Assembly (NCBI GenBank): GCA_019359375.1
Contig: JAHHHL010000040.1
Span: forward strand, 1 to 59,782
Direction of reading: 5' to 3'
Length of the DNA: 59,782 nucleotides
Origin: Lyngbya sp. HA4199-MV5
GTDB taxonomy: Bacteria > Cyanobacteriota > Cyanobacteriia > Leptolyngbyales > Leptolyngbyaceae
Positions 1-59,782 of this stretch are shown piece after piece. The notes under the pieces were generated by a model that saw nothing but the letters and a program-made list of their open reading frames with translations, was not told where the DNA came from and searched no databases. Position numbers and translations under genes: made by a program. Position 1 is the stretch's first letter, and the number at the start of each line of letters is the position of its first letter.

Positions 1-301
1 CAAGATTGCCGCAGTGGGTTCTGGTATAGTAAACACAACTTTTCAGGGGTGAGATGGACTTTGTTCCGCTCACCCCATTCTTCTATACCTTGTCCCTCTT
101 CCTCCAAATGGCTAAAGTCGAGCTGAGACGATGAATTATTATCTCTAAGTTGATCTTGACACGCCTCATCGTTTCGCGTGCAACAGCTAAAGCATCAGCT
201 CTTAAGGGCTGATCAACAATTTCACCTAATGCTTGAAGTTCTCTCCAAACATTGTTGTGATCTCCTGCCAAATAACGAGAGAAGAATGTCTGTTCTGGCA
301 T
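1..301 (-). pseudogene. Frameshifted hypothetical gene, running off the left edge
   Basis: The first frame opens at 301 with MPEQTFFSRYLAGDHNNVWREL and stays open to a TAG at 83. The last sensible residues before the break are IIIHRL, near position 125. Moving one frame over at about 118-125 opens a second reading frame (QLDFSHLEEEGQGIEEWGER, then NKVHLTPEKLCLLYQNPL) that has no stop up to base 1. The two halves read as one acidic soluble protein, so I treat this as a single gene broken by one indel or a sequencing error. The N-terminal pattern (YLAG..., W.EL..LGE, DALAVARETMRRV) resembles a leader domain I associate with bacterial proteins of SMI1/KNR4-like or immunity type; that link is from memory and weak. 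The C-terminus lies outside the window. Confidence 0.5.
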
Positions 302-443
302 AGCACCAATTTTTCTGGGTTTCTTCTGTCTAACAATTAGTCTGCTTGCTTATTAACGAGTTAGGTTGAATGTAAAACATGAATGACAAAAGGAATTCAT
401 TTCAATGTAAAGAAGTTTGATGCAAGGCAGAGTTTCTTGGAGA

Positions 444-686
444 TTACTCTCCTCGTTGTCCGTTTCCACCGTACCGATCCTGAAGGATGGTTCTTAATTC
501 GGCAATGCTTCGTCTTAACTCAGCAATGTCTTGAGTATTAGTGGCAATTTGCTGAGCATTTTCCTTTTGAATCTGAACCGTTTCCTGCTGTCGTTGAGCA
601 ACCAGCAGCAGGATTTCGTTGATCTGGGCTATGGCAGCGCTATGGTGAGCGACGATTTGTCCCAATGAAGCGGATTGATAAGTCAT
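444..686 (-). CDS. Small coiled-coil protein, copy 1 of a tandem pair
   Basis: An 80-residue protein, almost wholly helical and rich in Q, E, A and I with heptad spacing (AHHSAAIAQINEILLLVAQR, then QQETVQIQKENAQQIA). It ends in DRYGGNGQRGE. The neighbouring gene at 693-935 has the same length, the same start (MTxQSxSL) and the same C-terminal 11 residues, so the two arose by tandem duplication. A more distant relative is at 19184-19567. Proteins of this kind are common in filamentous cyanobacteria and no function is known to me; a small coiled-coil adaptor is a guess. Six bases separate its start codon from the stop of the upstream copy, so the pair is probably one transcript. Confidence 0.75.
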   Translation of the reverse strand: MTYQSASLGQIVAHHSAAIAQINEILLLVAQRQQETVQIQKENAQQIATNTQDIAELRRSIAELRTILQDRYGGNGQRGE

Positions 687-692
687 CGCGGG

Positions 693-935
693 TTACTCTC
701 CTCGTTGTCCGTTCCCACCGTACCGATCCTGAAGAGCTGCTCTTAGCTCAGCGATCGCTTGAGCGTTGGCGGCAATTTGCTGAGCGTTTGCTTGCTGAAT
801 CTGAATAGTCTCCTGTTGAAGGCGATCGGTTTCTTGCTGTCGGCGGGCAATCAGCAACAGGATTTCGTTGATCTGGGCGATCGCAGTGCTATGGTGAGCG
901 ACGGTTTGTTCCAGTGAAGAAGATTGATCGGTCAT
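693..935 (-). CDS. Small coiled-coil protein, copy 2 of a tandem pair
   Basis: I place the start at the ATG at 935 (MTDQSSSLEQTVAHH) because it gives an 80-residue protein that lines up end to end with the downstream copy at 444-686. An upstream in-frame start at 986 would add 17 unrelated residues. The two proteins share AHHS.AIAQINEILLL and the identical tail DRYGGNGQRGE. The middle differs by a short rearrangement of QQET.QIQ repeats, as expected for slippage in a Q/E-rich coiled coil. Function unknown. It lies just downstream of radA on the same strand. Confidence 0.75.
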   Translation of the reverse strand: MTDQSSSLEQTVAHHSTAIAQINEILLLIARRQQETDRLQQETIQIQQANAQQIAANAQAIAELRAALQDRYGGNGQRGE

Positions 936-997
936 ATTGATGTCTGTTTTAAGTGAACCAATTTTATACGGTCTTGCTGTTGCCAAGTCTTGTCGGA

Positions 998-2635
998 TTA
1001 CTCAGCTTCATCAGCGGTTTCGTCAGTAGACTTTTTGCCTGCAAGGGCGATCGCAATGGCATCCACCACTCTGGCAACCGGAAAAATCTCAATGCCCAAG
1101 TCGGGTACGACGGTGCCTTTGGGGACGATCGCCTGCTTAAAGCCCAGCTTTGCCGCTTCTTTTAGCCGTAATTCCATTTGCGAAACGGGGCGCACCTGTC
1201 CGCCCAAGCCCACTTCGCCAATCAGAACCATGCGCGGATCAACGACCCGATCGCGGAAGCTGGCGACAACGGCGATCGCCACACCCAGATCAGCAGCAGG
1301 TTCCCCCACGCTTAAGCCACCGGACGACGCAACGTAGGCATCCAGTTTGGACAGGGGAATGCCTACCCGTTTTTCTAGCACGGCGAGAATTTGCAGCAGC
1401 CGATTGTATTCAATGCCAGTGGTCGATCGTCGGGGTGAGCTGTAACTGGTGGGGCTGACTAATGCTTGGAGTTCAACGACGATCGGGCGAGTACCTTCAC
1501 ACGCCACGATCGTCGCGCTACCCGACGAAAACTCATCCCGACTGCCCAAAAACAGTTCTGAGGGATTAAGCACTTCCTGCAACCCCTGATCCACCATCTC
1601 AAACACGCCGATCTCGTGGGTGGCACCAAAGCGGTTTTTCACCGATCGCAGCAATCGATGGCTGGCAAAGCGATCGCCTTCAAAATACAGCACTGTATCG
1701 ACTAAATGTTCGAGTACCTTGGGTCCTGCGATCGCCCCTTCCTTCGTCACATGCCCCACAATAAACAGCGTAATATTCTGCCGCTTCGCCATCTGCATCA
1801 ACACCGACGTACACTCCCGCACCTGCGCCACTGAACCCGGAGCTGACGATAACGCACTAAAATACAACGCCTGAATACTGTCAATCACCGCCACATGCGG
1901 CTGCAACGATTCCAGTTCAGCGAGAATCGTGTCGAGGTCGGTTTCGGGCAGAAGGTAGAGTTGGGGTGAGGAGTGAGGAGTGAGGAGTGAGGGGTGAGAG
2001 GGAGGGAGTTTTGAGTTTTGAGTAGTCAGCAAGCTTTCCCCCTTCGCCCTTTCCCCCTTTCCCCTTTTCCTCGCCTCCCCTGCTTCCCCTTCTGCCTCCT
2101 GCCTTCTGCCCTCTGCCTCCTGCCTCCTGCCTCCCAACTCCTCTCCCCTCTCCCCTCTCCCCTCTCCCCTTTCCTCCCCCACCCCTAACCGTTGCGCTCG
2201 CAGCTTTACCTGCTGGGCAGATTCTTCGGCACACACATAGAGAGTGCGATAGGTTTGAGACAGACGATTGGCGGTTTGTAACAGCAGAGTGGATTTACCG
2301 ATGCCCGGATCGCCGCCAATGAGCACAAGGGAACCAGGGACGATGCCGCCACCTAAGACGCGATCGAGTTCCACATACCCTGAGGACAGACGCGTTTGGG
2401 GATGATCGGAGATTTGTGCAAGGGTGAGGGCAGCTTTGGGTTGGGCGGGCGTTTGGCGGGTATTGCTAGTGCGACTGCCAAGACGAGCGGCACCGGGACG
2501 AGCGGCTGTGGTCGCTGCGGGTGCTACCTGTTCTTCCAGCGCATTCCAGCTATTGCAAGCGGGGCATTTTCCAAAGTATTGTGAAGACTCTGCGCCACAT
2601 TGGTTACAAACGTAGTGCGATCGAAGTTTGGGCAT
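998..2635 (-). CDS. radA: DNA repair protein RadA, with a repeat-derived insertion
   Basis: RadA is a RecA-like ATPase that extends recombination intermediates (branch migration) during repair in the cytoplasm. The N-terminal zinc finger is present (C10-x2-C13 and C24-x2-C27), followed by a Walker A GGDPGIGKST at 107-116, the RadA signature KNRFG at 333-337, and a C-terminal Lon-protease-like domain (about 370-530, YVASSGGLSVGEPAADLGVA). At 545 residues it is about 75-90 longer than usual. The excess is one block, residues 153-225, between RAQRLGV and LYLLPETDLD. That block is translated repeat DNA (RRQEAEG heptapeptides, GERGE) and sits where E. coli RadA has a short surface loop. All catalytic motifs are intact, so the protein is probably functional. 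Confidence 0.95.
   Translation of the reverse strand: MPKLRSHYVCNQCGAESSQYFGKCPACNSWNALEEQVAPAATTAARPGAARLGSRTSNTRQTPAQPKAALTLAQISDHPQTRLSSGYVELDRVLGGGIVPGSLVLIGGDPGIGKSTLLLQTANRLSQTYRTLYVCAEESAQQVKLRAQRLGVGEERGEGRGERGEELGGRRQEAEGRRQEAEGEAGEARKRGKGERAKGESLLTTQNSKLPPSHPSLLTPHSSPQLYLLPETDLDTILAELESLQPHVAVIDSIQALYFSALSSAPGSVAQVRECTSVLMQMAKRQNITLFIVGHVTKEGAIAGPKVLEHLVDTVLYFEGDRFASHRLLRSVKNRFGATHEIGVFEMVDQGLQEVLNPSELFLGSRDEFSSGSATIVACEGTRPIVVELQALVSPTSYSSPRRSTTGIEYNRLLQILAVLEKRVGIPLSKLDAYVASSGGLSVGEPAADLGVAIAVVASFRDRVVDPRMVLIGEVGLGGQVRPVSQMELRLKEAAKLGFKQAIVPKGTVVPDLGIEIFPVARVVDAIAIALAGKKSTDETADEAE
1961..2179 (-). repeat. Heptamer repeat tract inserted in frame in radA
   Basis: About 219 bases inside radA made of several different 7-bp units: GAGTGAG/GAGGAGT runs at about 1966-1998, CTGCCTC/CTGCCTT units at 2090-2131, and CTCCCCT units at 2139-2171. 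Three 7-bp units make 21 bp, so a run reads through as a seven-residue repeat (RRQEAEG) without a stop. The net length is a multiple of three and the flanking RadA sequence resumes exactly in frame. Heptameric short tandemly repeated sequences (STRR) are known from cyanobacteria; finding them within a conserved repair gene is less usual. Confidence 0.85.
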
Positions 2636-2835
2636 TGCTTCTTAATGAAATGTTAAAAGTGCTTTCAGGAACGATCGCGCCGACAAGCTAAAGCTTAAGA
2701 AAGTCTGAAGTGCTTTAAGGGAAAGAATTTTAGCGGTTCAAACCGGGATGGATCGGCTACTATCTTTGGGTACTATCTTTAATGATAAAGTACAGAAATT
2801 AATGATTCTAGAAATAGCTTAAGGAGTCTATCAAC

Positions 2836-3567
2836 TTGGAAAATCATAAAGAAAAAATTTTAGTAGTTGATGATGAAGCAAGCATTCGTCGCATTCTAGA
2901 AACACGCCTCTCCATGATTGGTTATGACGTGGTAACGGCTGCTGACGGGGAAGAAGCGCTTGACACCTTTCGAAATGCCGACCCTGACCTCGTGGTGTTG
3001 GATGTCATGATGCCCAAACTTGATGGCTATGGCGTGTGCCAGGAGTTACGAAAAGAGTCAGACGTGCCCATCATTATGTTAACGGCGTTGGGTGACGTAG
3101 CCGATCGCATCACGGGCTTAGAACTGGGCGCGGATGATTACGTGGTCAAACCGTTCTCACCGAAAGAGCTAGAGGCACGGATTCGTTCTGTCTTGCGGCG
3201 GGTCGAAAAAACAGGCACCACAGGCATTCCCAGTTCGGGTGTCATTCACATCAACAGCATCCGCATTGATACCAACAAACGTCAGGTTTACAAAGGCGAC
3301 GAGCGCATTCGCCTGACGGGGATGGAGTTTAGCCTGCTGGAACTGCTGGTCAGCCGCTCTGGAGAAGCCTTCTCGCGCTCAGAAATTCTGCAAGAGGTCT
3401 GGGGCTACACACCCGAACGTCACGTCGATACCCGCGTGGTGGATGTTCACATTTCTCGCCTCCGCGCTAAGCTCGAAGATGACCCCAGCAACCCAGAGCT
3501 AATCTTGACGGCGCGTGGCACAGGCTACCTCTTTCAGCGCATTCTTGAACCCGGTGAGATCGAATAA
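2836..3567 (+). CDS. rpaB: Response regulator RpaB (Ycf27), OmpR family
   Basis: A 243-residue two-component regulator. The receiver domain (about 7-120) has the acidic pair D12/D13, phospho-acceptor D56 in VVLDVMMP, T83 and K105; an OmpR-type winged helix follows (about 135-235, ending HISRLRAKLEDDP then GTGYLF). Closely matches cyanobacterial RpaB, which binds HLR1 sites and controls high-light and photosystem genes under the kinase NblS/Hik33. The start is a TTG at 2836; AAGGAG at 2821-2826 with a 9-base gap supports it, and the protein has the expected N-terminus. It stands alone, divergent from radA. A psaE gene, a known type of RpaB target, is at 31.3-31.7 kb, but I did not find a convincing HLR1 pair upstream of it. 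Confidence 0.93.
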   Translation: MENHKEKILVVDDEASIRRILETRLSMIGYDVVTAADGEEALDTFRNADPDLVVLDVMMPKLDGYGVCQELRKESDVPIIMLTALGDVADRITGLELGADDYVVKPFSPKELEARIRSVLRRVEKTGTTGIPSSGVIHINSIRIDTNKRQVYKGDERIRLTGMEFSLLELLVSRSGEAFSRSEILQEVWGYTPERHVDTRVVDVHISRLRAKLEDDPSNPELILTARGTGYLFQRILEPGEIE

Positions 3568-3839
3568 ATCTAGGGATGAGAATTAAATAACAGCAGCTTT
3601 TGCTAGTTTGGGTTCAAGCTGAAACATGGCTATATCTAATGCCACACTTTCAATAACGACTCCGTGGTGGCTTATGGTTTCAAGCCTTGTTCCCGCACTT
3701 GGCGGAGCTTCGATTGCGGCGAATGGAGGAAAGCAGATTGCAGGCATCTATGAGCGCAGGTTAAGAAATGCTAGACGTGGGCTTTGATCGCTAGGCAAGT
3801 GCCTACTGTCACTGGCATTGCAAACGGTATAATCTGCCG

Positions 3840-4605
3840 ATGTACGATGATACCTGTCGATTTCTTGCCGAACACTTCTCCGCCGACTTTGCTAGTTGGT
3901 TGCTTGAAGAACCTGTCACCCTGACAGAACTCAAACCCTCCGAACTCTCCCTCGATCCGATTCGCGCCGACGCGATGATTTTGCTTCAGTCGGAAGAATC
4001 CATTCTTCATATCGAGTTTCAGACATTGCCAAAGGAGAACATTCCGTTTCGGATGCTGGATTATCGCGTTCGAGGGCATCGACGCTACAAAGAGAAAACT
4101 ATGCGCCAGGTAGTCATTTATCTGAAGCAGACTACCTCTGAACTCGCTTACCAAACAAGCTATGTGCTGAAGCGTACTCGTCACGAATTTGATGTCATTC
4201 GCCTGTGGGAACAGCCCGCGTCCCTCTTCCTGCAATATCCTGGGCTACTGCCTTTTGCAGCACTGGGAACAGAGTGCAAGTTCAGTGGAAATGTTGCGTC
4301 AAGTCACTCAAATTGTGGATCAGATTGAAGATCCGACAACACAAACAAATCTGATGGCAGCCTCAGCGATTCTGGCTGGATTACGATTGGAGAAAGAGAT
4401 GATTTATCGTTTGGTACAGAGGGATATCATGCAAGAATCTGTGATTTATCGTTCGATCCAGGAGGAAACTACGCAAAAGATCGCGCTCAACCTTCTGCGA
4501 GATGGTTTATCGGTTGAAACGGTTGCCCGTGGAACAGGGCTATCCATCGAAGAAGTTCAGCAGCTGCAACAACAGATGAATCAGCCTGCACAAAGCGAAT
4601 CTTGA
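3840..4605 (+). pseudogene. Rpn-family nuclease/putative transposase, frameshifted
   Basis: Frame one (3840-4328) gives MYDDTCRFLAEHFSADFASW, LSLDPIRADAMILLQSEE, LHIEFQTLP, YRVRGHRRY and LFLQYPGLLPFAAL. This is the PD-(D/E)XK-like core of the Rpn/DUF4351-type proteins common in cyanobacteria (acidic D in RADA, E in HIEFQ). The normal continuation (VEMLRQVTQIVDQIEDPTTQ, then AASAILAGL) is in the next frame and runs to 4605. The switch lies at about 4262-4280; removing one base near 4274 restores a single frame. The C-terminal part includes a short helix-turn-helix-like stretch (GLSVETVARGTGLSIEEVQQ). Either a decayed mobile-type gene or one sequencing indel. Confidence 0.75.
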
Positions 4606-4717
4606 TTGTGTACGAAAAGTTGCAGGTGAGGATGCGGCATAGCAACTCGTTCAGAGTTTTTTTGAATAGTAGCCCATGGTTGCTGTCAAGGGATACTATC
4701 CTGGAAGATAGACGCTT

Positions 4718-5896
4718 ATGCCCGATGCCATGCAGATTTACCTGGATTACAGCGCAACCACTCCAACTCGCCCAGAGGCGATCGCGGCAATGCAGGCTGC
4801 CCTGAGCGAGCAATGGGGCAATCCTTCCAGCCTTCATGCGTGGGGACAGCGGGCAGCGATCGTCGTGGAACGTGCCAGGGTACAGGTGGGGCGGCTGATC
4901 AACGCGCCGCCAGAAGCGATTATCTTCACCGCAGGCGGCACCGAAGCCGATAATCTAGCAATCATGGGGGTTGCGCGCCAGTATGCGACTCCGCAGCATG
5001 TGATTATTTCCAGCGTGGAGCATTCGGCGATCGCCGAGCCTGTGCGGTGGCTAGAAGATTGGGGCTGGCAGGTAACGCGCTTGCCTGTTGATGCTCAGGG
5101 ACGGGTGAATCCCCTGGATTTGCGGGCAGCACTGCAAACCAATACGGTTTTAGTCTCTATCATCTACGGACAGAGTGAAATCGGCACGGTGCAGCCCATT
5201 CAAGGGTTGGGAACGATCGCCCGTGCTCATGGTGCCCTCTTCCATACCGATGCTGTGCAGGTCGTTGGACGTTTGCCTGTGGATGTGCAGCAGCTTCCGG
5301 TCGATTTATTGTCGTTGTCCAGCCATAAGCTTTACGGTCCGCAAGGTGCAGGCGCGCTGTATGTTAGACCGGGCGTAACGCTGCTGCCCTTAATTGGAGG
5401 GGGCGGGCAAGAGGCGAGGCTGCGTTCGGGCACTCAGGCGGTACCCGCGATCGCGGGGTTTGGCGTGGCGGCTGAACTTGCGGCTCAAGAAATGGCGATC
5501 GAAACGCCACGGCTGATCCAACTGCGGGATGCCTTATTTGATCAGTTAGCCGATCTACCTGAACTGGTGCCGACGGGCGATCGCTGGCATCGCTTGCCCC
5601 ACCACGCAAGCTTTTATCTGCAAACGGCAGATGGTGACGTGCTCAATGGCAAAACGCTGGTGCGCCAAATGAATTTAGCAGGAATCGGCATCAGTGCTGG
5701 ATCGGCGTGTCACAGCGGCAAACTGTCTCCCAGCCCAATCTTGCAAGCAATGGGATATGGCGATCGCGCCGCCAAAGCAGGCATCCGCCTCACGGTAGGA
5801 TGCCAGACAACCCCAGAAGATATCGACTGGACAGTCATGGTGCTTAAACAAGTCCTGGCGCGTCTTACGCCAAAACTACTACTGTCACGACTTTAA
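4718..5896 (+). CDS. Cysteine desulfurase, class V aminotransferase (NifS/IscS type)
   Basis: PLP-dependent enzyme that takes sulfur from cysteine for Fe-S cluster and other sulfur-cofactor assembly. Seen in the protein: IYLDYSATTPTRP at the start, GGTEADN at 73-79, H102, D178 and Q181 for PLP binding, the Schiff-base lysine K204 in SSHKLYGPQG, and the sulfur-accepting cysteine C331 in SAGSACHSGK on a short loop. Length (392) fits. The start could be 4718 or the second ATG at 4730 (MQIYLDYS), which is nearer the family consensus. One departure: the family's NNE.G motif reads GQSEIGTVQ here (Q152-S153-E154). It stands alone, so whether it serves IscU, SufE or tRNA thiolation is unclear. Confidence 0.9.
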   Translation: MPDAMQIYLDYSATTPTRPEAIAAMQAALSEQWGNPSSLHAWGQRAAIVVERARVQVGRLINAPPEAIIFTAGGTEADNLAIMGVARQYATPQHVIISSVEHSAIAEPVRWLEDWGWQVTRLPVDAQGRVNPLDLRAALQTNTVLVSIIYGQSEIGTVQPIQGLGTIARAHGALFHTDAVQVVGRLPVDVQQLPVDLLSLSSHKLYGPQGAGALYVRPGVTLLPLIGGGGQEARLRSGTQAVPAIAGFGVAAELAAQEMAIETPRLIQLRDALFDQLADLPELVPTGDRWHRLPHHASFYLQTADGDVLNGKTLVRQMNLAGIGISAGSACHSGKLSPSPILQAMGYGDRAAKAGIRLTVGCQTTPEDIDWTVMVLKQVLARLTPKLLLSRL

Positions 5897-5934
5897 ACAA
5901 GCGGCAAAAGGGACGATCGCCCAATGCTGGTTGC

Positions 5935-6065
5935 CTAGGGTGTGTCATCAATTAGCTCCGAACCCTTGCAGTATCAGCAGTGTCACGCCCGTTCCAACAC
6001 ATCAGGCTAGGGGCTGGAACCCTTGCTGCAACTTATGTGTAGTAGTAATTGATGACAGCCCCTAG
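5935..6065 (+). mobile_element. MITE-like element A, copy 1 (131 bp)
   Basis: Bounded by near-perfect 20-base terminal inverted repeats: CTAGGGTGTGTCATCAATTA on the left, and on the right a sequence whose complement is CTAGGGGCTGTCATCAATTA. Two further copies of exactly 131 bp are at 13452-13582 (same orientation) and 34367-34497 (inverted). The inside is also conserved, including a second CTAGGGGCTG near the middle and CCCTTGCTGCAA. No coding capacity. It fills most of the 333-base gap between the cysteine desulfurase and the kinase at 6230; nothing else is recognisable in that gap. Confidence 0.85.
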
Positions 6066-6229
6066 CTCATCCGCTGAAGTGATGCTTCATTGAAACCATG
6101 CTGTTTCAAGATCACGTCAAGACAGCGGTAGAGCCTACTGCCACAAAGGTTGGGTGAATCTCAAAATGACAGCAAGAAACATATGCAGCTTGCGGCTTAG
6201 CTGGGTGAGACACACTTTTCGGAAGCGGT

Positions 6230-7933
6230 TCATCTTTCCAGTGGCAACGTTACAGTAAAACACGTTTTTTTCTTTGCACTCGTAACTTGAATCGTCCCGC
6301 TGAGGTATTCTACGAGGCGCTGCACTAAGGTTAAGCCTAATCCGGTGCCGCCGCTTTGCCAGACATCGCAGTTGCGGATACGGTAAAAGCGGTCAAAAAT
6401 CAAAGCGCATTCTTCAGCCGGAATGTCTACGCCTGTGTTGATAACATTTAGCTTCAGTGTGTCAGTTTCAATACAAGCAGAGATGGTAATGGTTGCTCCC
6501 GCTGGGGTATATTTGCAGGCATTAGTCACTAATTCAGACAAGATGCGACTTAGATAGAAGGGGTCTGAATGAATGAGGGGTAACGTTGGATCTAACTCAA
6601 GGAAAAACGCCTGTTGCTGGTTTTGCATCCGTAACTCAAAGGATTCTGTGATGCAGGGAATCCAATGTTTCAAATCAAGCGGAGTCAGTTCTAATGGTTG
6701 CGTTCCAACTTCCAAATGGTGTAAGTCAAGCAGGTCTTGAATGAGGTGCAGTTCTCGTTCACACTCATCCTGCAAAATGTTGAGGTAGCGCGTAATCTTG
6801 GTTTTGTCTTCTGGTTGAGCGAGTGCGTCTTCCAGGTTGGGTGGATGATGGGTTGCGATCGTGAGTAATCGGGTCGCCAGTTTGATGTTGGCGATCGGAG
6901 TCCGCAACTCGTGGAAAATGGCATCTAGCAGATCATCTCTAATTTGCTTAAATCGGTGGAGATCCTCAATTTGCACCTGCGCTGCTTGATAAAGATTGGC
7001 TTGACGAATGGCGATCGCCAACTGTACGGTCAGGCGTTGCAGCATCTCAGTTTCCCATGCTTCCCAAGGGCGAGGCGTGGTGCAGTTATGAGCCATCAAC
7101 AACCCCCATAGCTCATCGGCTTGCTGAATGGAGAGTACCGCGCTGGCTTTAACATGGAGGAGTGTCAATAAATCAACACAGTCTTTTGAGCCATGAGCGC
7201 TACCAATATTTTCAATGACGCTAACGGCATTTTGTTGCATGCGTTCACGCCAATCTTCTTCCACCCAAGGATGTTGTAGCGTTTGGTTTAGTAAGGAAAA
7301 GTCTGGCGATCGCACAGCTTCTGCAATCACTCTTAGATCACCATTTGAAGCAAATTGACCAATGAGAACACGATCGACGTTCAGTAAAACTCGAATCTCT
7401 TGAACTGTTTTTTCTAAAATTTCATCAAGCTGTACGGTTTCACGAATGTAGTTTGTGACATCAGTGAGCAACTGTTCTCGCTGAAGCTGTAGCCGCAGCA
7501 ATTCTTCAGCATAGCGGCGCTCTTGAATCTCTTGTTGTAACTCATGTTGCTGACGTTGAATGGTGAGCTGATGCTGCACTCGCACGAATACTTCTTCAGC
7601 TTGAAATGGCTTTGTAATATAGTCGGCACCACCAGCGGTAAATGCTTTTACTTTATCAGCGGCATCATCTAAGGCACTCAAAAAGATGACTGGAATATGA
7701 CTGGTTTCGGCTGCTTGCTTCAAGACGGAACACACTTCATAGCCATTCATTTGTGGCATTCTAATATCTAGCAGAATGAGGCTAGGAGGATCAATGCGAG
7801 ACGTTTCCAGGGCAACCTGACCGCTGAGTGCTTTGCGGACTTTGTATCCCCGCTGAGTCAGCATGGCAGAGAGCGTGCGCAGATTATCTAGCTGGTCATC
7901 AACAATAAGAACATTCGCTTTTGTAGTAGCCAT
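6230..7933 (-). CDS. Hybrid response regulator / GAF histidine kinase
   Basis: A soluble 567-residue signalling protein. Order: receiver domain (about 8-122; D12/D13 and phospho-acceptor D56 in LLDIRMPQMNG, K108 in TKPF), a helical linker (124-160), a GAF domain (about 165-310, with the cyanobacterial pattern LNVDRVLIGQF), and a histidine kinase core with H341 in FHELRTPIANIKL and an ATPase domain near the end (ELVTNACKYTPAGA, then GGTGLGLTLVQRLVEYLSG). A receiver at the N-terminus suggests it is itself phosphorylated by another kinase. The next gene upstream on the same strand, 217 bases away, is a very large hybrid kinase, its likely partner. The GAF domain lacks an obvious bilin cysteine, so its ligand is unknown. 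Confidence 0.9.
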   Translation of the reverse strand: MATTKANVLIVDDQLDNLRTLSAMLTQRGYKVRKALSGQVALETSRIDPPSLILLDIRMPQMNGYEVCSVLKQAAETSHIPVIFLSALDDAADKVKAFTAGGADYITKPFQAEEVFVRVQHQLTIQRQQHELQQEIQERRYAEELLRLQLQREQLLTDVTNYIRETVQLDEILEKTVQEIRVLLNVDRVLIGQFASNGDLRVIAEAVRSPDFSLLNQTLQHPWVEEDWRERMQQNAVSVIENIGSAHGSKDCVDLLTLLHVKASAVLSIQQADELWGLLMAHNCTTPRPWEAWETEMLQRLTVQLAIAIRQANLYQAAQVQIEDLHRFKQIRDDLLDAIFHELRTPIANIKLATRLLTIATHHPPNLEDALAQPEDKTKITRYLNILQDECERELHLIQDLLDLHHLEVGTQPLELTPLDLKHWIPCITESFELRMQNQQQAFFLELDPTLPLIHSDPFYLSRILSELVTNACKYTPAGATITISACIETDTLKLNVINTGVDIPAEECALIFDRFYRIRNCDVWQSGGTGLGLTLVQRLVEYLSGTIQVTSAKKKTCFTVTLPLER

Positions 7934-8150
7934 AGCAGTTGCTTTTGTAGGGAATATAGCCGTTGTCGTGATTAGTATGATTGCTTATCTGTGCTTTAAG
8001 TTCATTCACTGATGCTGTGAGAACTTGGTTAGAGTTTTGCGGTTTAATAACCTAGAAAACAACCAGATTTGACTGCGCTCAACCTTCAGTTATAGCGGGT
8101 TGAGCCTAGCCGAGCCCCAAACCACTGGTCGCTTATCTCTTGCAATTCTC

Positions 8151-11100
8151 TTAGTTGTTAGAACTTGGTTGAATGAGCTGAACAATCTGTTTAAATTGGA
8201 AGTTGTGAACCAAACGATCGAGTCCGGTTGACAGAGTGGAATAAGCTTGAGGAATTTGCTTAATTAAGTGAGACGCTTCATCATCATCGCAATGTTGAGC
8301 CGCTTGTTGGAGAGCAGCAAGCCAATCTGCTGGCATCACCTTTAAATCGTCAGGCGTTAGAACCAGGGGCTGAGCGCGCCCTGCACTGGTCATGGAAGTG
8401 AGTGAACTGTCTGCGGGCACGGCATTGCTTTCCGGTTGCTCTTCGTACACATAGAGCAACCCTAAATGTTCTGCCATTTTGGTAAATAGCTCGTCCTCTT
8501 TAAAGGGTTTGCTGAGGTAGTCGTTACAGCCAGCCGCGAGGGCAGTGGTGCGATCGGTGCAAGAGGCTTGAGCCGTCAACGCAATGATGGCGATCGACTG
8601 TCCTTCAGGGGTAGAGCGAATCGTTTGAGTGGCTTCATAGCCATCAACCTTTGGCATCCGAATATCCATCCACACGAGATGGGGATGCCACTGTGCCGTA
8701 AGGGCGATCGCCTCTTCTCCGTTGCAGGCTTGACGCACGTCTAACCCTAGCTGCGTCAACAGTTTCACCAACAGCCGACGATTTTCAGCCTGATCATCTA
8801 CCACTAAAATGCGGTAGAGCGGTTGACCGGGAGCCAGTCCAAGAATACGCTGCTGCGTTTTAGGCAACGGCACCTCTGCGGCGTGGGCAATTTGAATAGG
8901 GATGGTAACCCGAAACGTACTGCCCTGACCTAGAGTACTGCTGCCTGTCAGAGTTCCCCCCATTAGTTGCACAAAGCGACGGCTAATCGTCAAGCCTAAG
9001 CCTGTACCGTCGATTAACGTTTTTCCGGCTTGAGCCTGTGTAAAGGCATCAAAGATTGTTTCGAGTTCAGTGGTCGCAATGCCAACGCCCGTGTCTTCGA
9101 CTTCAAAGAGAAGGGTGTGGGGTGTGGGGTGTGGGGTGTGGGGTGTAGGGGGTAGGGTGTGGGGTGTGGAGGGTAGGGTGTGGGTTTGATCAGAATTCTC
9201 CGTGTCCCCGTGTATCCGTGTCTCCGTGTCCTCTCCTGCCTCCTGCCTCCTGCCTTCTGCCTCTTGTATGCTTACGCGCAGAATTACACTGCCTGTTTCG
9301 GTGAACTTAATGGCGTTGCCGAGCAAATTGATTAACACCTGACGGAGTTTGTTGGGGTCGGTGTTGATGTATCGCGGTAGATTATCTGTAATGTCAAGGT
9401 TAAACTGTAAGCCTTTGGTTTCTGCTTTGAGCCGGAGCATTTCCCACAGCGATCGCAGCAGGTCAATCACATCAAAATTGCTTTGATCAAAGGTGATGCG
9501 ATCGGCTTCAATTTTGGATAAATCCAGCACATCGTTGATCAGGGTCAACAGGTGTTCACCACTACGATGAATAATTTCGATGTACTCCTGCTGTTCTGGA
9601 GCAAAAGACGCATCGTGGTTCATGACCTGGGTAAAGCCTAAGATCACATTCAGGGGTGTGCGTAATTCGTGGCTCATGTTTGCCAGGAAAACGCTTTTGG
9701 CTCGATTTGCGACCTCTGCCGCTTCTTTTGCCCGTTGCAGTTCCAGTTCGACCTGTTTGCGCTCAGTAATATCTTTGTGCGTGCCAATCATGCGTAAGGG
9801 TGTGCCCTGAGCATCGTGAGCTGCTACTTTGCCGTAATCAGCAATCCATTTCCATGCCCCCGCTTTAGTGCGAACACGGTAATCGAAAGAATAGGGCACT
9901 GAACTGTCTTGCATGTGGGCATTGAGAATATCGAGCACCCAGGCTTGATCATCGGGATGGGTTAAAGACTCCCAGGTTGCCAAACTATTGGGTAATTCGC
10001 CCACTTCGTAGCCCAGCATATGCATGTATTGGGGGCTAAAATAAACCTCGTTTGTGGCAATGTTCCAATCCCACAGTCCATCGCCGGAGGCTTCTAGTGC
10101 CAGTTGCAAGCGTTCTTCGCTTTTTTGCAGTGCAATTTCGGCTTGATGTTGCAGGGTAATATCGATCGCCACCCCTCCGACCAACACCCGTCCTGAATCA
10201 CCTGGCAACGAAAATTTGTAGACGAGAAAATCGCCCAGAGTGCCATCTGAGCGAGGCGCAATTTCGACCGTTTCAACAATCTGCTGCGATCGGGCGACGG
10301 CTTGGATATTGTCTAGAAATTGTTGAGCAATTTCAAGCGGATAAAGCTCAAACACCGATCGACCGATCAAATCAGTTGTAGGCACCTGAAACGTGCGGTA
10401 GTAAGTCTGGCTCACATAGACCATCACGCCATTGGCATCAGTAATCCAGGCAGCAGCAGGGCTGTGATCCATAAATGCCTGGAAGCGAGCCTCACTTTCT
10501 CGCAGGGCCTCTTCTGCCTGCTGGCGCTCTGCCTCAATCCGCTTGCGATCGCTAATATCTTCAACAATGTACGAAAAGCGCGGCGGTTGACCGGGAAGTG
10601 TGGCAATCGAGCAAACCGTTGCCGATAACCATGCTTGCCCATTTAACGTTTGCTTATCTATCGTTTGCCCATCTAACATTTGGTGGAGATACTCAAACCG
10701 GACTGGCGCTTGTGTTTGTTGTGCTTCCTGGTAGTAACGGAGCCAAAGCTCTAAGTGCGGTTTGGATACACCCATTGCACTGGCAAATTGATGGCGCATC
10801 GCCTCTGATGTCGTGCCAAAGAACTTAGCAGTTGTTGGGTTATCTGAAATGTGTAGAATGTCGTCCTCATGCAGTTCCACAATCCCCATCAGCATGGAGC
10901 TACTGTCAAAAAAGCTGCGCAGGGTTGCTTCGCTTTGGCGCAACGCTTGTTCAGAGGCTTTGCGATCGCTGATATCTAATGCCGTGCCAAACAAGCGGGT
11001 AATGTGTCCTTGCTCATCCCGCAAAGCTCTGCCTTTCGCTTCCATATAGCCGATGGTGCCGTCAGTGCAGAAAAACCGTAGATCAACTTCATAAGGGATG

Positions 11101-13241
11101 CCGTTTTCAGTCGCTTGTTTGATGCAGGCTTCCAGCAACTCGCGATCGTCAGGATGAATGTAGTCGAAGTGTTCAGCGTAGCCTGGTTCTGGGTTGACGG
11201 GATCAAAGCCAAACATGCGAAACAGTTCTTCTGACCAGGCAATTTGTTGCGTCAGGAGATCCAATTCCCAACTGCCCACATGAGCCACCCGTTGAGCCTC
11301 AAGCAGGTTGGCTTCACTTTTGCGGAGTTGCGCTTCCATCTGTTTGCGCGTTGTAATGTCTTGAATCTGAGCAATCAGGTGGAGTGGCTTTCCCTGTTCA
11401 TCCCGCACCAGAGATTCATTTAAAAGAACCCAAACGACATGTCCCTGCTTGTGAAAATAGCGTTTCTCCATTTGGTAGGTGGAGATCTCTCCTGCTATGA
11501 GCTGCTGTACATAGTTGAGATCCGCTGCTAAATCATCGGGATGAGTGAGGTCTTGAAATGTTGCTGTCAGTAATGCGTCTTGGGTGTAACCGACAATTTG
11601 ACAGAGGGCAGGGTTAACTTTAAGCCAGTGCCCGTCAAGCGCGACGATCGCCATCCCGATGGAAGCATCTTCAAACGCATGGCGAAACTGTTCTTCAGTA
11701 TTGCGTAACGCGGCTTCAATACGTCTGCGTTCTTGTTCAGCCTGCTTGCGATCGCTAATATCGTTAGCAATGCCTAAAAAACCAGTTACATTTGCGGCAG
11801 CATCGTGCAGTGGTGTCACCGAAAGCATTACCGGAAACCGAGAGCCGTCTTTGCGAAGATAGGTCCATTCGCATTCTTCTACTTCTCCCCGCTGCGCTTT
11901 TGCCACAAAGACTTCAAAACCCGGTGCAATCTCAACGCCTAATTCTTGGGAGAGAAGCTGAGCACGCACCACCACTTCTTGCGGCTCGTGAATGATGGCA
12001 GGAGTCAATTTACCAACCATTTCTGTGGCAGAGTAGCCCAGCATTTTTTCGGCACCCGCATTAAAGCTGGTGATGGTGCCCTCGATCGTGGTTGAAATGA
12101 TGCTGTAGTTGGCACTATTGAGAATGGCGTTCTGCAAGATTAAAGTTTGCTGTAATTGGCGCTCTGCTTGTTCTCGCTTGAATAGCTCCCGTTGTAGGCG
12201 ATCGTTGGTTCCTCTGTCTGCTTCAAGTTGCTGTTCTAAGTAGTCATTAGCCTGCTGTAATGCTTCCTCAGCACGCCTTCTTCTCAAATCAATGCGGTTG
12301 AGTAACTGGGCATTCCAACTGACCAATCCGGCAAAGACCAGGATGTTTAGGGCACTGGCTAAGGCTGCTTCGACCTCTTTGCTATAAAACTGCACCTGAT
12401 AACCCAACAAAGAAAAGCTACCGGCTAAAAAAGGCAGGGCGATCGCAAAGGGCAAAAGCCGCCGCATCATTAAGCTTCCGGCTCCACTGCTGGTTAGGAG
12501 CGGCATCAACCCACGATCGGGCAGGGCGCACAACATTGCCACACTGAGTATTTGAAATGCGATCGCCGTATACAGCGCCATCCCGGTATAGGAGCCTGCT
12601 GTATAAAAGTAAACACTGCCGTAAACGTGCCCCAGTAACCCGATAAAGCTAATTAACCAGACGAGGAGTACCATGCCTTGCGCCAACCCAATGGGGATAG
12701 AGCGACGGTACGAGTTTGATCGGCTCATTAGCATCAGTGCCAGCCCAGTGAGCAGAAAGGCGACGGCTGTATTGGGAGCCATTCGCCCGGGTACTGCTAA
12801 ACTACCGACGGGTTCTGGTTGGAGCATCCAAAGTTGGTCAATGCCTAAATTGAGCTTGAACCCATACTCAATCAGTGTCAGAAGGGCGATCGGTGTCATG
12901 AAAAAGGCAAGGTTAAAGCTGACCAATTGAATGCGTTTAGAGTGCTGCCATTGCCGACCGCTTAAAGCAACCGAAGCGCTCGTTTGCTGGTGCCACAGCC
13001 ACAAACTACACCCACTGAGAATGAAGCACAACGCGGCATTGAACTTCATGGTAGGTAAATAAGGCAGCAGCATTTTGAGTGTCGAAAGATCAAAAACCCA
13101 ACCCAAAATGACACCGAAACCAATCAAAATGACGACAAGGCTGAGCTTTTTGGAGAGCGATCGAGCAAAGCTTAGCCCCGGCATCGCTGCGATCGATGCA
13201 GTTAAAGCAGTGGGTGATTGGTGTTCAGTGGGTTCTGGCAT
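8151..13241 (-). CDS. Membrane multi-PAS hybrid sensor histidine kinase
   Basis: 1696 residues. About eight hydrophobic segments in the first 310 residues form a membrane sensor region, followed by a coiled coil (about 315-365) and roughly six PAS/PAC repeats (about 365-1165, many ending in ITERK or ISDRK). The kinase core follows, with H1191 in [16 protein letters not shown]-box [12 protein letters not shown] and G-box GTGLGLTIS. The receiver domain has phospho-acceptor D1526 in [15 protein letters not shown], and a helical tail of about 110 residues follows. Residues 1326-1376, between the N-box strand and the EVEDTGVGI box, are translated repeat DNA. Start at 13241 gives MPEPTEHQ. The ligand cannot be inferred; the PAS array suggests integration of several signals. 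Probably pairs with the downstream receiver-kinase. Confidence 0.9.
9114..9266 (-). repeat. Heptamer repeat tract inside the kinase ATPase domain
   Basis: About 153 bases: a GGGGTGT heptamer run at about 9113-9175 (read as [14 protein letters not shown]) and a CTGCCTC/CTGCCTT run at about 9235-9263 (read as [10 protein letters not shown]), joined by a stretch reading [14 protein letters not shown]. It starts and ends in frame with the kinase. Two quite different heptamer families lie side by side here, as in radA. Confidence 0.8.
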
Positions 13242-13451
13242 AGGAGTTGTAAGCTGACTCGGTGAAAGCCAAGCGGCTGAAATGACACTCGTTCATTTAA
13301 ATAGGGTTCCCAATCGGTGTACGTGGTTTTATGACCGCAAAACTTTATCGAACCGAATGCCGTTGACTTCAACCAGTAATTCAGCGATCGTGGTGCTCAG
13401 TCATGCTCCGCCTCTGCACCCACTTGAGGGTTTACTCTCCTCATCGATTGC

Positions 13452-13582
13452 CTAGAGCGCGTCATCAATTCAGCTCGAAACCTTGCGGTGTCAGCATGGT
13501 CGCACCCGTCCCGACACACAAAGCTAGGAACTGGAACCCTTGCTGCAAGGTATGTATAGTCGTAATTGATGACAGCCCCTAG
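13452..13582 (+). mobile_element. MITE-like element A, copy 2 (131 bp)
   Basis: Same length and orientation as the copy at 5935. The right end (TAATTGATGACAGCCCCTAG) is identical to copy 1. The left end has drifted to CTAGAGCGCGTCATCAATTC. The internal CTAGGAACTGGAACCCTTGC matches the inner repeat of copy 1. It lies in the 840-base gap between the large kinase and the PRC-barrel gene; this gap also holds element B (13799-13997) and a palindromic element (14014-14086), and otherwise nothing I recognise. Confidence 0.8.
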
Positions 13583-13798
13583 ACTTTGCAGTCATCCCAG
13601 TCAATGGTCGATCGCATCTGGCACAGCGTCGTCAGTGCTGCGTTTAAGTCCTGCGACCTCGCTCACAACTCGAATGGTATTGAGCAGTGGTTGTGCTTGA
13701 AAAACTAAAACAACTTCGATTTTTTCTTGTACAGGCAAACGGACGTTAGCCCCTTCAAAAGACTAAACGTTCGATCTTACGTCTTGTGTGTAGTTCCT

Positions 13799-13997
13799 GA
13801 TTGACTGACAAAAATCTTGAAAGGCTGGTCGCTTCGTTGCTCACCCGCCCGTGATTAAAATCCGGGCTCATGGTGCGAAACCCGTTAAAACGGGTTGTCA
13901 GGCGCTTCTAGTCCTCTTAAGAGACTTCCTGCCATCAGCCCAAGCTTTCAGTGCAGGGCGGTTCAAGGACTCGCTCAAAGATTTGTCAGTCAACCAG
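13799..13997. mobile_element. Non-coding element B with inverted ends and flanking direct repeats
   Basis: The ends are inverted repeats: GATTGACTGACAAAAATCTTG on the left and, read as complement, CTGGTTGACTGACAAATCTT on the right. The element is flanked by an 11-base direct repeat GTGTAGTTCCT at 13788-13798 and 13998-14008 (9 bases if CT is counted in the ends), which looks like a target duplication. The inside has three hairpins: GCCCG...CGGGC near 13848, AACCCGTTAAAACGGGTT near 13879, and CTCTTAAGAG near 13914. No open frame. I found no second copy in the window. It could be a MITE or the decayed end of an IS; the hairpins also recall structured IS200/IS605-type ends, but that is a guess. 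Confidence 0.6.
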
Positions 13998-14013
13998 GTG
14001 TAGTTCCTAAATT

Positions 14014-14086
14014 TCTGCAGGGACGTTACATGTAACGTCCCTGCAGACAGGAAGTGGTTCAGGTTTAATTAATCCACGATCCTTAG
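14014..14086 (-). repeat. Palindromic repeat element C, copy 1
   Basis: Contains a perfect 32-base palindrome at 14015-14046, centred on GGACGTTACATGTAACGTCC, plus about 40 conserved bases on one side (GACAGGAAGTG.TTCAGGT, AATTAATCCACGAT). The other copy is at 38549-38621. Here the element touches the end of the PRC-barrel gene: the TAA stop is part of the shared sequence. In RNA the palindrome would be a strong hairpin and could act as a terminator or 3' stabiliser, though no T-run follows. Similar palindromes are dispersed in many cyanobacterial genomes. Confidence 0.8.
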
Positions 14087-15048
14087 TAGCCTTCTTCTTC
14101 GTACTCAGGAGCTTTTGTTTTCTCAGGAATGTTAATGCGGGGAGCCTGGTAGGGTGGTAAGGGCTTTTGCGCCTCATCTTCCCAAGCATCACCGTCTAGA
14201 TCTTCATCTTCGTAGTCGGCTTCTGGGTAAGGACGCTGGGGTTCTGGACGTGCGGCATAGAGATCGCGGGCAGGCGAGGCTTCACTCCAGTTGTCTTCTT
14301 CTTCCTCATCGTAGTAGAGCGACTCAGCCCGACGTTGGGGTTGCCGTAACTGAGGACGTGAGTTGTTCCAGTTGTCGTCATCCCACGTTTCCTGGATAGC
14401 AGGCTCTTTTTGACGAACGGGTGTGGCGATCGGGGTACGCAAGCCAGTGCCAAGCTGGTTATCAGCACGAACCGGGGCAACGTAGGTATCTTCTTCGTCG
14501 CGCTCCCAGGGAGGACTGCCAATGCCAAGACGTTCCAAGACACCGACCGATAATTGCAGCAGGCGTTCTTCCGAGCCTTCAAACACAATCAGGCGATCGG
14601 GTCCGCTGCTCACCACTTCGTCTACGGACAATTCGTAGGTGCTGACCACCTGATCGGGAATGAGGGGTAGTCCGATCGATGCAAGGATTAAAGAGGTGAC
14701 TTTGCCGTTATCGATATCAAACTTAAAGCCGCGCACTTTGCCCAGCAGTTCGCCTGTTTCGGTGACGACTTCGCAGTTAATCAGACTGCTGTAGGTCTCG
14801 ACATCAATATCTTCAATGACATCATCGTTGTCCACCAGAATGACATCCCCGATCTGTCGGATACTGCTCAGCAGCATGGGCTGAGGCGTGCCGTAAAGTA
14901 GATTGGGGCGCAGGCTGAGGGCAACCACTTCTTGCTGGTCAATGTCTACCCAAAGCTGACTGACGACACCCAGCTTTTTGCCCGTATCGCGGGTAATCAC
15001 CTGTGTCCCAAGAAGGTCTGAGCGTTGGCGGATCTCTTCAAATGCCAT
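14083..15048 (-). CDS. PRC-barrel domain protein, double barrel with acidic tail
   Basis: Start chosen at 15048 (MAFEEIRQRSDLLGTQVITR) because it matches the usual N-terminus of the cyanobacterial family and has AGGA about 11 bases upstream; the frame itself opens earlier, at 15135. The protein is 321 residues. Two PRC-barrel units are visible: LLGTQVITRDTGKKLGVVSQ and INCEVVTETGELLGKVRGF, about 80 residues apart. The rest is a disordered, strongly acidic tail (YDEEEEDNW, DYEDEDLDGDAWEDE) ending in EYEEEGY. PRC barrels occur in photosynthetic reaction-centre H subunits and in RNA-processing proteins; the role of this cyanobacterial form is unknown. It lies 96 bases downstream of smc and may share its transcript. 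Confidence 0.85.
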   Translation of the reverse strand: MAFEEIRQRSDLLGTQVITRDTGKKLGVVSQLWVDIDQQEVVALSLRPNLLYGTPQPMLLSSIRQIGDVILVDNDDVIEDIDVETYSSLINCEVVTETGELLGKVRGFKFDIDNGKVTSLILASIGLPLIPDQVVSTYELSVDEVVSSGPDRLIVFEGSEERLLQLSVGVLERLGIGSPPWERDEEDTYVAPVRADNQLGTGLRTPIATPVRQKEPAIQETWDDDNWNNSRPQLRQPQRRAESLYYDEEEEDNWSEASPARDLYAARPEPQRPYPEADYEDEDLDGDAWEDEAQKPLPPYQAPRINIPEKTKAPEYEEEGY

Positions 15049-15144
15049 TATGGGTCGAATCCTGATTCGCAAATCCTGATTATGAACAAGCTGGTTACTA
15101 TCAAACTGATCACTATAAAAGCATATAGTGGTCAAATCATACAG

Positions 15145-18100
15145 CTATAGGGAGGCACTCTGTGGCAAGAGGTTAATCCCTAAAACCTGAGTGTAGGCTC
15201 CTCGTGCTTGAGTCACCCCGATCGTTCGATCGGCAGACTCAATCATCGGTCGTCGCAGACTCACCACGAGAAACTGCGCTTCCTGTGCTTGCTGTCTGAT
15301 CATTCTAGCTAATCGCTCTACGTTTGCCCCATCCAAAAACATATCCACTTCGTCAAACGCGTAAAAGGGCGAGGGACGGTAGCGCTGGAGGGCAAAGATA
15401 AAGCTGAGTGCGGTGAGCGATTTTTCACCCCCAGACATGGAGGCGAGACGTTGCACGGGCTTTCCTTTAGGATGAGCCACCAGATTCAAACCGCCGTTGA
15501 AGGGATCTTGTGGATCCTCGAGCTGGAGATGACCATCCCCGTCTGAAAGAGTGGCAAAGATGGACTGGAAGTTGAGGTTAACAGCATCGAAGGCTTCTTT
15601 GAAGGCACGTTGACGCAGCGTGGTGAAATTCTCGATACGCAGAAGGAGTTCGGTGCGCTCTTCTTGCAGGGTTTGGAGCTTTTCGGTGAGTTCTTCGAGA
15701 CGCGCCTGGGTGCGATCGTACTCTTCTAACGCCAGCATGTTCACAGGCTCCATCGCCTGAAGGCGCTTCTGGAGCGATCGCAGTTCGTGCTGCAATTCCA
15801 CCAGATCACGGGTTGCCGTCTCCGGGATTTCTGGCAAGGGATCGGGCAGATCGGGCTGCTGTGCCTCTAATTGGACAGTAAGTTCGCTCAATTCGGCTCG
15901 ACGTGCCTGTTGGGTTTCCTCTAGCTTTTGCTGCTGCCAGGTGATCTGCTGCTGCTGGGTTTGTTGGTCACGTAGTTGGCGTTCGGCGCGATCGCGAGTT
16001 TGCTTCTCCAGTCCTAGTCGCTGTTCTAACGCTGCTAAAGCCGCCTGCGTTTCGCCCATTTGCGCCTGCAAAGCGGACTGCTGACTGCTGACCGCTGACT
16101 GCTCTTGAATCTGCGTGGTTTGCTGTGCCCGATACTCCTGTAAACGCTCCTGCCCCTGCTGGACTTTTTCCTGGGATCGCTGGCGCTGATTCTCTAAATC
16201 TTGCAGCCGTTGCTCGATCGATCGCACCGCCAGTTCCCGTTGCGAGAGGTCAGCTTCTTGAGCGCGAAGAGCGGTTTGGATCTGCTGCCATTCACTGTGG
16301 GATTGGGATTGCTCTAACTCTGCCAGGGTTTGTCGCAAGGACTGTAGCTGCTGCTCCTGGGTCGGAATCTCGGTTTCCAGGGTTCGTAGGCGCGTTTGGG
16401 CGATCGCCAGCTCTTGCGTATTTTGAGCTAGCTGGGCTTGTACCTGCGTAAGGGTCGTGGTGAGCGTTTGAAGCTCAGTCTCCAGTTGCTTCGTTTGAAG
16501 CTGTGCCTCGCGGTGCTGCTGTCGGACTTCTGCCAATGCTTGAGTGCGTTCTTTGGTCAGTTGGGTGGCTCGCTGGATGCTGTGGTCGCAGCGTTCGAGG
16601 ATGCGATCGATCTCGTGCAGGCGATCGCGCAGAGCAATGACTTCCGCTGATTCAGTCGCTTCAACCGTCCCAAAATGGATGGCTTGGCGCTGGCTGGTGC
16701 TGCCACCCGTCATGGCTCCGCTGGTTTCGAGGAGTTCGCCATCCAGGGTGACAATGCGGTGCTGCCCCATGTGCCGACGCGCATCACTCAGGGTTGCAAA
16801 GACAAGGGTGGTGCCGAAGACGTAGGCGAACACGTTGCGGTAGCGATCGTCAAACTCGACGAGGTTCACGGCGTAATCAACACAGCCAGAGAGCGATCGC
16901 ACGCCGCCCGATGGCATTCGTCCCGCCTGAATTTTGTTGAGCGGCAGAAAGGTGGCACGTCCGGCACGCTTTTGTTTGAGGATTTCAATGCCAGCCGCCG
17001 CCGTGGCATCATCTTCTACGACTAAATTTCCTAACCGCGCACCTGCGGCAGTTTCCAATGCCAACTGGTAGCGGGGATCAACCCGTCCCAACTGAGCGAC
17101 CAAGCCACAAACACCCGTCAGCCCCATTTGCAGAATGACCTGAGTGGCATGGGTGCCTTGAGCTTCCTGAATCGCCTGGGTTTGGGCTTCGAGCTTGTCC
17201 AGTCGGCGCTGCTTTTCGCGCTGTTCGTGCAGCAGTCGCGTCTGGGTTTCTTGCTGAATCTGGAGTTCTTGCTCGGCAGCAGACAGACTTTGGGCGATCG
17301 TCTGGATCTGCTCCTGTGCGGCAATCAACCGTGCTTCGACCGCTTCTTTTTGAGCTTGTTGCTCCACCAAACGCTGCTGGTGTGTTTCTACCGTTTGCGT
17401 CTGTTCTTGAATCTGCCTCTCTAGCTGACGAGTGCGTTCCTGGAGTTGCGCTTGCTCCGTCCGTTGGGGTTCCAGGGTATCGACAAGGGTTTCAATGTGG
17501 TGATGCAGGGTGGTTTGCTCTTGCACCCAGGCTTCGGCACTGGCGGCAGAGGCGTTTGCGGCTTCACGGCTTTGCTCCAGGATTTGACGCGCCTGATCGC
17601 GATCGTGCTGGCAGGTGGTAAACTGTTGCGCTTCGGTGGTGTGCTGCTGGGTGAGGGTGTCGATCGCCTGCAAATGCTCCTGAAGCTCCCGCTGAGTTTG
17701 CGCCAGTTTTGCTGCCGTGTCTCGACTGGCTGCCTGCAAATCATGCTCTTGCCGTTGCAGTTGGCGGAGCTCTGCCTCGCGGGTTGCCAGGGTAGACTGG
17801 AGCGCAAGCTGTTCGTCTTCGCCCAGGGCACGGACACGGGCATTCAATTGGTCTAACTCAGTCGTAGCCTGCTGGATGGCTGTTGTGAGAGCCGCGAGTT
17901 GAGTCGTCAGATCGGCATGTTCCCGATCGCCCCCGTCAAGCTGTTCCCTGAGCCGTTGAGCACTCTGAAACGACTGCTGATAACGGATAACGATTTCCCA
18001 CTGCTCTTTGGTTTGCAGTTCCAGCCGCAGTTTTTTGTACTTTTCGGCTTTGATGCGATCCTGAGCGAGGCGATCGCGCTGATCAATCAACTCCTTCTCA

Positions 18101-18879
18101 ACGATGTGATAGCGATCTTCGTGATCTTTGACGGCATCCAGCTTTTCTTTTGCCTGGTTGATCTTGCGATCGAAGGTCGCTACGCCTGCCAGTTCATCAA
18201 TAATCTCGCGTCGTTCGCGGGCGTTCATGGAGATGATGCGGGTGACATCCCCTTGCAGCACGACGTTGTAGCCTTCGGGATAGACGCGCAAACGGTTCAA
18301 CTCTTCGTGGAGTTCCGTCAGGGTGCAGGGTTCGCCGTTGATATAGTAGTTGGAGGTGTAGGTGCCCTGCTGGGTGACACGCAGCTTACGGGTAACGCTC
18401 CATTCAGTGCGAATGGGACGCGCCCCATTGCCGTTTTGGGTGTGCCCGTTTTCGGTATGCCCATTCTCAGCATGACCATTATTTTCGTGCCCGTTTTCGG
18501 CGTGTCCATTCAGATGTCCATTGCCATTGGCACCATTCAGTGATTCGTCCAAACGCAAGGAGCCATCGCTGTTGACTTGCCGTTCGATCGCATCCTCTAA
18601 CAATTCCGGCTCGTCAGATAAATCAAAGGTGACAGTGACGCTGGCTTCGACGGTAGAACGACCCCGCGTACTTTGCGTATGGTTCACCAGATCGGGAAGG
18701 CGCTCTGCCCGCATCCCCTTTGACCCAGCTAAACCCAAACAAAACAGCAGCGCATCCAGTAAGTTCGACTTGCCGGAACCGTTGGGTCCAGACACCACTG
18801 TAAACCCCGGCAGCAACGGAATCGGCGTTGTGCCACCAAAGGACTTAAAGTTGGAGAGTTCTAGACGCTTGATGTACAC
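15145..18879 (-). CDS. smc: Chromosome segregation protein SMC
   Basis: ATPase of the bacterial condensin that compacts and helps separate chromosomes. N-terminal ATPase half: MYIKRLELSNFKSFGG with Walker A GPNGSGKS at 31-38. Then long coiled-coil arms, a hinge (about 530-680, with GVCGLVAQLGRVDPRYQLAL and LSDARRHMGQHRIVTLDGEL), the return arm, and the C-terminal half with signature MSGGEKSLTALSFIFALQ and Walker B FYAFDEVDMFLDGANV. At 1244 residues the length is normal for cyanobacteria. One oddity is residues 115-152, a low-complexity insertion of NGHAENGH-type repeats in the N-terminal head domain. ScpA and ScpB genes are not in the window. Confidence 0.96.
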   Translation of the reverse strand: MYIKRLELSNFKSFGGTTPIPLLPGFTVVSGPNGSGKSNLLDALLFCLGLAGSKGMRAERLPDLVNHTQSTRGRSTVEASVTVTFDLSDEPELLEDAIERQVNSDGSLRLDESLNGANGNGHLNGHAENGHENNGHAENGHTENGHTQNGNGARPIRTEWSVTRKLRVTQQGTYTSNYYINGEPCTLTELHEELNRLRVYPEGYNVVLQGDVTRIISMNARERREIIDELAGVATFDRKINQAKEKLDAVKDHEDRYHIVEKELIDQRDRLAQDRIKAEKYKKLRLELQTKEQWEIVIRYQQSFQSAQRLREQLDGGDREHADLTTQLAALTTAIQQATTELDQLNARVRALGEDEQLALQSTLATREAELRQLQRQEHDLQAASRDTAAKLAQTQRELQEHLQAIDTLTQQHTTEAQQFTTCQHDRDQARQILEQSREAANASAASAEAWVQEQTTLHHHIETLVDTLEPQRTEQAQLQERTRQLERQIQEQTQTVETHQQRLVEQQAQKEAVEARLIAAQEQIQTIAQSLSAAEQELQIQQETQTRLLHEQREKQRRLDKLEAQTQAIQEAQGTHATQVILQMGLTGVCGLVAQLGRVDPRYQLALETAAGARLGNLVVEDDATAAAGIEILKQKRAGRATFLPLNKIQAGRMPSGGVRSLSGCVDYAVNLVEFDDRYRNVFAYVFGTTLVFATLSDARRHMGQHRIVTLDGELLETSGAMTGGSTSQRQAIHFGTVEATESAEVIALRDRLHEIDRILERCDHSIQRATQLTKERTQALAEVRQQHREAQLQTKQLETELQTLTTTLTQVQAQLAQNTQELAIAQTRLRTLETEIPTQEQQLQSLRQTLAELEQSQSHSEWQQIQTALRAQEADLSQRELAVRSIEQRLQDLENQRQRSQEKVQQGQERLQEYRAQQTTQIQEQSAVSSQQSALQAQMGETQAALAALEQRLGLEKQTRDRAERQLRDQQTQQQQITWQQQKLEETQQARRAELSELTVQLEAQQPDLPDPLPEIPETATRDLVELQHELRSLQKRLQAMEPVNMLALEEYDRTQARLEELTEKLQTLQEERTELLLRIENFTTLRQRAFKEAFDAVNLNFQSIFATLSDGDGHLQLEDPQDPFNGGLNLVAHPKGKPVQRLASMSGGEKSLTALSFIFALQRYRPSPFYAFDEVDMFLDGANVERLARMIRQQAQEAQFLVVSLRRPMIESADRTIGVTQARGAYTQVLGINLLPQSASL
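18424..18537 (-). repeat. NGH-repeat segment inside smc
   Basis: DNA repeat of about 15-18 bases giving NGHAENGHENNGHAENGH and so on, about 38 residues, between the strand ending SLRLDES and RPIRTEWSVTRK. It is unrelated in sequence to the heptamer tracts. It probably forms a flexible loop on the SMC head; variable loops are tolerated at this position. Confidence 0.75.
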
Positions 18880-19183
18880 CGTGTAGGCAAGCCGTTTAAA
18901 GGAGAAAAGTCAGTGTTCAGTGTAGCCTCTCAGCGATGCTCTGCACGGAAAGATCACGGTTGTCTAAAGATCGCTCATGCTTGCCGCTGGTTGACGATCG
19001 CTGCCAACTCTATTCATAACACTTTTAGAACAAATGTTCTATGGCTTTCTCAGAATTTGTGAGTTTTGTGTGCTGGGGCGATCGCTCCTCTAAACAGCAG
19101 TTCAGTGAGTGTTGGTGCAAGACAACCCGAAGGAGATACAATGCCATAACCGCTGTTGGTATTCGTTTGTGAGTTTCCATGCC

Positions 19184-19567
19184 ATGACAGAACAATCACC
19201 CGCTGCAAGTAATCCTACACTCGTGGAACGGGTTGAAGTGGTGGACGCACGCTTAGAATATTTGAATGCCCTGACGCAGCGTAATGCTGAGGCGATCGAG
19301 CGCTTAGTGCAAACGGTTGAAGCGAATTCGCAGCAAATTGCTCAAATGTCCGAAAAAATTGTTTCTGGCTTTGCCCAGGTCGATGAACGCCTGGATCGGT
19401 TGGCAGCATCAGTAGATCGGTTGGCGGCATCAGCAGAGCGACAAGAGCAACATGGTGCCCGTATCGATGAACGCCTGGATCGGTTAGCGGCATCAACAGA
19501 GCGACAGGAGCAAACAGTCTCCCGTTTGGTTGGCATTGTGGATAGGTTGCTTGAAAAAGTGGATTAG
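19184..19567 (+). CDS. Coiled-coil protein with internal repeats
   Basis: The frame is open from 19109, but the start is most likely ATG 19184 (MTEQSPAASNPTLVERVEVV), giving 127 residues. The rest is helical with an internal duplication: VDERLDRLAASVDRLAASAE and IDERLDRLAASTERQEQT. It is related in style to the two small genes at 444-935 (HNAxAI/NEIL.. versus LTQRNAEAIERLVQ). A strong AAGGAG at 19130-19135 precedes a different ATG at 19141 that opens only a two-codon frame (ATG-CCA-TAA), so translation may be coupled or the leader altered. Function unknown. Confidence 0.6.
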   Translation: MTEQSPAASNPTLVERVEVVDARLEYLNALTQRNAEAIERLVQTVEANSQQIAQMSEKIVSGFAQVDERLDRLAASVDRLAASAERQEQHGARIDERLDRLAASTERQEQTVSRLVGIVDRLLEKVD

Positions 19568-19614
19568 GTTTTAGTGGAGGCGATCGCAAATGCTTGGACA
19601 ATCTTTTAACGTGC

Positions 19615-20034
19615 CTACAAAGCATCTAGCATCAGAGCGTGAAAGCCTGCTTGGATAAAGTGGCGATCGGTGGTTACGGCTTCATTTAGGTTATGCCTCT
19701 GCATAACTACGAAAGAAAGGCAGTCTGTTAAGCCCCAGGTTTTATCGGCGCGAGACTCATAGAGAGCTAGTGCCTGCATTAACAACTCTGTGTCGATGCT
19801 GACGATTCTGATATTTTCGGTTTGATAACACTGCTGCATGAACTGAACAGCACCATTCCGATTGAAGGTACTCAAGGCGTTACCAACTTCAACGAGGATT
19901 GCTTCAGTGATCCAGACTTCACTGGCAGTGCGAATGCGAGGAAACAGCGTTTTAGCCTGACTGTGATAGTCGTCGCGTGGGTTGAGTAAGGCTTGGATAA
20001 ATGCAGTATCTAAAAACAAACGCTCACCCATCAT
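19615..20034 (-). CDS. PIN-domain ribonuclease toxin (VapC-like)
   Basis: 139 residues. Acidic residues of the PIN active site are visible: D9 in LFLDTAFI, E48 in ILVEVGNAL, D103 in GLTDCLSFVVM and D122 in AVTTDRHF. PIN toxins of toxin-antitoxin systems cleave RNA. The start ATG at 20034 overlaps the stop of the upstream antitoxin gene by four bases (ATGA), the standard arrangement for co-translated antitoxin-toxin pairs. The sequence fits the PIN type in which the last acidic residue sits in TTDRHF. Exact RNA target not predictable. Confidence 0.87.
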   Translation of the reverse strand: MMGERLFLDTAFIQALLNPRDDYHSQAKTLFPRIRTASEVWITEAILVEVGNALSTFNRNGAVQFMQQCYQTENIRIVSIDTELLMQALALYESRADKTWGLTDCLSFVVMQRHNLNEAVTTDRHFIQAGFHALMLDAL

Positions 20035-20267
20035 GTATCGGTTTCCTGGCGTTTGGGTGTGCCATAGAGATAATGATCATGCTCTGCTGACCAATCGGCA
20101 GGGGCTTCGACTGTACCCGTGAGGGTTTCGAGCACATCCCAGGCATTACTTGGTGTCTGCAAATGCTCTTGCCGCAGTGACGCAATGAATGTAAGCACCT
20201 GCTGCTGAAGGTCGTCAGGTAATTCATTCACCTGCTCGATAATTTGCGTGATGATGGTGTGACTCAT
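20031..20267 (-). CDS. Antitoxin of the PIN pair (DUF2281-like)
   Basis: Start chosen at 20267 (MSHTIITQIIEQVNELPDDL), giving 78 residues; an earlier in-frame start at 20303 adds 12 residues of poor match. The LPDDLQQQVLTFIASLRQ helix and the W-D-LE..TG stretch followed by a P..WS..HD.YLYG tail are typical of small cyanobacterial antitoxins next to PIN genes. The C-terminal tail would wrap around the toxin. It overlaps the toxin start by four bases. It probably also represses its own promoter, as such antitoxins usually do; no operator is visible. Confidence 0.8.
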   Translation of the reverse strand: MSHTIITQIIEQVNELPDDLQQQVLTFIASLRQEHLQTPSNAWDVLETLTGTVEAPADWSAEHDHYLYGTPKRQETDT

Positions 20268-20394
20268 GTGTCTTTGTGAAAGCGACAGCGCACGGGGCAG
20301 CAAAACACTGCTTCCTTATTTTCGCTCTACGATCGCCCTTTTCCCCAGTCATCCCACACGCGATCACCATCTCTCCTCATTCCACAACTCACCG

Positions 20395-21579
20395 CTAAGA
20401 CTCTGGTGGCGTTAATTGCGTTTCCTCTGTTGGTGTTGCTGCCGTCTCACCTTCAGCCTGAGCAGATTCAGTTGCTTGCTTTGTCGATCGATCCGTTTCT
20501 GCTTGTGGTTGTTGCGTTAGAGAATTATTTGGCGAGATCGCTCCTTCAAGCATCGTTCCCTCCAGGTTCGCCCCTTGCAAATCTGCTCCCTGAAAATTTG
20601 CGCCTTCTAACTTTGCTTTCAACAAGTTTGCTCGCCGCAGTTTTGCAAAAGGAAGCTCCGCCCCTTGTAAGTTTGCTTCCCAAAGTTGTGTATTTTGTAG
20701 ATTCGCGTCCCAAAGCCGCGCGTGTCGTAAATCTACTTTTGCTAGGAATGCGTCTTTCAGATTGGCTTTACCAAGATCCACTCCAGCTAATTTAGCTTTG
20801 TAGTCAAGATATAGGCGGCGTAAATCTGTTCTCCTTAAGTCGAGATGATCAAGTTCTAAGTAATGTCCGTAGCTGTATTTGCGTCGAGCGAGGACGGTCA
20901 TTACGGCTTGAATATCAATCGGTAACGGGGGAATGTCTTCTTCGCTTTGGGTATCGCTTTTGATTGCATCGATCGCCGCTTGCACAGACAATGAGCGCTT
21001 TTTGGCTGGATAGGGCGATCGCACTCTTACATAGGAAGTCAACGTTTCCATGACCTGCCAGTAATACTTTTCCTCTGCATCCTTCGCAATTTGTTCCAGC
21101 GCATAAATGCCACCCAAGCGCACATGAATATTGTCGTCGTTGCCCAATTGCTCGACGGCTTTACTAAAGCGCTCTGCAACTTGCTTTGCTTCGTTTGCCT
21201 TGAGTGTCAGCCAGGAAATGTAGAGCGTGACAAACACCAGCAAGCCACCCACCGCTTGAAACAAACTCGTCCGAATGGTGTTTTCGGTGTCAATGCGACC
21301 TTTTTCTAGGGTAGCAATCTCCTTGAGGTCGGCTTTTGAAGGGGATTTTGTTGCTTTGATTTGTTTGTCCAGGTCGTTAATGCGTCGGTTCAGTGGTTCG
21401 ACTCGCTGCTGGGGACTCAAGGGCAACCCATCCCGAAGCAGGGGAAATATCACGTAAACGCTAACTAAAGTAGTGAGACCGACTAGACCCCATCCCACAT
21501 TAGAAAGCATTGTTTGTTGGGAAGGGCACAACGACTGTAGACGAGTCGCCAATGGTGAAGCAGCTATCTTTTTGAGCAT
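20395..21579 (-). CDS. Pentapeptide-repeat membrane protein
   Basis: Start placed at 21579 (MLKKIAASPLATRLQSLCPS), since the longer frame from 21750 would run into the upstream gene and has no membrane-protein character. Two membrane segments are seen: VGWGLVGLTTLVSVYVIFPL, and after a basic coiled-coil loop SLFQAVGGLLVFVTLYISWL. A soluble region with GGIYALEQIA..... follows (familiar from cyanobacterial pentapeptide proteins), then about 18 A(D/N)LxX repeats (LDLRRTDLRRLYL to LEGTMLEGAI) that form a right-handed beta helix. The tail is rich in T, E and Q. Function unknown; a membrane-anchored binding scaffold is likely. No strong ribosome site precedes the start, so it is uncertain. Confidence 0.8.
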   Translation of the reverse strand: MLKKIAASPLATRLQSLCPSQQTMLSNVGWGLVGLTTLVSVYVIFPLLRDGLPLSPQQRVEPLNRRINDLDKQIKATKSPSKADLKEIATLEKGRIDTENTIRTSLFQAVGGLLVFVTLYISWLTLKANEAKQVAERFSKAVEQLGNDDNIHVRLGGIYALEQIAKDAEEKYYWQVMETLTSYVRVRSPYPAKKRSLSVQAAIDAIKSDTQSEEDIPPLPIDIQAVMTVLARRKYSYGHYLELDHLDLRRTDLRRLYLDYKAKLAGVDLGKANLKDAFLAKVDLRHARLWDANLQNTQLWEANLQGAELPFAKLRRANLLKAKLEGANFQGADLQGANLEGTMLEGAISPNNSLTQQPQAETDRSTKQATESAQAEGETAATPTEETQLTPPES

Positions 21580-21737
21580 TCTGTCATTGTCGTAGGAAGG
21601 ATGCGATCGCCTGTAGGAGTTTGCTACTGAGCAGATGCGTAAAGGCATTGAAAGCTCAGCGCTGTTGGATCTATTTGAGCAATTCCTGCTGGGCAAAGCA
21701 ATTGAGCCTTCGCTGGCAACAGGAGTGCTGCTAGGGG

Positions 21738-22742
21738 CTAAAACATCCATTCGAGGTTAATGCCCACTCGACTATCGCTGCGAACGCGAGAATTTTGCTT
21801 CTGAAGATCCGTAGAGAGTCGCAGGTTGTGCGTGAGCGCATAGCCCAAAGAGAGCGTCGTCAATCCCACTTCGTTCTCGCTTCTAGGAGCAACCCAGCTT
21901 TGTGTTAACGCCAGATCAGCCGCCCCAGTACGCGAAGGTACTAACAGCAAGCGCACCCCTACATGAATGCCCTCTGTGTTGTATCGGGTCGTTTCTAAAT
22001 GGCGATAACCCAGCACTGGCGCAACATTAATCACACTGCCCAGTGGACGAATGTAGTAGCGCAAATCGCCTCCCCACGCAGTTCGCTGCCCATTAAACGC
22101 GGTTTGATAATCGGCGCTCAGCGTCAAACCCGATCGCCCCACAAAGATATCTTCAATGCCCACGTTCAGTCCACTTGCGTTCTTTGAAGAGGGAAACTGG
22201 ACATATCCCACACGTAACCGTGTCCGAAAGCTAGGGTCACGTTTGATATCGGCTAGAACATCTGGCACCTGCTTCAGCCAGCGTTGCAAGACAGGGCTGC
22301 TTTCAATGAGCCTGGGATCGAGGTCAAGCACAGAGTCAGGAGTACGTTTAAGCTTGAAGTCCTGAGCATCGCGTTGAAGGGCTTCCTGGTTGCTGGAAGC
22401 CATTGATGGTTCCTGCCCCGGCTCTTGCTTCTTAACACCCAGTTCCCGATTCGTCCTTTCTGCCTCCTGTCTCCTGCCTTCTGCCTCCTGCCTCCTGCCT
22501 TCTGCCTCCTGCCCTCTGCCTTCTGCCTCCTGCCCTCTGCCTACTGCCTTCATCTCCTCCGCCACAAAACCGTTCTTCAATGGCGGGCGTTGCTCTACAA
22601 GATCGATCGCCGAGCGTGAAATACCTTCAACTGGCGCACTCCAGGCAGGACACGCAACCAGGGAAAGATTCGCAACGAAAAGTGTCTGGAAAAACCAATG
22701 GTTAAGGGATAGGTGCGATCGCAACAGGGTAACTCGATACAT
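21738..22742 (-). CDS. Secreted beta-barrel outer-membrane-type protein, with repeat insert
   Basis: Start chosen at 22742 ([18 protein letters not shown]) because a signal peptide follows ([20 protein letters not shown], cleavage near AWSA). The C-terminal half alternates hydrophobic and polar residues as in a beta barrel ([39 protein letters not shown]) and ends in phenylalanine, the usual recognition residue for outer-membrane assembly. Residues around 75-115 are translated heptamer repeat ([15 protein letters not shown]). I do not recognise the family beyond this. It is divergent from nothing nearby; the acsF terminator lies just upstream. Confidence 0.7.
22460..22551 (-). repeat. Heptamer repeat tract inside the outer-membrane-type gene
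   Basis: About thirteen consecutive CTGCCTY/CTGCCCT heptamers read on the plus strand. On the coding strand they give four [14 protein letters not shown] heptapeptides in frame, between the signal-peptide region and the barrel. This is the longest uninterrupted heptamer run in the window. Confidence 0.9.
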
Positions 22743-22793
22743 GAACACGTTGATTGTGGCAGACTTCACATTATTTCCACAAAAAGTCGTCCA

Positions 22794-22840
22794 CAAAAAA
22801 ACGGCTTTGCGCCTGTAAGTTGCAGGTGAGGCAAAGCCGC
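22794..22840 (-). terminator. Rho-independent terminator of acsF
   Basis: On the minus strand a hairpin (stem CGGCTTTGC/GCAAAGCCG with inner CCTG/CAGG pairs) is followed at once by a run of seven T. It begins about 25 bases after the acsF stop codon. Confidence 0.88.
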
Positions 22841-22864
22841 TAAAACCAAGGGTAAAGGCACTAA

Positions 22865-23941
22865 TTAACGAGCCGTTCCCTGTGACGGGGCAGCATCAAT
22901 CGGCTTCATCAGATAGAGCTGAACGAGTTGCCATGCGTTAGATGCATAGTATGGCAATTTTTGGAAAAACTGCACAACCTTGGGAGTGTTTGCGCTAACG
23001 ATCGCCGTTAATCTGGCATTATTCTGCACGCACCGATCGAGGCGCTGGTAAAACTCAGGATTTTCAACATCCAAAACGACTGGAAAGACTTTTGCAGTAC
23101 TTTCGTTGGTTTTGTTAATGACATGAATATCGTATTCCCGCGCATCCAGCCCCAGCGACTTGTAGAAGCCCGATCGCTGGATGTCGTTCAAATACATCGT
23201 GGCAAAAACCGATAGCAAGAAGAAGCGACACCACAGCCGAGCCTTCCAATCATTCAAAATCTGAGGCTGCGATCGCATCATGGCATCAAAGAAATCGCCG
23301 TGCCGATTTTCATCCTGACACCAGTTTTCAAAGAACCGGAAAATCGGATAAATCCGGTCTTCGGGATGGGCTTCCAGGTGGCGGTAAATGGTGATGTAGC
23401 GCCAGTAGCCAATCTTCTCAGACAAATAGGTCGCATAGAAGATGAACTTGGGTTTAAAGAACGTATAGCTCCGGCTCTTGGTCAAAAAGCCCAGATCAAG
23501 CTGAAGATTGAAATCTGACATGGCTTTATTGAGAAAACCTGCGTGACGTGCTTCATCTCGTGACATCAGCGCAAAGCACTCTGCCAGTACTGGATTTTTA
23601 TCTTTCAGCTTGCGTGCCAGTTCCTTGTAAAGCAAAAAGCCAGAAAATTCAGCCGTGCAGGAGCGCTCCAAAAATTCAATAAAGAGTTGGCGCGTTTCCC
23701 CATCAATATGCTCCCAGGACTGATCAAACTCAGCGGTGCGCACAAAATGATGGCGGTTGTAATCAACCCGAAACTCTTCCAGGATGGCGCGCAGTTCATC
23801 TTCGTTGGGCGAAATATCCATCGCCGCAACCGCATCAAAGTCGGTTGTATAAAACCGAGGCGTGAGAATCGTCTCCTTCGCCGGAACTTTTACTCCAGGA
23901 CGTATTTCTTCAAAGCTAGGCTTTTTAAGGGAATCTACCAT
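22865..23941 (-). CDS. acsF: Aerobic Mg-protoporphyrin IX monomethyl ester cyclase AcsF
   Basis: Diiron monooxygenase that closes the isocyclic E ring of chlorophyll, turning Mg-protoporphyrin monomethyl ester into divinyl protochlorophyllide using oxygen. The start at 23941 ([20 protein letters not shown]) matches the family and gives 358 residues; the frame opens 144 bases earlier but with no matching residues. The two diiron motifs are seen as [12 protein letters not shown] and [29 protein letters not shown] and [10 protein letters not shown] are family hallmarks. It stands alone as a single transcript with its own terminator. Many cyanobacteria have two copies (high and low oxygen); only one is here, so which form it is remains open. 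Confidence 0.95.
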
Positions 23942-24296
23942 GAGTCGTTTCGTTCTTTTTATAGATTCTGCATCGAAGGGATGGTGTGCTGAATCCTCGC
24001 AGTGTATCACTATCAAAACGAAGGGTAATACAGACGCGATCGGACATCTAAAAGCTCTCAAGCCCATTGACCTGTAGAGATTCAAACGCGCACAGACGAA
24101 ACCACAGCGATGATTACGTCAACAAGTTTACCAAGGTAACTGGTGACGAAACTCAGCGATCGCATTAAGAGTTGCAACGCGCCGTCAACTTTCGTAACAC
24201 CTTGACCGGGTTCCTCCGTGACCCCGCCTGCTTCAGAACAAAGTCTTTATCATTGAAAGACACGGATCACGAGAGCATCCCTTAAGGAAGAACGAC

Positions 24297-24818
24297 GTGG
24301 AAACGAGAGCATCCCAAACGGGCATGAACAAAGTTGGCACCGCTTATCTACTTTGGCTTGGCTGCTTGCTTCAGGTGCATGGACTGCACCGTCTCTATAA
24401 CGGCAAGATTTTGACTGGTCTGCTGTGGATGTTCAGTTTTGGACTTTTTGGCTTTGGACAACTCATCGATCTTCTGTTGATCCCCAACATGGTTGACGAG
24501 CACAACACCAGACTGAGAGCGAGCCAAGGCTTGTTACCGGGCGGTGCCTTTCAAAACCAGGCAGTGATTCAACGAGTCATTCCTGTCGATGCAATTCCAT
24601 TACCACCGAAGTTGGAGCCGAACCCACTGCTCATGAAGCTCCTGCAAGCCGCAGAAGCCAGGGGCGGTAAGTTATCCGTTACCCAAGGTGTAATGGCAAC
24701 TGGCGCAAGCTTTGCTCAGGTAGAAACAGCGCTCTTACACATGGTCAGAGAGGGCTATGTTGAAATTACTAACAACCCAGAAACAGGCGTTGTCACCTAT
24801 GAGTTTAAGGAGCTTTGA
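24297..24818 (+). CDS. TM2-domain membrane protein with winged-helix-like tail
   Basis: 173 residues. The N-terminal part is a TM2 domain: two membrane helices (TAYLLWLGCLLQVHGLHRLY and LLWMFSFGLFGFGQLIDLLL) joined by a GK turn and followed by D/N-rich residues. The C-terminal 65 residues (LLQAAEARGGKLSVTQGVMA, VREGYVEITNNPETGVVTYE) look like a small winged-helix fold. The start is a GTG at 24297, after AAGGA about 10 bases upstream; ATG at 24324 is an alternative. This combination is common in cyanobacteria with no assigned role. Confidence 0.8.
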   Translation: METRASQTGMNKVGTAYLLWLGCLLQVHGLHRLYNGKILTGLLWMFSFGLFGFGQLIDLLLIPNMVDEHNTRLRASQGLLPGGAFQNQAVIQRVIPVDAIPLPPKLEPNPLLMKLLQAAEARGGKLSVTQGVMATGASFAQVETALLHMVREGYVEITNNPETGVVTYEFKEL

Positions 24819-24912
24819 GGCTGAATGATGAGGGACGAAGGCTATCGCGCTTCTTAGCTTCAGGTTTCAGCCTCTCTCAGAAATGAGGATTTATAAAGGT
24901 GTCATTCTCGGC

Positions 24913-24984
24913 GTAGGGGCGCGGCATGCGGTCAACAGTCTTTGCCCTTGACCGAGAACCATTTGCCGCATGCCACGCCCTTAC
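24913..24984. repeat. Inverted-repeat element with 19-base arms
   Basis: Arms GTAGGGGCGCGGCATGCGG (24913-24931) and the complement of GTAAGGGCGTGGCATGCGG (24966-24984) match at 17 of 19 positions. A second, inner pair GGTCAA/TTGACC lies between them. It occupies the convergent gap between the TM2 gene and the DUF2996 gene and would form a strong hairpin in either transcript. Elements with GTAGGGGC ends are a familiar dispersed class in cyanobacteria. Confidence 0.75.
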
Positions 24985-25027
24985 AGGTAAACGGCTGAGG
25001 TTATTGAAGTGATTTAATTCTCGATCC

Positions 25028-25666
25028 TCAGTTCCTCACTAGCCATTTTTGAGCGTTCAACCGTTGTAACGTCCAAAACACGAGTAGCCCCAAATCCACC
25101 TTGCGCTCATCAATCCGAAAAGATTCCAGGGTACTGGCTTTGCCGCCGCTCTCAGCATAGGAAAAGCCCTTCTGTCCATTAATTTTCTCGCCAAAGAAAT
25201 AAATGCTAAATTCTCTAGACTGTCGATCGGCACTTGTCCAGCGTCCGATCACCTGCCAGCATTCTGGTGCTTGAGCAAAGCCAATCACATTGATTTTGCG
25301 CTTCTCAAACGTCAGGTCAGCCGCTGGAATGTCTTGCTTTGCCAAGCCTGCTTTCAGTGCTGGTAAAAAGTCTTGTTGAATAAAATCGGCGAAGGGTTTG
25401 TCTTCCAGGGCTGGGGGCTTTTCTTTTTTAGCTTTGGCGGCTGGTTTTTCAGCGCCGTCAGCATCCGCGTCAGCTTTAGGGGGTCGCTTGGCAGCAGGCT
25501 TTTTAGAAGGTGCATCTGCCTCAGCCGCATCCGAAACGGCATCTGGCTTGGCGGCATCTGGTTCTGGAGCGTTTGCTGTAGGAACGTCGGTTGCTTTCGC
25601 TTCGGTATTTGTAGGAGCCTGTTCGGGTTGGGTTGGCGTTGTTTCTTCTGCCATGCTCTGGGTCAA
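25028..25666 (-). CDS. DUF2996 family cyanobacterial protein
   Basis: 212 residues. The first about 95 are disordered and rich in A, E, K and P (repeated ADAxAxxP). The C-terminal 115 form the conserved domain: ALEDKPFADFIQQDFLPALK, LTFEKRKINVIG, ECWQVIGRW, REFSIYFFGEKINGQKGFSY and TLQRLNAQKWLVRN. This is a domain limited, to my knowledge, to cyanobacteria and plastid lineages; no biochemical role is established that I can cite. No signal peptide. Single gene, convergent with the TM2 gene. Confidence 0.8.
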   Translation of the reverse strand: MTQSMAEETTPTQPEQAPTNTEAKATDVPTANAPEPDAAKPDAVSDAAEADAPSKKPAAKRPPKADADADGAEKPAAKAKKEKPPALEDKPFADFIQQDFLPALKAGLAKQDIPAADLTFEKRKINVIGFAQAPECWQVIGRWTSADRQSREFSIYFFGEKINGQKGFSYAESGGKASTLESFRIDERKVDLGLLVFWTLQRLNAQKWLVRN

Positions 25667-25916
25667 TCCTTATTTCAAAATTGTAGCGATCGCCGCTCTG
25701 TACGAGAAAAACTGTACGAGGAAAACAACTGTACGAGGAGAATCTTTAAAGATGCGAAAGTGCTGTAAGGCAAAACTCTAGAAGCTCTTTGAAGCAAGAG
25801 TAAACGCCCTTGCTTGAGTTGAGTAAACTCCCTGCGTTTTATCTTAGTGGAATGCAGCGATGGGAGCTAGAGGAAAGTTCAATCGCTAGCATAGAATTTG
25901 TTGACCATACGCCGCT

Positions 25917-26804
25917 TTGAATGAACCCGTGCCTCCATTATCACCACAAGCTATCCATCTCCATACGTTAGTGCAGGGACAGGGCTTTCCCATTCTCTGC
26001 CTGCATGGGCACCCAGGATTTGCTCAGAGCCTGTCAGTGTTTACACAGCCTTTCTCCAAACACTTCAGGACGATCGCGCCTGATTTGCGGGGGTATGGTC
26101 GCAGTCGTGCAGGGGCAGCGTTTGTGATGACCGACCACCTGAATGATTTAGAGGCACTACTCGATCGTTACGCCATCGATCGCTGTCTGGTTTTAGGCTG
26201 GTCATTGGGCGGCATCTTAGCGTTGGAATTGGCGTTACGACTGCCCAACCGAGTCAGCGGTTTGATCTTAGTGGCAACAGCCGCGCATCCCAAAAGCAGC
26301 CATCCCGCGATCGACTGGCAGGATAATGTCTACACGGGTATTGCATCGATTCTAAATTGGTTCAGCCCCGGCTGGCAGTGGAATATAGACACCTTTGGGC
26401 AGCGATCGCTCTATCGCTATTTAATTCAGCAACACACCCCTACTGCTTATCAATACTTAGCCAAAGAAGCCTTACCAGCTTTTCTACAAACGTCCAATCA
26501 AGCCACAAGCGCTCTGTCGATGGCGCTTCAGCGAGGCTACAACCGCTTGCCCGATCTCTCTGCGATCCAGTGCCCATGTCTTGTGCTTGCTGGAGCGGAC
26601 GATCGTCACATTACGGCTGCATCCAGTTTAGAAACCGCTCAGGCATTGCCCCAAGCCACGTACCACTGCTACCCCAACGCGGCTCATCTTTTTCCGTGGG
26701 AGATCCCAGCGGTTGTAAGAGCAGACATCGATCGCTGGCTTGACGAAAATCCAGCAGTCATCACGCCGCCAGAAGGGTTCAATGTAGTGTCTGCCGCCCA
26801 CTAA
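25917..26804 (+). CDS. Alpha/beta hydrolase
   Basis: 295 residues with the alpha/beta hydrolase layout. The oxyanion region is LCLHGHPGF, then DLRGYGRS, the nucleophile elbow GWSLGG (serine about 98), a late acid in LAGADDRHI, and the catalytic histidine in NAAHLFPWE. The start is a TTG at 25917 (in-frame stop at 25902 upstream, no ATG until residue 77). Closest in general shape to esterases and haloperoxidase-like hydrolases; substrate not predictable. It stands in a plus-strand position between minus-strand genes. Confidence 0.85.
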   Translation: MNEPVPPLSPQAIHLHTLVQGQGFPILCLHGHPGFAQSLSVFTQPFSKHFRTIAPDLRGYGRSRAGAAFVMTDHLNDLEALLDRYAIDRCLVLGWSLGGILALELALRLPNRVSGLILVATAAHPKSSHPAIDWQDNVYTGIASILNWFSPGWQWNIDTFGQRSLYRYLIQQHTPTAYQYLAKEALPAFLQTSNQATSALSMALQRGYNRLPDLSAIQCPCLVLAGADDRHITAASSLETAQALPQATYHCYPNAAHLFPWEIPAVVRADIDRWLDENPAVITPPEGFNVVSAAH

Positions 26805-26938
26805 CGCCTGGAAAAGGGATCGAAGCTCAACCGTTTGCACGCGACCATTTCCCGCCAAACGCCAGGTAAACGCCTTCAAAAGCCTTATTTAAGAATGAGG
26901 CGTAAGGGGTGAGGAGGGAAGGATAAAGGATAAAAACT

Positions 26939-26977
26939 TAGCCTCTGCCCTCTGCCTTCTGCCCTCTGCCTTCTCCC
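26939..26977 (-). repeat. Heptamer repeat tract after the UAAP1 gene
   Basis: CTCTGCC/CTTCTGC heptamers abut the stop codon of the DUF1989 gene at 26978. Part of the same family as the tracts in radA, mutM and the barrel protein. Confidence 0.75.
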
Positions 26978-27724
26978 TCAAACTAACTGCGCCAAATACG
27001 CATCGGTATTCTGGAACCCACGCTCTGCTTCTGGGTTGCCTGTTCGCACGGGATCGTTGGCAGTGGATGCGGGAGCATTCCAGACGATCGCCCGAAGCGG
27101 TTTGGCATCATACGTTGGACTCGGATCAAGTGGATGGGGGCAGTTCGACAGCACGACCAACACGTTCATTTCGGCTCGTAAATCGATAAAATCTCCTGGC
27201 TGCGCGGTCTTCTCTGCCCACGATAAGTTCCCGTCTGGATCGACCGCAATCCGTGTAAACAAATTGAGATTTGGCATGATGTCTTTCTTGCCCAGGTTGC
27301 GTTTGATGAGTGCCAGCAAGAAGTTATCCCGTGAGTTTTTGTAATCACCCTCACCACTCTTTGTTGGATCGCCTTCGCGATACTTCGTGTTGGTCGCTAA
27401 ATTGCTGCATCCGCCCAGCGTGTCGTGTAAGCCACAGGAGTCTTCGGTGATGGAAAACAAGACGCGACCCATATCGGAGTAGAGCAACATCCCTTTTTTG
27501 AGGAACGCGTTGAACTGAATTTTGGCGGTATCGGCAGCGTTATACCGTTCGATCGCGTTGTCGGCGTTGTAACAGAGAAACGCTACTCCTCTAGAGCCTT
27601 CGGGCGCAAGAAGACGGAGGGTCGTGCCGCGCTTGATGACACGCGACCAATAGGCACCACCTGGAATAATTTCATCCCAGGTAACGAGGGCTGGATCGAT
27701 CGTGGTTTTTACTTCGGTAGACAT
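26978..27724 (-). CDS. Urea carboxylase-associated protein 1 (UAAP1, DUF1989)
   Basis: 248 residues. Pattern of the UAAP1 group: IIPGGAYWSRVIKRGTTLRL, CYNADNAIERYNAADT, LLYSDMGRVLFSIT, CGLHDTLGGCSN, GDFIDLRAEMNVLVVLSNCP and AERGFQNTDAYL. Likely metal ligands C97, H100 and C195 are present. In characterised guanidine-utilising bacteria the two DUF1989 proteins together form the carboxyguanidine deiminase that acts between guanidine carboxylase and allophanate hydrolase. Here the gene is alone: no second DUF1989 gene, carboxylase, hydrolase or transporter lies within the window. AAGGAG with a 6-base gap supports the start at 27724. A guanidine-I riboswitch and terminator occupy the leader, so guanidine should switch it on. 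Confidence 0.88.
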   Translation of the reverse strand: MSTEVKTTIDPALVTWDEIIPGGAYWSRVIKRGTTLRLLAPEGSRGVAFLCYNADNAIERYNAADTAKIQFNAFLKKGMLLYSDMGRVLFSITEDSCGLHDTLGGCSNLATNTKYREGDPTKSGEGDYKNSRDNFLLALIKRNLGKKDIMPNLNLFTRIAVDPDGNLSWAEKTAQPGDFIDLRAEMNVLVVLSNCPHPLDPSPTYDAKPLRAIVWNAPASTANDPVRTGNPEAERGFQNTDAYLAQLV

Positions 27725-27753
27725 GCGATACTCCTTAACTCAACAAACGACTG

Positions 27754-27809
27754 AAACAACAAAGCCCAGGAAGCCGACAACAATTACTGCTGCTTGGCTC
27801 TCCCGGGCT
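27754..27809 (-). terminator. Riboswitch-controlled terminator
   Basis: On the minus strand AGCCCGGGAGAGCC (27796-27809) can pair with GGCTTCCTGGGCT (27762-27775), followed by TTGTTGTTT. The first arm is also the conserved 3' part of the riboswitch core, so ligand-bound aptamer and terminator exclude each other. This predicts an ON switch. Confidence 0.8.
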
Positions 27810-27912
27810 TTTTTCCCGCCGTGTGACCGCTTTCCTGGTTGCAGGCTCCAAGCGGCTGCTTCTCTCGGACCAGGCATCTCACTCAAGCAAGACCGGAACC
27901 CTAGAAGCGAAT
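27797..27912 (-). promoter_or_regulatory. Guanidine-I (ykkC) riboswitch aptamer
   Basis: Read on the minus strand the leader carries the highly conserved blocks of this class in order: CTAGGGTTCCGG, CTGGTCCGAGAGAAGC, a variable stem CCGCTT...AAGCGG, then ACACGGCGGGAAAAAAGCCC and GGGAGA. This class binds free guanidinium. It sits about 75 bases upstream of the UAAP1 start, followed by a terminator that reuses its last arm. The assignment rests on direct match to the known consensus blocks. Confidence 0.95.
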
Positions 27913-28087
27913 TATCTTGCCGGACACGATTTACTGGGCGCGATCGCTTGACAGCGATCGCCCAAATCTTAGCATCTCTCGTCGAGGCTTCCTAGCTACA
28001 GTTGCTTAATCTAGATAACTGCAAACGTGTAGGAATAATTGTATCAGTGATACTCATTCCAAGAAATAGCATGACAAACAACCGTCT

Positions 28088-28115
28088 GTACGGGCATACG
28101 TCCATATGCCCCTAC
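28088..28115. repeat. Short inverted repeat (GTAYGGGCATA arms)
   Basis: Arms GTACGGGCATA and the complement of GTAGGGGCATA around a six-base loop. Similar in its ends to the element at 24913. It lies in the 28000-28288 stretch between the riboswitch and the Uma2 remnant, where nothing else is recognisable. Confidence 0.6.
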
Positions 28116-28288
28116 GAAAATTTGCCAATTAATGAAGAGAGTTGGTATGAGCACCTGATTTCCTATGCTTAACGGCGCTAAAGCCTGTCTCATCACCCGT
28201 GCTACAACGTCTTTTTCGTCGCGCTACTCGAGCGATCTAAGCGTGAAACCATCCAGGCTCTTTTAGAGATAATAAAACTAACCCTCCA

Positions 28289-28492
28289 GTGCCTATACCT
28301 AATGTTTGCCCTTGTCTCCCGCGAGACCTTCAACTTCGACCTGGCGCAGTCTTACGGTTGCCTGCCACATGGGACGAGTATGAGAGCCTAAACCACCAGC
28401 GTGGTGAAGGGTCGCTGCCTCGCCTCAAATATCGTTGCTTACGATCGCAACACCAGCGCCGCTATTTGGGACTTAAGGCAACGGCTCAATGA
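28289..28492 (+). pseudogene. Possible remnant of a Uma2-family gene
   Basis: The stretch LQLRPGAVLRLPATWDEYES, followed by LNHQRGEGSLPRLKYR, resembles the first about 45 residues of Uma2-type (DUF820) endonuclease-like proteins, where a strand, W.E.E..L and R..Y follow in this order. After LKYR the sequence loses any resemblance and stops at 28492, with no catalytic part. A full Uma2 gene is at 48197-48784, but this fragment is of a different subgroup. Weak call; it could be chance. Confidence 0.3.
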
Positions 28493-28512
28493 TAGCTTGG
28501 TGTAGATTCAAG

Positions 28513-29109
28513 CTAAGAAAAGATTTGCTTAGCCCATTGTCCTAGCGCCAAGCCAAACAGCGAGATACCACTGAGGATAAGAAACGCGTAAGTTCTTCCA
28601 AACAGGCGGAGTAAGTCATTTCTCGCACCAGCTACGGTTTCGGGCAGCGTCACTGCAAAAATGCCCGCGATCGCCCCTACACCAGCCATCCCTAGAATAT
28701 TCAATAACCCCATCGTTTTTGCCCATAGCATAGCCGCCAGTACGCTAATGGCTCCAGCGATAATTACACTCGCGAAACCGGGTACTGTCCATCCCAAAAA
28801 AACCACCATCGCAAAGGCAGTTGCCAGTTGCCCTTCGTCAATGCCAAAAACGCTACCCGCAAAGGCACTTGCCAACCCTCCAGCCAAGCCACTGCTCAAC
28901 GTCCACGTAATGGCGGGTGTCAAGATAAAAAGCTTGGCGACGGTGAGTGCAAAGGCAAGCGGCAAGACAATGCTTTGTGCCCAGGATGGCGTGTACGCAA
29001 GCAAAAAACCAACCAGGACGTACCACAGAAAGTTAAGTGCCAGCCAGTTAAGCGGAATGGTGGTCGTTTTCATACGTTGGGACTGTGTGATGGCGGGGTT
29101 GCTACTCAT
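28513..29109 (-). CDS. Multi-pass membrane protein, unknown
   Basis: Start uncertain among 29139, 29109 and 29073; none has a good ribosome site. About six membrane segments (LALNFLWYVLVGFLLAYT, IVLPLAFALTVAKLFILT, LASAFAGSVFG, FAMVVFLGWTVPGFASVIIA, ILGMAGVGAIAGIFAVTL, TYAFLILSGISLFGLALGQW). Short loops and a basic patch (GARNDLLRLFGRTY). No family recognised. It is a single gene, with an inserted-looking spacer on its 3' side. Confidence 0.65.
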   Translation of the reverse strand: MSSNPAITQSQRMKTTTIPLNWLALNFLWYVLVGFLLAYTPSWAQSIVLPLAFALTVAKLFILTPAITWTLSSGLAGGLASAFAGSVFGIDEGQLATAFAMVVFLGWTVPGFASVIIAGAISVLAAMLWAKTMGLLNILGMAGVGAIAGIFAVTLPETVAGARNDLLRLFGRTYAFLILSGISLFGLALGQWAKQIFS

Positions 29110-29367
29110 ACCGGAACTCTGCGGTAAACACACAACCATGCAGAGGCGATCGACCCGTTATCGACTACTGTACTGAATCCGCCAGAGTAGCGCCGAGGGT
29201 TTTTCCTTTCCTGATTGTCTCAGCCCGCTGCTTTTCAACAAACAAGCTATTTATAGGGACTGTAAAGCTTTCAAGAAGATTGCTTTCGAGACCGTGATCC
29301 CATCTCACGGGCGGTTCGACAGCCTTCTTTGCGCCAGTGAGATAACGCGTGGAAATGATGACGCGCC

Positions 29368-30045
29368 CTACCGCACAGTTTGAAGCACCTGTTTCGATCG
29401 CACAATCTGGTCTTGACTAAAACCCGCTTCATCCAAATAGTTGAGAAAAGCAGCATCGCTGTAACGTGGATCGACACTGAGTGCCTGACGATATGCTTTC
29501 TGCGCCAGGGATGACTCACCATTACCCCAGTGCGCGAGCGCCAACGCTACAAATGGATGGGGATTTGTAGGTTCCAGACGAGCGGCTGTTTTGGCAGTGG
29601 CGATCGCAAAGTTGTATTGTTTGACGCGCTCAAAGGCAAGACTCAGATTGTACGAGGGAATTTCGTTATCCGGTTGCAGGATCGCTGCCCAGGCATGAGC
29701 CGCGATCGCCGCTGTCAAGCGCCCTTCCACCAGATACACAATCCCCAGCGCATTCAGGGTTTGCACATTAAAGGGATTGAGTTGTAAAGCTTGTAGAAGC
29801 GTCTCAGTTGCCGCTCCATTCTGCTTAGCTTTGTGCTGCGTCCAGCCTAGTAAGATTCTGCCAGAAAGATTATTGGGTTCAATAGCGACTGCTTGCTCAA
29901 GGGCTGCGATCGCCTCCGGGTAGCGTTCCTGCTCTCGATAGCTCAAGCCTTGCTGACGATAGGCATCCGCCGATTGCGCGAACACGGGAGCACTCGATAA
30001 CAGCCCAGCACCAACTATCATGCTTGCAATCACGAATTGCTTCAT
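29368..30045 (-). CDS. Secreted TPR-repeat protein
   Basis: 225 residues. A signal peptide (MKQFVIASMIVGAGLLSS, APVFAQS) is followed by about five tetratricopeptide repeats, e.g. ADAYRQQGLSYREQERYPEA, GRILLGWTQHKAKQNGAATE and TLNALGIVYLVEGRLTAAIA. TPRs form a helical scaffold for protein contacts; here the scaffold would lie in the periplasm or thylakoid lumen. Partner unknown. It ends in SKQVLQTVR. Start at 30045 is well supported by the signal peptide. Confidence 0.8.
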   Translation of the reverse strand: MKQFVIASMIVGAGLLSSAPVFAQSADAYRQQGLSYREQERYPEAIAALEQAVAIEPNNLSGRILLGWTQHKAKQNGAATETLLQALQLNPFNVQTLNALGIVYLVEGRLTAAIAAHAWAAILQPDNEIPSYNLSLAFERVKQYNFAIATAKTAARLEPTNPHPFVALALAHWGNGESSLAQKAYRQALSVDPRYSDAAFLNYLDEAGFSQDQIVRSKQVLQTVR

Positions 30046-30060
30046 TCCTTAGCCCTCAAC

Positions 30061-30232
30061 AGTTAGGAGGCAGAAGGCAGAAGGCAGGAGGCAGAAGGCA
30101 GGAGAATTCATGACTAACAACTAAAAACCAACAACCAACAACCAACAACTGTCGCAACTCAAACTTTTAGCCTTTAGCCTTTAGCGTTCATTTTTTAGCC
30201 TTTAGCCTTCATCCTTTAGCCTTTAGCTTCTG
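30061..30232. repeat. Cluster of three unrelated heptamer repeat tracts
   Basis: GGCAGAA/GGCAGGA units at about 30067-30103, ACCAACA units at about 30125-30150, and TTTAGCC units (with variants) at about 30171-30230. The last tract overlaps the 3' end of mutM and supplies its final codons (KLKAKG). Three different heptamers side by side in about 170 bases fill the gap between mutM and the TPR gene. Confidence 0.8.
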
Positions 30233-31207
30233 GCACATTGGACAAAAATGCGCCGATCGCCCTGCCATTCTAAGACGTTCGATCGCCGTTTCACAATTGC
30301 GGCATAGATCTCCATCGCGCCCGTAGACCCAGGCAGAACCGCCATAATTGCCGTTGACCCCTGCCACACTGCGAAACGATCGAAATGTCGTGCCCCTTGC
30401 CTCAATGCTTGCTTGAAGAACTTGCGCAATGTTCGATCGCAGTTGCTCAATTTGAGACTGCTTGAGATGAATGCAGAGCGTTTGGGGATGAATGCCGCTC
30501 AGAAAAAGGGCTTCATCCGCGTAGATATTGCCAATACCCGCGACGATCGCTTGATCTAACAACGCATTCTTGATTGGGCGACGACGCTGAAGTTGACGAG
30601 TGAAATAGGCAACGGAAAACTCCTCTGAAAATGGCTCTGGACCTAGCTGCTGTAAGCCAGTGATGATCTGCTCTGGCTCATGCTCTGGCGGCACCCACCA
30701 CATCTGCCCAAACGTGCGCTGATCCACAAAGCGCAACTCCTTGCCATCTCCAAAAAACAGTCGGACTCTTGCGTGTTTTTCCAGTGGTGTCGTCTGGTCT
30801 ACCCAGAGAAGCTGCCCTGTCATGCGGAGGTGAACGCCGAGCCAGCCGGAAGAGTGAGGGGGTAGGGAGTGGGGAGTAGGGAGTAGGGAGTAAGTGCCAG
30901 AGGGGGAAGCGGCGATCGGGCGAGAGGATAATGCAGAAATTCTAGAACTCCTGCCCTCTGCCTCCTGCCTCCTGCCCTCTGCCTCCTGCCTCCTGCCCTC
31001 TGCCTTAATCAACTCTGCCAGCAAATACTTCCCGCGTCGATGCCACTGGACGATCGCCGTTCCCTGCAACCCCGCCAGAAAATTTGGCGCTGAAAAAGGG
31101 TGGGCGATGGTGCGATCAAGCAACACATCCCCACCCTCAATGGGTTGTTGCAGGGTTACGTCGTTTAAACCCCGCCGAACTGTTTCTACTTCAGGCAACT
31201 CAGGCAC
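30209..31207 (-). CDS. mutM: Formamidopyrimidine-DNA glycosylase MutM (Fpg), with repeat insert
   Basis: Base-excision repair enzyme that removes 8-oxoguanine and formamidopyrimidines and nicks the strand. Catalytic N-terminus PELPEVETVRRGL (P2, E3), K60 in RRGKYLLAEL, the helix-two-turn-helix ending DQAIVAGIGNIYADEALF, and a C-terminal zinc finger (C302-x2-C305, C322-x2-C325). At 332 residues it is about 50 longer than usual. The excess, residues 68-119, interrupts the strand pair LLAEL / GWLGVHLRMTGQ and reads as RRQEAEG repeats followed by SLLPTPHSLPPHSS. Everything else is in place, so the enzyme is probably active. Two repair genes in this window (radA and mutM) carry such inserts. Confidence 0.95.
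   Translation of the reverse strand: MPELPEVETVRRGLNDVTLQQPIEGGDVLLDRTIAHPFSAPNFLAGLQGTAIVQWHRRGKYLLAELIKAEGRRQEAEGRRQEAEGRSSRISALSSRPIAASPSGTYSLLPTPHSLPPHSSGWLGVHLRMTGQLLWVDQTTPLEKHARVRLFFGDGKELRFVDQRTFGQMWWVPPEHEPEQIITGLQQLGPEPFSEEFSVAYFTRQLQRRRPIKNALLDQAIVAGIGNIYADEALFLSGIHPQTLCIHLKQSQIEQLRSNIAQVLQASIEARGTTFRSFRSVAGVNGNYGGSAWVYGRDGDLCRNCETAIERLRMAGRSAHFCPMCQKLKAKG
30851..31006 (-). repeat. Heptamer repeat tract inserted in frame in mutM
   Basis: CTGCCTC/CTGCCCT heptamers at about 30954-31006 (read RRQEAEG) and GGGAGTA heptamers at about 30865-30892, linked by non-repetitive bases. Net length 156, a multiple of three. The insertion point is a hairpin loop next to the substrate-binding strand in the N-terminal domain. 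Confidence 0.85.
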
Positions 31208-31279
31208 AGAGCGTTGTAAACCTCAGACATCGAAAACCAGTCTAGCGCTTACAGCATCCGGGCTGAAGCCCAAAATAGA

Positions 31280-31654
31280 CTATCTTGCTTCTGTTCCCTG
31301 GTTGGCATCGCCTTCGACACCTGTGCTGCCGCCGGGAGCATCTGCTGTAGGAGCAGGAGTTGCCCCACCGCCAACTTCTTCAGCTCCGCCTGTTTTACGA
31401 ATTGCGGGTTCGATCGGCGTTTGCTTACCGCCCGATGCAGCTTTGCCACCTGCTTTTTTGGCGGGTGGTGCAACTTCAACCACTTCGCTTTCGGCAAAGT
31501 TGTTGGTGTTCACACCTGCATAGTTGACTTTATCGAATCGCACAATCACCGAGTACTTAATGCCGCTCTGATCGATCGACGCAACGGTGCCATAATCCTG
31601 GAACCAGTAAGACTCTTTACGAAGAATTTTGACTTTAGAACCGCGCTGAACCAT
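31280..31654 (-). CDS. psaE: Photosystem I subunit IV, PsaE, with long C-terminal extension
   Basis: Stromal-side peripheral subunit of photosystem I that helps ferredoxin docking and cyclic electron flow. Residues 1-65 are the full SH3-like PsaE fold: [39 protein letters not shown] and [18 protein letters not shown]. Typical cyanobacterial PsaE ends shortly after (about 65-75 residues). Here about 55 extra residues follow, rich in A, G, P, T and K/E ([32 protein letters not shown]). A hairpin GGGCTTCAGCCC lies about 30 bases past the stop. The extension is not made of the heptamer repeat. Confidence 0.95.
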
Positions 31655-31782
31655 GAGTATTTTTCCCTCTTATTGTTAAGCTTCAACTCATACAGCTTTA
31701 TTGCCCCTAACTTTACTACGAACCGAAGACACATTCAGCGCGAGTGTCTGTGGTTGAAACAATCTGAAATATTTTGAGGATG

Positions 31783-31985
31783 TGGGAGGCAGAAGGCAGG
31801 AGGCAAAGGAAGTTGTTGGTTTTTAGTTTTTAGTTTTTAGAGGGAGGCAGAAGGCAGGGGGCAGGAGGCAGAGGGCAGGAGGATAAAGGAGAAAAGCTAA
31901 AAAGCTGACTCCTGAATTCAAAACTCTCCCCTTGCTCCCCTTGCTCCCCTTGCTTCCCTTGCTCCCCTTGCTCCCTCTGCTCACT
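31783..31985. repeat. Heptamer and nonamer repeat cluster between psaE and cruG
   Basis: GGCAGAA/GGCAGGA heptamers at about 31787-31805 and 31843-31882, TTTTTAG-type units at about 31820-31838, then at about 31928-31973 a 9-bp repeat of CCCCTTGCT. The nonamer is open in two frames (read EQG or SKG repeats on the minus strand), which produces long but meaningless ORFs here. The cluster runs up to and into the last codons of cruG. It fills the 31655-31980 gap apart from the psaE leader. Confidence 0.8.
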
Positions 31986-33162
31986 CCCCTCCCCCATAAC
32001 TCCTCCCCCTCCACTGCTTCGGCGTTTGAAGTGAGGATAGAAAGATCCGCAGGACGGCGATCGGGTCGGCAAGGGGAGAGAGCCAGAAAAGCCATGATGA
32101 TTTGGCGTGAGCCCGATCGCAGGAGGGCGCGATCGCCGCCGTGAGTCCAATCCGAATCAGCACGAGCAGTAGGTTGAGGCTGAAGGCGGTGATGACGACA
32201 GGGGTACGATCGCCGCCAAGGATATCACCCAGTAGCAGCAAGATAAGGGGAATGGGGAGTCCCTGTACGGCGAGGAGGAGCAGCCAATCGCCCCAGACCT
32301 GACTGCGGGAAGCAGCATCTTTGAGATCGAGCGATCGTCCCCATTCGCGCCAGGTTTCGGCAGCCCCTTCATACATCCGCACTTTCAGAACGTTTGCGCC
32401 ATCCAGGAAGGCGACCTTAGCCCCTTGCACGGCGATCGCCCGTGCCAGGGTTACATCGTCACAAAACGAGCGTCGCGCCACAGTATAGCCGCCCACTGCC
32501 ACGAGTTGCGATCGGCGGCAGAAAAAGCATTGTCCGTTTGCCATCAAGCGATCGGGGCGATTGCCTGTTTCGCCTGCGGGACCAAAGCGATACACCAATG
32601 TCAGCAGTAGTGCCGGATGCAGCAGTAGTTCGCCTGGGTACTTCAAAAGGAACTGGGGTGCCAGCGAAATTAAGTCGTAGCCTTCTCGCTGTGCGATGTC
32701 TAGCAAACTGGCAACAAGACCGGACTGGGGCTGCGTATCGGCATCGATTCCCAATACCCACTCGCTGTCAGCCGCGCTCGACAAAAAGCCGTGATGCAGT
32801 GCCCAGGGGCGGCCAACCCAGTCTTTAGGCAGTGGATCATCGTGGATAAGGCGAAAGCGTGGATCGGCTTCCTGAGCTACTTTGACCAGATCGGGAGTCT
32901 GATCGACAGAGTAGCTATCCACCACCAAAATCTCGCGCACTTCATAGCTTTGACGGCTCAGCCCCGCAAGACACGGGGTCAGGCGTTCTGCCTCATTCAG
33001 GGTCGGTACAACAATGCTTACAGTTCCCAACTGAGCTGGCGTTGGCTGTTTGGGCTGCAACGGTGGATAGCGACCGGGACCTCGCAGCAAACGAGACAGC
33101 AAAATGGCTGTGGCTGGCACCTGAGCCAGGAGCAGACCGAGAAGGAACGCGTCTCTAATCAC
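31981..33162 (-). CDS. cruG: Carotenoid glycosyltransferase CruG
   Basis: Family 2 glycosyltransferase that adds a sugar to the 2'-hydroxyl of myxol-type carotenoids. The start is GTG at 33162, whose bases overlap the cruF stop (GTGA); the longer frame to 33516 is a shadow of cruF. 393 residues: an N-terminal membrane anchor (AFLLGLLLAQVPATAILLS), the nucleotide-binding start VSIVVPTLNEAERL, DXD-type VLGIDADTQPQ, acceptor-side FCDDVTLARAIA, and three C-terminal membrane segments (LPIPLILLLLGDILGG and later). The last residues SYGGGE come from the adjoining G-rich repeat tract, so the gene's end has been remodelled by repeat growth. Confidence 0.88.
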   Translation of the reverse strand: MIRDAFLLGLLLAQVPATAILLSRLLRGPGRYPPLQPKQPTPAQLGTVSIVVPTLNEAERLTPCLAGLSRQSYEVREILVVDSYSVDQTPDLVKVAQEADPRFRLIHDDPLPKDWVGRPWALHHGFLSSAADSEWVLGIDADTQPQSGLVASLLDIAQREGYDLISLAPQFLLKYPGELLLHPALLLTLVYRFGPAGETGNRPDRLMANGQCFFCRRSQLVAVGGYTVARRSFCDDVTLARAIAVQGAKVAFLDGANVLKVRMYEGAAETWREWGRSLDLKDAASRSQVWGDWLLLLAVQGLPIPLILLLLGDILGGDRTPVVITAFSLNLLLVLIRIGLTAAIAPSCDRAHAKSSWLFWLSPLADPIAVLRIFLSSLQTPKQWRGRSYGGGE

Positions 33163-34124
33163 GAGGATGACTTGGATGCAGCCACAACGGGAAGGGTAGC
33201 ACTTTGGGAAACAGCCACTTTCTCTAGTTCGTTGCTGCGGAGAGACGCTTCTGCCTCGATCGCAACTTCCATAACTCCGGTTGGTTTTGCCAGCCACCAG
33301 AACCAGATCGCAGGGAGTACGCCCAACGCCGCCCCGATCGCGGTGGGGATCCAGAACCGCGCGTCTAACTGGTTGACTGTGATAATGGCTCCAAATGCAA
33401 AGTTCACCAGGTAAATGATGAGCGGGACAGTGAGCTGAGGACGGGTAAGCGCGATCGATGTGTTGCGCCAAAAGAATGCTGCAACAGACATAAACAGAGC
33501 ACCCGTACCCACCCAACCGGTCAGATTGCGGTAGGGCATCCCAAAAAACTGACCGGGATCGCGGAATTCCCAGAAAGGGTAAGCCGATTGACTCATAGCA
33601 GGATCAAGCACAAAGTCCCAGGCAGTGAGAAGGATGGAACCCAATAAAATTGAGCCTAACTGCTTCTGCCAGCCTTTGAACCCGATCGCATCCAGCCCCA
33701 CCCACGCCAGCAAATACGTCGATAGCCCGACATAAAACCAGGACAGGGGAATGGTAAACGGCACCAGTCCCGCAATTTTGTAGCCTAAACCATTGAGATA
33801 GCCATAATGCCCAAAGGGAAAACCCGTGCTGGTTCCCAGCAATTCGCTGCTCAGCGACAGCCCGATCGCGGGCACCATAAAGAGCAACAACGCACGCAAG
33901 CCCAACGTGCGATAGGCATAAAGGGCAACCGTCACAGCGCCCAAAAGGATGTAAACCACACCACCTCCTGCCATGCTCCAGCCAAACAGAGCTTGTCCAA
34001 AAGCTGGCAAGGTGGCGATAAATTCAGGATTCGGCAATACCAGCAGCAACCCTGCCAGCCCAAACACCAACGATAGAATATGACCCGTCAGGCAGAAACG
34101 CTCGATCGCAACTAGCTGTCTCAT
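33159..34124 (-). CDS. cruF: Carotenoid 1',2'-hydratase CruF
   Basis: Membrane enzyme that hydrates the psi end of gamma-carotene-type carotenoids on the way to myxoxanthophyll. 321 residues, DUF422 family. About eight hydrophobic segments; family-type polar motifs inside the membrane region include ELLGTSTGFPFGHYGYLNGL, LAWDF-like TAWDFVLDPAM and FGMPYRNLTGW. Overlaps cruG by four bases, so the two are co-translated. The C-terminal tail (VVAASKSSS) is soluble. The MITE-like copy at 34367 lies about 240 bases upstream, in the promoter area. Confidence 0.9.
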   Translation of the reverse strand: MRQLVAIERFCLTGHILSLVFGLAGLLLVLPNPEFIATLPAFGQALFGWSMAGGGVVYILLGAVTVALYAYRTLGLRALLLFMVPAIGLSLSSELLGTSTGFPFGHYGYLNGLGYKIAGLVPFTIPLSWFYVGLSTYLLAWVGLDAIGFKGWQKQLGSILLGSILLTAWDFVLDPAMSQSAYPFWEFRDPGQFFGMPYRNLTGWVGTGALFMSVAAFFWRNTSIALTRPQLTVPLIIYLVNFAFGAIITVNQLDARFWIPTAIGAALGVLPAIWFWWLAKPTGVMEVAIEAEASLRSNELEKVAVSQSATLPVVAASKSSS

Positions 34125-34366
34125 GGAGACTCCTCAAAACACAGGGCACTGAAAAACCGCTAGCTACAAGTTTACAAATGTTTATGAAAATATTGCAGAC
34201 CGCGATCGGTTTTTAGCGGAAATTTGCTCAAAAATACAAAACGACTGCTTAAGCGTCTCCTTGTGACCCTCTAATTAAGCAGACCACTAAAACAGACCAC
34301 TGTTATTAGTAACAGAATGTTCAGGTTTAAACTATCCCCCATCGTCTTCTAACGTTTGCATTCTCA

Positions 34367-34497
34367 CTAGGGGCTGTCATCAATTACTACTACACGTTAG
34401 TTGCAGTAAGGGTTACAGCCCCTAGCATCATATGTTGGGGCGGGCGCGATCATGCTGATACCGTAGGGTTTTGAAGCTAATTGATAACGCGCCCTAG
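34367..34497 (-). mobile_element. MITE-like element A, copy 3 (131 bp, inverted)
   Basis: Ends CTAGGGGCTGTCATCAATTA on the left and, as complement, CTAGGGCGCGTTATCAATTA on the right. Its complement aligns along the full 131 bases with the copies at 5935 and 13452, including the internal GCTAGGGGCTG.AACCCTT. It lies between cruF and the tRNA gene. Confidence 0.85.
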
Positions 34498-34621
34498 CCA
34501 AAGCGAGGAGAAGCGATCGCGACGAGGTTAGACACACGCCTCTTCCTACACGGCAAACAGAGTGTGATAGCCTAAACTAAGAGGCAAGCGAGATTAGTGT
34601 AGCAAGATCTGCTAGCTTCGG

Positions 34622-34695
34622 CGGGATGTGGCGCAGCTTGGTAGCGCACTTCGTTCGGGACGAAGGGGCCGCTGGTTCGAATCCAGTCATCCCGA
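34622..34695 (+). tRNA. tRNA-Pro (CGG)
   Basis: Cloverleaf of 74 bases: acceptor stem CGGGATG/CATCCCG with discriminator A, D-arm GCGC..GCGC, anticodon arm CTTCG-TTCGGGA-CGAAG (anticodon CGG, read CCG proline codons), and T-arm GCTGG-TTCGAAT-CCAGT. No encoded CCA. All stems pair fully. Confidence 0.95.
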
Positions 34696-34774
34696 TTCTA
34701 AAAGCATTGTCTGGCAAGCGTTTGAAGCTTCAAATAACCGATTTTAGCAAAGAGTTCTCCTTTTGATGGGGGAG

Positions 34775-34816
34775 CTTCTTGCGGTTGTTTAGAAACTTCT
34801 TGCGGTTGTTTAGAAA
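34775..34816 (+). repeat. Exact 21-bp tandem duplication downstream of tRNA-Pro
   Basis: CTTCTTGCGGTTGTTTAGAA plus A, twice in direct succession without a mismatch. It lies in the 516-base gap between the tRNA and the gene at 35212. The rest of that gap holds no gene, RNA or repeat that I recognise. Confidence 0.8.
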
Positions 34817-35211
34817 ATTGTGAAGTTCTGGTTGTAGACTTGACAAGACCTCTTATAGTATTTTTGTACTAATCTCCTCGACACTTAGTTGGATTTATTC
34901 ATTACTGCGCTCAAAAGAGACTGCTTCCGATGCAACGGTTGTTTGATCAATCGCTCTCTAAACGACCACTCTGGCAGTTAGCGCCAAAGTACCGCGTCTG
35001 AATGCATCTGTTTGTTAGAAGCATTCTCTTGCAGCCACGATCGTGTTGTTGGAAGCCCCGCGTCTTTCAAACAGTTTATTCTTCAACGGGTTTGACCATT
35101 GGTGCTGCCAGTATGGCTTAGACACCAATGGTTTAAGGCTCTTGTTGACTGATTCAACCCGTTACTAAACCTCTTTATCGTCACGACTTGTCACTTTCAA
35201 GGATTGAAACG

Positions 35212-35601
35212 ATGCAGCGTCGTAAATCTCGCACCAATAGTATGAAATACATGCTGGCTGGTGGATCTGTCGTAGCAGCAGTTGGCTTGTTAGCAGACCC
35301 ACGTAGCTTATTGCCACCCCCTGCCCCGACTAGAGCGGTTTGCCAGGAAGTTGTGCAGTCAACAGCGATCCTGTCCAGGGAGCAGCTATCCCGCTTTTTG
35401 AGTGTACCGGAGCGTTCTAGCAAAGCGCAGGTACGGCAGGTGATGAAGGAGCCTTATTGCCAACTGCCTCCGGTGGATGTGCGATCGGGCGTTTCCTCTC
35501 GACGTGAAGCCTACCCCCTAGCGTTCGATACTCAAACCTGGCTGATTGTGCTCTACGAAGGGGATGAGTATGTCGGTTATACGTTCAGCTTCCGTCACTA
35601 G
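35212..35601 (+). CDS. Conserved hypothetical protein, membrane-anchored
   Basis: Start at ATG 35212, with AAGGA 10 bases upstream (129 residues); an earlier in-frame start at 35188 lacks a ribosome site. Basic N-terminus, then a hydrophobic stretch (YMLAGGSVVAAVGLLA), then a small soluble domain with two cysteines (RAVCQEVVQ and KEPYCQLPPVDVRSG) and the ending YEGDEYVGYTFSFRH. The pair of cysteines might form a disulfide outside the cytoplasm. The next gene starts one base after this stop, so they are translationally coupled. Family not named; cyanobacterial in style. Confidence 0.7.
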   Translation: MQRRKSRTNSMKYMLAGGSVVAAVGLLADPRSLLPPPAPTRAVCQEVVQSTAILSREQLSRFLSVPERSSKAQVRQVMKEPYCQLPPVDVRSGVSSRREAYPLAFDTQTWLIVLYEGDEYVGYTFSFRH

Positions 35602-35602
35602 C

Positions 35603-36094
35603 ATGGGCATCAAAGCTGTTCTTCCTGAGGCAATTTTTAAGAGGGTGCTTTTTAGAGGGGCGATCGCAAGCATTCTCACGCTATCGCTGCCCTTTGGTTG
35701 TGCCCGTGCTCCCAGCACTGCTCCCACCCTCGACATCAAGCTCTACCAGGCTTGGGAACTGCAACCAGGCGATGTTCTGGGCGATCGTCGTATTCTCGGT
35801 GGGCTAGGAGATATTTCCATTGCTCTGGATGGCAACAGCGTCTATGCCCCCTTTGATGGTCGCACGCAGATCGATCAGCGCCGCTGCCTCATTTTTTCTA
35901 GCCCCGATGTGCCTGCGTACCTGTTTCGTCTCTGCGGTCTGAAGGATGCCCGCCCCAGCATGGTCAATCAGGGAGACACGATCGGCAGTGGAACTCTGCT
36001 GCAATTCGCAACCCTGCGCAAACAACCCAACGGCACCTGGGCGATTGTTGAACCCGCTAAAGCCATTCTGGAACGCACATTGAAAAAATCCTAA
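35603..36094 (+). CDS. Putative lipoprotein, hypothetical
   Basis: 163 residues from ATG 35603. Signal sequence with a lipobox-like LPFGC (FRGAIASILTLSLPFGC), after which the protein would be lipid-anchored. The mature part includes LQPGDVLGDRRILGGLGDIS, YAPFDGRTQID and VNQGDTIGSGTLLQFATL. This alternation of short strands and G/D turns, with a PFDG segment, recalls biotinyl/lipoyl-like or M23-peptidase-like beta domains, but no zinc ligands are seen. Coupled to the gene at 35212. Function unknown. Confidence 0.7.
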   Translation: MGIKAVLPEAIFKRVLFRGAIASILTLSLPFGCARAPSTAPTLDIKLYQAWELQPGDVLGDRRILGGLGDISIALDGNSVYAPFDGRTQIDQRRCLIFSSPDVPAYLFRLCGLKDARPSMVNQGDTIGSGTLLQFATLRKQPNGTWAIVEPAKAILERTLKKS

Positions 36095-36235
36095 ATGAGA
36101 CGTGCGATCGGTTGAGCCATTCCCGTAACTTCTACGCGATAGCACACTCCCCTGCAATGGATTGCCATCAGTGCGTGAAGCACATTACCTAACACACCAA
36201 GCTTTATTCATCCTCTCTCAACGCTCTTTACCCGC

Positions 36236-37240
36236 ATGAAATCACCTTCCCTACTTGCCCTTGGTCTGCTAGCGTTTCTTTCAACCACCCATCAAGCTGC
36301 ACGGGCTGATAATGGCGTTATCGACTTCAATCTTGCGAACAATCCACCTTCAGCGACGGCTGCACCCACGTCAACTGACTCGGCTCCGACCCCAGACTCA
36401 CCTCCATCTGCCGCCACCTCTGCTTCAGCGTCTACCTCAATTGCCCTTAGTTTTGTGCCACCTGCTGCTCCCAACGCGCCAGCAGATTCACCAGCACCCA
36501 AACCGATCGCCCAACAGGAGAATTCCACACCAACTGTTGCCGTCGGGCAGGGAAGCGATATTTTTGCAGGTGGTTCAGACTCTCTGGTTGCCCGCACAGT
36601 AGGGCACGCAGAAGGCACGCGCACAGCCGATGGCAACAAAACCCGCGCCTACTACGGGCATTCTGACCCTGGGAATGGTGTCTGGAACTTAGGCAGTTTT
36701 TCTTACCAGCATGGGGCAAAATCGCCAGCAGAAGCCGACGAAAAACAGCTCCAGCGTTTACAGCGGCAGGCAGATGTGATTCGCCAAAAAGCAGACTCTC
36801 ATCGCTTAAACCTCTCACTGGAAGAAGAGCTAAATGCGATCGACCTGGCAAATCAGGCTCCTCTGGCAGCGCTGGATACACCGGGGTATATCGAATGGTT
36901 GAAAAAAGCGCGCGATCGTGGTCTCACAGGATCGGACGCGGTACTCTGGGCACGCACGCAGTCCTACTGGAACCCACGGCGGAACCGTTGGGAAGCTCCT
37001 GGACTCGGCAATACAGAAGATGGTATTAGCCACGATCAAAATCGACGCTTGACCGCGATCGCACGAGCGCTAGGCACCTATCAGCAGCAAGCCTATCAGC
37101 AGCAAGCCCTGGCACGGCGTAAAGAAGACGAGCCACAGGACAAAGTGGCAGACAAGCCCCCTGCTGAAAAAGTTGCCGACCAGATCATCTTTCAGAATTT
37201 GTCTCAGCCGAAATCAGGAGAGATTGCTCAGGTAAAGTAG
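36236..37240 (+). CDS. Secreted hypothetical protein
   Basis: 334 residues. Signal peptide (SLLALGLLAFLSTTHQAARA), then about 85 residues of disordered P/S/T/A (TAAPTSTDSAPTPDSPPSA), then a folded part: FAGGSDSLVARTVGHAEGTR, YYGHSDPGNGVWNLGSFSYQ, helical LQRQADVIRQKADS, and ARTQSYWNPRRNRWEAPGLG. A Q-rich tail (YQQQAYQQQALARRKE) ends the protein. The GHAEGT...YYGHSDPGNG pattern is a conserved cyanobacterial block, possibly a lysozyme-like fold, but I cannot confirm that. It lies immediately before the ExbB/ExbD genes, same strand, 159 bases away. Confidence 0.65.
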   Translation: MKSPSLLALGLLAFLSTTHQAARADNGVIDFNLANNPPSATAAPTSTDSAPTPDSPPSAATSASASTSIALSFVPPAAPNAPADSPAPKPIAQQENSTPTVAVGQGSDIFAGGSDSLVARTVGHAEGTRTADGNKTRAYYGHSDPGNGVWNLGSFSYQHGAKSPAEADEKQLQRLQRQADVIRQKADSHRLNLSLEEELNAIDLANQAPLAALDTPGYIEWLKKARDRGLTGSDAVLWARTQSYWNPRRNRWEAPGLGNTEDGISHDQNRRLTAIARALGTYQQQAYQQQALARRKEDEPQDKVADKPPAEKVADQIIFQNLSQPKSGEIAQVK

Positions 37241-37399
37241 TCAGGCGATCGCCATAGCAGAAGGATCTGTGCCTTCGACTTTGAGTTTACGTTTATTAAC
37301 CTGACGTTAACCAGCCCTCTACTGCAAGTCCGTTATTCTAACGGGAGGGTTGTGTTAAACCTCAGAATCTCAGCAGAATGGCGTTCCCAAACCTCTAAG

Positions 37400-38098
37400 A
37401 TGTCTTCTACGTTATTTGAATTTCTGTCTGAAGGTGGACCAGTCATGATTCCAATGGCTGGGCTATCGGTAGCGACGCTTGCCTGTGCTTTAGAGCGAGC
37501 CTGGTTTTGGTTTCAGCTATCGCGCGGCGAGGATCGTATCGCTCACGATGTGCTAGATGCGGCTCGCTACAGCCTGGATGAGGCGCGGACGATCGCCGAG
37601 CGCAACCAGACATTGCCGATCGGTCGCTTTTTGCTGGCACCCCTCAAACTCAAGCATCCCACCCCCGAAACGTTTCGTTTGGCAATGGAAGCCGCAGGCG
37701 ACCAGGAGTTTGTGCGGATGCGGAAGGGCGATAAGCTGCTCGAAACGGTTGTTGCCCTTGCACCGCTGTTGGGATTATTGGGAACCGTTACGGGTCTGAT
37801 TACCACATTCAGCAACTTGAATATTGGGGGTGGTGGCACAGGAGCTGACACATCTAAAGCAGCAGCGGGGATCGGTGAAGCGCTGATTGTCACGGCGGCT
37901 GGTATGGTGGTGGCGATTCTGGCGCTGGCAGCCTTTCGGGTGTTTGTCACTCTCCAAACGCAGCAGATCGAGTATTTCTCTAAGATTGGCAGCGAACTTG
38001 AGGTGATTTACCGTCACGTCTGGTACGAAGCAGGGCATTTGAATGGCGATCGGGCGATCGCATCAAAGTCCGATCCCGTTACTAGCGGACATCCATAG
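37400..38098 (+). CDS. exbB: ExbB/TolQ/MotA-type proton channel protein
   Basis: Inner-membrane proton channel subunit that, with ExbD, powers TonB-dependent transport (or a related envelope process). Start chosen at 37400 (MSSTLFEFLSEGGPVMIPM) to match the family; a GTG at 37352 follows GGGAGG at too short a distance. 232 residues with three membrane segments: PVMIPMAGLSVATLACALER, LLETVVALAPLLGLLGTVTGL and ALIVTAAGMVVAILALAAF. The LGLLGTVTGLI..F and G.GEALI.TA.G signatures are clear. Upstream of exbD by 36 bases. Confidence 0.88.
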   Translation: MSSTLFEFLSEGGPVMIPMAGLSVATLACALERAWFWFQLSRGEDRIAHDVLDAARYSLDEARTIAERNQTLPIGRFLLAPLKLKHPTPETFRLAMEAAGDQEFVRMRKGDKLLETVVALAPLLGLLGTVTGLITTFSNLNIGGGGTGADTSKAAAGIGEALIVTAAGMVVAILALAAFRVFVTLQTQQIEYFSKIGSELEVIYRHVWYEAGHLNGDRAIASKSDPVTSGHP

Positions 38099-38134
38099 CT
38101 GCGTTGTCCAGACAGATAGTGTGTAGAGCGTGTT

Positions 38135-38542
38135 ATGAAATTCAAAGCACAGCAGCAAGGCTCCCAAATGCCAGAACCCAATCTGGTGCCGATGATGGAC
38201 GTGATTTTGACCGTCCTCACCTTTTTCATCATCGTTTCGATGACGCTAACCAGCTTTCAAGCCGTTGATGTGCCGCTGCCCAGTACGGACAAAGGCATCA
38301 GCAAAGAGAAACCCATCGAGCCGATCATTGTTGCCATGAATCGTCAGGGGCAGGTGTTAATGAACAACGCACCCGTAACAGACACCCAATTGGCGCAGCT
38401 CATCGTGACGTACTTGCAGAAGAATCCTAAAGGCACGGTTGTTCTCAAGGCAGACAAGCAAGTGACCTACGAAAAAGTGGTGCAGGTCTTAGGCACATTA
38501 CGCGACATTGGCGGCGATCGCGTTTCCTTGGCGATCGAGTGA
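38135..38542 (+). CDS. exbD: ExbD/TolR family protein
   Basis: 135 residues. A short cytoplasmic N-terminus, then the single membrane helix with the essential aspartate (D22) in EPNLVPMMDVILTVLTFFII, then a periplasmic domain ending VLGTLRDIGGDRVSLAIE. Partner of the ExbB-type gene 36 bases upstream. Together they convert proton flow into motion in the envelope. The palindromic element C follows the stop by six bases. Confidence 0.92.
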   Translation: MKFKAQQQGSQMPEPNLVPMMDVILTVLTFFIIVSMTLTSFQAVDVPLPSTDKGISKEKPIEPIIVAMNRQGQVLMNNAPVTDTQLAQLIVTYLQKNPKGTVVLKADKQVTYEKVVQVLGTLRDIGGDRVSLAIE

Positions 38543-38548
38543 CGCTTG

Positions 38549-38621
38549 CTAAGAATCGTGGATTAATTAACCTGAAACACTTCCTGTCTGTAGGGACGTT
38601 ACATGTAACGTCCCTACAGAC
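38549..38621 (+). repeat. Palindromic repeat element C, copy 2
   Basis: A perfect 36-base palindrome at 38586-38621, centred on GGACGTTACATGTAACGTCC, with the same left arm as copy 1 (CTAAGAATCGTGGATTAATT, AACCTGAAACACTTCCTGTC). It lies between the convergent exbD and TonB-like genes and, as at copy 1, starts within a few bases of a stop codon, in the same orientation relative to the gene. Confidence 0.85.
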
Positions 38622-38652
38622 GACAGCATTACACCTTATTAAATTCGCGTTC

Positions 38653-39663
38653 CTAAGGCTTTTTCGTCCATACGACCACGATCGTGCCGCCACTGGTGCT
38701 TGGCACCAGGTTGAGGTAGCCTGTGTAGCTGTCGCTTTTAATCTCATAAAGGGAGCCGCCGCCATAGTTGCCAACAGCGCTGGTTGTGTAACTCGCACCC
38801 GCTAAATAGTCCTTCAGCGTGGCGTAGATTGCGTCAGCCGTTGAGCCATCAATGACTTTGGGTGAGCCATAAATCGCCCCAAGCTGTTCAGGCAAACTCG
38901 CTTTGGGATCTTTGTAATAGTCTGCTGGCTGCGTAAAATCTCCTGGCGTTGCGTCGTTAGTCGAGCCATTTTTATCGATTTGATTAGCGACCTGCTCATA
39001 AATGTCTGCGATCGCTTTTGGTGTGCCTTCTGCCTTCTTCAGCTTTTCTAGATCGTTGATCGCTTCGGGAGCCAGTAAGTACACCGTTTTCGTGTCACTA
39101 TCTTTCAAAATACTCAAAGACAGGGACTTCCCGCCCTTCGACACGGTAAAAAGCTTGACGTTTGTGCCATCGCCACCGGCAGGAGTAATGGCAAATTTTT
39201 TCTCCGGTAGCACCTTTTCAAAGTAAGACACGACCGACTGTAGGGATACGGCAGCTTCACGACAATTTTCGCCCAAATCCGTTTTGCCATAGCAGTTGGG
39301 GGTCGATGACGGGTAATGGGGAAAATCAGCAAACGGATCTTTTGCGTCGCTGGGTGTGCCGCCTGCTGCACGTTGGGGTGTTTGAGTCCTTTGTACAGGA
39401 GGCGCGATCGCGGACTTCGCTCGATTGACCTTTGGTAGCGCTGGCTTGGCTAATTTGGGACGTGACTTTGCGGCTGGCTTGGCAGTGGGCAACTGGGTAA
39501 TTTTGACGGGATCTTCCTTATCGTCCGTCTTTTTGGGTTTCTCCGCCGATGGCAGGGGGGTGAACAGCAACAGCGCGTGTAAGCCGATCGCCGCAATCAG
39601 CATGGGTCGAATGAGCAATCGTACAGGCGCAGGTAACTGCTTCAAAGCTGGAATGGTGGTCAT
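38653..39663 (-). CDS. TonB-like periplasm-spanning protein
   Basis: 336 residues. One membrane helix near the N-terminus (LIRPMLIAAIGLHALLLFTP), then a K/P-rich stretch (TAKPAAKSRPKLAKPALPKV) typical of the periplasm-spanning part of TonB, then a folded domain with two cysteines (NCYGKTDLGENCREAAVSL) ending YTGYLNLVPSTSGGTIVVVW. The C-terminal domain is not the classic TonB fold by eye, but the architecture, and the position opposite an ExbB/ExbD pair, support an energy-transducing role. Typical of cyanobacterial TonB-like proteins. Convergent with exbD. Confidence 0.7.
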   Translation of the reverse strand: MTTIPALKQLPAPVRLLIRPMLIAAIGLHALLLFTPLPSAEKPKKTDDKEDPVKITQLPTAKPAAKSRPKLAKPALPKVNRAKSAIAPPVQRTQTPQRAAGGTPSDAKDPFADFPHYPSSTPNCYGKTDLGENCREAAVSLQSVVSYFEKVLPEKKFAITPAGGDGTNVKLFTVSKGGKSLSLSILKDSDTKTVYLLAPEAINDLEKLKKAEGTPKAIADIYEQVANQIDKNGSTNDATPGDFTQPADYYKDPKASLPEQLGAIYGSPKVIDGSTADAIYATLKDYLAGASYTTSAVGNYGGGSLYEIKSDSYTGYLNLVPSTSGGTIVVVWTKKP

Positions 39664-40054
39664 AAAAATGATTGCAGCAAGGAACGCCGTGTAGAAGCAA
39701 TAAAGGAAGTGGGCTAGCTAAATAATATGTGGAGAAGGGCACAATTCACAACAACGAATGCGATCGACCGAACGCTTTACAGAATAGGCTACCTTGACTT
39801 TGTAGAGCGGTCATTTAGGCTGCTTGATGTTGTTATTGGTGTGATCATCGCTAGTGCAAGCCGTGAATTAAAGAGCTGCAGGCATCACGCCTTTCTCTAT
39901 GAAATCTTACTTCATGTCATGAAAATCAAGCTCTGGTGAGGCATTTCCGCTTTTATATGGTGTTACTTAAAGGGGAAAATGTTCACAGATTACATTCGAG
40001 CGGTGTAATCAAAAGCACTGATTTAAACCATCAATGTAGCAGTAGCAAAAGTGC
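39664..40054. other. Spacer upstream of the pst operon
   Basis: About 390 bases between the divergent TonB-like gene and the Pho box. Two short plus-strand frames (39727-39939 and 39936-40160) are open but have no ribosome site and no protein-like composition, and the second one crosses the Pho box. I see no RNA gene or repeat here. Confidence 0.5.
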
Positions 40055-40084
40055 CTTAAACAAACGTTTAATTAACCTTAACCT
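40055..40084 (+). promoter_or_regulatory. Pho box: three 8-bp repeats
   Basis: CTTAAACA-aac-GTTTAATT-aac-CTTAACCT: three octamers spaced by three bases, an 11-base period. This is the arrangement and near-consensus (CTTAACCT) of the cyanobacterial SphR/PhoB site. It lies 100 bases upstream of the pstS start. It predicts induction of the whole operon under phosphate limitation. Confidence 0.85.
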
Positions 40085-40184
40085 GCTGTTACAGCTTCTT
40101 TGGTTTTCACTTAACTGCTGTGGTTGTACGGTTGTCATTGTTACCCAATCTAACCATTAAGACTCTCTGTGAGGACAAGGCAAA

Positions 40185-41228
40185 ATGGCATTTCCTGCAA
40201 TTGCATTCCGTCGCGCCGTTACTGCCTCAGCCGTAACTGCCGCGATCGCGCTTGGACCGTTGTTGACTGCGATCGCGCAGGCAGTTCCTTTAACGGGTGC
40301 TGGAGCAACCTTCCCCGTTCCTCTGTATGAGCGGTACATTGCCGAATTTAAGAAAGCCAATCCCGATATTGACGTGAGCTATCAGGGTGTCGGTAGCGGT
40401 GCGGGTATTCGTCAGGTGATCGCGGGTACGGTTGACTTTGGCGGTAGCGATGCTGCCATGACCGATGCTGAAATCGAAAAGGTCAAGCAAGGCGTGATCT
40501 TGGTGCCAACCGCTGGTGGCGCTGTTGCCGTCATTTATAACCTGCCTTTTGTGCCTAACCTCAAGCTATCCCGCAGTGTGTTGCCTGACATTTTTGCTGG
40601 CAAGATCAAGAAGTGGAACGATCCCCGCATTGCGAAAATTAACCCCGGTGCAAAGCTACCTGATTCTGAGATCAAGCCTGTGGTACGTGCGGATGGCAGC
40701 GGTACGTCCTTCATTTTCACCAACCATCTGAGCGCGATTAGCTCTTCCTTTAAGTCTGAGGTGGGCGTTGGTACAGCTCCCAAATGGCCCGGAAACCCGC
40801 TCAAGGGCAAAGGCAATCCTGGTGTAGCGAAGGAAGTCAGCGGTGCTGAAGGCACGATCGGCTACGTCGAGTATGCTTACTCTAAAGAAAAGAAGATCCA
40901 GACTGCGTGGGTAGAAAACAAAAAGGGACAGTTTGTACCCCCGACCGTCTCCAACGCGAACAAGGCACTCGCCACTGTGGTCATTCCTCCCGAAAACAAT
41001 CGCGTGTTTGTGGGTGATCCCGATGATGGCTACCCGATCGCAGGCTTGACCTGGTTGATGGTTTACAAGCAGTATGACAGCCCCGAAAAAGCGGCTGCCA
41101 TCAAAAAGTTTGTGAACTGGATCTTGAGCGATGGGCAAGAACTCAATAAAACTCTTGACTATGTGCGAATTCCCGCCAAAGATGCCAAGAGAATTGCGAG
41201 TGACGTAAACTCTGGCGTGAAGCCATAA
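40185..41228 (+). CDS. pstS: Phosphate ABC transporter substrate-binding protein PstS
   Basis: Periplasmic phosphate-binding protein, 347 residues. Signal peptide (about 1-30, TAAIALGPLLTAIAQAVP). Binding-site motifs: GAGATFPVPLYERYI, GVGSGAGIRQV, FGGSDAAMTD, RADGSGTSFIFTNHLSA and GTIGYVEYAYS. A GAGGA ribosome site lies about 9 bases before the ATG. First gene of the operon; 193 bases separate it from pstC, and that spacer carries a heptamer tract. Confidence 0.95.
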   Translation: MAFPAIAFRRAVTASAVTAAIALGPLLTAIAQAVPLTGAGATFPVPLYERYIAEFKKANPDIDVSYQGVGSGAGIRQVIAGTVDFGGSDAAMTDAEIEKVKQGVILVPTAGGAVAVIYNLPFVPNLKLSRSVLPDIFAGKIKKWNDPRIAKINPGAKLPDSEIKPVVRADGSGTSFIFTNHLSAISSSFKSEVGVGTAPKWPGNPLKGKGNPGVAKEVSGAEGTIGYVEYAYSKEKKIQTAWVENKKGQFVPPTVSNANKALATVVIPPENNRVFVGDPDDGYPIAGLTWLMVYKQYDSPEKAAAIKKFVNWILSDGQELNKTLDYVRIPAKDAKRIASDVNSGVKP

Positions 41229-41370
41229 GCGCGATCGCCCACTCCATCGTCTGAAGCGTCCTTTAGTTTACCTGGAGGGCGCTTTCAGGTCATGGTCTTT
41301 AAAGCCTCGCTTTCTCGTCGGTTCCCTGATTTGCTGCTTGCTTATGCCTGAAGCCCAGGAATCTTAATAG

Positions 41371-41406
41371 CTTTACTCCTGACTCCTGACTCCTGACTCC
41401 CGACTC
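41371..41406 (+). repeat. CTCCTGA heptamer tract between pstS and pstC
   Basis: Four to five units of CTCCTGA (last one CTCCCGA), ending about 15 bases before the pstC start. The tract occupies the spot where a pstC ribosome site would be expected. Confidence 0.8.
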
Positions 41407-41421
41407 CTCACTTCCTACCCA

Positions 41422-42423
41422 ATGAGTGCAACCGAACCACCTCAATCGACTTCAACGTTCTCGGTTAGCCAAATGTCCGTTGCCGATCGCGGCGACGACA
41501 TTATGACAACTGATGGTCTAACCTCTTGGCTCAACCAGGGGTTTCTGTGGTTAACCCGCGGGTTTGCGCTACTCACTGTGCTGACGCTGCTGTGGATGGG
41601 ATGGGTCATCTTTAAGCAGGCAGAGCCAGCGATTAAGGAATTTGGCTTTGGCTTTTTGACCAGCCAGGAATGGGATATTGCCAATGTGAAGTTTGGGGCG
41701 CTTCCCTACATTTTTGGCACGATCGTCACCTCGACGATCGCCCTGGTGCTTTCCTTACCCATCGGGTTAGCCGTAGCGCTAGTGACAAGCGAGAATTTTT
41801 TACCGTCCTGGGTGCGATCGCCCATCGCCTTTCTGGTTGAACTGATTGCGGCGATTCCCAGCGTCATTGTTGGTCTTTGGGGCATCTATCTGCTGGTGCC
41901 CTTTTTGCAGCCGATTCAGCTTTGGCTTTACACCCACTTCAAGCAGATTCCTCTGTTTAGCACCCAGCCTTTTGGTTCTGGCATCCTGGCGGCTGGAGTG
42001 ATTCTGGCGATTATGATTTTGCCGACGATCGCTGCTATTAGCCGCGAAGTGCTGCTGGCGATCCCTTCCGATTTACGTTCTGCCTCTATGTCACTAGGTG
42101 CCACGCGTTGGGAAACCATTTTTGGAGTGATCCTGCCGTCATCGGTATCGGGAATCTTGGGAGCTGCCATGCTGGGGCTGGGACGCGCCTTGGGCGAGAC
42201 AATGGCGGTCACGATGGTGATTGGCAATTCTGCACAAATCAGCCCTTCGTTGTTCAATGTGGGTTACACCATCCCGGCGCTGCTGGCAAATGAATTTGGA
42301 GAGGCGCTAGATCCGTTGCACATTGGCGCGCTGATGTACCTCGCCTTGATTCTGTTTGTGCTGACGTTAGCAATTAATGTGTTAGCGATTTTGATGGTAC
42401 GGGTACTGGGCTATGGAAAGTGA
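41422..42423 (+). CDS. pstC: Phosphate ABC transporter permease PstC
   Basis: 333 residues, six membrane segments, e.g. GFALLTVLTLLWMGWVIF, GTIVTSTIALVLSLPIGLAV and VGLWGIYLLVPFL. The permease (EAA) loop that contacts PstB is SREVLLAIPSDLRSASMSLG, then ATRWETIFGVILPS, and is followed by GRALGETMAVTMVIGN. The N-terminus has about 30 additional polar residues. Its last 11 bases overlap pstA. Confidence 0.93.
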   Translation: MSATEPPQSTSTFSVSQMSVADRGDDIMTTDGLTSWLNQGFLWLTRGFALLTVLTLLWMGWVIFKQAEPAIKEFGFGFLTSQEWDIANVKFGALPYIFGTIVTSTIALVLSLPIGLAVALVTSENFLPSWVRSPIAFLVELIAAIPSVIVGLWGIYLLVPFLQPIQLWLYTHFKQIPLFSTQPFGSGILAAGVILAIMILPTIAAISREVLLAIPSDLRSASMSLGATRWETIFGVILPSSVSGILGAAMLGLGRALGETMAVTMVIGNSAQISPSLFNVGYTIPALLANEFGEALDPLHIGALMYLALILFVLTLAINVLAILMVRVLGYGK

Positions 42424-43303
42424 GGCGGCTATGGAAAATGAGGCGTTGGACTTAATCGAGCCGTTACCCGCTGGTCGTCAGGCGTTAAGCAATGGTATGA
42501 CGGCGCTTGCCTTCTTGGGTACCGCGATCGCGCTGTTGCCGCTGCTGGCAATCCTCATCAAGATTTTGTGGGAAGGCGCGCCTCATCTCAAGTGGGATGT
42601 GCTGACCTCACTCCCCGCACCTGTGGGGTTAGAAGGCGTGCCGAATGGGTTTGCGAACGCCATCCAGGGGACGGTGATGATGGTGAGCATTGCAACCCTG
42701 ATCAGCATTCCGATCGGGCTATTGACAGCCATTTACCTGTCGGAGTTTGGGAAGCAGTCGCCGCTGGCACAGGGTGTCCGTTTTCTAATCATGGTGCTCA
42801 GCGGTGTGCCATCGATCGTGGTGGGTGTGTTTGCTTACGCCGTGATTGTGCTGAACTTCAAATTTTCAGCCCTGGCGGGTAGCTTTGCGCTGGCAGTCAT
42901 CATGCTGCCGATCGTGGTGCTGACTTCTGAAGAAGCTTTGAAGCTTGTACCCATCCAGCAGCGGCTTGCATCTGCCGCACTGGGAGCGAGTCCGTTTCAA
43001 ACCACGCGTACCGTAGTGGCAACCGCCTTAGCAGGTATCACAACGGGTGTCTTACTGGCTGTAGCGCGCGCAGCGGGTGAGACGGCACCACTCATTTTTA
43101 CGGCGCTGTTTACCCAAGGCTGGTCACAAGGCTTATTGCAGCCGGCACCATCGCTATCCGTCATGATTTACAACTACGCCAATTCCGCGTATGTTCAACA
43201 AAACCAGCTTGCGTGGAGTGCGTCAGTGATCTTAGTTGGGATGGTGCTGCTGACAAATCTCCTCTCTCGCCTGCTTACCCGCAAACGCTTGCCGAATCGC
43301 TAG
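42413..43303 (+). CDS. pstA: Phosphate ABC transporter permease PstA
   Basis: 296 residues, six membrane segments. EAA-type loop VPIQQRLASAALGASPFQTT, then ARAAGETAPLIFTALFTQGW. Its start overlaps the pstC end by 11 bases; a second in-frame ATG at 42431 is possible. Forms the membrane channel together with PstC. Confidence 0.93.
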   Translation: MESEAAMENEALDLIEPLPAGRQALSNGMTALAFLGTAIALLPLLAILIKILWEGAPHLKWDVLTSLPAPVGLEGVPNGFANAIQGTVMMVSIATLISIPIGLLTAIYLSEFGKQSPLAQGVRFLIMVLSGVPSIVVGVFAYAVIVLNFKFSALAGSFALAVIMLPIVVLTSEEALKLVPIQQRLASAALGASPFQTTRTVVATALAGITTGVLLAVARAAGETAPLIFTALFTQGWSQGLLQPAPSLSVMIYNYANSAYVQQNQLAWSASVILVGMVLLTNLLSRLLTRKRLPNR

Positions 43304-43332
43304 ATATGTTATCCAGTTAGGACAAATGTTTC

Positions 43333-44139
43333 ATGCATCCTGTTGACACTGCTGCCTCGATCGCCACCGTTAGCCCTGCCCTCAGCGTGAAAAATCTGAG
43401 CTTTTACTACGGCAGCCAAAAAGCTGTGGAAAGCATCTCGATGGATATTCATCAAGAGCAAGTAACCGCCATTATTGGACCTTCTGGCTGTGGTAAATCT
43501 ACCTTCCTCAAAGCACTAAACCGCATCAGCGAACTCGAAACCAAGGTGCGTGTCGATGGCACTGTTGAATTTTTCGGTCAGAATATTTACAGCCCGCGGG
43601 TGAATCTGAATCGCCTGCGTCGCAAAATCGGCATGGTATTTCAAAAACCAAACCCCTTTCCCATGAGCATTTACGATAACGTTGCGTATGGCGTGCGGGT
43701 CTTTGGTCGTCCCTCGCGTGCCTCACTCGACGAGATTGTAGAGTCTGCCTTGCGTGGAGCGGCACTGTGGGATGAGGTGAAAGGCAATTTGGGCAAATCA
43801 GCTTTGGGGCTATCGGGTGGACAGCAACAGCGCTTGTGTATTGCCCGTGCGTTGGCCGTCAAGCCTAAAGTGCTGCTGATGGATGAACCCTGCTCTGCAC
43901 TCGACCCGATCGCCACGATGAAGATTGAAGAACTCATCCATACACTGCGGCAAGAGTTGACGATCGTCATCGTCACCCATAATATGCAGCAAGCCTCCCG
44001 TGTCTCTAACTACACCGCGTTCTTCAGCACCGATGAGAGCCGGATTGGTCAACTGGTGGAATTTGGACCTACCTCTCAGATCTTTATGCAACCAACTGAA
44101 ACACGCACACGAGACTATGTGGAAGGACGGTTTGGGTAA
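43333..44139 (+). CDS. pstB: Phosphate ABC transporter ATP-binding protein PstB
   Basis: 268 residues. Walker [11 protein letters not shown]-loop [20 protein letters not shown] signature [16 protein letters not shown], Walker [14 protein letters not shown] and switch histidine in [15 protein letters not shown]. Ends with the family's EGRFG. Last gene of pst; no PhoU gene follows, since a minus-strand gene is next. No clear terminator seen. Confidence 0.95.
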
Positions 44140-44144
44140 AGGGA

Positions 44145-44300
44145 TGCGAGACTCAAGAGCAGGCAAAAGCGGCGAAAGAGCGAGCAGAAAGCCTTTCACG
44201 CCTTGCAGTCTCAAATGAGCGGCAGACAGAAAATATTTTGCGACTCGCCGCAACGGTAGAACGTCAGGCACAAATCGTGGAGCGGCTGTTGCCACGCTAA
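44145..44300 (+). pseudogene. Remnant coiled-coil frame after pstB
   Basis: An open frame with no start codon, reading CETQEQAKAAKERAESLSRL, then AVSNERQTENILRLAATVER and QAQIVERLLPR, then stop. The composition and the VERQ..IVERLL ending resemble the coiled-coil gene at 19184-19567 (SRLVGIVDRLLEK). It probably is the tail of a deleted copy, or the C-terminal helix of a lost Uma2-like gene. Confidence 0.4.
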
Positions 44301-44310
44301 GTGCTGTAGT

Positions 44311-45528
44311 TCACGTCACCAGCGTTTTAGTGATATTGCGGGGGCGATCGACATCCAGTCCGCGCTGTAGGGCAATTGAGTACGCCAGCAATTGTAAAGG
44401 GATGACGGTCAGAAACGGCGAAAGCAGTTCGTCGATCGCAGGCACGATCAGCGCATAGTCGAACACGACGCGATCGTCCTGTGTGGCAGCGTTGGTAATG
44501 CCAATCAAGGGTGCTCCATTTGACTTCGCTTTCTGAGCATTGGCAAGCATTGAGTCATAAACGGTGCCTTCAGGCGCGATCACGATGACGGGAACGGTTA
44601 CATCCAGCAGCGCGATCGGACCGTGCATAAATTCACCGCCTGCGTAACCTTCCGCATGAATGTAAGTCGTTTCTTTCAGCTTGAGTGCTCCTTCTAACGC
44701 GATCGCGTGATTGATACCTCGTCCCAGAACTATGCAACCACTCACTTCTGCAAAGGTTAGGCTTGTGGTCTGAATCGCTTCGTGTTGCTGTTTGAGCAAG
44801 ATTTCGATCTGGTCAGGCAGTGATCGAAGCGCATCAATCAGTGGCATCACTTGCTGGACTGACAGCGCACGACGACGAAGGGCAAACTCCAGCGCCAAGC
44901 AGAACAACACCACCAGTTGAGACAGAAAGGTCTTGGTGGCAGCAACGCCAATCTCTGCACCAGCCAACGTTGGAAGGGTGTAATCCACCGCTTTTGCCAA
45001 CGAACTTTCGGACTGGTTTGTAATGCCGATCAACCAGGATTGCGATGAGGCTTCTGACTGCGATCGCTTCTTCGCGACTGCAACCGCCGCTAACGTGTCC
45101 GCTGTTTCACCTGACTGAGTGACGGCGATCGTCAGCGTGTTTGCAATCAAGGGAAAGGGTGCAGAGACAAATTCAGATGCCGATCGCACCCTGGTAGGAA
45201 TGCCTACCAGTTGTTCTAGCCAATACTGCGCCACCAAACCCGCATGACGACTGGTGCCACATGCCACAATCTGAATCTCTGCCACCGTAGTGAATATCTG
45301 CTCTGGCAACGGCAGATTAAAGAGACTGGATGGCGCTGTACTATCCTGAACGCTCGCCCAATCAGGCTTGAGATACGCTGCCAAGCATCGACGCACCACC
45401 TCTGGCTGCTCGTAGATTTCCTTCAGCATGAAGTGAGCAAACCCTTGCCGATCGTGCGGATTAGCGTTTGGGATTGATTTGTGTGCGGTCAACGGAAACC
45501 CCCAACTACTCTCAGACAGCGCCATCAC
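44311..45528 (-). CDS. GlmS-like sugar-phosphate isomerase lacking the glutaminase domain
   Basis: 405 residues. Two SIS domains: IQIVACGTSRHAGLVAQYWL with TQSGETADTLAAV, and CIVLGRGINHAIALEGALKL with EGYAGGEFMHGPIALLD. The linker FMLKEIYEQPEVVRRC and the end LDVDRPRNITKTLVT are those of glucosamine-6-phosphate synthase (GlmS; residues about 240 to the C-terminus). The whole N-terminal glutamine amidotransferase domain, with its Cys1, is missing; the frame begins only about 33 residues before the linker. Possible roles: an ammonia-dependent synthase, a deaminase, or a related aldose-ketose isomerase. The next codon after the GTG start at 45528 is ATG. The natural GlmS gene is presumably elsewhere. 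Confidence 0.85.
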   Translation of the reverse strand: MMALSESSWGFPLTAHKSIPNANPHDRQGFAHFMLKEIYEQPEVVRRCLAAYLKPDWASVQDSTAPSSLFNLPLPEQIFTTVAEIQIVACGTSRHAGLVAQYWLEQLVGIPTRVRSASEFVSAPFPLIANTLTIAVTQSGETADTLAAVAVAKKRSQSEASSQSWLIGITNQSESSLAKAVDYTLPTLAGAEIGVAATKTFLSQLVVLFCLALEFALRRRALSVQQVMPLIDALRSLPDQIEILLKQQHEAIQTTSLTFAEVSGCIVLGRGINHAIALEGALKLKETTYIHAEGYAGGEFMHGPIALLDVTVPVIVIAPEGTVYDSMLANAQKAKSNGAPLIGITNAATQDDRVVFDYALIVPAIDELLSPFLTVIPLQLLAYSIALQRGLDVDRPRNITKTLVT

Positions 45529-45919
45529 TATATCGTAATGAGTTGGCAGACACGGAATCTGTCGCGATCAACTGTTCCAAAGCTGCAATCACAACGGTAA
45601 CAGTGGGCGCGATCGCTCATCTTATTGTAGAAGCGGCAATTTTTGTGGAAGTGGCGATCGTACCTGTTAATAAGGCTTGAAGGTCATTAATAAGGCTGCA
45701 ACAAAAAATCACTTAAAGTCTTGACTCTTACCCCTCACCTGAAGTTAAGATGCGAATAATGCGCTGCTTTCACCTAGACTCAGCTCTGAAACAGCGGACT
45801 CTTAGCGATGCATCTGATGATCATTTTATGCTAGGAGTCGCTTCTTATGGCTCAGTAGAGCTTTACCTGAGAAGCAAATACTTATCTATTTACCTCTTGT
45901 TAACTATGAGCTAGCTGAT
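45529..45919. other. Spacer between the divergent isomerase and acyltransferase genes
   Basis: 391 bases. It has one HIP1-type GCGATCG near 45610, a direct repeat TTAATAAGGCT at about 45668 and 45684, and presumably two divergent promoters. A short open frame at 45468-45680 overlaps the isomerase gene on the other strand and is not convincing. Nothing else seen. Confidence 0.5.
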
Positions 45920-47113
45920 ATGGAGTCTTCATCAGTTTCAGACAACTCTTATCAAAAAAGTGGTGCCGATCATCTCGCTAAGAAGTTGCAAAAGTTTGAA
46001 GGATTTGACTTTTTGCGCGCTATCTTTTCGCTTGCGATCGTCGCGTACAAAACGAAGGTTTTTAATATCCCAAAACTGTTGGCTCCAAGCGGCTTCACTA
46101 TGGGGTTTAGTGATTATGTTCTGAGTGGTTTAGTCGGAGCACTTGCAGTACCAGTTTTTCTGCAAATTTCACTTTTCATTTTTTATGCAAAGAGCAAAGA
46201 TTTAACGCTTGGCTATTTTTTGCAGAAGCGACTTCCAAGACTGCTATCACTTTACCTTTTTTGGGTCATCTCAATTACTATATTTGACATTCTATTCGTA
46301 GATGGAATGACTGCGTTAAGCGAAGCTACCTCATCAGTTAAGAGCTTCATTCTATTTATTGTCAGCGGGAACAGTACACCATATTTTTTCTTCTTTTCTC
46401 TGCTTTTCATCACTATAGTTGCTGAAGGCTTAGTCTTACTGCTTGGGAAGCTGAAGAAGTCATCACAGAAAAGAGTCATTACTTATTGGCTACTTATAGG
46501 TGCTGCCATTTTAGTCTTTGCGTCTTCTACCCTTGAGCCGATCCTTCAGTACACAGGGATTCAGTCATCTTTCTTAAACAACCTCAATAGCCTCACTGGT
46601 TGGGACTACAATCCCCTCAATTTCTTACCCTATGTTTTTACAGCAGCTATCACTGCACAAGAGTACAGCGAAGGAAAACTAGAAGGGGCAACTAAATTTC
46701 TAAGACGCAAGCTATATCTACTGCTTGGTTTGACCCTATTCTTTTTTATTCTAGAATGGGTTTTAACAAGTAACCGTCTTCTCATCCAAGTCGATCAAGC
46801 ACCGCTAGATCACTATATGAGGCTCTCTCTTGTCTTTGGTTCCTGGCTGCTTCTTTATCTGGCTTTATTAGTAAAAGTCACTGCTCCTAGCAGCATCAGA
46901 TTTCTTTCGGATTGCTCTTTAGGGATCTATGGCTTCCATGTTTTCTTCACATTCAAAAAGCCGCTCCCTCTGAGTAGCCTTCCTGTTTTTGGCAATTTCT
47001 TTCAGGTCTTTCCAGTTTTGCAAAGCTTGACTGCTTTTTTCGTAACCTTATTTGGTTCGATTGCTCTAACGCTCCTCTTTAAGAAAATCAAAATCTTAAA
47101 CAAATTTGTTTAA
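45920..47113 (+). CDS. Acyltransferase 3 family membrane protein (OafA-like)
   Basis: 397 residues, about ten membrane segments. The start of the fold, FEGFDFLRAIFSLAIVAYKT, matches the acyltransferase-3 family, although the usual catalytic-type histidine in the first helix (R...I..V...H) is replaced by K (AYKT). The end (CSLGIYGFHVFFTF) is also typical. These proteins O-acylate (mostly acetylate) sugars of exopolysaccharide, lipopolysaccharide or antibiotics, using acetyl-CoA at the membrane. The AT content is higher than in neighbouring genes, suggesting transfer. An extracytoplasmic esterase gene follows. Confidence 0.75.
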   Translation: MESSSVSDNSYQKSGADHLAKKLQKFEGFDFLRAIFSLAIVAYKTKVFNIPKLLAPSGFTMGFSDYVLSGLVGALAVPVFLQISLFIFYAKSKDLTLGYFLQKRLPRLLSLYLFWVISITIFDILFVDGMTALSEATSSVKSFILFIVSGNSTPYFFFFSLLFITIVAEGLVLLLGKLKKSSQKRVITYWLLIGAAILVFASSTLEPILQYTGIQSSFLNNLNSLTGWDYNPLNFLPYVFTAAITAQEYSEGKLEGATKFLRRKLYLLLGLTLFFFILEWVLTSNRLLIQVDQAPLDHYMRLSLVFGSWLLLYLALLVKVTAPSSIRFLSDCSLGIYGFHVFFTFKKPLPLSSLPVFGNFFQVFPVLQSLTAFFVTLFGSIALTLLFKKIKILNKFV

Positions 47114-47180
47114 AGGCAAGGTTGACTGGTGCATCCTACGCTCATTTTGTTTTAGTAGTATCTAAGCACATCCAAGCGTA

Positions 47181-48149
47181 ATGAAACTCAAGAAGCTATC
47201 TGCCGTCGCTCTATATGCCGTCACTATTGTTGGTGTCTTTACCGTTGGTGGAATGTCAGGCATTTTCTTAGAAAAAGCCTATGGTGTTAAGAATATTCTC
47301 AAGGCGATCGGATTGAACTATCGGACGAGTTTTCCGGTACAGGCACAAGGGGAAAACGAGAGCAATATTCCCGAAGCGTATCAAGGTAAATTACAGTTGT
47401 TTATCCTTGCTGGTCAGTCAAATATGTCTGGCATGGGGGCTATTCCACCTTCAGGAATGAGCGTCAATCCTAAGATCTATGTCTTTGGTAATGATTATCA
47501 TTGGAAGCTAGCAAAAGAGCCTGTGGATGATCCGACTAATCAAGTTGATCTAGTGTCTAAAGATGAACCGGGAGGTTTCGGTCCGGCAGTATCTTTTGCC
47601 AGTGCTCTTGTCCAAAACCACCCTGACATGGTGGTGGGGCTAATACCTTGTGCTAAAGGCGGTTCTTTAATTCACGAGTGGCAGCGAAACTTAAATGACA
47701 GTACACTTTATGGATCTTGCCTTAAACGAGTGCGTGCTGCTTCAGTGATGGGAAATGTTTCTGGGCTGCTTTATTTTCAGGGAGAAATTGATGCCATAGA
47801 TCCTAAAGAGCATCCAACTAGAGTCTTTTTACCACATCAATGGGCGGATAAATTTACGAGTCTTATCAGGGATTGGCGAAGCGATCTCAAGCTACCAACT
47901 TTGCCTGTTGTTTTTGCACAAATTGGCACGAATACACAACCCGATCGATTTAAAAATTGGGCGATCGTTAAAGAACAACAACGCCAGGTCAAGCTGCCAT
48001 TCTCTGTCATGACAACAACGGATGATTTAGCGTTGAAAGATTACGTGCATTTCACGACTGAAAGTTACCAAATCCTTGGTCAGCGCTTTGCTGAAGCTTA
48101 TTTAAACCTGCGCTCAGAGATGAGTAAAAAGGAACAGAAAAACAAGTAA
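47181..48149 (+). CDS. Secreted SGNH-type acetylesterase (SASA / CE6-like)
   Basis: 322 residues. An N-terminal membrane anchor or signal (ALYAVTIVGVFTVGGMSGIF), then the catalytic domain: LQLFILAGQSNMSGMGAI with nucleophile serine in GQSNM, GGFGPAVSFASAL, LIPCAKGGSLIHEWQR, LLYFQGEIDAID and the catalytic Asp-x-x-His in DYVHFTTES. This is the sialate-O-acetylesterase/xylan-acetylesterase group, which removes O-acetyl groups from sugars. It is 67 bases from the acyltransferase, so the two would add and remove acetyl groups on the same surface sugar. Confidence 0.82.
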   Translation: MKLKKLSAVALYAVTIVGVFTVGGMSGIFLEKAYGVKNILKAIGLNYRTSFPVQAQGENESNIPEAYQGKLQLFILAGQSNMSGMGAIPPSGMSVNPKIYVFGNDYHWKLAKEPVDDPTNQVDLVSKDEPGGFGPAVSFASALVQNHPDMVVGLIPCAKGGSLIHEWQRNLNDSTLYGSCLKRVRAASVMGNVSGLLYFQGEIDAIDPKEHPTRVFLPHQWADKFTSLIRDWRSDLKLPTLPVVFAQIGTNTQPDRFKNWAIVKEQQRQVKLPFSVMTTTDDLALKDYVHFTTESYQILGQRFAEAYLNLRSEMSKKEQKNK

Positions 48150-48196
48150 ATTTAGCGATCGCGCCTCACTTCTGAGCAAGAACGCGATCGTAGATG

Positions 48197-48784
48197 TTAC
48201 AGTTTTCCTGCAAGTATTTGAGTTGCTGTTAACCGTAACGCTGGAAAGGTCAGAGATTGAATTACAGCGTCTCCTACAAAAACAGACTCATCATAGCGAC
48301 CTTCGTTTAGCTGACAGATTGTGACCTTTTCTTCTAACGGGTCAACAATCCAGTACTCAAGAATTTCTAAAACGCTGTATTCGCTGTACTTCGCGCGGTA
48401 GTCCGCTGATTTTGTAGATTCGCTCACAACCTCTACAACCAGGAATGGGGGTGGCTCGTTGAGGTTAATTACGGCTTCACAGTTTGCCATTTCGTCCCAC
48501 TGCGCGATCGATAGCACAGTGACATCAGGAATGCGTGACGTATCCCATCGTCCACCACGAGGAGAGCGCACGCCAATGCGCATGTCCTTCGCTGTCCACG
48601 GCAATCCGGTTCGGCTAATTTCACCCTTAAATTGGTCGTTGAGAAACTCTGTAATCGCTCCGTGCTTCCCCGTTCCTAAACTCATTGGGCGCAGTTCCCC
48701 ATCCACAAGTTCATAACGAGTATCCGTACCATCGTCATAGGAGAGGTATGCCTCAAAGGTGAGTTTTTGGATCGCGGTTGTCAT
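48197..48784 (-). CDS. Uma2 family protein (DUF820, PD-(D/E)XK fold)
   Basis: 195 residues with the full Uma2 pattern: [74 protein letters not shown] and [14 protein letters not shown]. The PD..V and VEVVS segments carry the D and E...K of the nuclease-like fold. Greatly expanded in cyanobacteria, with no firmly known role. Single gene. Confidence 0.9.
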
Positions 48785-48887
48785 TGCAGTAGCCCAGTCA
48801 TTTCAACCATGCTCCAGTTTGCGAATGAACCGAAGTGTCCTCATTTTAGTGCGACCGCTGCTTGGAGCGGCGATCGCACCCGTCTCT

Positions 48888-50078
48888 TTAAACCCTCGCT
48901 GCGTCCGCAAAGCGGATTTTGAGGTAGTCATTTTCCATTTTTGCTCCAGCAGGTTCCAATGCGGCTAATGCCTGGGGTAGCACTAGATTGCGACGGTGGT
49001 TGCCAATGCGGATGTTGAGTTCATCACCGGATTTGCTCAGTTCAATCTGGTGCTTTTCAATGCCGGGTAGATAGACTTCAAGGCTGTACTGCTGTTTGTC
49101 TTGCACGACACGCAGCGTGGTTTCTTTGTAATAGACCTGTGCTGGGTCTTCGTTGTTGGGGTAGAGGGTGTCTTTGAGGCGATCGAGCGCTGCCAGTCCG
49201 CACATTTCCTCAGAATAGAGCGGCACTTCTTTGATTGGCAATGGCGAAAAGTTTGCGTGGATTTCCTGGCGATACTGCTGCTGTTGTTGCTTCCACCGCT
49301 GAAAGAAGGGATCAGAAACCGAATCAGGCAGGATGCGATTGGCAACCACCATATCCGTTGCTACGTTGTACAGGCTGAGATAGGCATGGGCGCGAAGCGA
49401 TTCTTTGATCACCATTTTTTCGGGATTCATGATCAAGCGCACCGAGGTTTGGGTGGCATCGGTCAGCACTTTTTCCAGCGCTTCGATTTGCTCGTAGAAC
49501 TCGTAGGGCGCATCCATCACTTCTTTGTCGGGGAGAGAGAAGCCCGCGATCGGTCGAAACAGTGGCTCTACCAGTGGACGCAACGCAACGGAAATGCCCT
49601 GAAACGGTTTGTAAAACTTCCGCATATACCAGCCGCCGACTTCTGGCAGGCTCAGCAGTCGCAGTGCCGTTCCCGTTGGTGCAGAGTCGATGATCAGCAC
49701 ATCGTATTCGCCTTCGTCGTAATGGCGCTTCATCCGCACCAAACCAAAGATCTCGTCCATGCCCGGGAGAATTGCCAGTTCTTCTGCCTGTACGCCTTCC
49801 ATGCCACGCGCCTGGAGGACTTGCGTAATGTAGCGCTTTACCGCACCCCAGTTGCCTTCCAGTTCTTTCAAAGCATCCAGTTCAGCACCCCACAGATTCG
49901 GACGGACGAGTTTGGGGTCGTGTCCCAGTTCCAGGTCAAAACTGTCCGCGAGAGAGTGAGCAGGGTCGGTACTGAGGACGAGAGTCCGATAGCCCAGTTC
50001 AGCACAACGTAGTCCAGTCGCCGCCGCAACGGAGGTTTTGCCTACGCCTCCCTTGCCCGTCATCAAAATTACGCGCAT
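48888..50078 (-). CDS. ArsA/Get3-like ATPase with Hsp20-like C-terminal domain
   Basis: 396 residues. Deviant Walker A KGGVGKT at 9-15, switch [28 protein letters not shown] (switch II), and a basic Q-rich hinge. The last about 90 residues ([20 protein letters not shown], then [18 protein letters not shown]) form an alpha-crystallin-like fold found at the end of cyanobacterial and plant-type homologues. Arsenite-efflux genes are absent here, so a role in tail-anchored-protein or other chaperone work is more likely than arsenic export. The start at 50078 overlaps no gene. Confidence 0.88.
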
Positions 50079-50120
50079 GGCGATCGAACCTTTACTGAGA
50101 ATTGTTTACATTCTTTTACT

Positions 50121-50507
50121 TTATCGACTTTTGGGCAGAAAGTGCTGCTTCAATACATCCAGGCGCGAACAATGCCAGTAATCGATGTGAGAAGCAATCA
50201 ACCCGTCAGCGTTGAGCGTAAGTTCGCTCCAGCCAGGAATATGAATGCGTGGCTGCCAGGGGAGCGGTGTATTCCAACTCAACGTCCAGTCAGTGCGAAT
50301 CGTGTCGCCCGTTTGCTCGATCTTGTGCAGATCCATTTTGCAGTGACGAAACCAGGTTTTGATAAAGGCGATCGTCGTTTGGTAGCGATCGACCCCCCGA
50401 AACTCACTCGTCGGGTCTTTAAAGTACACATCCTTTGCGTAGATGCTATAGGTCTGATCGTCTGGAAAGCTCTGATAGTCGGCTTTGAGAATCTGGATGA
50501 TAGTCAT
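50121..50507 (-). CDS. DUF2358 family protein (NTF2-like)
   Basis: 128 residues: MTIIQILKADYQSFPDDQTY, YAKDVYFKDPTSEFRGVDRY and a W-rich second half (WTLSWNTPLPWQPRIHIPGW) ending in DYWHCSRLDVLKQHF. Matches DUF2358, a cyanobacterial/plant group with an NTF2/SnoaL-like cone fold. No catalytic role known. It lies 42 bases upstream of the ArsA-like gene on the same strand, so the two are probably co-transcribed. Confidence 0.85.
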   Translation of the reverse strand: MTIIQILKADYQSFPDDQTYSIYAKDVYFKDPTSEFRGVDRYQTTIAFIKTWFRHCKMDLHKIEQTGDTIRTDWTLSWNTPLPWQPRIHIPGWSELTLNADGLIASHIDYWHCSRLDVLKQHFLPKSR

Positions 50508-50586
50508 AGCGTGAATCTTTGAAATGAACCGTCGAGACGCAGAGTTTCTAGAGACAATTCTCCGCGTTCTTTGCGCCTCTGCGGTG

Positions 50587-50964
50587 TCACTCGTCGTAGC
50601 GCATCAGCTTGCGATAAAACGCTTGCGAAAAGTCTGCGAGGTGGGCGCGTTTGAAGTTGAGGATGACATCAATGAGAAAGTCAATGAACTCAAAGTTCGC
50701 CATCATGAGTTCATAGCTGAGGTCGGCGTTGCCGTCAAACTGAATGCGGCAGCGCGTCAGGTCAGCAGGTAAGGTTGACACACTCCACGTCGCAATGAAG
50801 GGAATGCTCTCGCCACCTTCAATCTTACGCTGACCTTCTAGCGCTCCTTTTTGATAGAGGCTAATTGCCAGGGGCAGGTGCGATCGCTTGGCTGCCTGTG
50901 GATAGTAGGGCACATAAACGCCTACATGCTGGTTAGCGGCGGGTTGAAGTTTGTCGATGGACAT
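50587..50964 (-). CDS. Conserved cyanobacterial hypothetical protein
   Basis: Start chosen at 50964 (MSIDKLQPAANQHVGVYVPY), with AGGAAG about 10 bases upstream; the frame opens earlier but with low-quality residues. 125 residues. A beta-rich start (SLYQKGALEGQRKIEGGESI), then two helices YELMMANFEFIDFLIDVILN and AHLADFSQAFYRKLM. No membrane segment or signal. I do not recognise a named family. First gene of a minus-strand group that includes DUF2358 and the ArsA-like ATPase. Confidence 0.65.
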   Translation of the reverse strand: MSIDKLQPAANQHVGVYVPYYPQAAKRSHLPLAISLYQKGALEGQRKIEGGESIPFIATWSVSTLPADLTRCRIQFDGNADLSYELMMANFEFIDFLIDVILNFKRAHLADFSQAFYRKLMRYDE

Positions 50965-51510
50965 GCTCAGTCTTCCTAAAGTGCTGTCAAGTTGGAAGGG
51001 CGTTAAGATACACCTGCGTGCGGTACGGCAACCCTTTGCCAGTGTGCGGTGCGAAGAAGGTACGGCAGAGAAGACGCGACCCAACTGCCCGTGGTTTTAT
51101 TCAATCATCGATCGCGTTTGAGTGTACAACAATCCAAACGGACTGAAATCCAAACGGGCTGGCGCAACCACAGCATAGAATCGTGTCCGATAACATTCGG
51201 GGCGGGCTAGAACGCTTCATTCATCGAACAGACGAATTGTTTTAGCACGATCGCTCGCGTCTCGATAGTTCAGTATGCCCCAAAAAAAGCGGACAGTAAC
51301 CTGTTGGCAATCAAGGAACAACCCGTCTTGCCGCAGCTTATGACCAATCCCTTGAGATCCTTTCGTAAGTATGCTTTGGCGCTGATATGCCAGCAAACTG
51401 GGTCAGAGCCTGCAAGCGACTCTCCTGAAAATACTCTATAGTTAAGTGCTTGTCTTCCTTACCCGATCGACTTATTGTGATTTCAGCGGAGACTAAACGT
51501 TAAACATTTT
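50965..51510. other. Divergent spacer before the radical SAM gene
   Basis: 546 bases. A short direct repeat CCAAACGG occurs at about 51133-51155. Promoters for the two divergent gene groups are expected, but I see no clear box, RNA or repeat element. Part of it (50965-51084) is an open extension of the minus-strand gene that I judged non-coding. Confidence 0.45.
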
Positions 51511-52485
51511 ATGGCACCTCTGGTTGCAAATTATTACCTGACCTACCGATGTAACGCTCGGTGTCATTTCTGCGATATTTGGGCGCTAGAACCCAAACAA
51601 GAAGCAGATTTTGACACGATTCGTCATAATCTGGCAGACCTCAGACGACTTGGCGTAAAGTATGTTGACTTTACGGGCGGCGAACCCCTACTGCGAACCG
51701 ATGTGGCGCAAGTCTTTGCAGAGGCAAAGCGACAAGGGTTTGTGACGAGCATGACCACCAACACAATTCTTTACCCCAAGCGTGCCAAAGAAATGCAAGG
51801 GTTGGTTGATTTTCTGAACTTCTCGCTGGATGGTGCGGATGCTGAGACCCATGACCAATCGAGAGGAGTGAAGATTTTTGACACCCTGGTGGAGTCGGTC
51901 AAAATTGCTCACTCGTTGGGTGAAGCCCCGGTGCTAAACCATACGGTGACAGCTCAGAACTATCAGCGCATTGGTGAAGTTGCAGAGCTGGGTCAGCAGT
52001 TGGAAGCGCGGGTTTGGCTGAATCCAGCATTTACGGCACACAGCAATTACAACTCGAAGAAAAATCCCACACCGGAGTTGGTGACAGCGATCGAGGCAGC
52101 AGCGAAACAGTACAGTAATGTGGGCTATAACAAGGCCGCACTCGCCTTTATTGAGGCAGGTGGGAATGATACAAGCAAGCCTCGCTGTAAAGCGGTAGAT
52201 GCTGTGATTGCGATTTCACCCCACGACGAGCTGCTGTTACCCTGCTATCACTTTGCTCAGACGGGTTTGCCCATTAACGGACAGCTTTACGACCTGTACA
52301 AGCAGTCCGAGGTTGTGGAAGACTATCGGCAATCTCAAGGTAAGCTAGCCGTGTGTGAAGGCTGCACGGTTTGGTGTTATCTCATTCCGAGCTTCTTCAA
52401 AGGTTTAGACAAATATTGGTGGTTGAATCAAGTAACTTATGCCGGAGAGTTCCTGGCCCGAAAACGATTCCTACAGCGAGCTTGA
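51511..52485 (+). CDS. Radical SAM protein with C-terminal cysteine cluster
   Basis: 324 residues. The 4Fe-4S cluster motif C-x3-C-x2-C is seen in YRCNARCHFCDIW, followed by VDFTGGEPLL (SAM-binding GGE) and a TIM-barrel pattern (FLNFSLDGAD, AFTAHSNYNSKK). The C-terminal part has five or more cysteines (PRCKAVDAV, LLPCYHF, LAVCEGCTVWCYL) in a SPASM/twitch-like arrangement that could hold an auxiliary Fe-S cluster. It resembles the hopanoid/peptide-modifying groups only in general. The last 47 bases overlap a glucolipid glycosyltransferase, which suggests a lipid-related substrate. No precursor peptide gene is visible. Confidence 0.85.
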   Translation: MAPLVANYYLTYRCNARCHFCDIWALEPKQEADFDTIRHNLADLRRLGVKYVDFTGGEPLLRTDVAQVFAEAKRQGFVTSMTTNTILYPKRAKEMQGLVDFLNFSLDGADAETHDQSRGVKIFDTLVESVKIAHSLGEAPVLNHTVTAQNYQRIGEVAELGQQLEARVWLNPAFTAHSNYNSKKNPTPELVTAIEAAAKQYSNVGYNKAALAFIEAGGNDTSKPRCKAVDAVIAISPHDELLLPCYHFAQTGLPINGQLYDLYKQSEVVEDYRQSQGKLAVCEGCTVWCYLIPSFFKGLDKYWWLNQVTYAGEFLARKRFLQRA

Positions 52486-53902
52486 ACCCCTTCACTCGTT
52501 GCTAGGCGATCGCGCTGATCTGCCTGAAGCAGGTCGTGCATCTTATGAACCCGATCGCGGCGAAAACCGACGACGACGAGCAGCGGTGGCACTGATTTGC
52601 ATTTGGAGCGGCACGATCGCGCTCCATCTTGTGACGTGGGGCTACTGGGTTGTCGTTGGTTTAACCACGCTGATGAGCCTTCAAGCCGTCAGGATTTTGC
52701 TGGCACGTCCGCTAACTGTTCCTGCACCCTTATTAGATACGGAGGGCGATGTGTTCCCGTTGGTTTCGATTCTGGTCGCCGCGAAGAATGAAGAAGCCGT
52801 CATCACCCGCCTGGTCAAAACGCTGTGCGCGCTAGACTACCCAACTCATTGCTATGAGCTTTGGGTCATCGACGACAACAGTACGGATCAAACCCCTATA
52901 CTGCTGAAGCAACTGGCGCAACAGTATGAGCAACTGAAGGTCTTTTATCGTTCAGCCAACGCGAGTGGTGGCAAATCGGGTGCGTTAAACCAGGTCTTGC
53001 CGTTAACGAAGGGAGAGATTATTGCTGTCTTTGATGCTGATGCTCAGGTTTCGCCAGACATGCTGCTGCGGGTGTTACCGCTCTTTAAGCGCGAAGAATT
53101 AGGGGCTGTACAGGTTCGCAAAGCGGTGTCTAATGGCTCCGAAAACGGCTGGACACGCGGTCAGGTCGCTGAAATGGCGCTAGATTCGTTTTATCAGCGA
53201 CAGCGCATTGCAGTTGGAGGCATGGGTGAACTGCGTGGCAATGGTCAATTTGTTCGTCGAGAAGCGCTGGAACAATGCGGCGGCTGGAATGAGGCGACCA
53301 TTACCGATGACCTAGATCTCACGTTTCGACTGCATCTCGATCAGTGGGATGTTGATTTCATGGCGGTGCCAGCCGTGGAAGAAGAGGGAGTCACGCAGGC
53401 GATCGCGCTCTGGCATCAGCGGAGCCGTTGGGCCGAGGGTGGCTACCAGCGCTACCTGGACTATTGGCAACCGATTCTACGCAACCGTATGGGCACCCGC
53501 AAAACGATCGACCTCGTTATGTTCTGGGTGATTCAGTACTTGCTGCCCACCGCGATCGTGCCCGATTTGTTGATGTCTCTTTGGCGTAGCCGTCCGTTGC
53601 TGGTGAGTCCACTGACGACGCTCACCCTGGCGCTATCGGTGTTTGGGACTGTTGCGGGTCTACGGCAGATCCGATCGCAGACGGCAAAACCGTCACACCT
53701 GTCGCCCAACGAGACGCTGCCATCCAAGCGAAGAGCGCTGAGTAAGCAGCTCATTTCATCTTTACGACTGCTGTTTCACACGCTCTTTGGCACACTGTAC
53801 ATGTTCCACTGGTTACCAGTAGTGGCAATAACCACAATGCGCCTCTCGATTCGACCTAAGCGCTTAAAGTGGGTGAAGACGATTCATCAGGGGGAGGGAT
53901 GA
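52439..53902 (+). CDS. Beta-monoglucosyldiacylglycerol synthase (GT2, Sll1377-like)
   Basis: Family 2 glycosyltransferase that makes monoglucosyldiacylglycerol from UDP-glucose and diacylglycerol, the first step of cyanobacterial galactolipid synthesis. 487 residues. Membrane helices LICIWSGTIALHLVTWGYWV and VGLTTLMSLQAVRILL, then VSILVAAKNEEAVITRLV, DDNSTDQTP, GGKSGALNQVLPLT, VFDADAQVS, GELRGNGQFVRREAL, TDDLDLTFRL, WHQRSRWAEGGYQRYLDYW (Q/RxxRW) and three C-terminal helices. Strong match to remembered Sll1377 sequence blocks. The start at 52439 overlaps the radical SAM gene by 47 bases; the first about 45 residues are an extra soluble leader, so a later start is possible. Confidence 0.88.
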   Translation: MPESSWPENDSYSELEPLHSLLGDRADLPEAGRASYEPDRGENRRRRAAVALICIWSGTIALHLVTWGYWVVVGLTTLMSLQAVRILLARPLTVPAPLLDTEGDVFPLVSILVAAKNEEAVITRLVKTLCALDYPTHCYELWVIDDNSTDQTPILLKQLAQQYEQLKVFYRSANASGGKSGALNQVLPLTKGEIIAVFDADAQVSPDMLLRVLPLFKREELGAVQVRKAVSNGSENGWTRGQVAEMALDSFYQRQRIAVGGMGELRGNGQFVRREALEQCGGWNEATITDDLDLTFRLHLDQWDVDFMAVPAVEEEGVTQAIALWHQRSRWAEGGYQRYLDYWQPILRNRMGTRKTIDLVMFWVIQYLLPTAIVPDLLMSLWRSRPLLVSPLTTLTLALSVFGTVAGLRQIRSQTAKPSHLSPNETLPSKRRALSKQLISSLRLLFHTLFGTLYMFHWLPVVAITTMRLSIRPKRLKWVKTIHQGEG

Positions 53903-54079
53903 GGGATGAAGGCTAAAGGATGTAGCTTGCTTCTGCGGAGCAGTAGGCTAAAGGCTAAAGAAGTTGTTGGTTGTTGGTTGTATAGCCCTTTGGGCATTCA
54001 AGAAAAGTTGTTAGTCCATGAGCTTTTCCTGCGTCCTTCTAAAAACTAATCGCTAAAAACTTCCCTGCCTCTCCTCCTC
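53903..54079. repeat. Degenerate heptamer tracts after the glucolipid synthase gene
   Basis: AAGGCTA/AAGGATG units at about 53907-53960, followed by TTGTTGG units at 53962-53980. It fills the convergent gap before DUF3318. Same style as the tract at 30171-30230. Confidence 0.65.
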
Positions 54080-54685
54080 TCAATTCTGTCGTACTCGATC
54101 GGGCACTCCAACGGGTGACAGACCGGAGAGCGATCGCAGATTTTGCGATCGCAGGAGTTCGGTAAAGTTCAGCGGGCGACCTTCAATCTCGGCAACGGCT
54201 TCAATGGCTGAGAGGAGATGACGAGCGGCTTCGGTTTCTTCGTAGCCACGACGTTGGGCAACACGCAGAGCTGCTTCATCAGCATCCAGTTCGGTTTGGG
54301 TGCTGCGGTTGTTGCGCCAGATTTGGGTGCCTGCAAGTGCCGTCAGTCCCCCAGCAGCAATGATGCCAACGGGATCGCCCTGCACGAGTTCCACAATGCC
54401 ACCGACTACACTTGCCAGCACGACTCCTTGATAGAGGCTGGGACGAAACCATTTCACGCCTGTCAGCCAACTCACGGTGCGGAGAATGAGCAGGTCGCGC
54501 TGGGGACGAGAGAGCCGATCCCACAGGTCAAAGTTAATCCAGATGGGGCGATCGCGCACCCAGGGCATGGGAAAGGTGCTATCCACCACGAGCCGTTGCT
54601 CTGGTTTGCTGACGAGTTTTGTCGCCATGCGTCCGGAAGCTGGCATCACATCCAACAGACGGCGCATCTCAAAGTCTGGGTTCAT
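54080..54685 (-). CDS. DUF3318 family protein
   Basis: 201 residues: FEMRRLLDVMPASGRMATKL, PWVRDRPIWINFDLWDRL, RDLLILRTVSWLTGVKWF, a hydrophobic stretch (VVLASVVGGIVELVQGDPVG, IIAAGGLTALAGTQIW), and a helical end DADEAALRVAQRRGYEETEA with RPLNFTELLRSQNLR. This is the cyanobacterial DUF3318 pattern; function not known. Probably membrane-associated. Single gene. Confidence 0.85.
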   Translation of the reverse strand: MNPDFEMRRLLDVMPASGRMATKLVSKPEQRLVVDSTFPMPWVRDRPIWINFDLWDRLSRPQRDLLILRTVSWLTGVKWFRPSLYQGVVLASVVGGIVELVQGDPVGIIAAGGLTALAGTQIWRNNRSTQTELDADEAALRVAQRRGYEETEAARHLLSAIEAVAEIEGRPLNFTELLRSQNLRSLSGLSPVGVPDRVRQN

Positions 54686-54877
54686 AGCGGTTGCTGCTTG
54701 TCTTCACCTGTGAGCATTGTCGCACGAACAAAAGTAGCGTTGCTGAAAAGCAGACTGGATGCAACCAAAGTTTCTCTCATCGTTGCAGACATACAGCAAC
54801 GCAAAGGCAAGTAGACAGAGCCAGGATTCGTCAATAGCCTGATCCTTTGACGTTAGAAAGCCATGATTGAAGCTCAG

Positions 54878-55171
54878 AGCTTGACGGTTGCAGCAAAAAG
54901 CTCGGCGTTCGGAGTTTAGCCCTGCGACATTACAGCAACAAGCTCGGTGTTCCGAACAAAAAGCTCTACGCTTCCAGTCTTACGCTCGGCGTTTCGAGTT
55001 CAGAACTGCATTAGTCGAGTACAAAGCTCGATGAGTGGAGCAAAACAGTCGAAGTTCCGAGTTCTAAGCTTGAAGTGCCGAGTTAAAAGGTCGGCGTTCC
55101 AGGTTCCGAGGTCGGCGTTTCAAGCAAAAAGGTTGAGGCTCCGAGTTCAGAGATTGAAAGGTGAGGGTTAG
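54878..55171 (+). repeat. 14-unit degenerate 21-bp tandem repeat array
   Basis: Fourteen consecutive units of exactly 21 bases, with approximate consensus AGCTCGGCGTTCCGAGTTCA plus A, and no insertion or deletion across 294 bases. Units differ by many substitutions. Most contain CTCGG-nGTT-CCGAG or a decayed form, a small hairpin. The array has no unique spacers, so it is not CRISPR. Units 4-14 are open in one frame (54947-55171, heptads such as KRSAFQV), upstream of the STAND NTPase. It accounts for most of the 545-base gap 54686-55230. Confidence 0.85.
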
Positions 55172-55230
55172 AGGATGAGCGCATGATAGGAGGGCTAGAA
55201 TGTGTGGAAAGATAAACCGTCAACGTTGAT

Positions 55231-58008
55231 ATGACCGATTTAGATCCCTATATCTCCCGTCAGTCAGCCCAAAAACTGCTAGACAATTTTGGCAAAGCAC
55301 TAAAACAACCGGAGGCAAATCCTCTGGTCTTCTATGCTTATGGTATTGGGGGTGTTGGCAAGTCTACTCTTTTAGACAAATTGCGGGAAACGTATGCAAA
55401 TGACGCAAAATTTGCCAGAGCTTTTTTTGGTTCTACATCCAAAGTAGACAGTCCTTTGGCACTCATGGAGCATCTGTATAAGCAGTTGCCGGATGATGGC
55501 TGGGGCGACGACACGTTTACGGAATTATGCCAAAAGTACAGAGAGACGCTGCACAAGCTAGAAACGGAATCTGCTGATGGTAAAGGTGCCGCTAGCGCAG
55601 AGCAGGTGAGCCTGGTTAAGAAGCTGTTTGGCGGTGCCGTCAAGCTGCTTGCCTCATTGCAACTGTCAGAGAAAGCGGCTGAGCAATTTGGTAAAGCGGC
55701 TGAGGGGGTTGTGGATGTCGCATCGTTGGCTTTGTCGGAAAAGGATCGACTGGAGCAGTTGGTGAAACAGCATCGGGCAACCAAAAACAAACGAGAGTTG
55801 CAGGAACTGATGCTAGACCCGTTGCCTAAGCTGACGCAAGCTTTTGCAGCAGGGGTAATTCAGAAAGCGCAGCACCAGCCAATTGTCTTGGAACTTGATA
55901 CTTACGAGAAGGCATCATCGGATTTTGATGTCTTCCTGTGTAAATACCTTCTGGGAGACACAGCGCTGCAAACCTACCCCGTTCGTATTGTGATAGCAGG
56001 GCGTTACTCGCTGAAGAATAAACGCTATCAGCGGATGTTTCAGCATCACTGGAACCTAATTTATGAGCGTCAGCTTGAGAAATTCATTCCGAGTGAAACA
56101 AAAGCATATTTAAGGGCGATCGGCATTGATAAACCGAACGAAGTCCGCCGATTGACGCAAGCATCAAAAGGGCTTCCCTATTTTCTTAAATTGATCAAAG
56201 ACCAGAAGGAAGATGGACGATCGCTTAATGCTTTGCGCGACAACGACGAAATTGTCGATCGACTACTGGATGGACTGACTCCTATACAGAAGCAAGCTGT
56301 ACGCCTGGCAGCTCACTGCCGCTGGTTCGATCGTCCAATGATTCAGTATCTGGTAGAGGCTAATTTAACTCTTGAGAATCAAGTAACAGAAGCCCAAATT
56401 GACTGGTTTGACTGGCTGATTGATCGAGACTTGGTGATTCGAGAAGATACCTATCGTATTGATGATGTCGCACGCGATGTCATCCGCGCAGAACAACATA
56501 GGGTAGATGAGCAAGGCTTTCGTCACGTTCATGAGCAGTTAGCTCAATACTTTCAGCAGTTAGCAGATCACGAAGTCGCTCACGATCAACCTGCTCCAGC
56601 GAGATATGAAAACTCAGATTGGCGCAGATATGTTGCCGAAACAGCCTATCATGCTCTTTTCGCTAACAGAGATAAAGGACAGTTTCGACTGCTCACCTAC
56701 TTTTTTGAAGGCGCACACCTCAAACAGCCCGATGTTGCGATCGATGCTTTCACCGCAGTCGCTGCCGAGGCAGAACCCAAAGACAATAAATTGTTACCTG
56801 AAGATACACAACGGTTTCTAGACAGCATTCAATTGGCAATAATGCTTGGCTGGCGCGTAATTGGCAAAAATCCAGATCAGTATGAGTTCAATCTTGAAAA
56901 GCCTGAAGTTGTTAAGAGTCAAAGGAACGTATCGATTAAAGCTCAAATTGAGTCAGCATTGGAAGGCTGCTTTCGGAAAGTCGATTATCTTGCTGGTTTA
57001 GCAAAGTATGCAGGATTAATGAGCAAAATGGTGCGCTGTCAACCTGGTCAGCGACTTACTTTAGTTAGGCAGGCAAAGGAGGAAGCAGAGAAAATTATTA
57101 CTTTGGCTTATCCGGAGTTCAGCAGTGTTCTCTTCCTAGATGTTAGTAATGCTTTTGGTAGCCTAGATCTTGCTCAAGAAGCACTCGATAGCTTTGATAA
57201 ATCAATTGGTCTTAAACCTGATCACTATGGAGCTTGGAATAACCGAGGGCTTGTACTACGAAAGCTAAAACGCTTTGAGGAAGCACTTGATAGCTTTGAC
57301 AAAGCAATTGAGCTCAAACCTGATGCTTACCCTTGGAGAAATCGAGGTCTTGTTCTAGAAAATCTAGAGCGCTATGAGGAAGCGCTTTGTAGCTATGACA
57401 AAGCGATTGAGCTCAAACCTGATTACTATAGATCTTGGAGTAACCGGGGGGAAGTGCTAGAAAATCTAGAGCGCTATGAGGAAGCGCTTTGTAGCTATGA
57501 CAAAGCAGTTGAATGCAAATCTGATGCCTACGAAGTTTGGGCAAGACAAGGTGATGTCTTACAGACGCTAGGGCGATATGAAGAGGCACTCACTAGCTAT
57601 GACAAAGCACTAAAAATTACAAAGGGTAATGCTGGTGTCTGGAACTCAAGAGGTTTATGCTTGAGCTTTTTACAACGGCATGAAGAAGCTATTAGCAATC
57701 TCAAAAAAGCAAGAGATCTCGATAAAGAAGAACCCTTATATTTAGCAAATCAAGGCATTGTTTTGGCTCGTGTAGGTCGCTATGCAGAAGCTTTAGATCT
57801 TTGTGAGCAAGCCCTCAACATCAAAGAAGACGAAGCAGGTCATTACGGTAAAGCGTGTTGCTATGCTCTACAGGATCATAATGCCTTAGCCATTGAATCT
57901 CTGCGACGGGCAATTGAATATGCTCCTCGTCGATGTCGATTAGAGGCAAAATATAACCCAGACTTCGATCGGCTCCGACAACATGAGGAGTTTCAAGCAT
58001 TGTTTTGA
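55231..58008 (+). CDS. STAND-type NTPase with C-terminal TPR repeats
   Basis: 925 residues. The N-terminal NTPase has Walker A in YGIGGVGKSTLLDKL (about 38-52) and Walker B in QPIVLELDTYEKAS (about 218-231), then GRYSL-type sensor 1 (IVIAGRYSLKN) and a winged-helix region (about 335-440). The C-terminal part is made of about seven TPRs (GAWNNRGLVLRKLKRFEEAL, DSFDKAIELKPD and relatives) and ends in YNPDFDRLRQHEEFQALF. STAND proteins switch between closed and open states upon ligand contact, often as immune sensors; no effector domain (nuclease, TIR, protease) is visible here. It lies in a toxin-antitoxin-rich island, next to a repeat array. Ligand unknown. Confidence 0.85.
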   Translation: MTDLDPYISRQSAQKLLDNFGKALKQPEANPLVFYAYGIGGVGKSTLLDKLRETYANDAKFARAFFGSTSKVDSPLALMEHLYKQLPDDGWGDDTFTELCQKYRETLHKLETESADGKGAASAEQVSLVKKLFGGAVKLLASLQLSEKAAEQFGKAAEGVVDVASLALSEKDRLEQLVKQHRATKNKRELQELMLDPLPKLTQAFAAGVIQKAQHQPIVLELDTYEKASSDFDVFLCKYLLGDTALQTYPVRIVIAGRYSLKNKRYQRMFQHHWNLIYERQLEKFIPSETKAYLRAIGIDKPNEVRRLTQASKGLPYFLKLIKDQKEDGRSLNALRDNDEIVDRLLDGLTPIQKQAVRLAAHCRWFDRPMIQYLVEANLTLENQVTEAQIDWFDWLIDRDLVIREDTYRIDDVARDVIRAEQHRVDEQGFRHVHEQLAQYFQQLADHEVAHDQPAPARYENSDWRRYVAETAYHALFANRDKGQFRLLTYFFEGAHLKQPDVAIDAFTAVAAEAEPKDNKLLPEDTQRFLDSIQLAIMLGWRVIGKNPDQYEFNLEKPEVVKSQRNVSIKAQIESALEGCFRKVDYLAGLAKYAGLMSKMVRCQPGQRLTLVRQAKEEAEKIITLAYPEFSSVLFLDVSNAFGSLDLAQEALDSFDKSIGLKPDHYGAWNNRGLVLRKLKRFEEALDSFDKAIELKPDAYPWRNRGLVLENLERYEEALCSYDKAIELKPDYYRSWSNRGEVLENLERYEEALCSYDKAVECKSDAYEVWARQGDVLQTLGRYEEALTSYDKALKITKGNAGVWNSRGLCLSFLQRHEEAISNLKKARDLDKEEPLYLANQGIVLARVGRYAEALDLCEQALNIKEDEAGHYGKACCYALQDHNALAIESLRRAIEYAPRRCRLEAKYNPDFDRLRQHEEFQALF

Positions 58009-58042
58009 AGTTTAGTCGCTACATACTTTAAGGAGACATAAG

Positions 58043-58246
58043 ATGAAATGGCGTGTGGTGCTTGAAACCGATCCTGAAACGGGAGATTGGGCAGTTTGGT
58101 GTCTAGAATTGCCTGGTTGTGTATCAGCCGGAGAGACGGAAGAAGAAGCCTTAGAAAACATCCGCGAAGCAATTACCCTTTACCTAGAACCTGATCAGAT
58201 CGAGTTGAAGACAGGCGCGGTTGTACGAGAGGTTTTAGTGGGATGA
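58043..58246 (+). CDS. hicB: HicB-family antitoxin
   Basis: 67 residues: KWRVVLETDPETGDWAVWCL, ELPGCVSAGETEEEALENIR, EAITLYLE. This is the partial RNase H fold of HicB; no DNA-binding tail is attached. AAGGAG lies seven to ten bases before the ATG. The stop overlaps the ATG of a HicA-like remnant (ATGA), in the standard order seen in cyanobacteria. The toxin copy is truncated, so this is likely an orphan antitoxin. Confidence 0.88.
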   Translation: MKWRVVLETDPETGDWAVWCLELPGCVSAGETEEEALENIREAITLYLEPDQIELKTGAVVREVLVG

Positions 58247-58320
58247 CTCGTACCCGACCCATGAATGCCGATGAGGTAGAACGTATCTACGCGAAAAACG
58301 ATAGCTTTGTGCCGTTATGA
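58243..58320 (+). pseudogene. Truncated HicA toxin remnant
   Basis: MTRTRPMNADEVERIYAKND then SFVPL and a stop: 25 residues. The start, the VERI...N helix and the four-base overlap with hicB fit the beginning of HicA. The double-stranded RNA-binding fold with the catalytic histidine (G.SH) is gone. Confidence 0.65.
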
Positions 58321-58403
58321 GGAGACTCAACGGAGAAGGCTTTCTGATTACCACCTATCCCACTGATGCAATCAAAGAAGGAGAAACCGTATGGCAGAAG
58401 TAA
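58317..58403 (+). pseudogene. 3' remnant of a lost partner gene of DUF2283
   Basis: A 28-residue frame, MRRLNGEGFLITTYPTDAIK and EGETVWQK, ends by overlapping the next gene's start. The sequence EGF.IT.Y.TD.IK.GE..W is the typical C-terminal end of the small DUF4258/RelE-type proteins that normally precede DUF2283 genes. The 5' part is missing and the HicA remnant is joined directly to it, which points to a deletion between two adjacent modules. Confidence 0.55.
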
Positions 58404-58603
58404 AAGTTTACTACGATCAAGTTGGCAACACCTTAACTGTCTGGTTTGGCAATCCGCAGGAGGAATATACCTCTGAAGAAACTGGAGACGAAGTGATTTT
58501 GATGAAAGATCGAAACGGACAAGTCATTGGCTTTGAAAAACTCAACCATATCATTCCATCAACCACAAACCTCAAAATTTCCTTTGAAACAGCAACTGCA
58601 TAA
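58391..58603 (+). CDS. DUF2283 family protein, probable antitoxin
   Basis: 70 residues: KVYYDQVGNTLTVWFGNPQE, DEVILMKDRNGQVIGFEKLN. DUF2283 proteins are small beta-rich partners of toxin-like genes. AAGGAG precedes the ATG. The upstream partner has only its tail left (58317-58403), so this gene now stands without a toxin. Confidence 0.85.
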   Translation: MAEVKVYYDQVGNTLTVWFGNPQEEYTSEETGDEVILMKDRNGQVIGFEKLNHIIPSTTNLKISFETATA

Positions 58604-58636
58604 CCCTTATTAATTCTAATTTCAAGAGAAAACTTC

Positions 58637-58924
58637 ATGAGTTGCCCGATGAAAACTCAAAATATTGGTCTTTCTAAAGAGACGATCGCTCACTTTTGTC
58701 AACACTGGCATATCACCCAACTTTCACTATTTGTCTCCGTCCCGCGCGACGACTTCCGCCCCGATAGTGATATTGATGTGCTGGTCGAATTTCAACCCGA
58801 ATATATTCCCAGATTTCTCAAACTCCATCGGGGTCAAGAAGAACTTTCAGCCCTCCTGAGACATCGACAAATCGATCTCGTCACGCCCAAATTTTTGAAT
58901 CATCGCATTCGCGATCGCGTTTAG
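58637..58924 (+). CDS. MNT-type nucleotidyltransferase, active site altered, no HEPN partner
   Basis: 95 residues; ATG at 58649 (MKTQNIGLSKETIAHFC) is an equally good start. The fold is intact, with RDDFRPDSDIDVLVEF holding the two metal-binding aspartates. But the GS motif that normally precedes it (LFGSVLRDDF in the neighbour) reads LFVSVPRDDF, a glycine-to-valine change at the nucleotide site. No HEPN gene follows; a second MNT gene begins 53 bases on. Likely a duplicate that lost its toxin and its catalytic ability. Confidence 0.8.
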   Translation: MSCPMKTQNIGLSKETIAHFCQHWHITQLSLFVSVPRDDFRPDSDIDVLVEFQPEYIPRFLKLHRGQEELSALLRHRQIDLVTPKFLNHRIRDRV

Positions 58925-58976
58925 CTGAAGCAGAGGTTTGCTATGTCGCAAAGAAATAATCGAGTTTAGAACTGAC

Positions 58977-59309
58977 ATGACTATGACTGCAATTGAACTA
59001 CCGATGGAAGAAATTGCTGCATTTTGCGATCGCTGGCAAGTGACCGAATTTGCCCTCTTTGGTTCCGTCCTACGCGACGACTTTCGCCCCGATAGCGATA
59101 TTGACGTAATGGTGCAGTTTCACTCAGAAGCCCATCCAACCCTCTTTGACCTGTCTGACATGGAGGACGAATTAAAACGACTCTTTCAGCGCGATGTTGA
59201 CTTGGTGACGCGCAAAGGCATGGAAACGAGCCGCAACTACCTGCGTCGCAAAGCCATTCTGTCTTCTGCTCAGGTGATTTATGGAACGCGACCTTCAATC
59301 TCTGCTTGA
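58977..59309 (+). CDS. MNT-type nucleotidyltransferase antitoxin
   Basis: 110 residues from ATG 58977 (the frame opens at 58938). Complete active site: FALFGSVLRDDFRPDSDIDV, MVQF, and a third acidic in RDVDLVTR. MNT antitoxins silence the HEPN toxin by adding AMP to a tyrosine in its active site. The end overlaps the HEPN start by 29 bases. It is closely related to the MNT gene just upstream. Confidence 0.9.
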   Translation: MTMTAIELPMEEIAAFCDRWQVTEFALFGSVLRDDFRPDSDIDVMVQFHSEAHPTLFDLSDMEDELKRLFQRDVDLVTRKGMETSRNYLRRKAILSSAQVIYGTRPSISA

Positions 59310-59619
59310 TATGGTGCAGTCTGCCCAAATCGTGATGAATTATGCGGCTGGGCGATCGAGAGACGAATTAGCAACCGATCTGCAATTCCAAGATGCAATG
59401 ATCCGCAGACTTTTGATCATTGGCGAAGCATCAAAACGAGTCTCTGAGAAAACTCGGCAAGCTTTAACTACAATTCCCTGGTCTGCAATGAACGGGATGA
59501 GGAATCGGCTCATACATGAATACGATGAAATTGATTTGGATGTTGTTTGGGATACCGTAATCAATAGCTTACCAACTTTGATCTTAGAGCTAGAGAAGGT
59601 AGTTCCTCCTGATGAATAG
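59281..59619 (+). CDS. HEPN-domain ribonuclease toxin (DUF86)
   Basis: 112 residues, helical. The R-x4-H-x-Y motif is seen in MRNRLIHEYDEID; R and H form the RNase site, Y is the AMP acceptor for the MNT partner. Other family marks: RRLLIIGEASKRVSE and PWSAMNGMRN. With the gene at 58977 it forms a complete HEPN-MNT toxin-antitoxin pair, the only intact module at this end of the window besides the PIN pair at 19.6 kb. Confidence 0.92.
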   Translation: MERDLQSLLDMVQSAQIVMNYAAGRSRDELATDLQFQDAMIRRLLIIGEASKRVSEKTRQALTTIPWSAMNGMRNRLIHEYDEIDLDVVWDTVINSLPTLILELEKVVPPDE

Positions 59620-59671
59620 AGTAAAGATGATAAAGAGACTGTTGGAGATTTACAGGATCAGGGTAAACGCA

Positions 59672-59782
59672 TCAAAAACTTGAGTGAGAATCTGCATCAA
59701 ACAGCGGGATGTTAGCTTTGAGAATTTGCAGCATAAACTGGTCGTCTAAGCCTGCTCGATAGCGTTTCATCGCCAAACTGCC
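59672..59782 (-). CDS. C-terminal end of an unidentified gene, cut by the right edge
   Basis: Minus-strand frame open from the window edge to a TGA at 59672: GSLAMKRYRAGLDDQFMLQI, LKANIPLFDADSHSSF. 36 residues seen. The mixed amphipathic composition looks protein-like, but it is too short to assign. Confidence 0.4.
   Translation of the reverse strand, partial: GSLAMKRYRAGLDDQFMLQILKANIPLFDADSHSSF

Follow-up and report, generated by a model that had tools for sequence, protein, structure and literature searches.

A riboswitch-controlled UAAP1 gene of Lyngbya sp. HA4199-MV5 as a probable deiminase subunit of a dispersed guanidine carboxylase pathway

Why a guanidine-I riboswitch should stand in front of a single UAAP1 gene is the question raised by this locus of Lyngbya sp. 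HA4199-MV5. The window, meaning the whole stretch of DNA that was analysed, is contig JAHHHL010000040.1 (59,782 nt; C22 in our genome-internal numbering). An initial annotation had left three readings of the lone gene: a scattered pathway, a homomeric enzyme with a new reaction, or a sensor or scavenging role. The first of these was supported and the other two are disfavoured; UAAP1 is, with a probability of about 0.86, the riboswitch-controlled CgdA subunit of a carboxyguanidine deiminase within a dispersed guanidine carboxylase pathway. The features of the locus, in window positions, are the following.

27915-27798, minus strand: guanidine-I riboswitch aptamer (RF00442; cmscan 80.0 bits, gathering threshold 63, E 1.2e-12, model positions 1-107)
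27811-27753, minus strand: expression platform, in which the last aptamer helix and the 5' arm of a hairpin overlap and a weak T-run comes next (from folding of the strand)
27736-27731, minus strand: ribosome-binding-site-like AAGGAG ahead of the ATG at 27724 (from inspection of the sequence)
27724-26978, minus strand: UAAP1, a putative CgdA-type DUF1989 protein of 248 aa with an ATG start (TIGR03425 and PF09347)
26977-26909, minus strand: short array of 7-base repeats (26947-26974) with its tail, directly behind UAAP1 and similar to the spacer between UAAP1 and UAAP2 in Tildeniella nuda (L030)

The riboswitch proposed ahead of UAAP1 was recovered above the gathering threshold as one of two guanidine-I matches found by Infernal in the genome, and as the sole one within the window; the range previously assigned to the locus (26978-27912) was correct to within a few bases, and the strand, left unstated there, is the minus strand. 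Folding also bore out the claim that the last aptamer arm doubles as the 5' arm of a hairpin, with positions 27811-27796 belonging to both structures and the closing arm of the hairpin at 27775-27761. The T-run after the hairpin, GTTGTTTC, is imperfect. The whole leader folded better than most of its shuffled versions (z -2.4), with 4 of 200 shuffles folding equally well. When short segments cut to contain the hairpin were folded from the window and from 22 relatives picked for having the aptamer blocks, the overlapping hairpin formed in all 23 (20 of them distinct). The last helix is shared with the hairpin in every one of these segments, yet the T-run is weak and the hairpin of the UAAP1 leader was not listed by a simple terminator scan of the minus strand, which counts against our main reading. 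No sigma-70-like promoter was listed by the scan of this strand. Guanidine binding would be expected to steady the last aptamer helix and thereby block the overlapping hairpin, so that UAAP1 would be transcribed.

Among relatives, a pattern search with mismatches detected the three aptamer blocks up to 600 nt ahead of UAAP1 at 22 of 32 cyanobacterial named loci (out of 48 UAAP1 loci), the 10 loci without them including one (L053) with just 152 nt of upstream sequence. A riboswitch within 700 nt upstream and on the same strand was present for at least 28 of the 49 UAAP1 genes compared. Therefore, the riboswitch is not always beside UAAP1, and this also counts against the main reading.

The assignment of the gene product as a UAAP1-type DUF1989 protein was upheld by a score of 302 bits against TIGR03425 'UAAP1' (cut-off 206) and of 195 bits against PF09347; its closest homologues among named relatives are the UAAP1 proteins of Stenomitos, Tildeniella and Leptolyngbya strains. 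The description of the gene as lone also holds locally, as the next gene downstream (25917-26804), which encodes an alpha/beta hydrolase, lies on the opposite strand and UAAP1 is monocistronic.

Searches of the whole genome (6.9 Mb, 95 contigs, rated 100% complete) for the partners suggested at the outset, UAAP2 and a guanidine carboxylase, located both of them on other contigs. The genome has two DUF1989 genes, UAAP1 on C22 and UAAP2 on C24, the latter scoring 344 bits with the UAAP2 model (cut-off 285), so both types of deiminase subunit are encoded. A full-length carboxylase gene is present on C82 (TIGR02712, 1907 bits, cut-off 1304). Aspartates at the positions of residues 1330 and 1584 of the K. 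lactis enzyme are the two criteria for guanidine carboxylases (PMC11410670), which are distinguished from urea carboxylases by an active-site Asp/Asn difference (PMC12186494). In the C82 enzyme both aspartates were aligned, Asp697 being opposite K. lactis Asn1330 in the alignment to 5i8i chain A and the Asp of a GLGD motif opposite Asp1584, a position counted by hand. The second guanidine-I riboswitch, on C32, leads genes for a substrate-binding protein, a permease and an ATPase. In the pathway that we propose, guanidine would enter through this ABC importer, the C82 carboxylase would convert it to carboxyguanidine, and UAAP1 together with UAAP2 would deiminate carboxyguanidine to allophanate.

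A complete carboxylase cluster under another guanidine riboswitch, which according to the initial annotation would make this locus a simple split operon, was not encountered: the genome has no such cluster, and UAAP2 and the carboxylase have no guanidine riboswitch, an Infernal search at E≤0.1 of L014, L015 and L024 giving one tRNA only. None was found either at the carboxylase loci of five other members of the genus. The guanidine switches detected are thus limited to UAAP1 and the importer, with a single deiminase subunit under such control, and their absence from UAAP2 and the carboxylase counts against the main reading.

The importer genes on C32 are 73%, 76% and 84% identical to those of a riboswitch-led gdmH-type operon of a genome of the same family (L146), where 'gdmH-type' is the label given here to proteins of ~395 residues encoded behind guanidine-I riboswitches of four other genomes; at three of the four other riboswitch-led loci compared, the protein matches its L146 counterpart at 82-88%. 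On C32 (L003, 8711-12129) no gdmH lies between the switch and the importer, which suggests that this locus has lost the hydrolase genes or never acquired them. The guanidine hydrolase that had been pointed to as frequent in cyanobacteria was not found in the genome, the arginase-family (PF00491) search giving one protein, which over 271 residues shares 28% identity with the gdmH-type protein from L146. This protein was rejected as a GdmH because of its distance from the gdmH-type proteins of the four genomes (25-28% identity); it passes an agmatinase model, which alone does not exclude GdmH, and no riboswitch was detected in its 2.9-kb locus.

The association of these genes was then surveyed in 291 cyanobacterial genomes of the class. 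DUF1989 was found in 81 of them, the carboxylase at E≤1e-200 in 52 (47 over the cut-off), allophanate hydrolase at E≤1e-100 in 27, an AtzE protein at E≤1e-150 in 118 and the guanidine-I riboswitch in 158 (151 over the cut-off). After removal of matches in frames longer than 500 residues, short DUF1989 genes were present in 55 genomes. UAAP1 and UAAP2, assigned across the sample from gene adjacency and from PF09347 scores (TIGR models were applied to the two proteins of our genome and to six from relatives), occurred together in 51 genomes, and every one of these also had the carboxylase. The two genes form an adjacent, same-strand pair in 49 of the 51, all with the carboxylase, which lies directly downstream of the pair in 40; they are apart in the remaining two, our genome and the relative G270, whose copies are at contig ends. 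Of the 49 pairs, one is damaged by stops in one gene (G246) and two are cut off at contig ends (G114 and G276). Pair and carboxylase are on different contigs in G114, G260, G276 and G282, where an assembly break and a real separation look alike. Exceptions were a single short DUF1989 gene without the carboxylase in G020, G152, G189 and G233, of which that of G152 falls in the UAAP2 score range and is counted against the main reading, and a carboxylase without any DUF1989 match in G284 (76% complete). By these counts, with few exceptions the pair is accompanied by the carboxylase and vice versa, and the two genes of the pair are seldom apart.

DUF1989 in frames of more than 500 residues was seen in 35 of the 291 genomes. 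Two such proteins of ~620 aa (L142, 2483-4354; L143, 850-2715) have an N-terminal DUF1989 and a C-terminal part that reads like a GcvT-type aminomethyltransferase, so that they resemble a shortened trimethylamine N-oxide demethylase.

The predicted structure of UAAP1 (pLDDT 86) has the DUF1989 fold, with 3siy, 3oru and 3di4 as the nearest solved structures. Its residues were compared with those of UAAP2 in an alignment of 48 UAAP1 and 50 UAAP2 sequences (relatives of at least 50% identity and more than 170 residues, with identical rows and our own copies counted once). In UAAP2, Cys106, Cys125, Cys189, His99 and Asp100 are invariant (50/50) and Cys196 is kept in 48 of 50. The column of Cys125 holds Ser, Ala or Thr in all 48 UAAP1 sequences, in which Cys97 is a cysteine in 20 and Cys195 in 38; Asp101 is kept in 48/48, His100 in 44/48 and Cys106, which is one column off the Cys106 of UAAP2, also in 44/48. 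The UAAP1 of the window has all the residues compared except the equivalents of Cys125 and Cys196. The UAAP1 of Tildeniella nuda (L030, 8001-8720) reads EDTAGLND where EDTCGLHD is found elsewhere, with both the motif Cys and the His lost. A phmmer alignment placed cysteines of the DUF1989 part of trimethylamine N-oxide demethylase at corresponding places, including one missing from UAAP1, and three of these cysteines are taken by us to bind zinc in the demethylase. The simplest inference from this pattern is that UAAP2 carries a complete metal site and that UAAP1 is a dependent partner, which fits a heteromeric carboxyguanidine deiminase, a term of PMC11410670, and argues against a homomeric UAAP1 enzyme. 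We assume that UAAP1 corresponds to CgdA and UAAP2 to CgdB.

Regarding how the operon came apart, the carboxylase is separate from UAAP1 and UAAP2 in all six sampled genomes of the genus. The gene upstream of our carboxylase reads, by eye, like a penicillin-binding protein, and nucleotide similarity upstream of the carboxylase extends through four of the five other members. UAAP2 is tail-to-tail with gatA in four of these five, and the gatA locus of our genome (L025) is without UAAP2. On C24, a truncated transposase reading frame ends ~50 nt upstream of UAAP2. The fragment had no Pfam match, and by tblastn against plasmid records it matched IS701-family transposases on cyanobacterial plasmids (five of the best 12 matches are annotated IS701, in a set of 133 records mostly from Acinetobacter); its outer 98 bases are also present, with 94% identity, where three other contigs end. 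On the UAAP1 side, the 7-base array and its tail are probably a remnant of the old UAAP1-UAAP2 spacer, to judge from a 28-base tail core that, allowing up to three mismatches, was found elsewhere only in the L030 spacer when the window and 11 other loci were searched. The 7-base arrays alone are common in the genome, with six in the window and 13 in 119 kb of other loci. Those of the window (GCCTTCT/GCCCTCT type; 2094-2128, 9238-9258, 22476-22538, 26947-26974, 30065-30099 and 30953-31001) are scattered between and inside reading frames, one of them directly after UAAP1.

Insertion followed by rearrangement is the simplest reading of the split, for which we infer an order of two events. The carboxylase would have been detached from a UAAP1-UAAP2-carboxylase operon in the genus, and UAAP1 and UAAP2 would have been separated in our genome, probably by insertion-sequence activity. 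Pairwise dN/dS values of our genes against five relatives each were 0.053-0.064 for UAAP1 and 0.025-0.048 for UAAP2; such low values argue that neither gene is a long-standing pseudogene, while being silent on constraint after the split. In Stenomitos frigidus ULC18 (L029, 8766-8844) and in G270 (L092, 2050-2317), assemblies that have one contig of 10866 bases in common, UAAP1 and UAAP2 are each near a contig end, and those ends in G270 resemble, by eye, the inverted repeats of an inserted element. This suggests a separate insertion between the same two genes in Stenomitos frigidus ULC18/G270.

The split itself rests on one draft assembly and could reflect a mis-join at either gene, a point that counts against the main reading. 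UAAP1 and UAAP2 would then be truly adjacent and two contigs would have been wrongly joined at repeats, an explanation favoured by the 95 contigs of the genome, by the repeats at both breakpoints (a 28-base array of a common kind after UAAP1 and the end of a multi-copy insertion sequence before UAAP2) and by the position of both genes at contig ends in G270. Nevertheless, 27 kb separate UAAP1 from an end of its 59.8-kb contig and 9 kb separate UAAP2 from an end of its 59.3-kb contig, the array is short, and the insertion-sequence remnant is truncated and shares 94% identity with the other copies over 98 bases. Moreover, the tail-to-tail arrangement of UAAP2 and gatA in four of the five other members is missing from our gatA locus. 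We regard such an artefact as unlikely; it would remove the split only and leave the pathway reading intact, so that its probability overlaps with that of the main reading.

The explanations that would replace the pathway are less probable. That UAAP1 forms a homomeric enzyme by itself and catalyses a new reaction, with guanidine or a similar compound as substrate, could be argued from its being the only DUF1989 gene under a riboswitch in the genome, intact, constrained according to dN/dS, of DUF1989 fold and with the motif residues Asp101, His100 and Cys106 largely kept. It is made very unlikely by the presence of intact UAAP2 and carboxylase genes, by the co-occurrence of the three in 51/51 genomes, by the lack of the UAAP2-invariant Cys125 in all 48 UAAP1 sequences together with the variable Cys97 and Cys195, and by the finding of no sampled genome in which a gene in the UAAP1 range stands without partner and carboxylase. 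A guanidine sensor or scavenger without a catalytic partner would agree with a monocistronic gene under a switch and with the missing cysteine, but a non-catalytic subunit of a deiminase explains that loss equally well, and the partner genes are not only present and co-occurring with the carboxylase but adjacent to each other in 49 of 51 genomes, leaving little room for this role. It is most improbable that the carboxylase and the UAAP genes serve urea, with the riboswitch as a relic: the families are named for their association with urea amidolyase, but the carboxylase has the signature Asp at the K. lactis 1330 position, the aptamer is intact at 80 bits with its hairpin conserved, and the genome already has two urease-alpha matches.

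For the last step of the dispersed carboxylase pathway, the search for allophanate hydrolase (TIGR02713), a component expected by the initial annotation, gave nothing over the cut-off of 511 in our genome, the best score being 228.8 bits at the gatA locus (C95), and none was found at E≤1e-100 in the six members of the genus. This counts against the main reading at its last canonical step. On C18 (L024, 4750-6808), genes for a stand-alone AH_C protein (149 aa), an AtzG-like protein (~62 aa) and an AtzE-family amidase (467 aa) follow in a row. Twenty AtzE loci were fetched from the 118 genomes with AtzE: 10 had the AH_C-AtzG-AtzE set, nine AtzG and AtzE with no AH_C detected, and one AtzE alone; the set was present at 10 of the 11 loci from the family and at none of the nine others. 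Among the 52 carboxylase genomes, two had both AtzE and allophanate hydrolase, 16 only the hydrolase, 24 only AtzE and 10 neither, an anti-correlation with a Fisher p of 8e-5, uncorrected for relatedness. There was no overall enrichment of AtzE with the carboxylase (p 0.16), and genomes of the family that lack the carboxylase (G115, G128 and G142) have the set too, so it is not specific to guanidine. As a dedicated substitute for allophanate hydrolase the set was therefore rejected, being kept as a possibility only. A second stand-alone AH_C gene (138 aa; L026, 6638-7054) was seen beside an opposite-strand ORF that reads like a hydantoinase/carbamoylase-type amidohydrolase. Allophanate is unstable and yields urea and CO2 (PMC6219798); given the urease in the genome, a dedicated hydrolase may not be needed. 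Thus the AH_C-AtzG-AtzE set, or decarboxylation to urea followed by urease, may fill the allophanate step.

A tentative extension of the main reading, which we hold to be possible but doubtful, concerns regulation. UAAP2 and the carboxylase would be made without a guanidine switch and UAAP1 only in the presence of guanidine, so that the heteromeric deiminase would be gated through one subunit, and either the AH_C-AtzG-AtzE set or the spontaneous decarboxylation of allophanate to urea, with urease, would stand in for the missing allophanate hydrolase. The residual interest of the locus lies in this regulation, the guanidine switch having been detected only at UAAP1 and the importer, and the arrangement offers a natural test of whether control of one subunit suffices to control a two-subunit enzyme. 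What seemed an orphan riboswitch gene is here a case of operon break-up, and a warning that the immediate gene neighbourhood by itself is no basis for inferring new chemistry.

Guanidine degradation by way of carboxyguanidine and allophanate has already been stated for several cyanobacteria (PMC12930504). Cyanobacterial carboxylase operons may also have been described in PMC12704784, whose title names guanidine assimilation and riboswitches in cyanobacteria, and for this reason those operons are not claimed here as unpublished. Among the matches listed for the literature on cyanobacterial guanidine use and on UAAP1/DUF1989, titles and abstract openings contained no description of a lone or split UAAP1.

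With respect to known systems, the guanidine carboxylase pathway of enterobacteria and halophiles comprises the carboxylase GC, the carboxyguanidine deiminase CgdAB and allophanate hydrolase (PMC12186494, PMC12508155). The system described here shares with it the guanidine-I control, an ABC importer, a carboxylase with the signature Asp and the UAAP1/UAAP2 (CgdA/CgdB) families. In contrast to those operons, the genes are on four contigs, riboswitches were detected only at UAAP1 and the importer, and no canonical allophanate hydrolase was found over the cut-off. Gene numbers of the gll type are presumably those of Gloeobacter violaceus. Genes gll0960, gll0959 and gll0958, listed in PMC6737895, represent the cyanobacterial UAAP1-UAAP2-carboxylase operon. 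The UAAP1-UAAP2-carboxylase operon, seen in 40 genomes of our sample, has the same protein families as our genome, and many such operons likewise have an upstream guanidine-I riboswitch and hairpin; unlike in these operons, the carboxylase is detached in the six sampled genomes of the genus, and UAAP1 and UAAP2 are apart in our genome. Finally, the GdmH (Sll1077) operon of Synechocystis and other cyanobacteria differs by its gdmH gene, which was not found in our genome, but resembles the C32 locus in its guanidine-I riboswitch and related ABC importer (73-84% identity to that of L146). This lineage would thus combine the carboxylase route with a riboswitch-led importer of the kind found in guanidine hydrolase operons.
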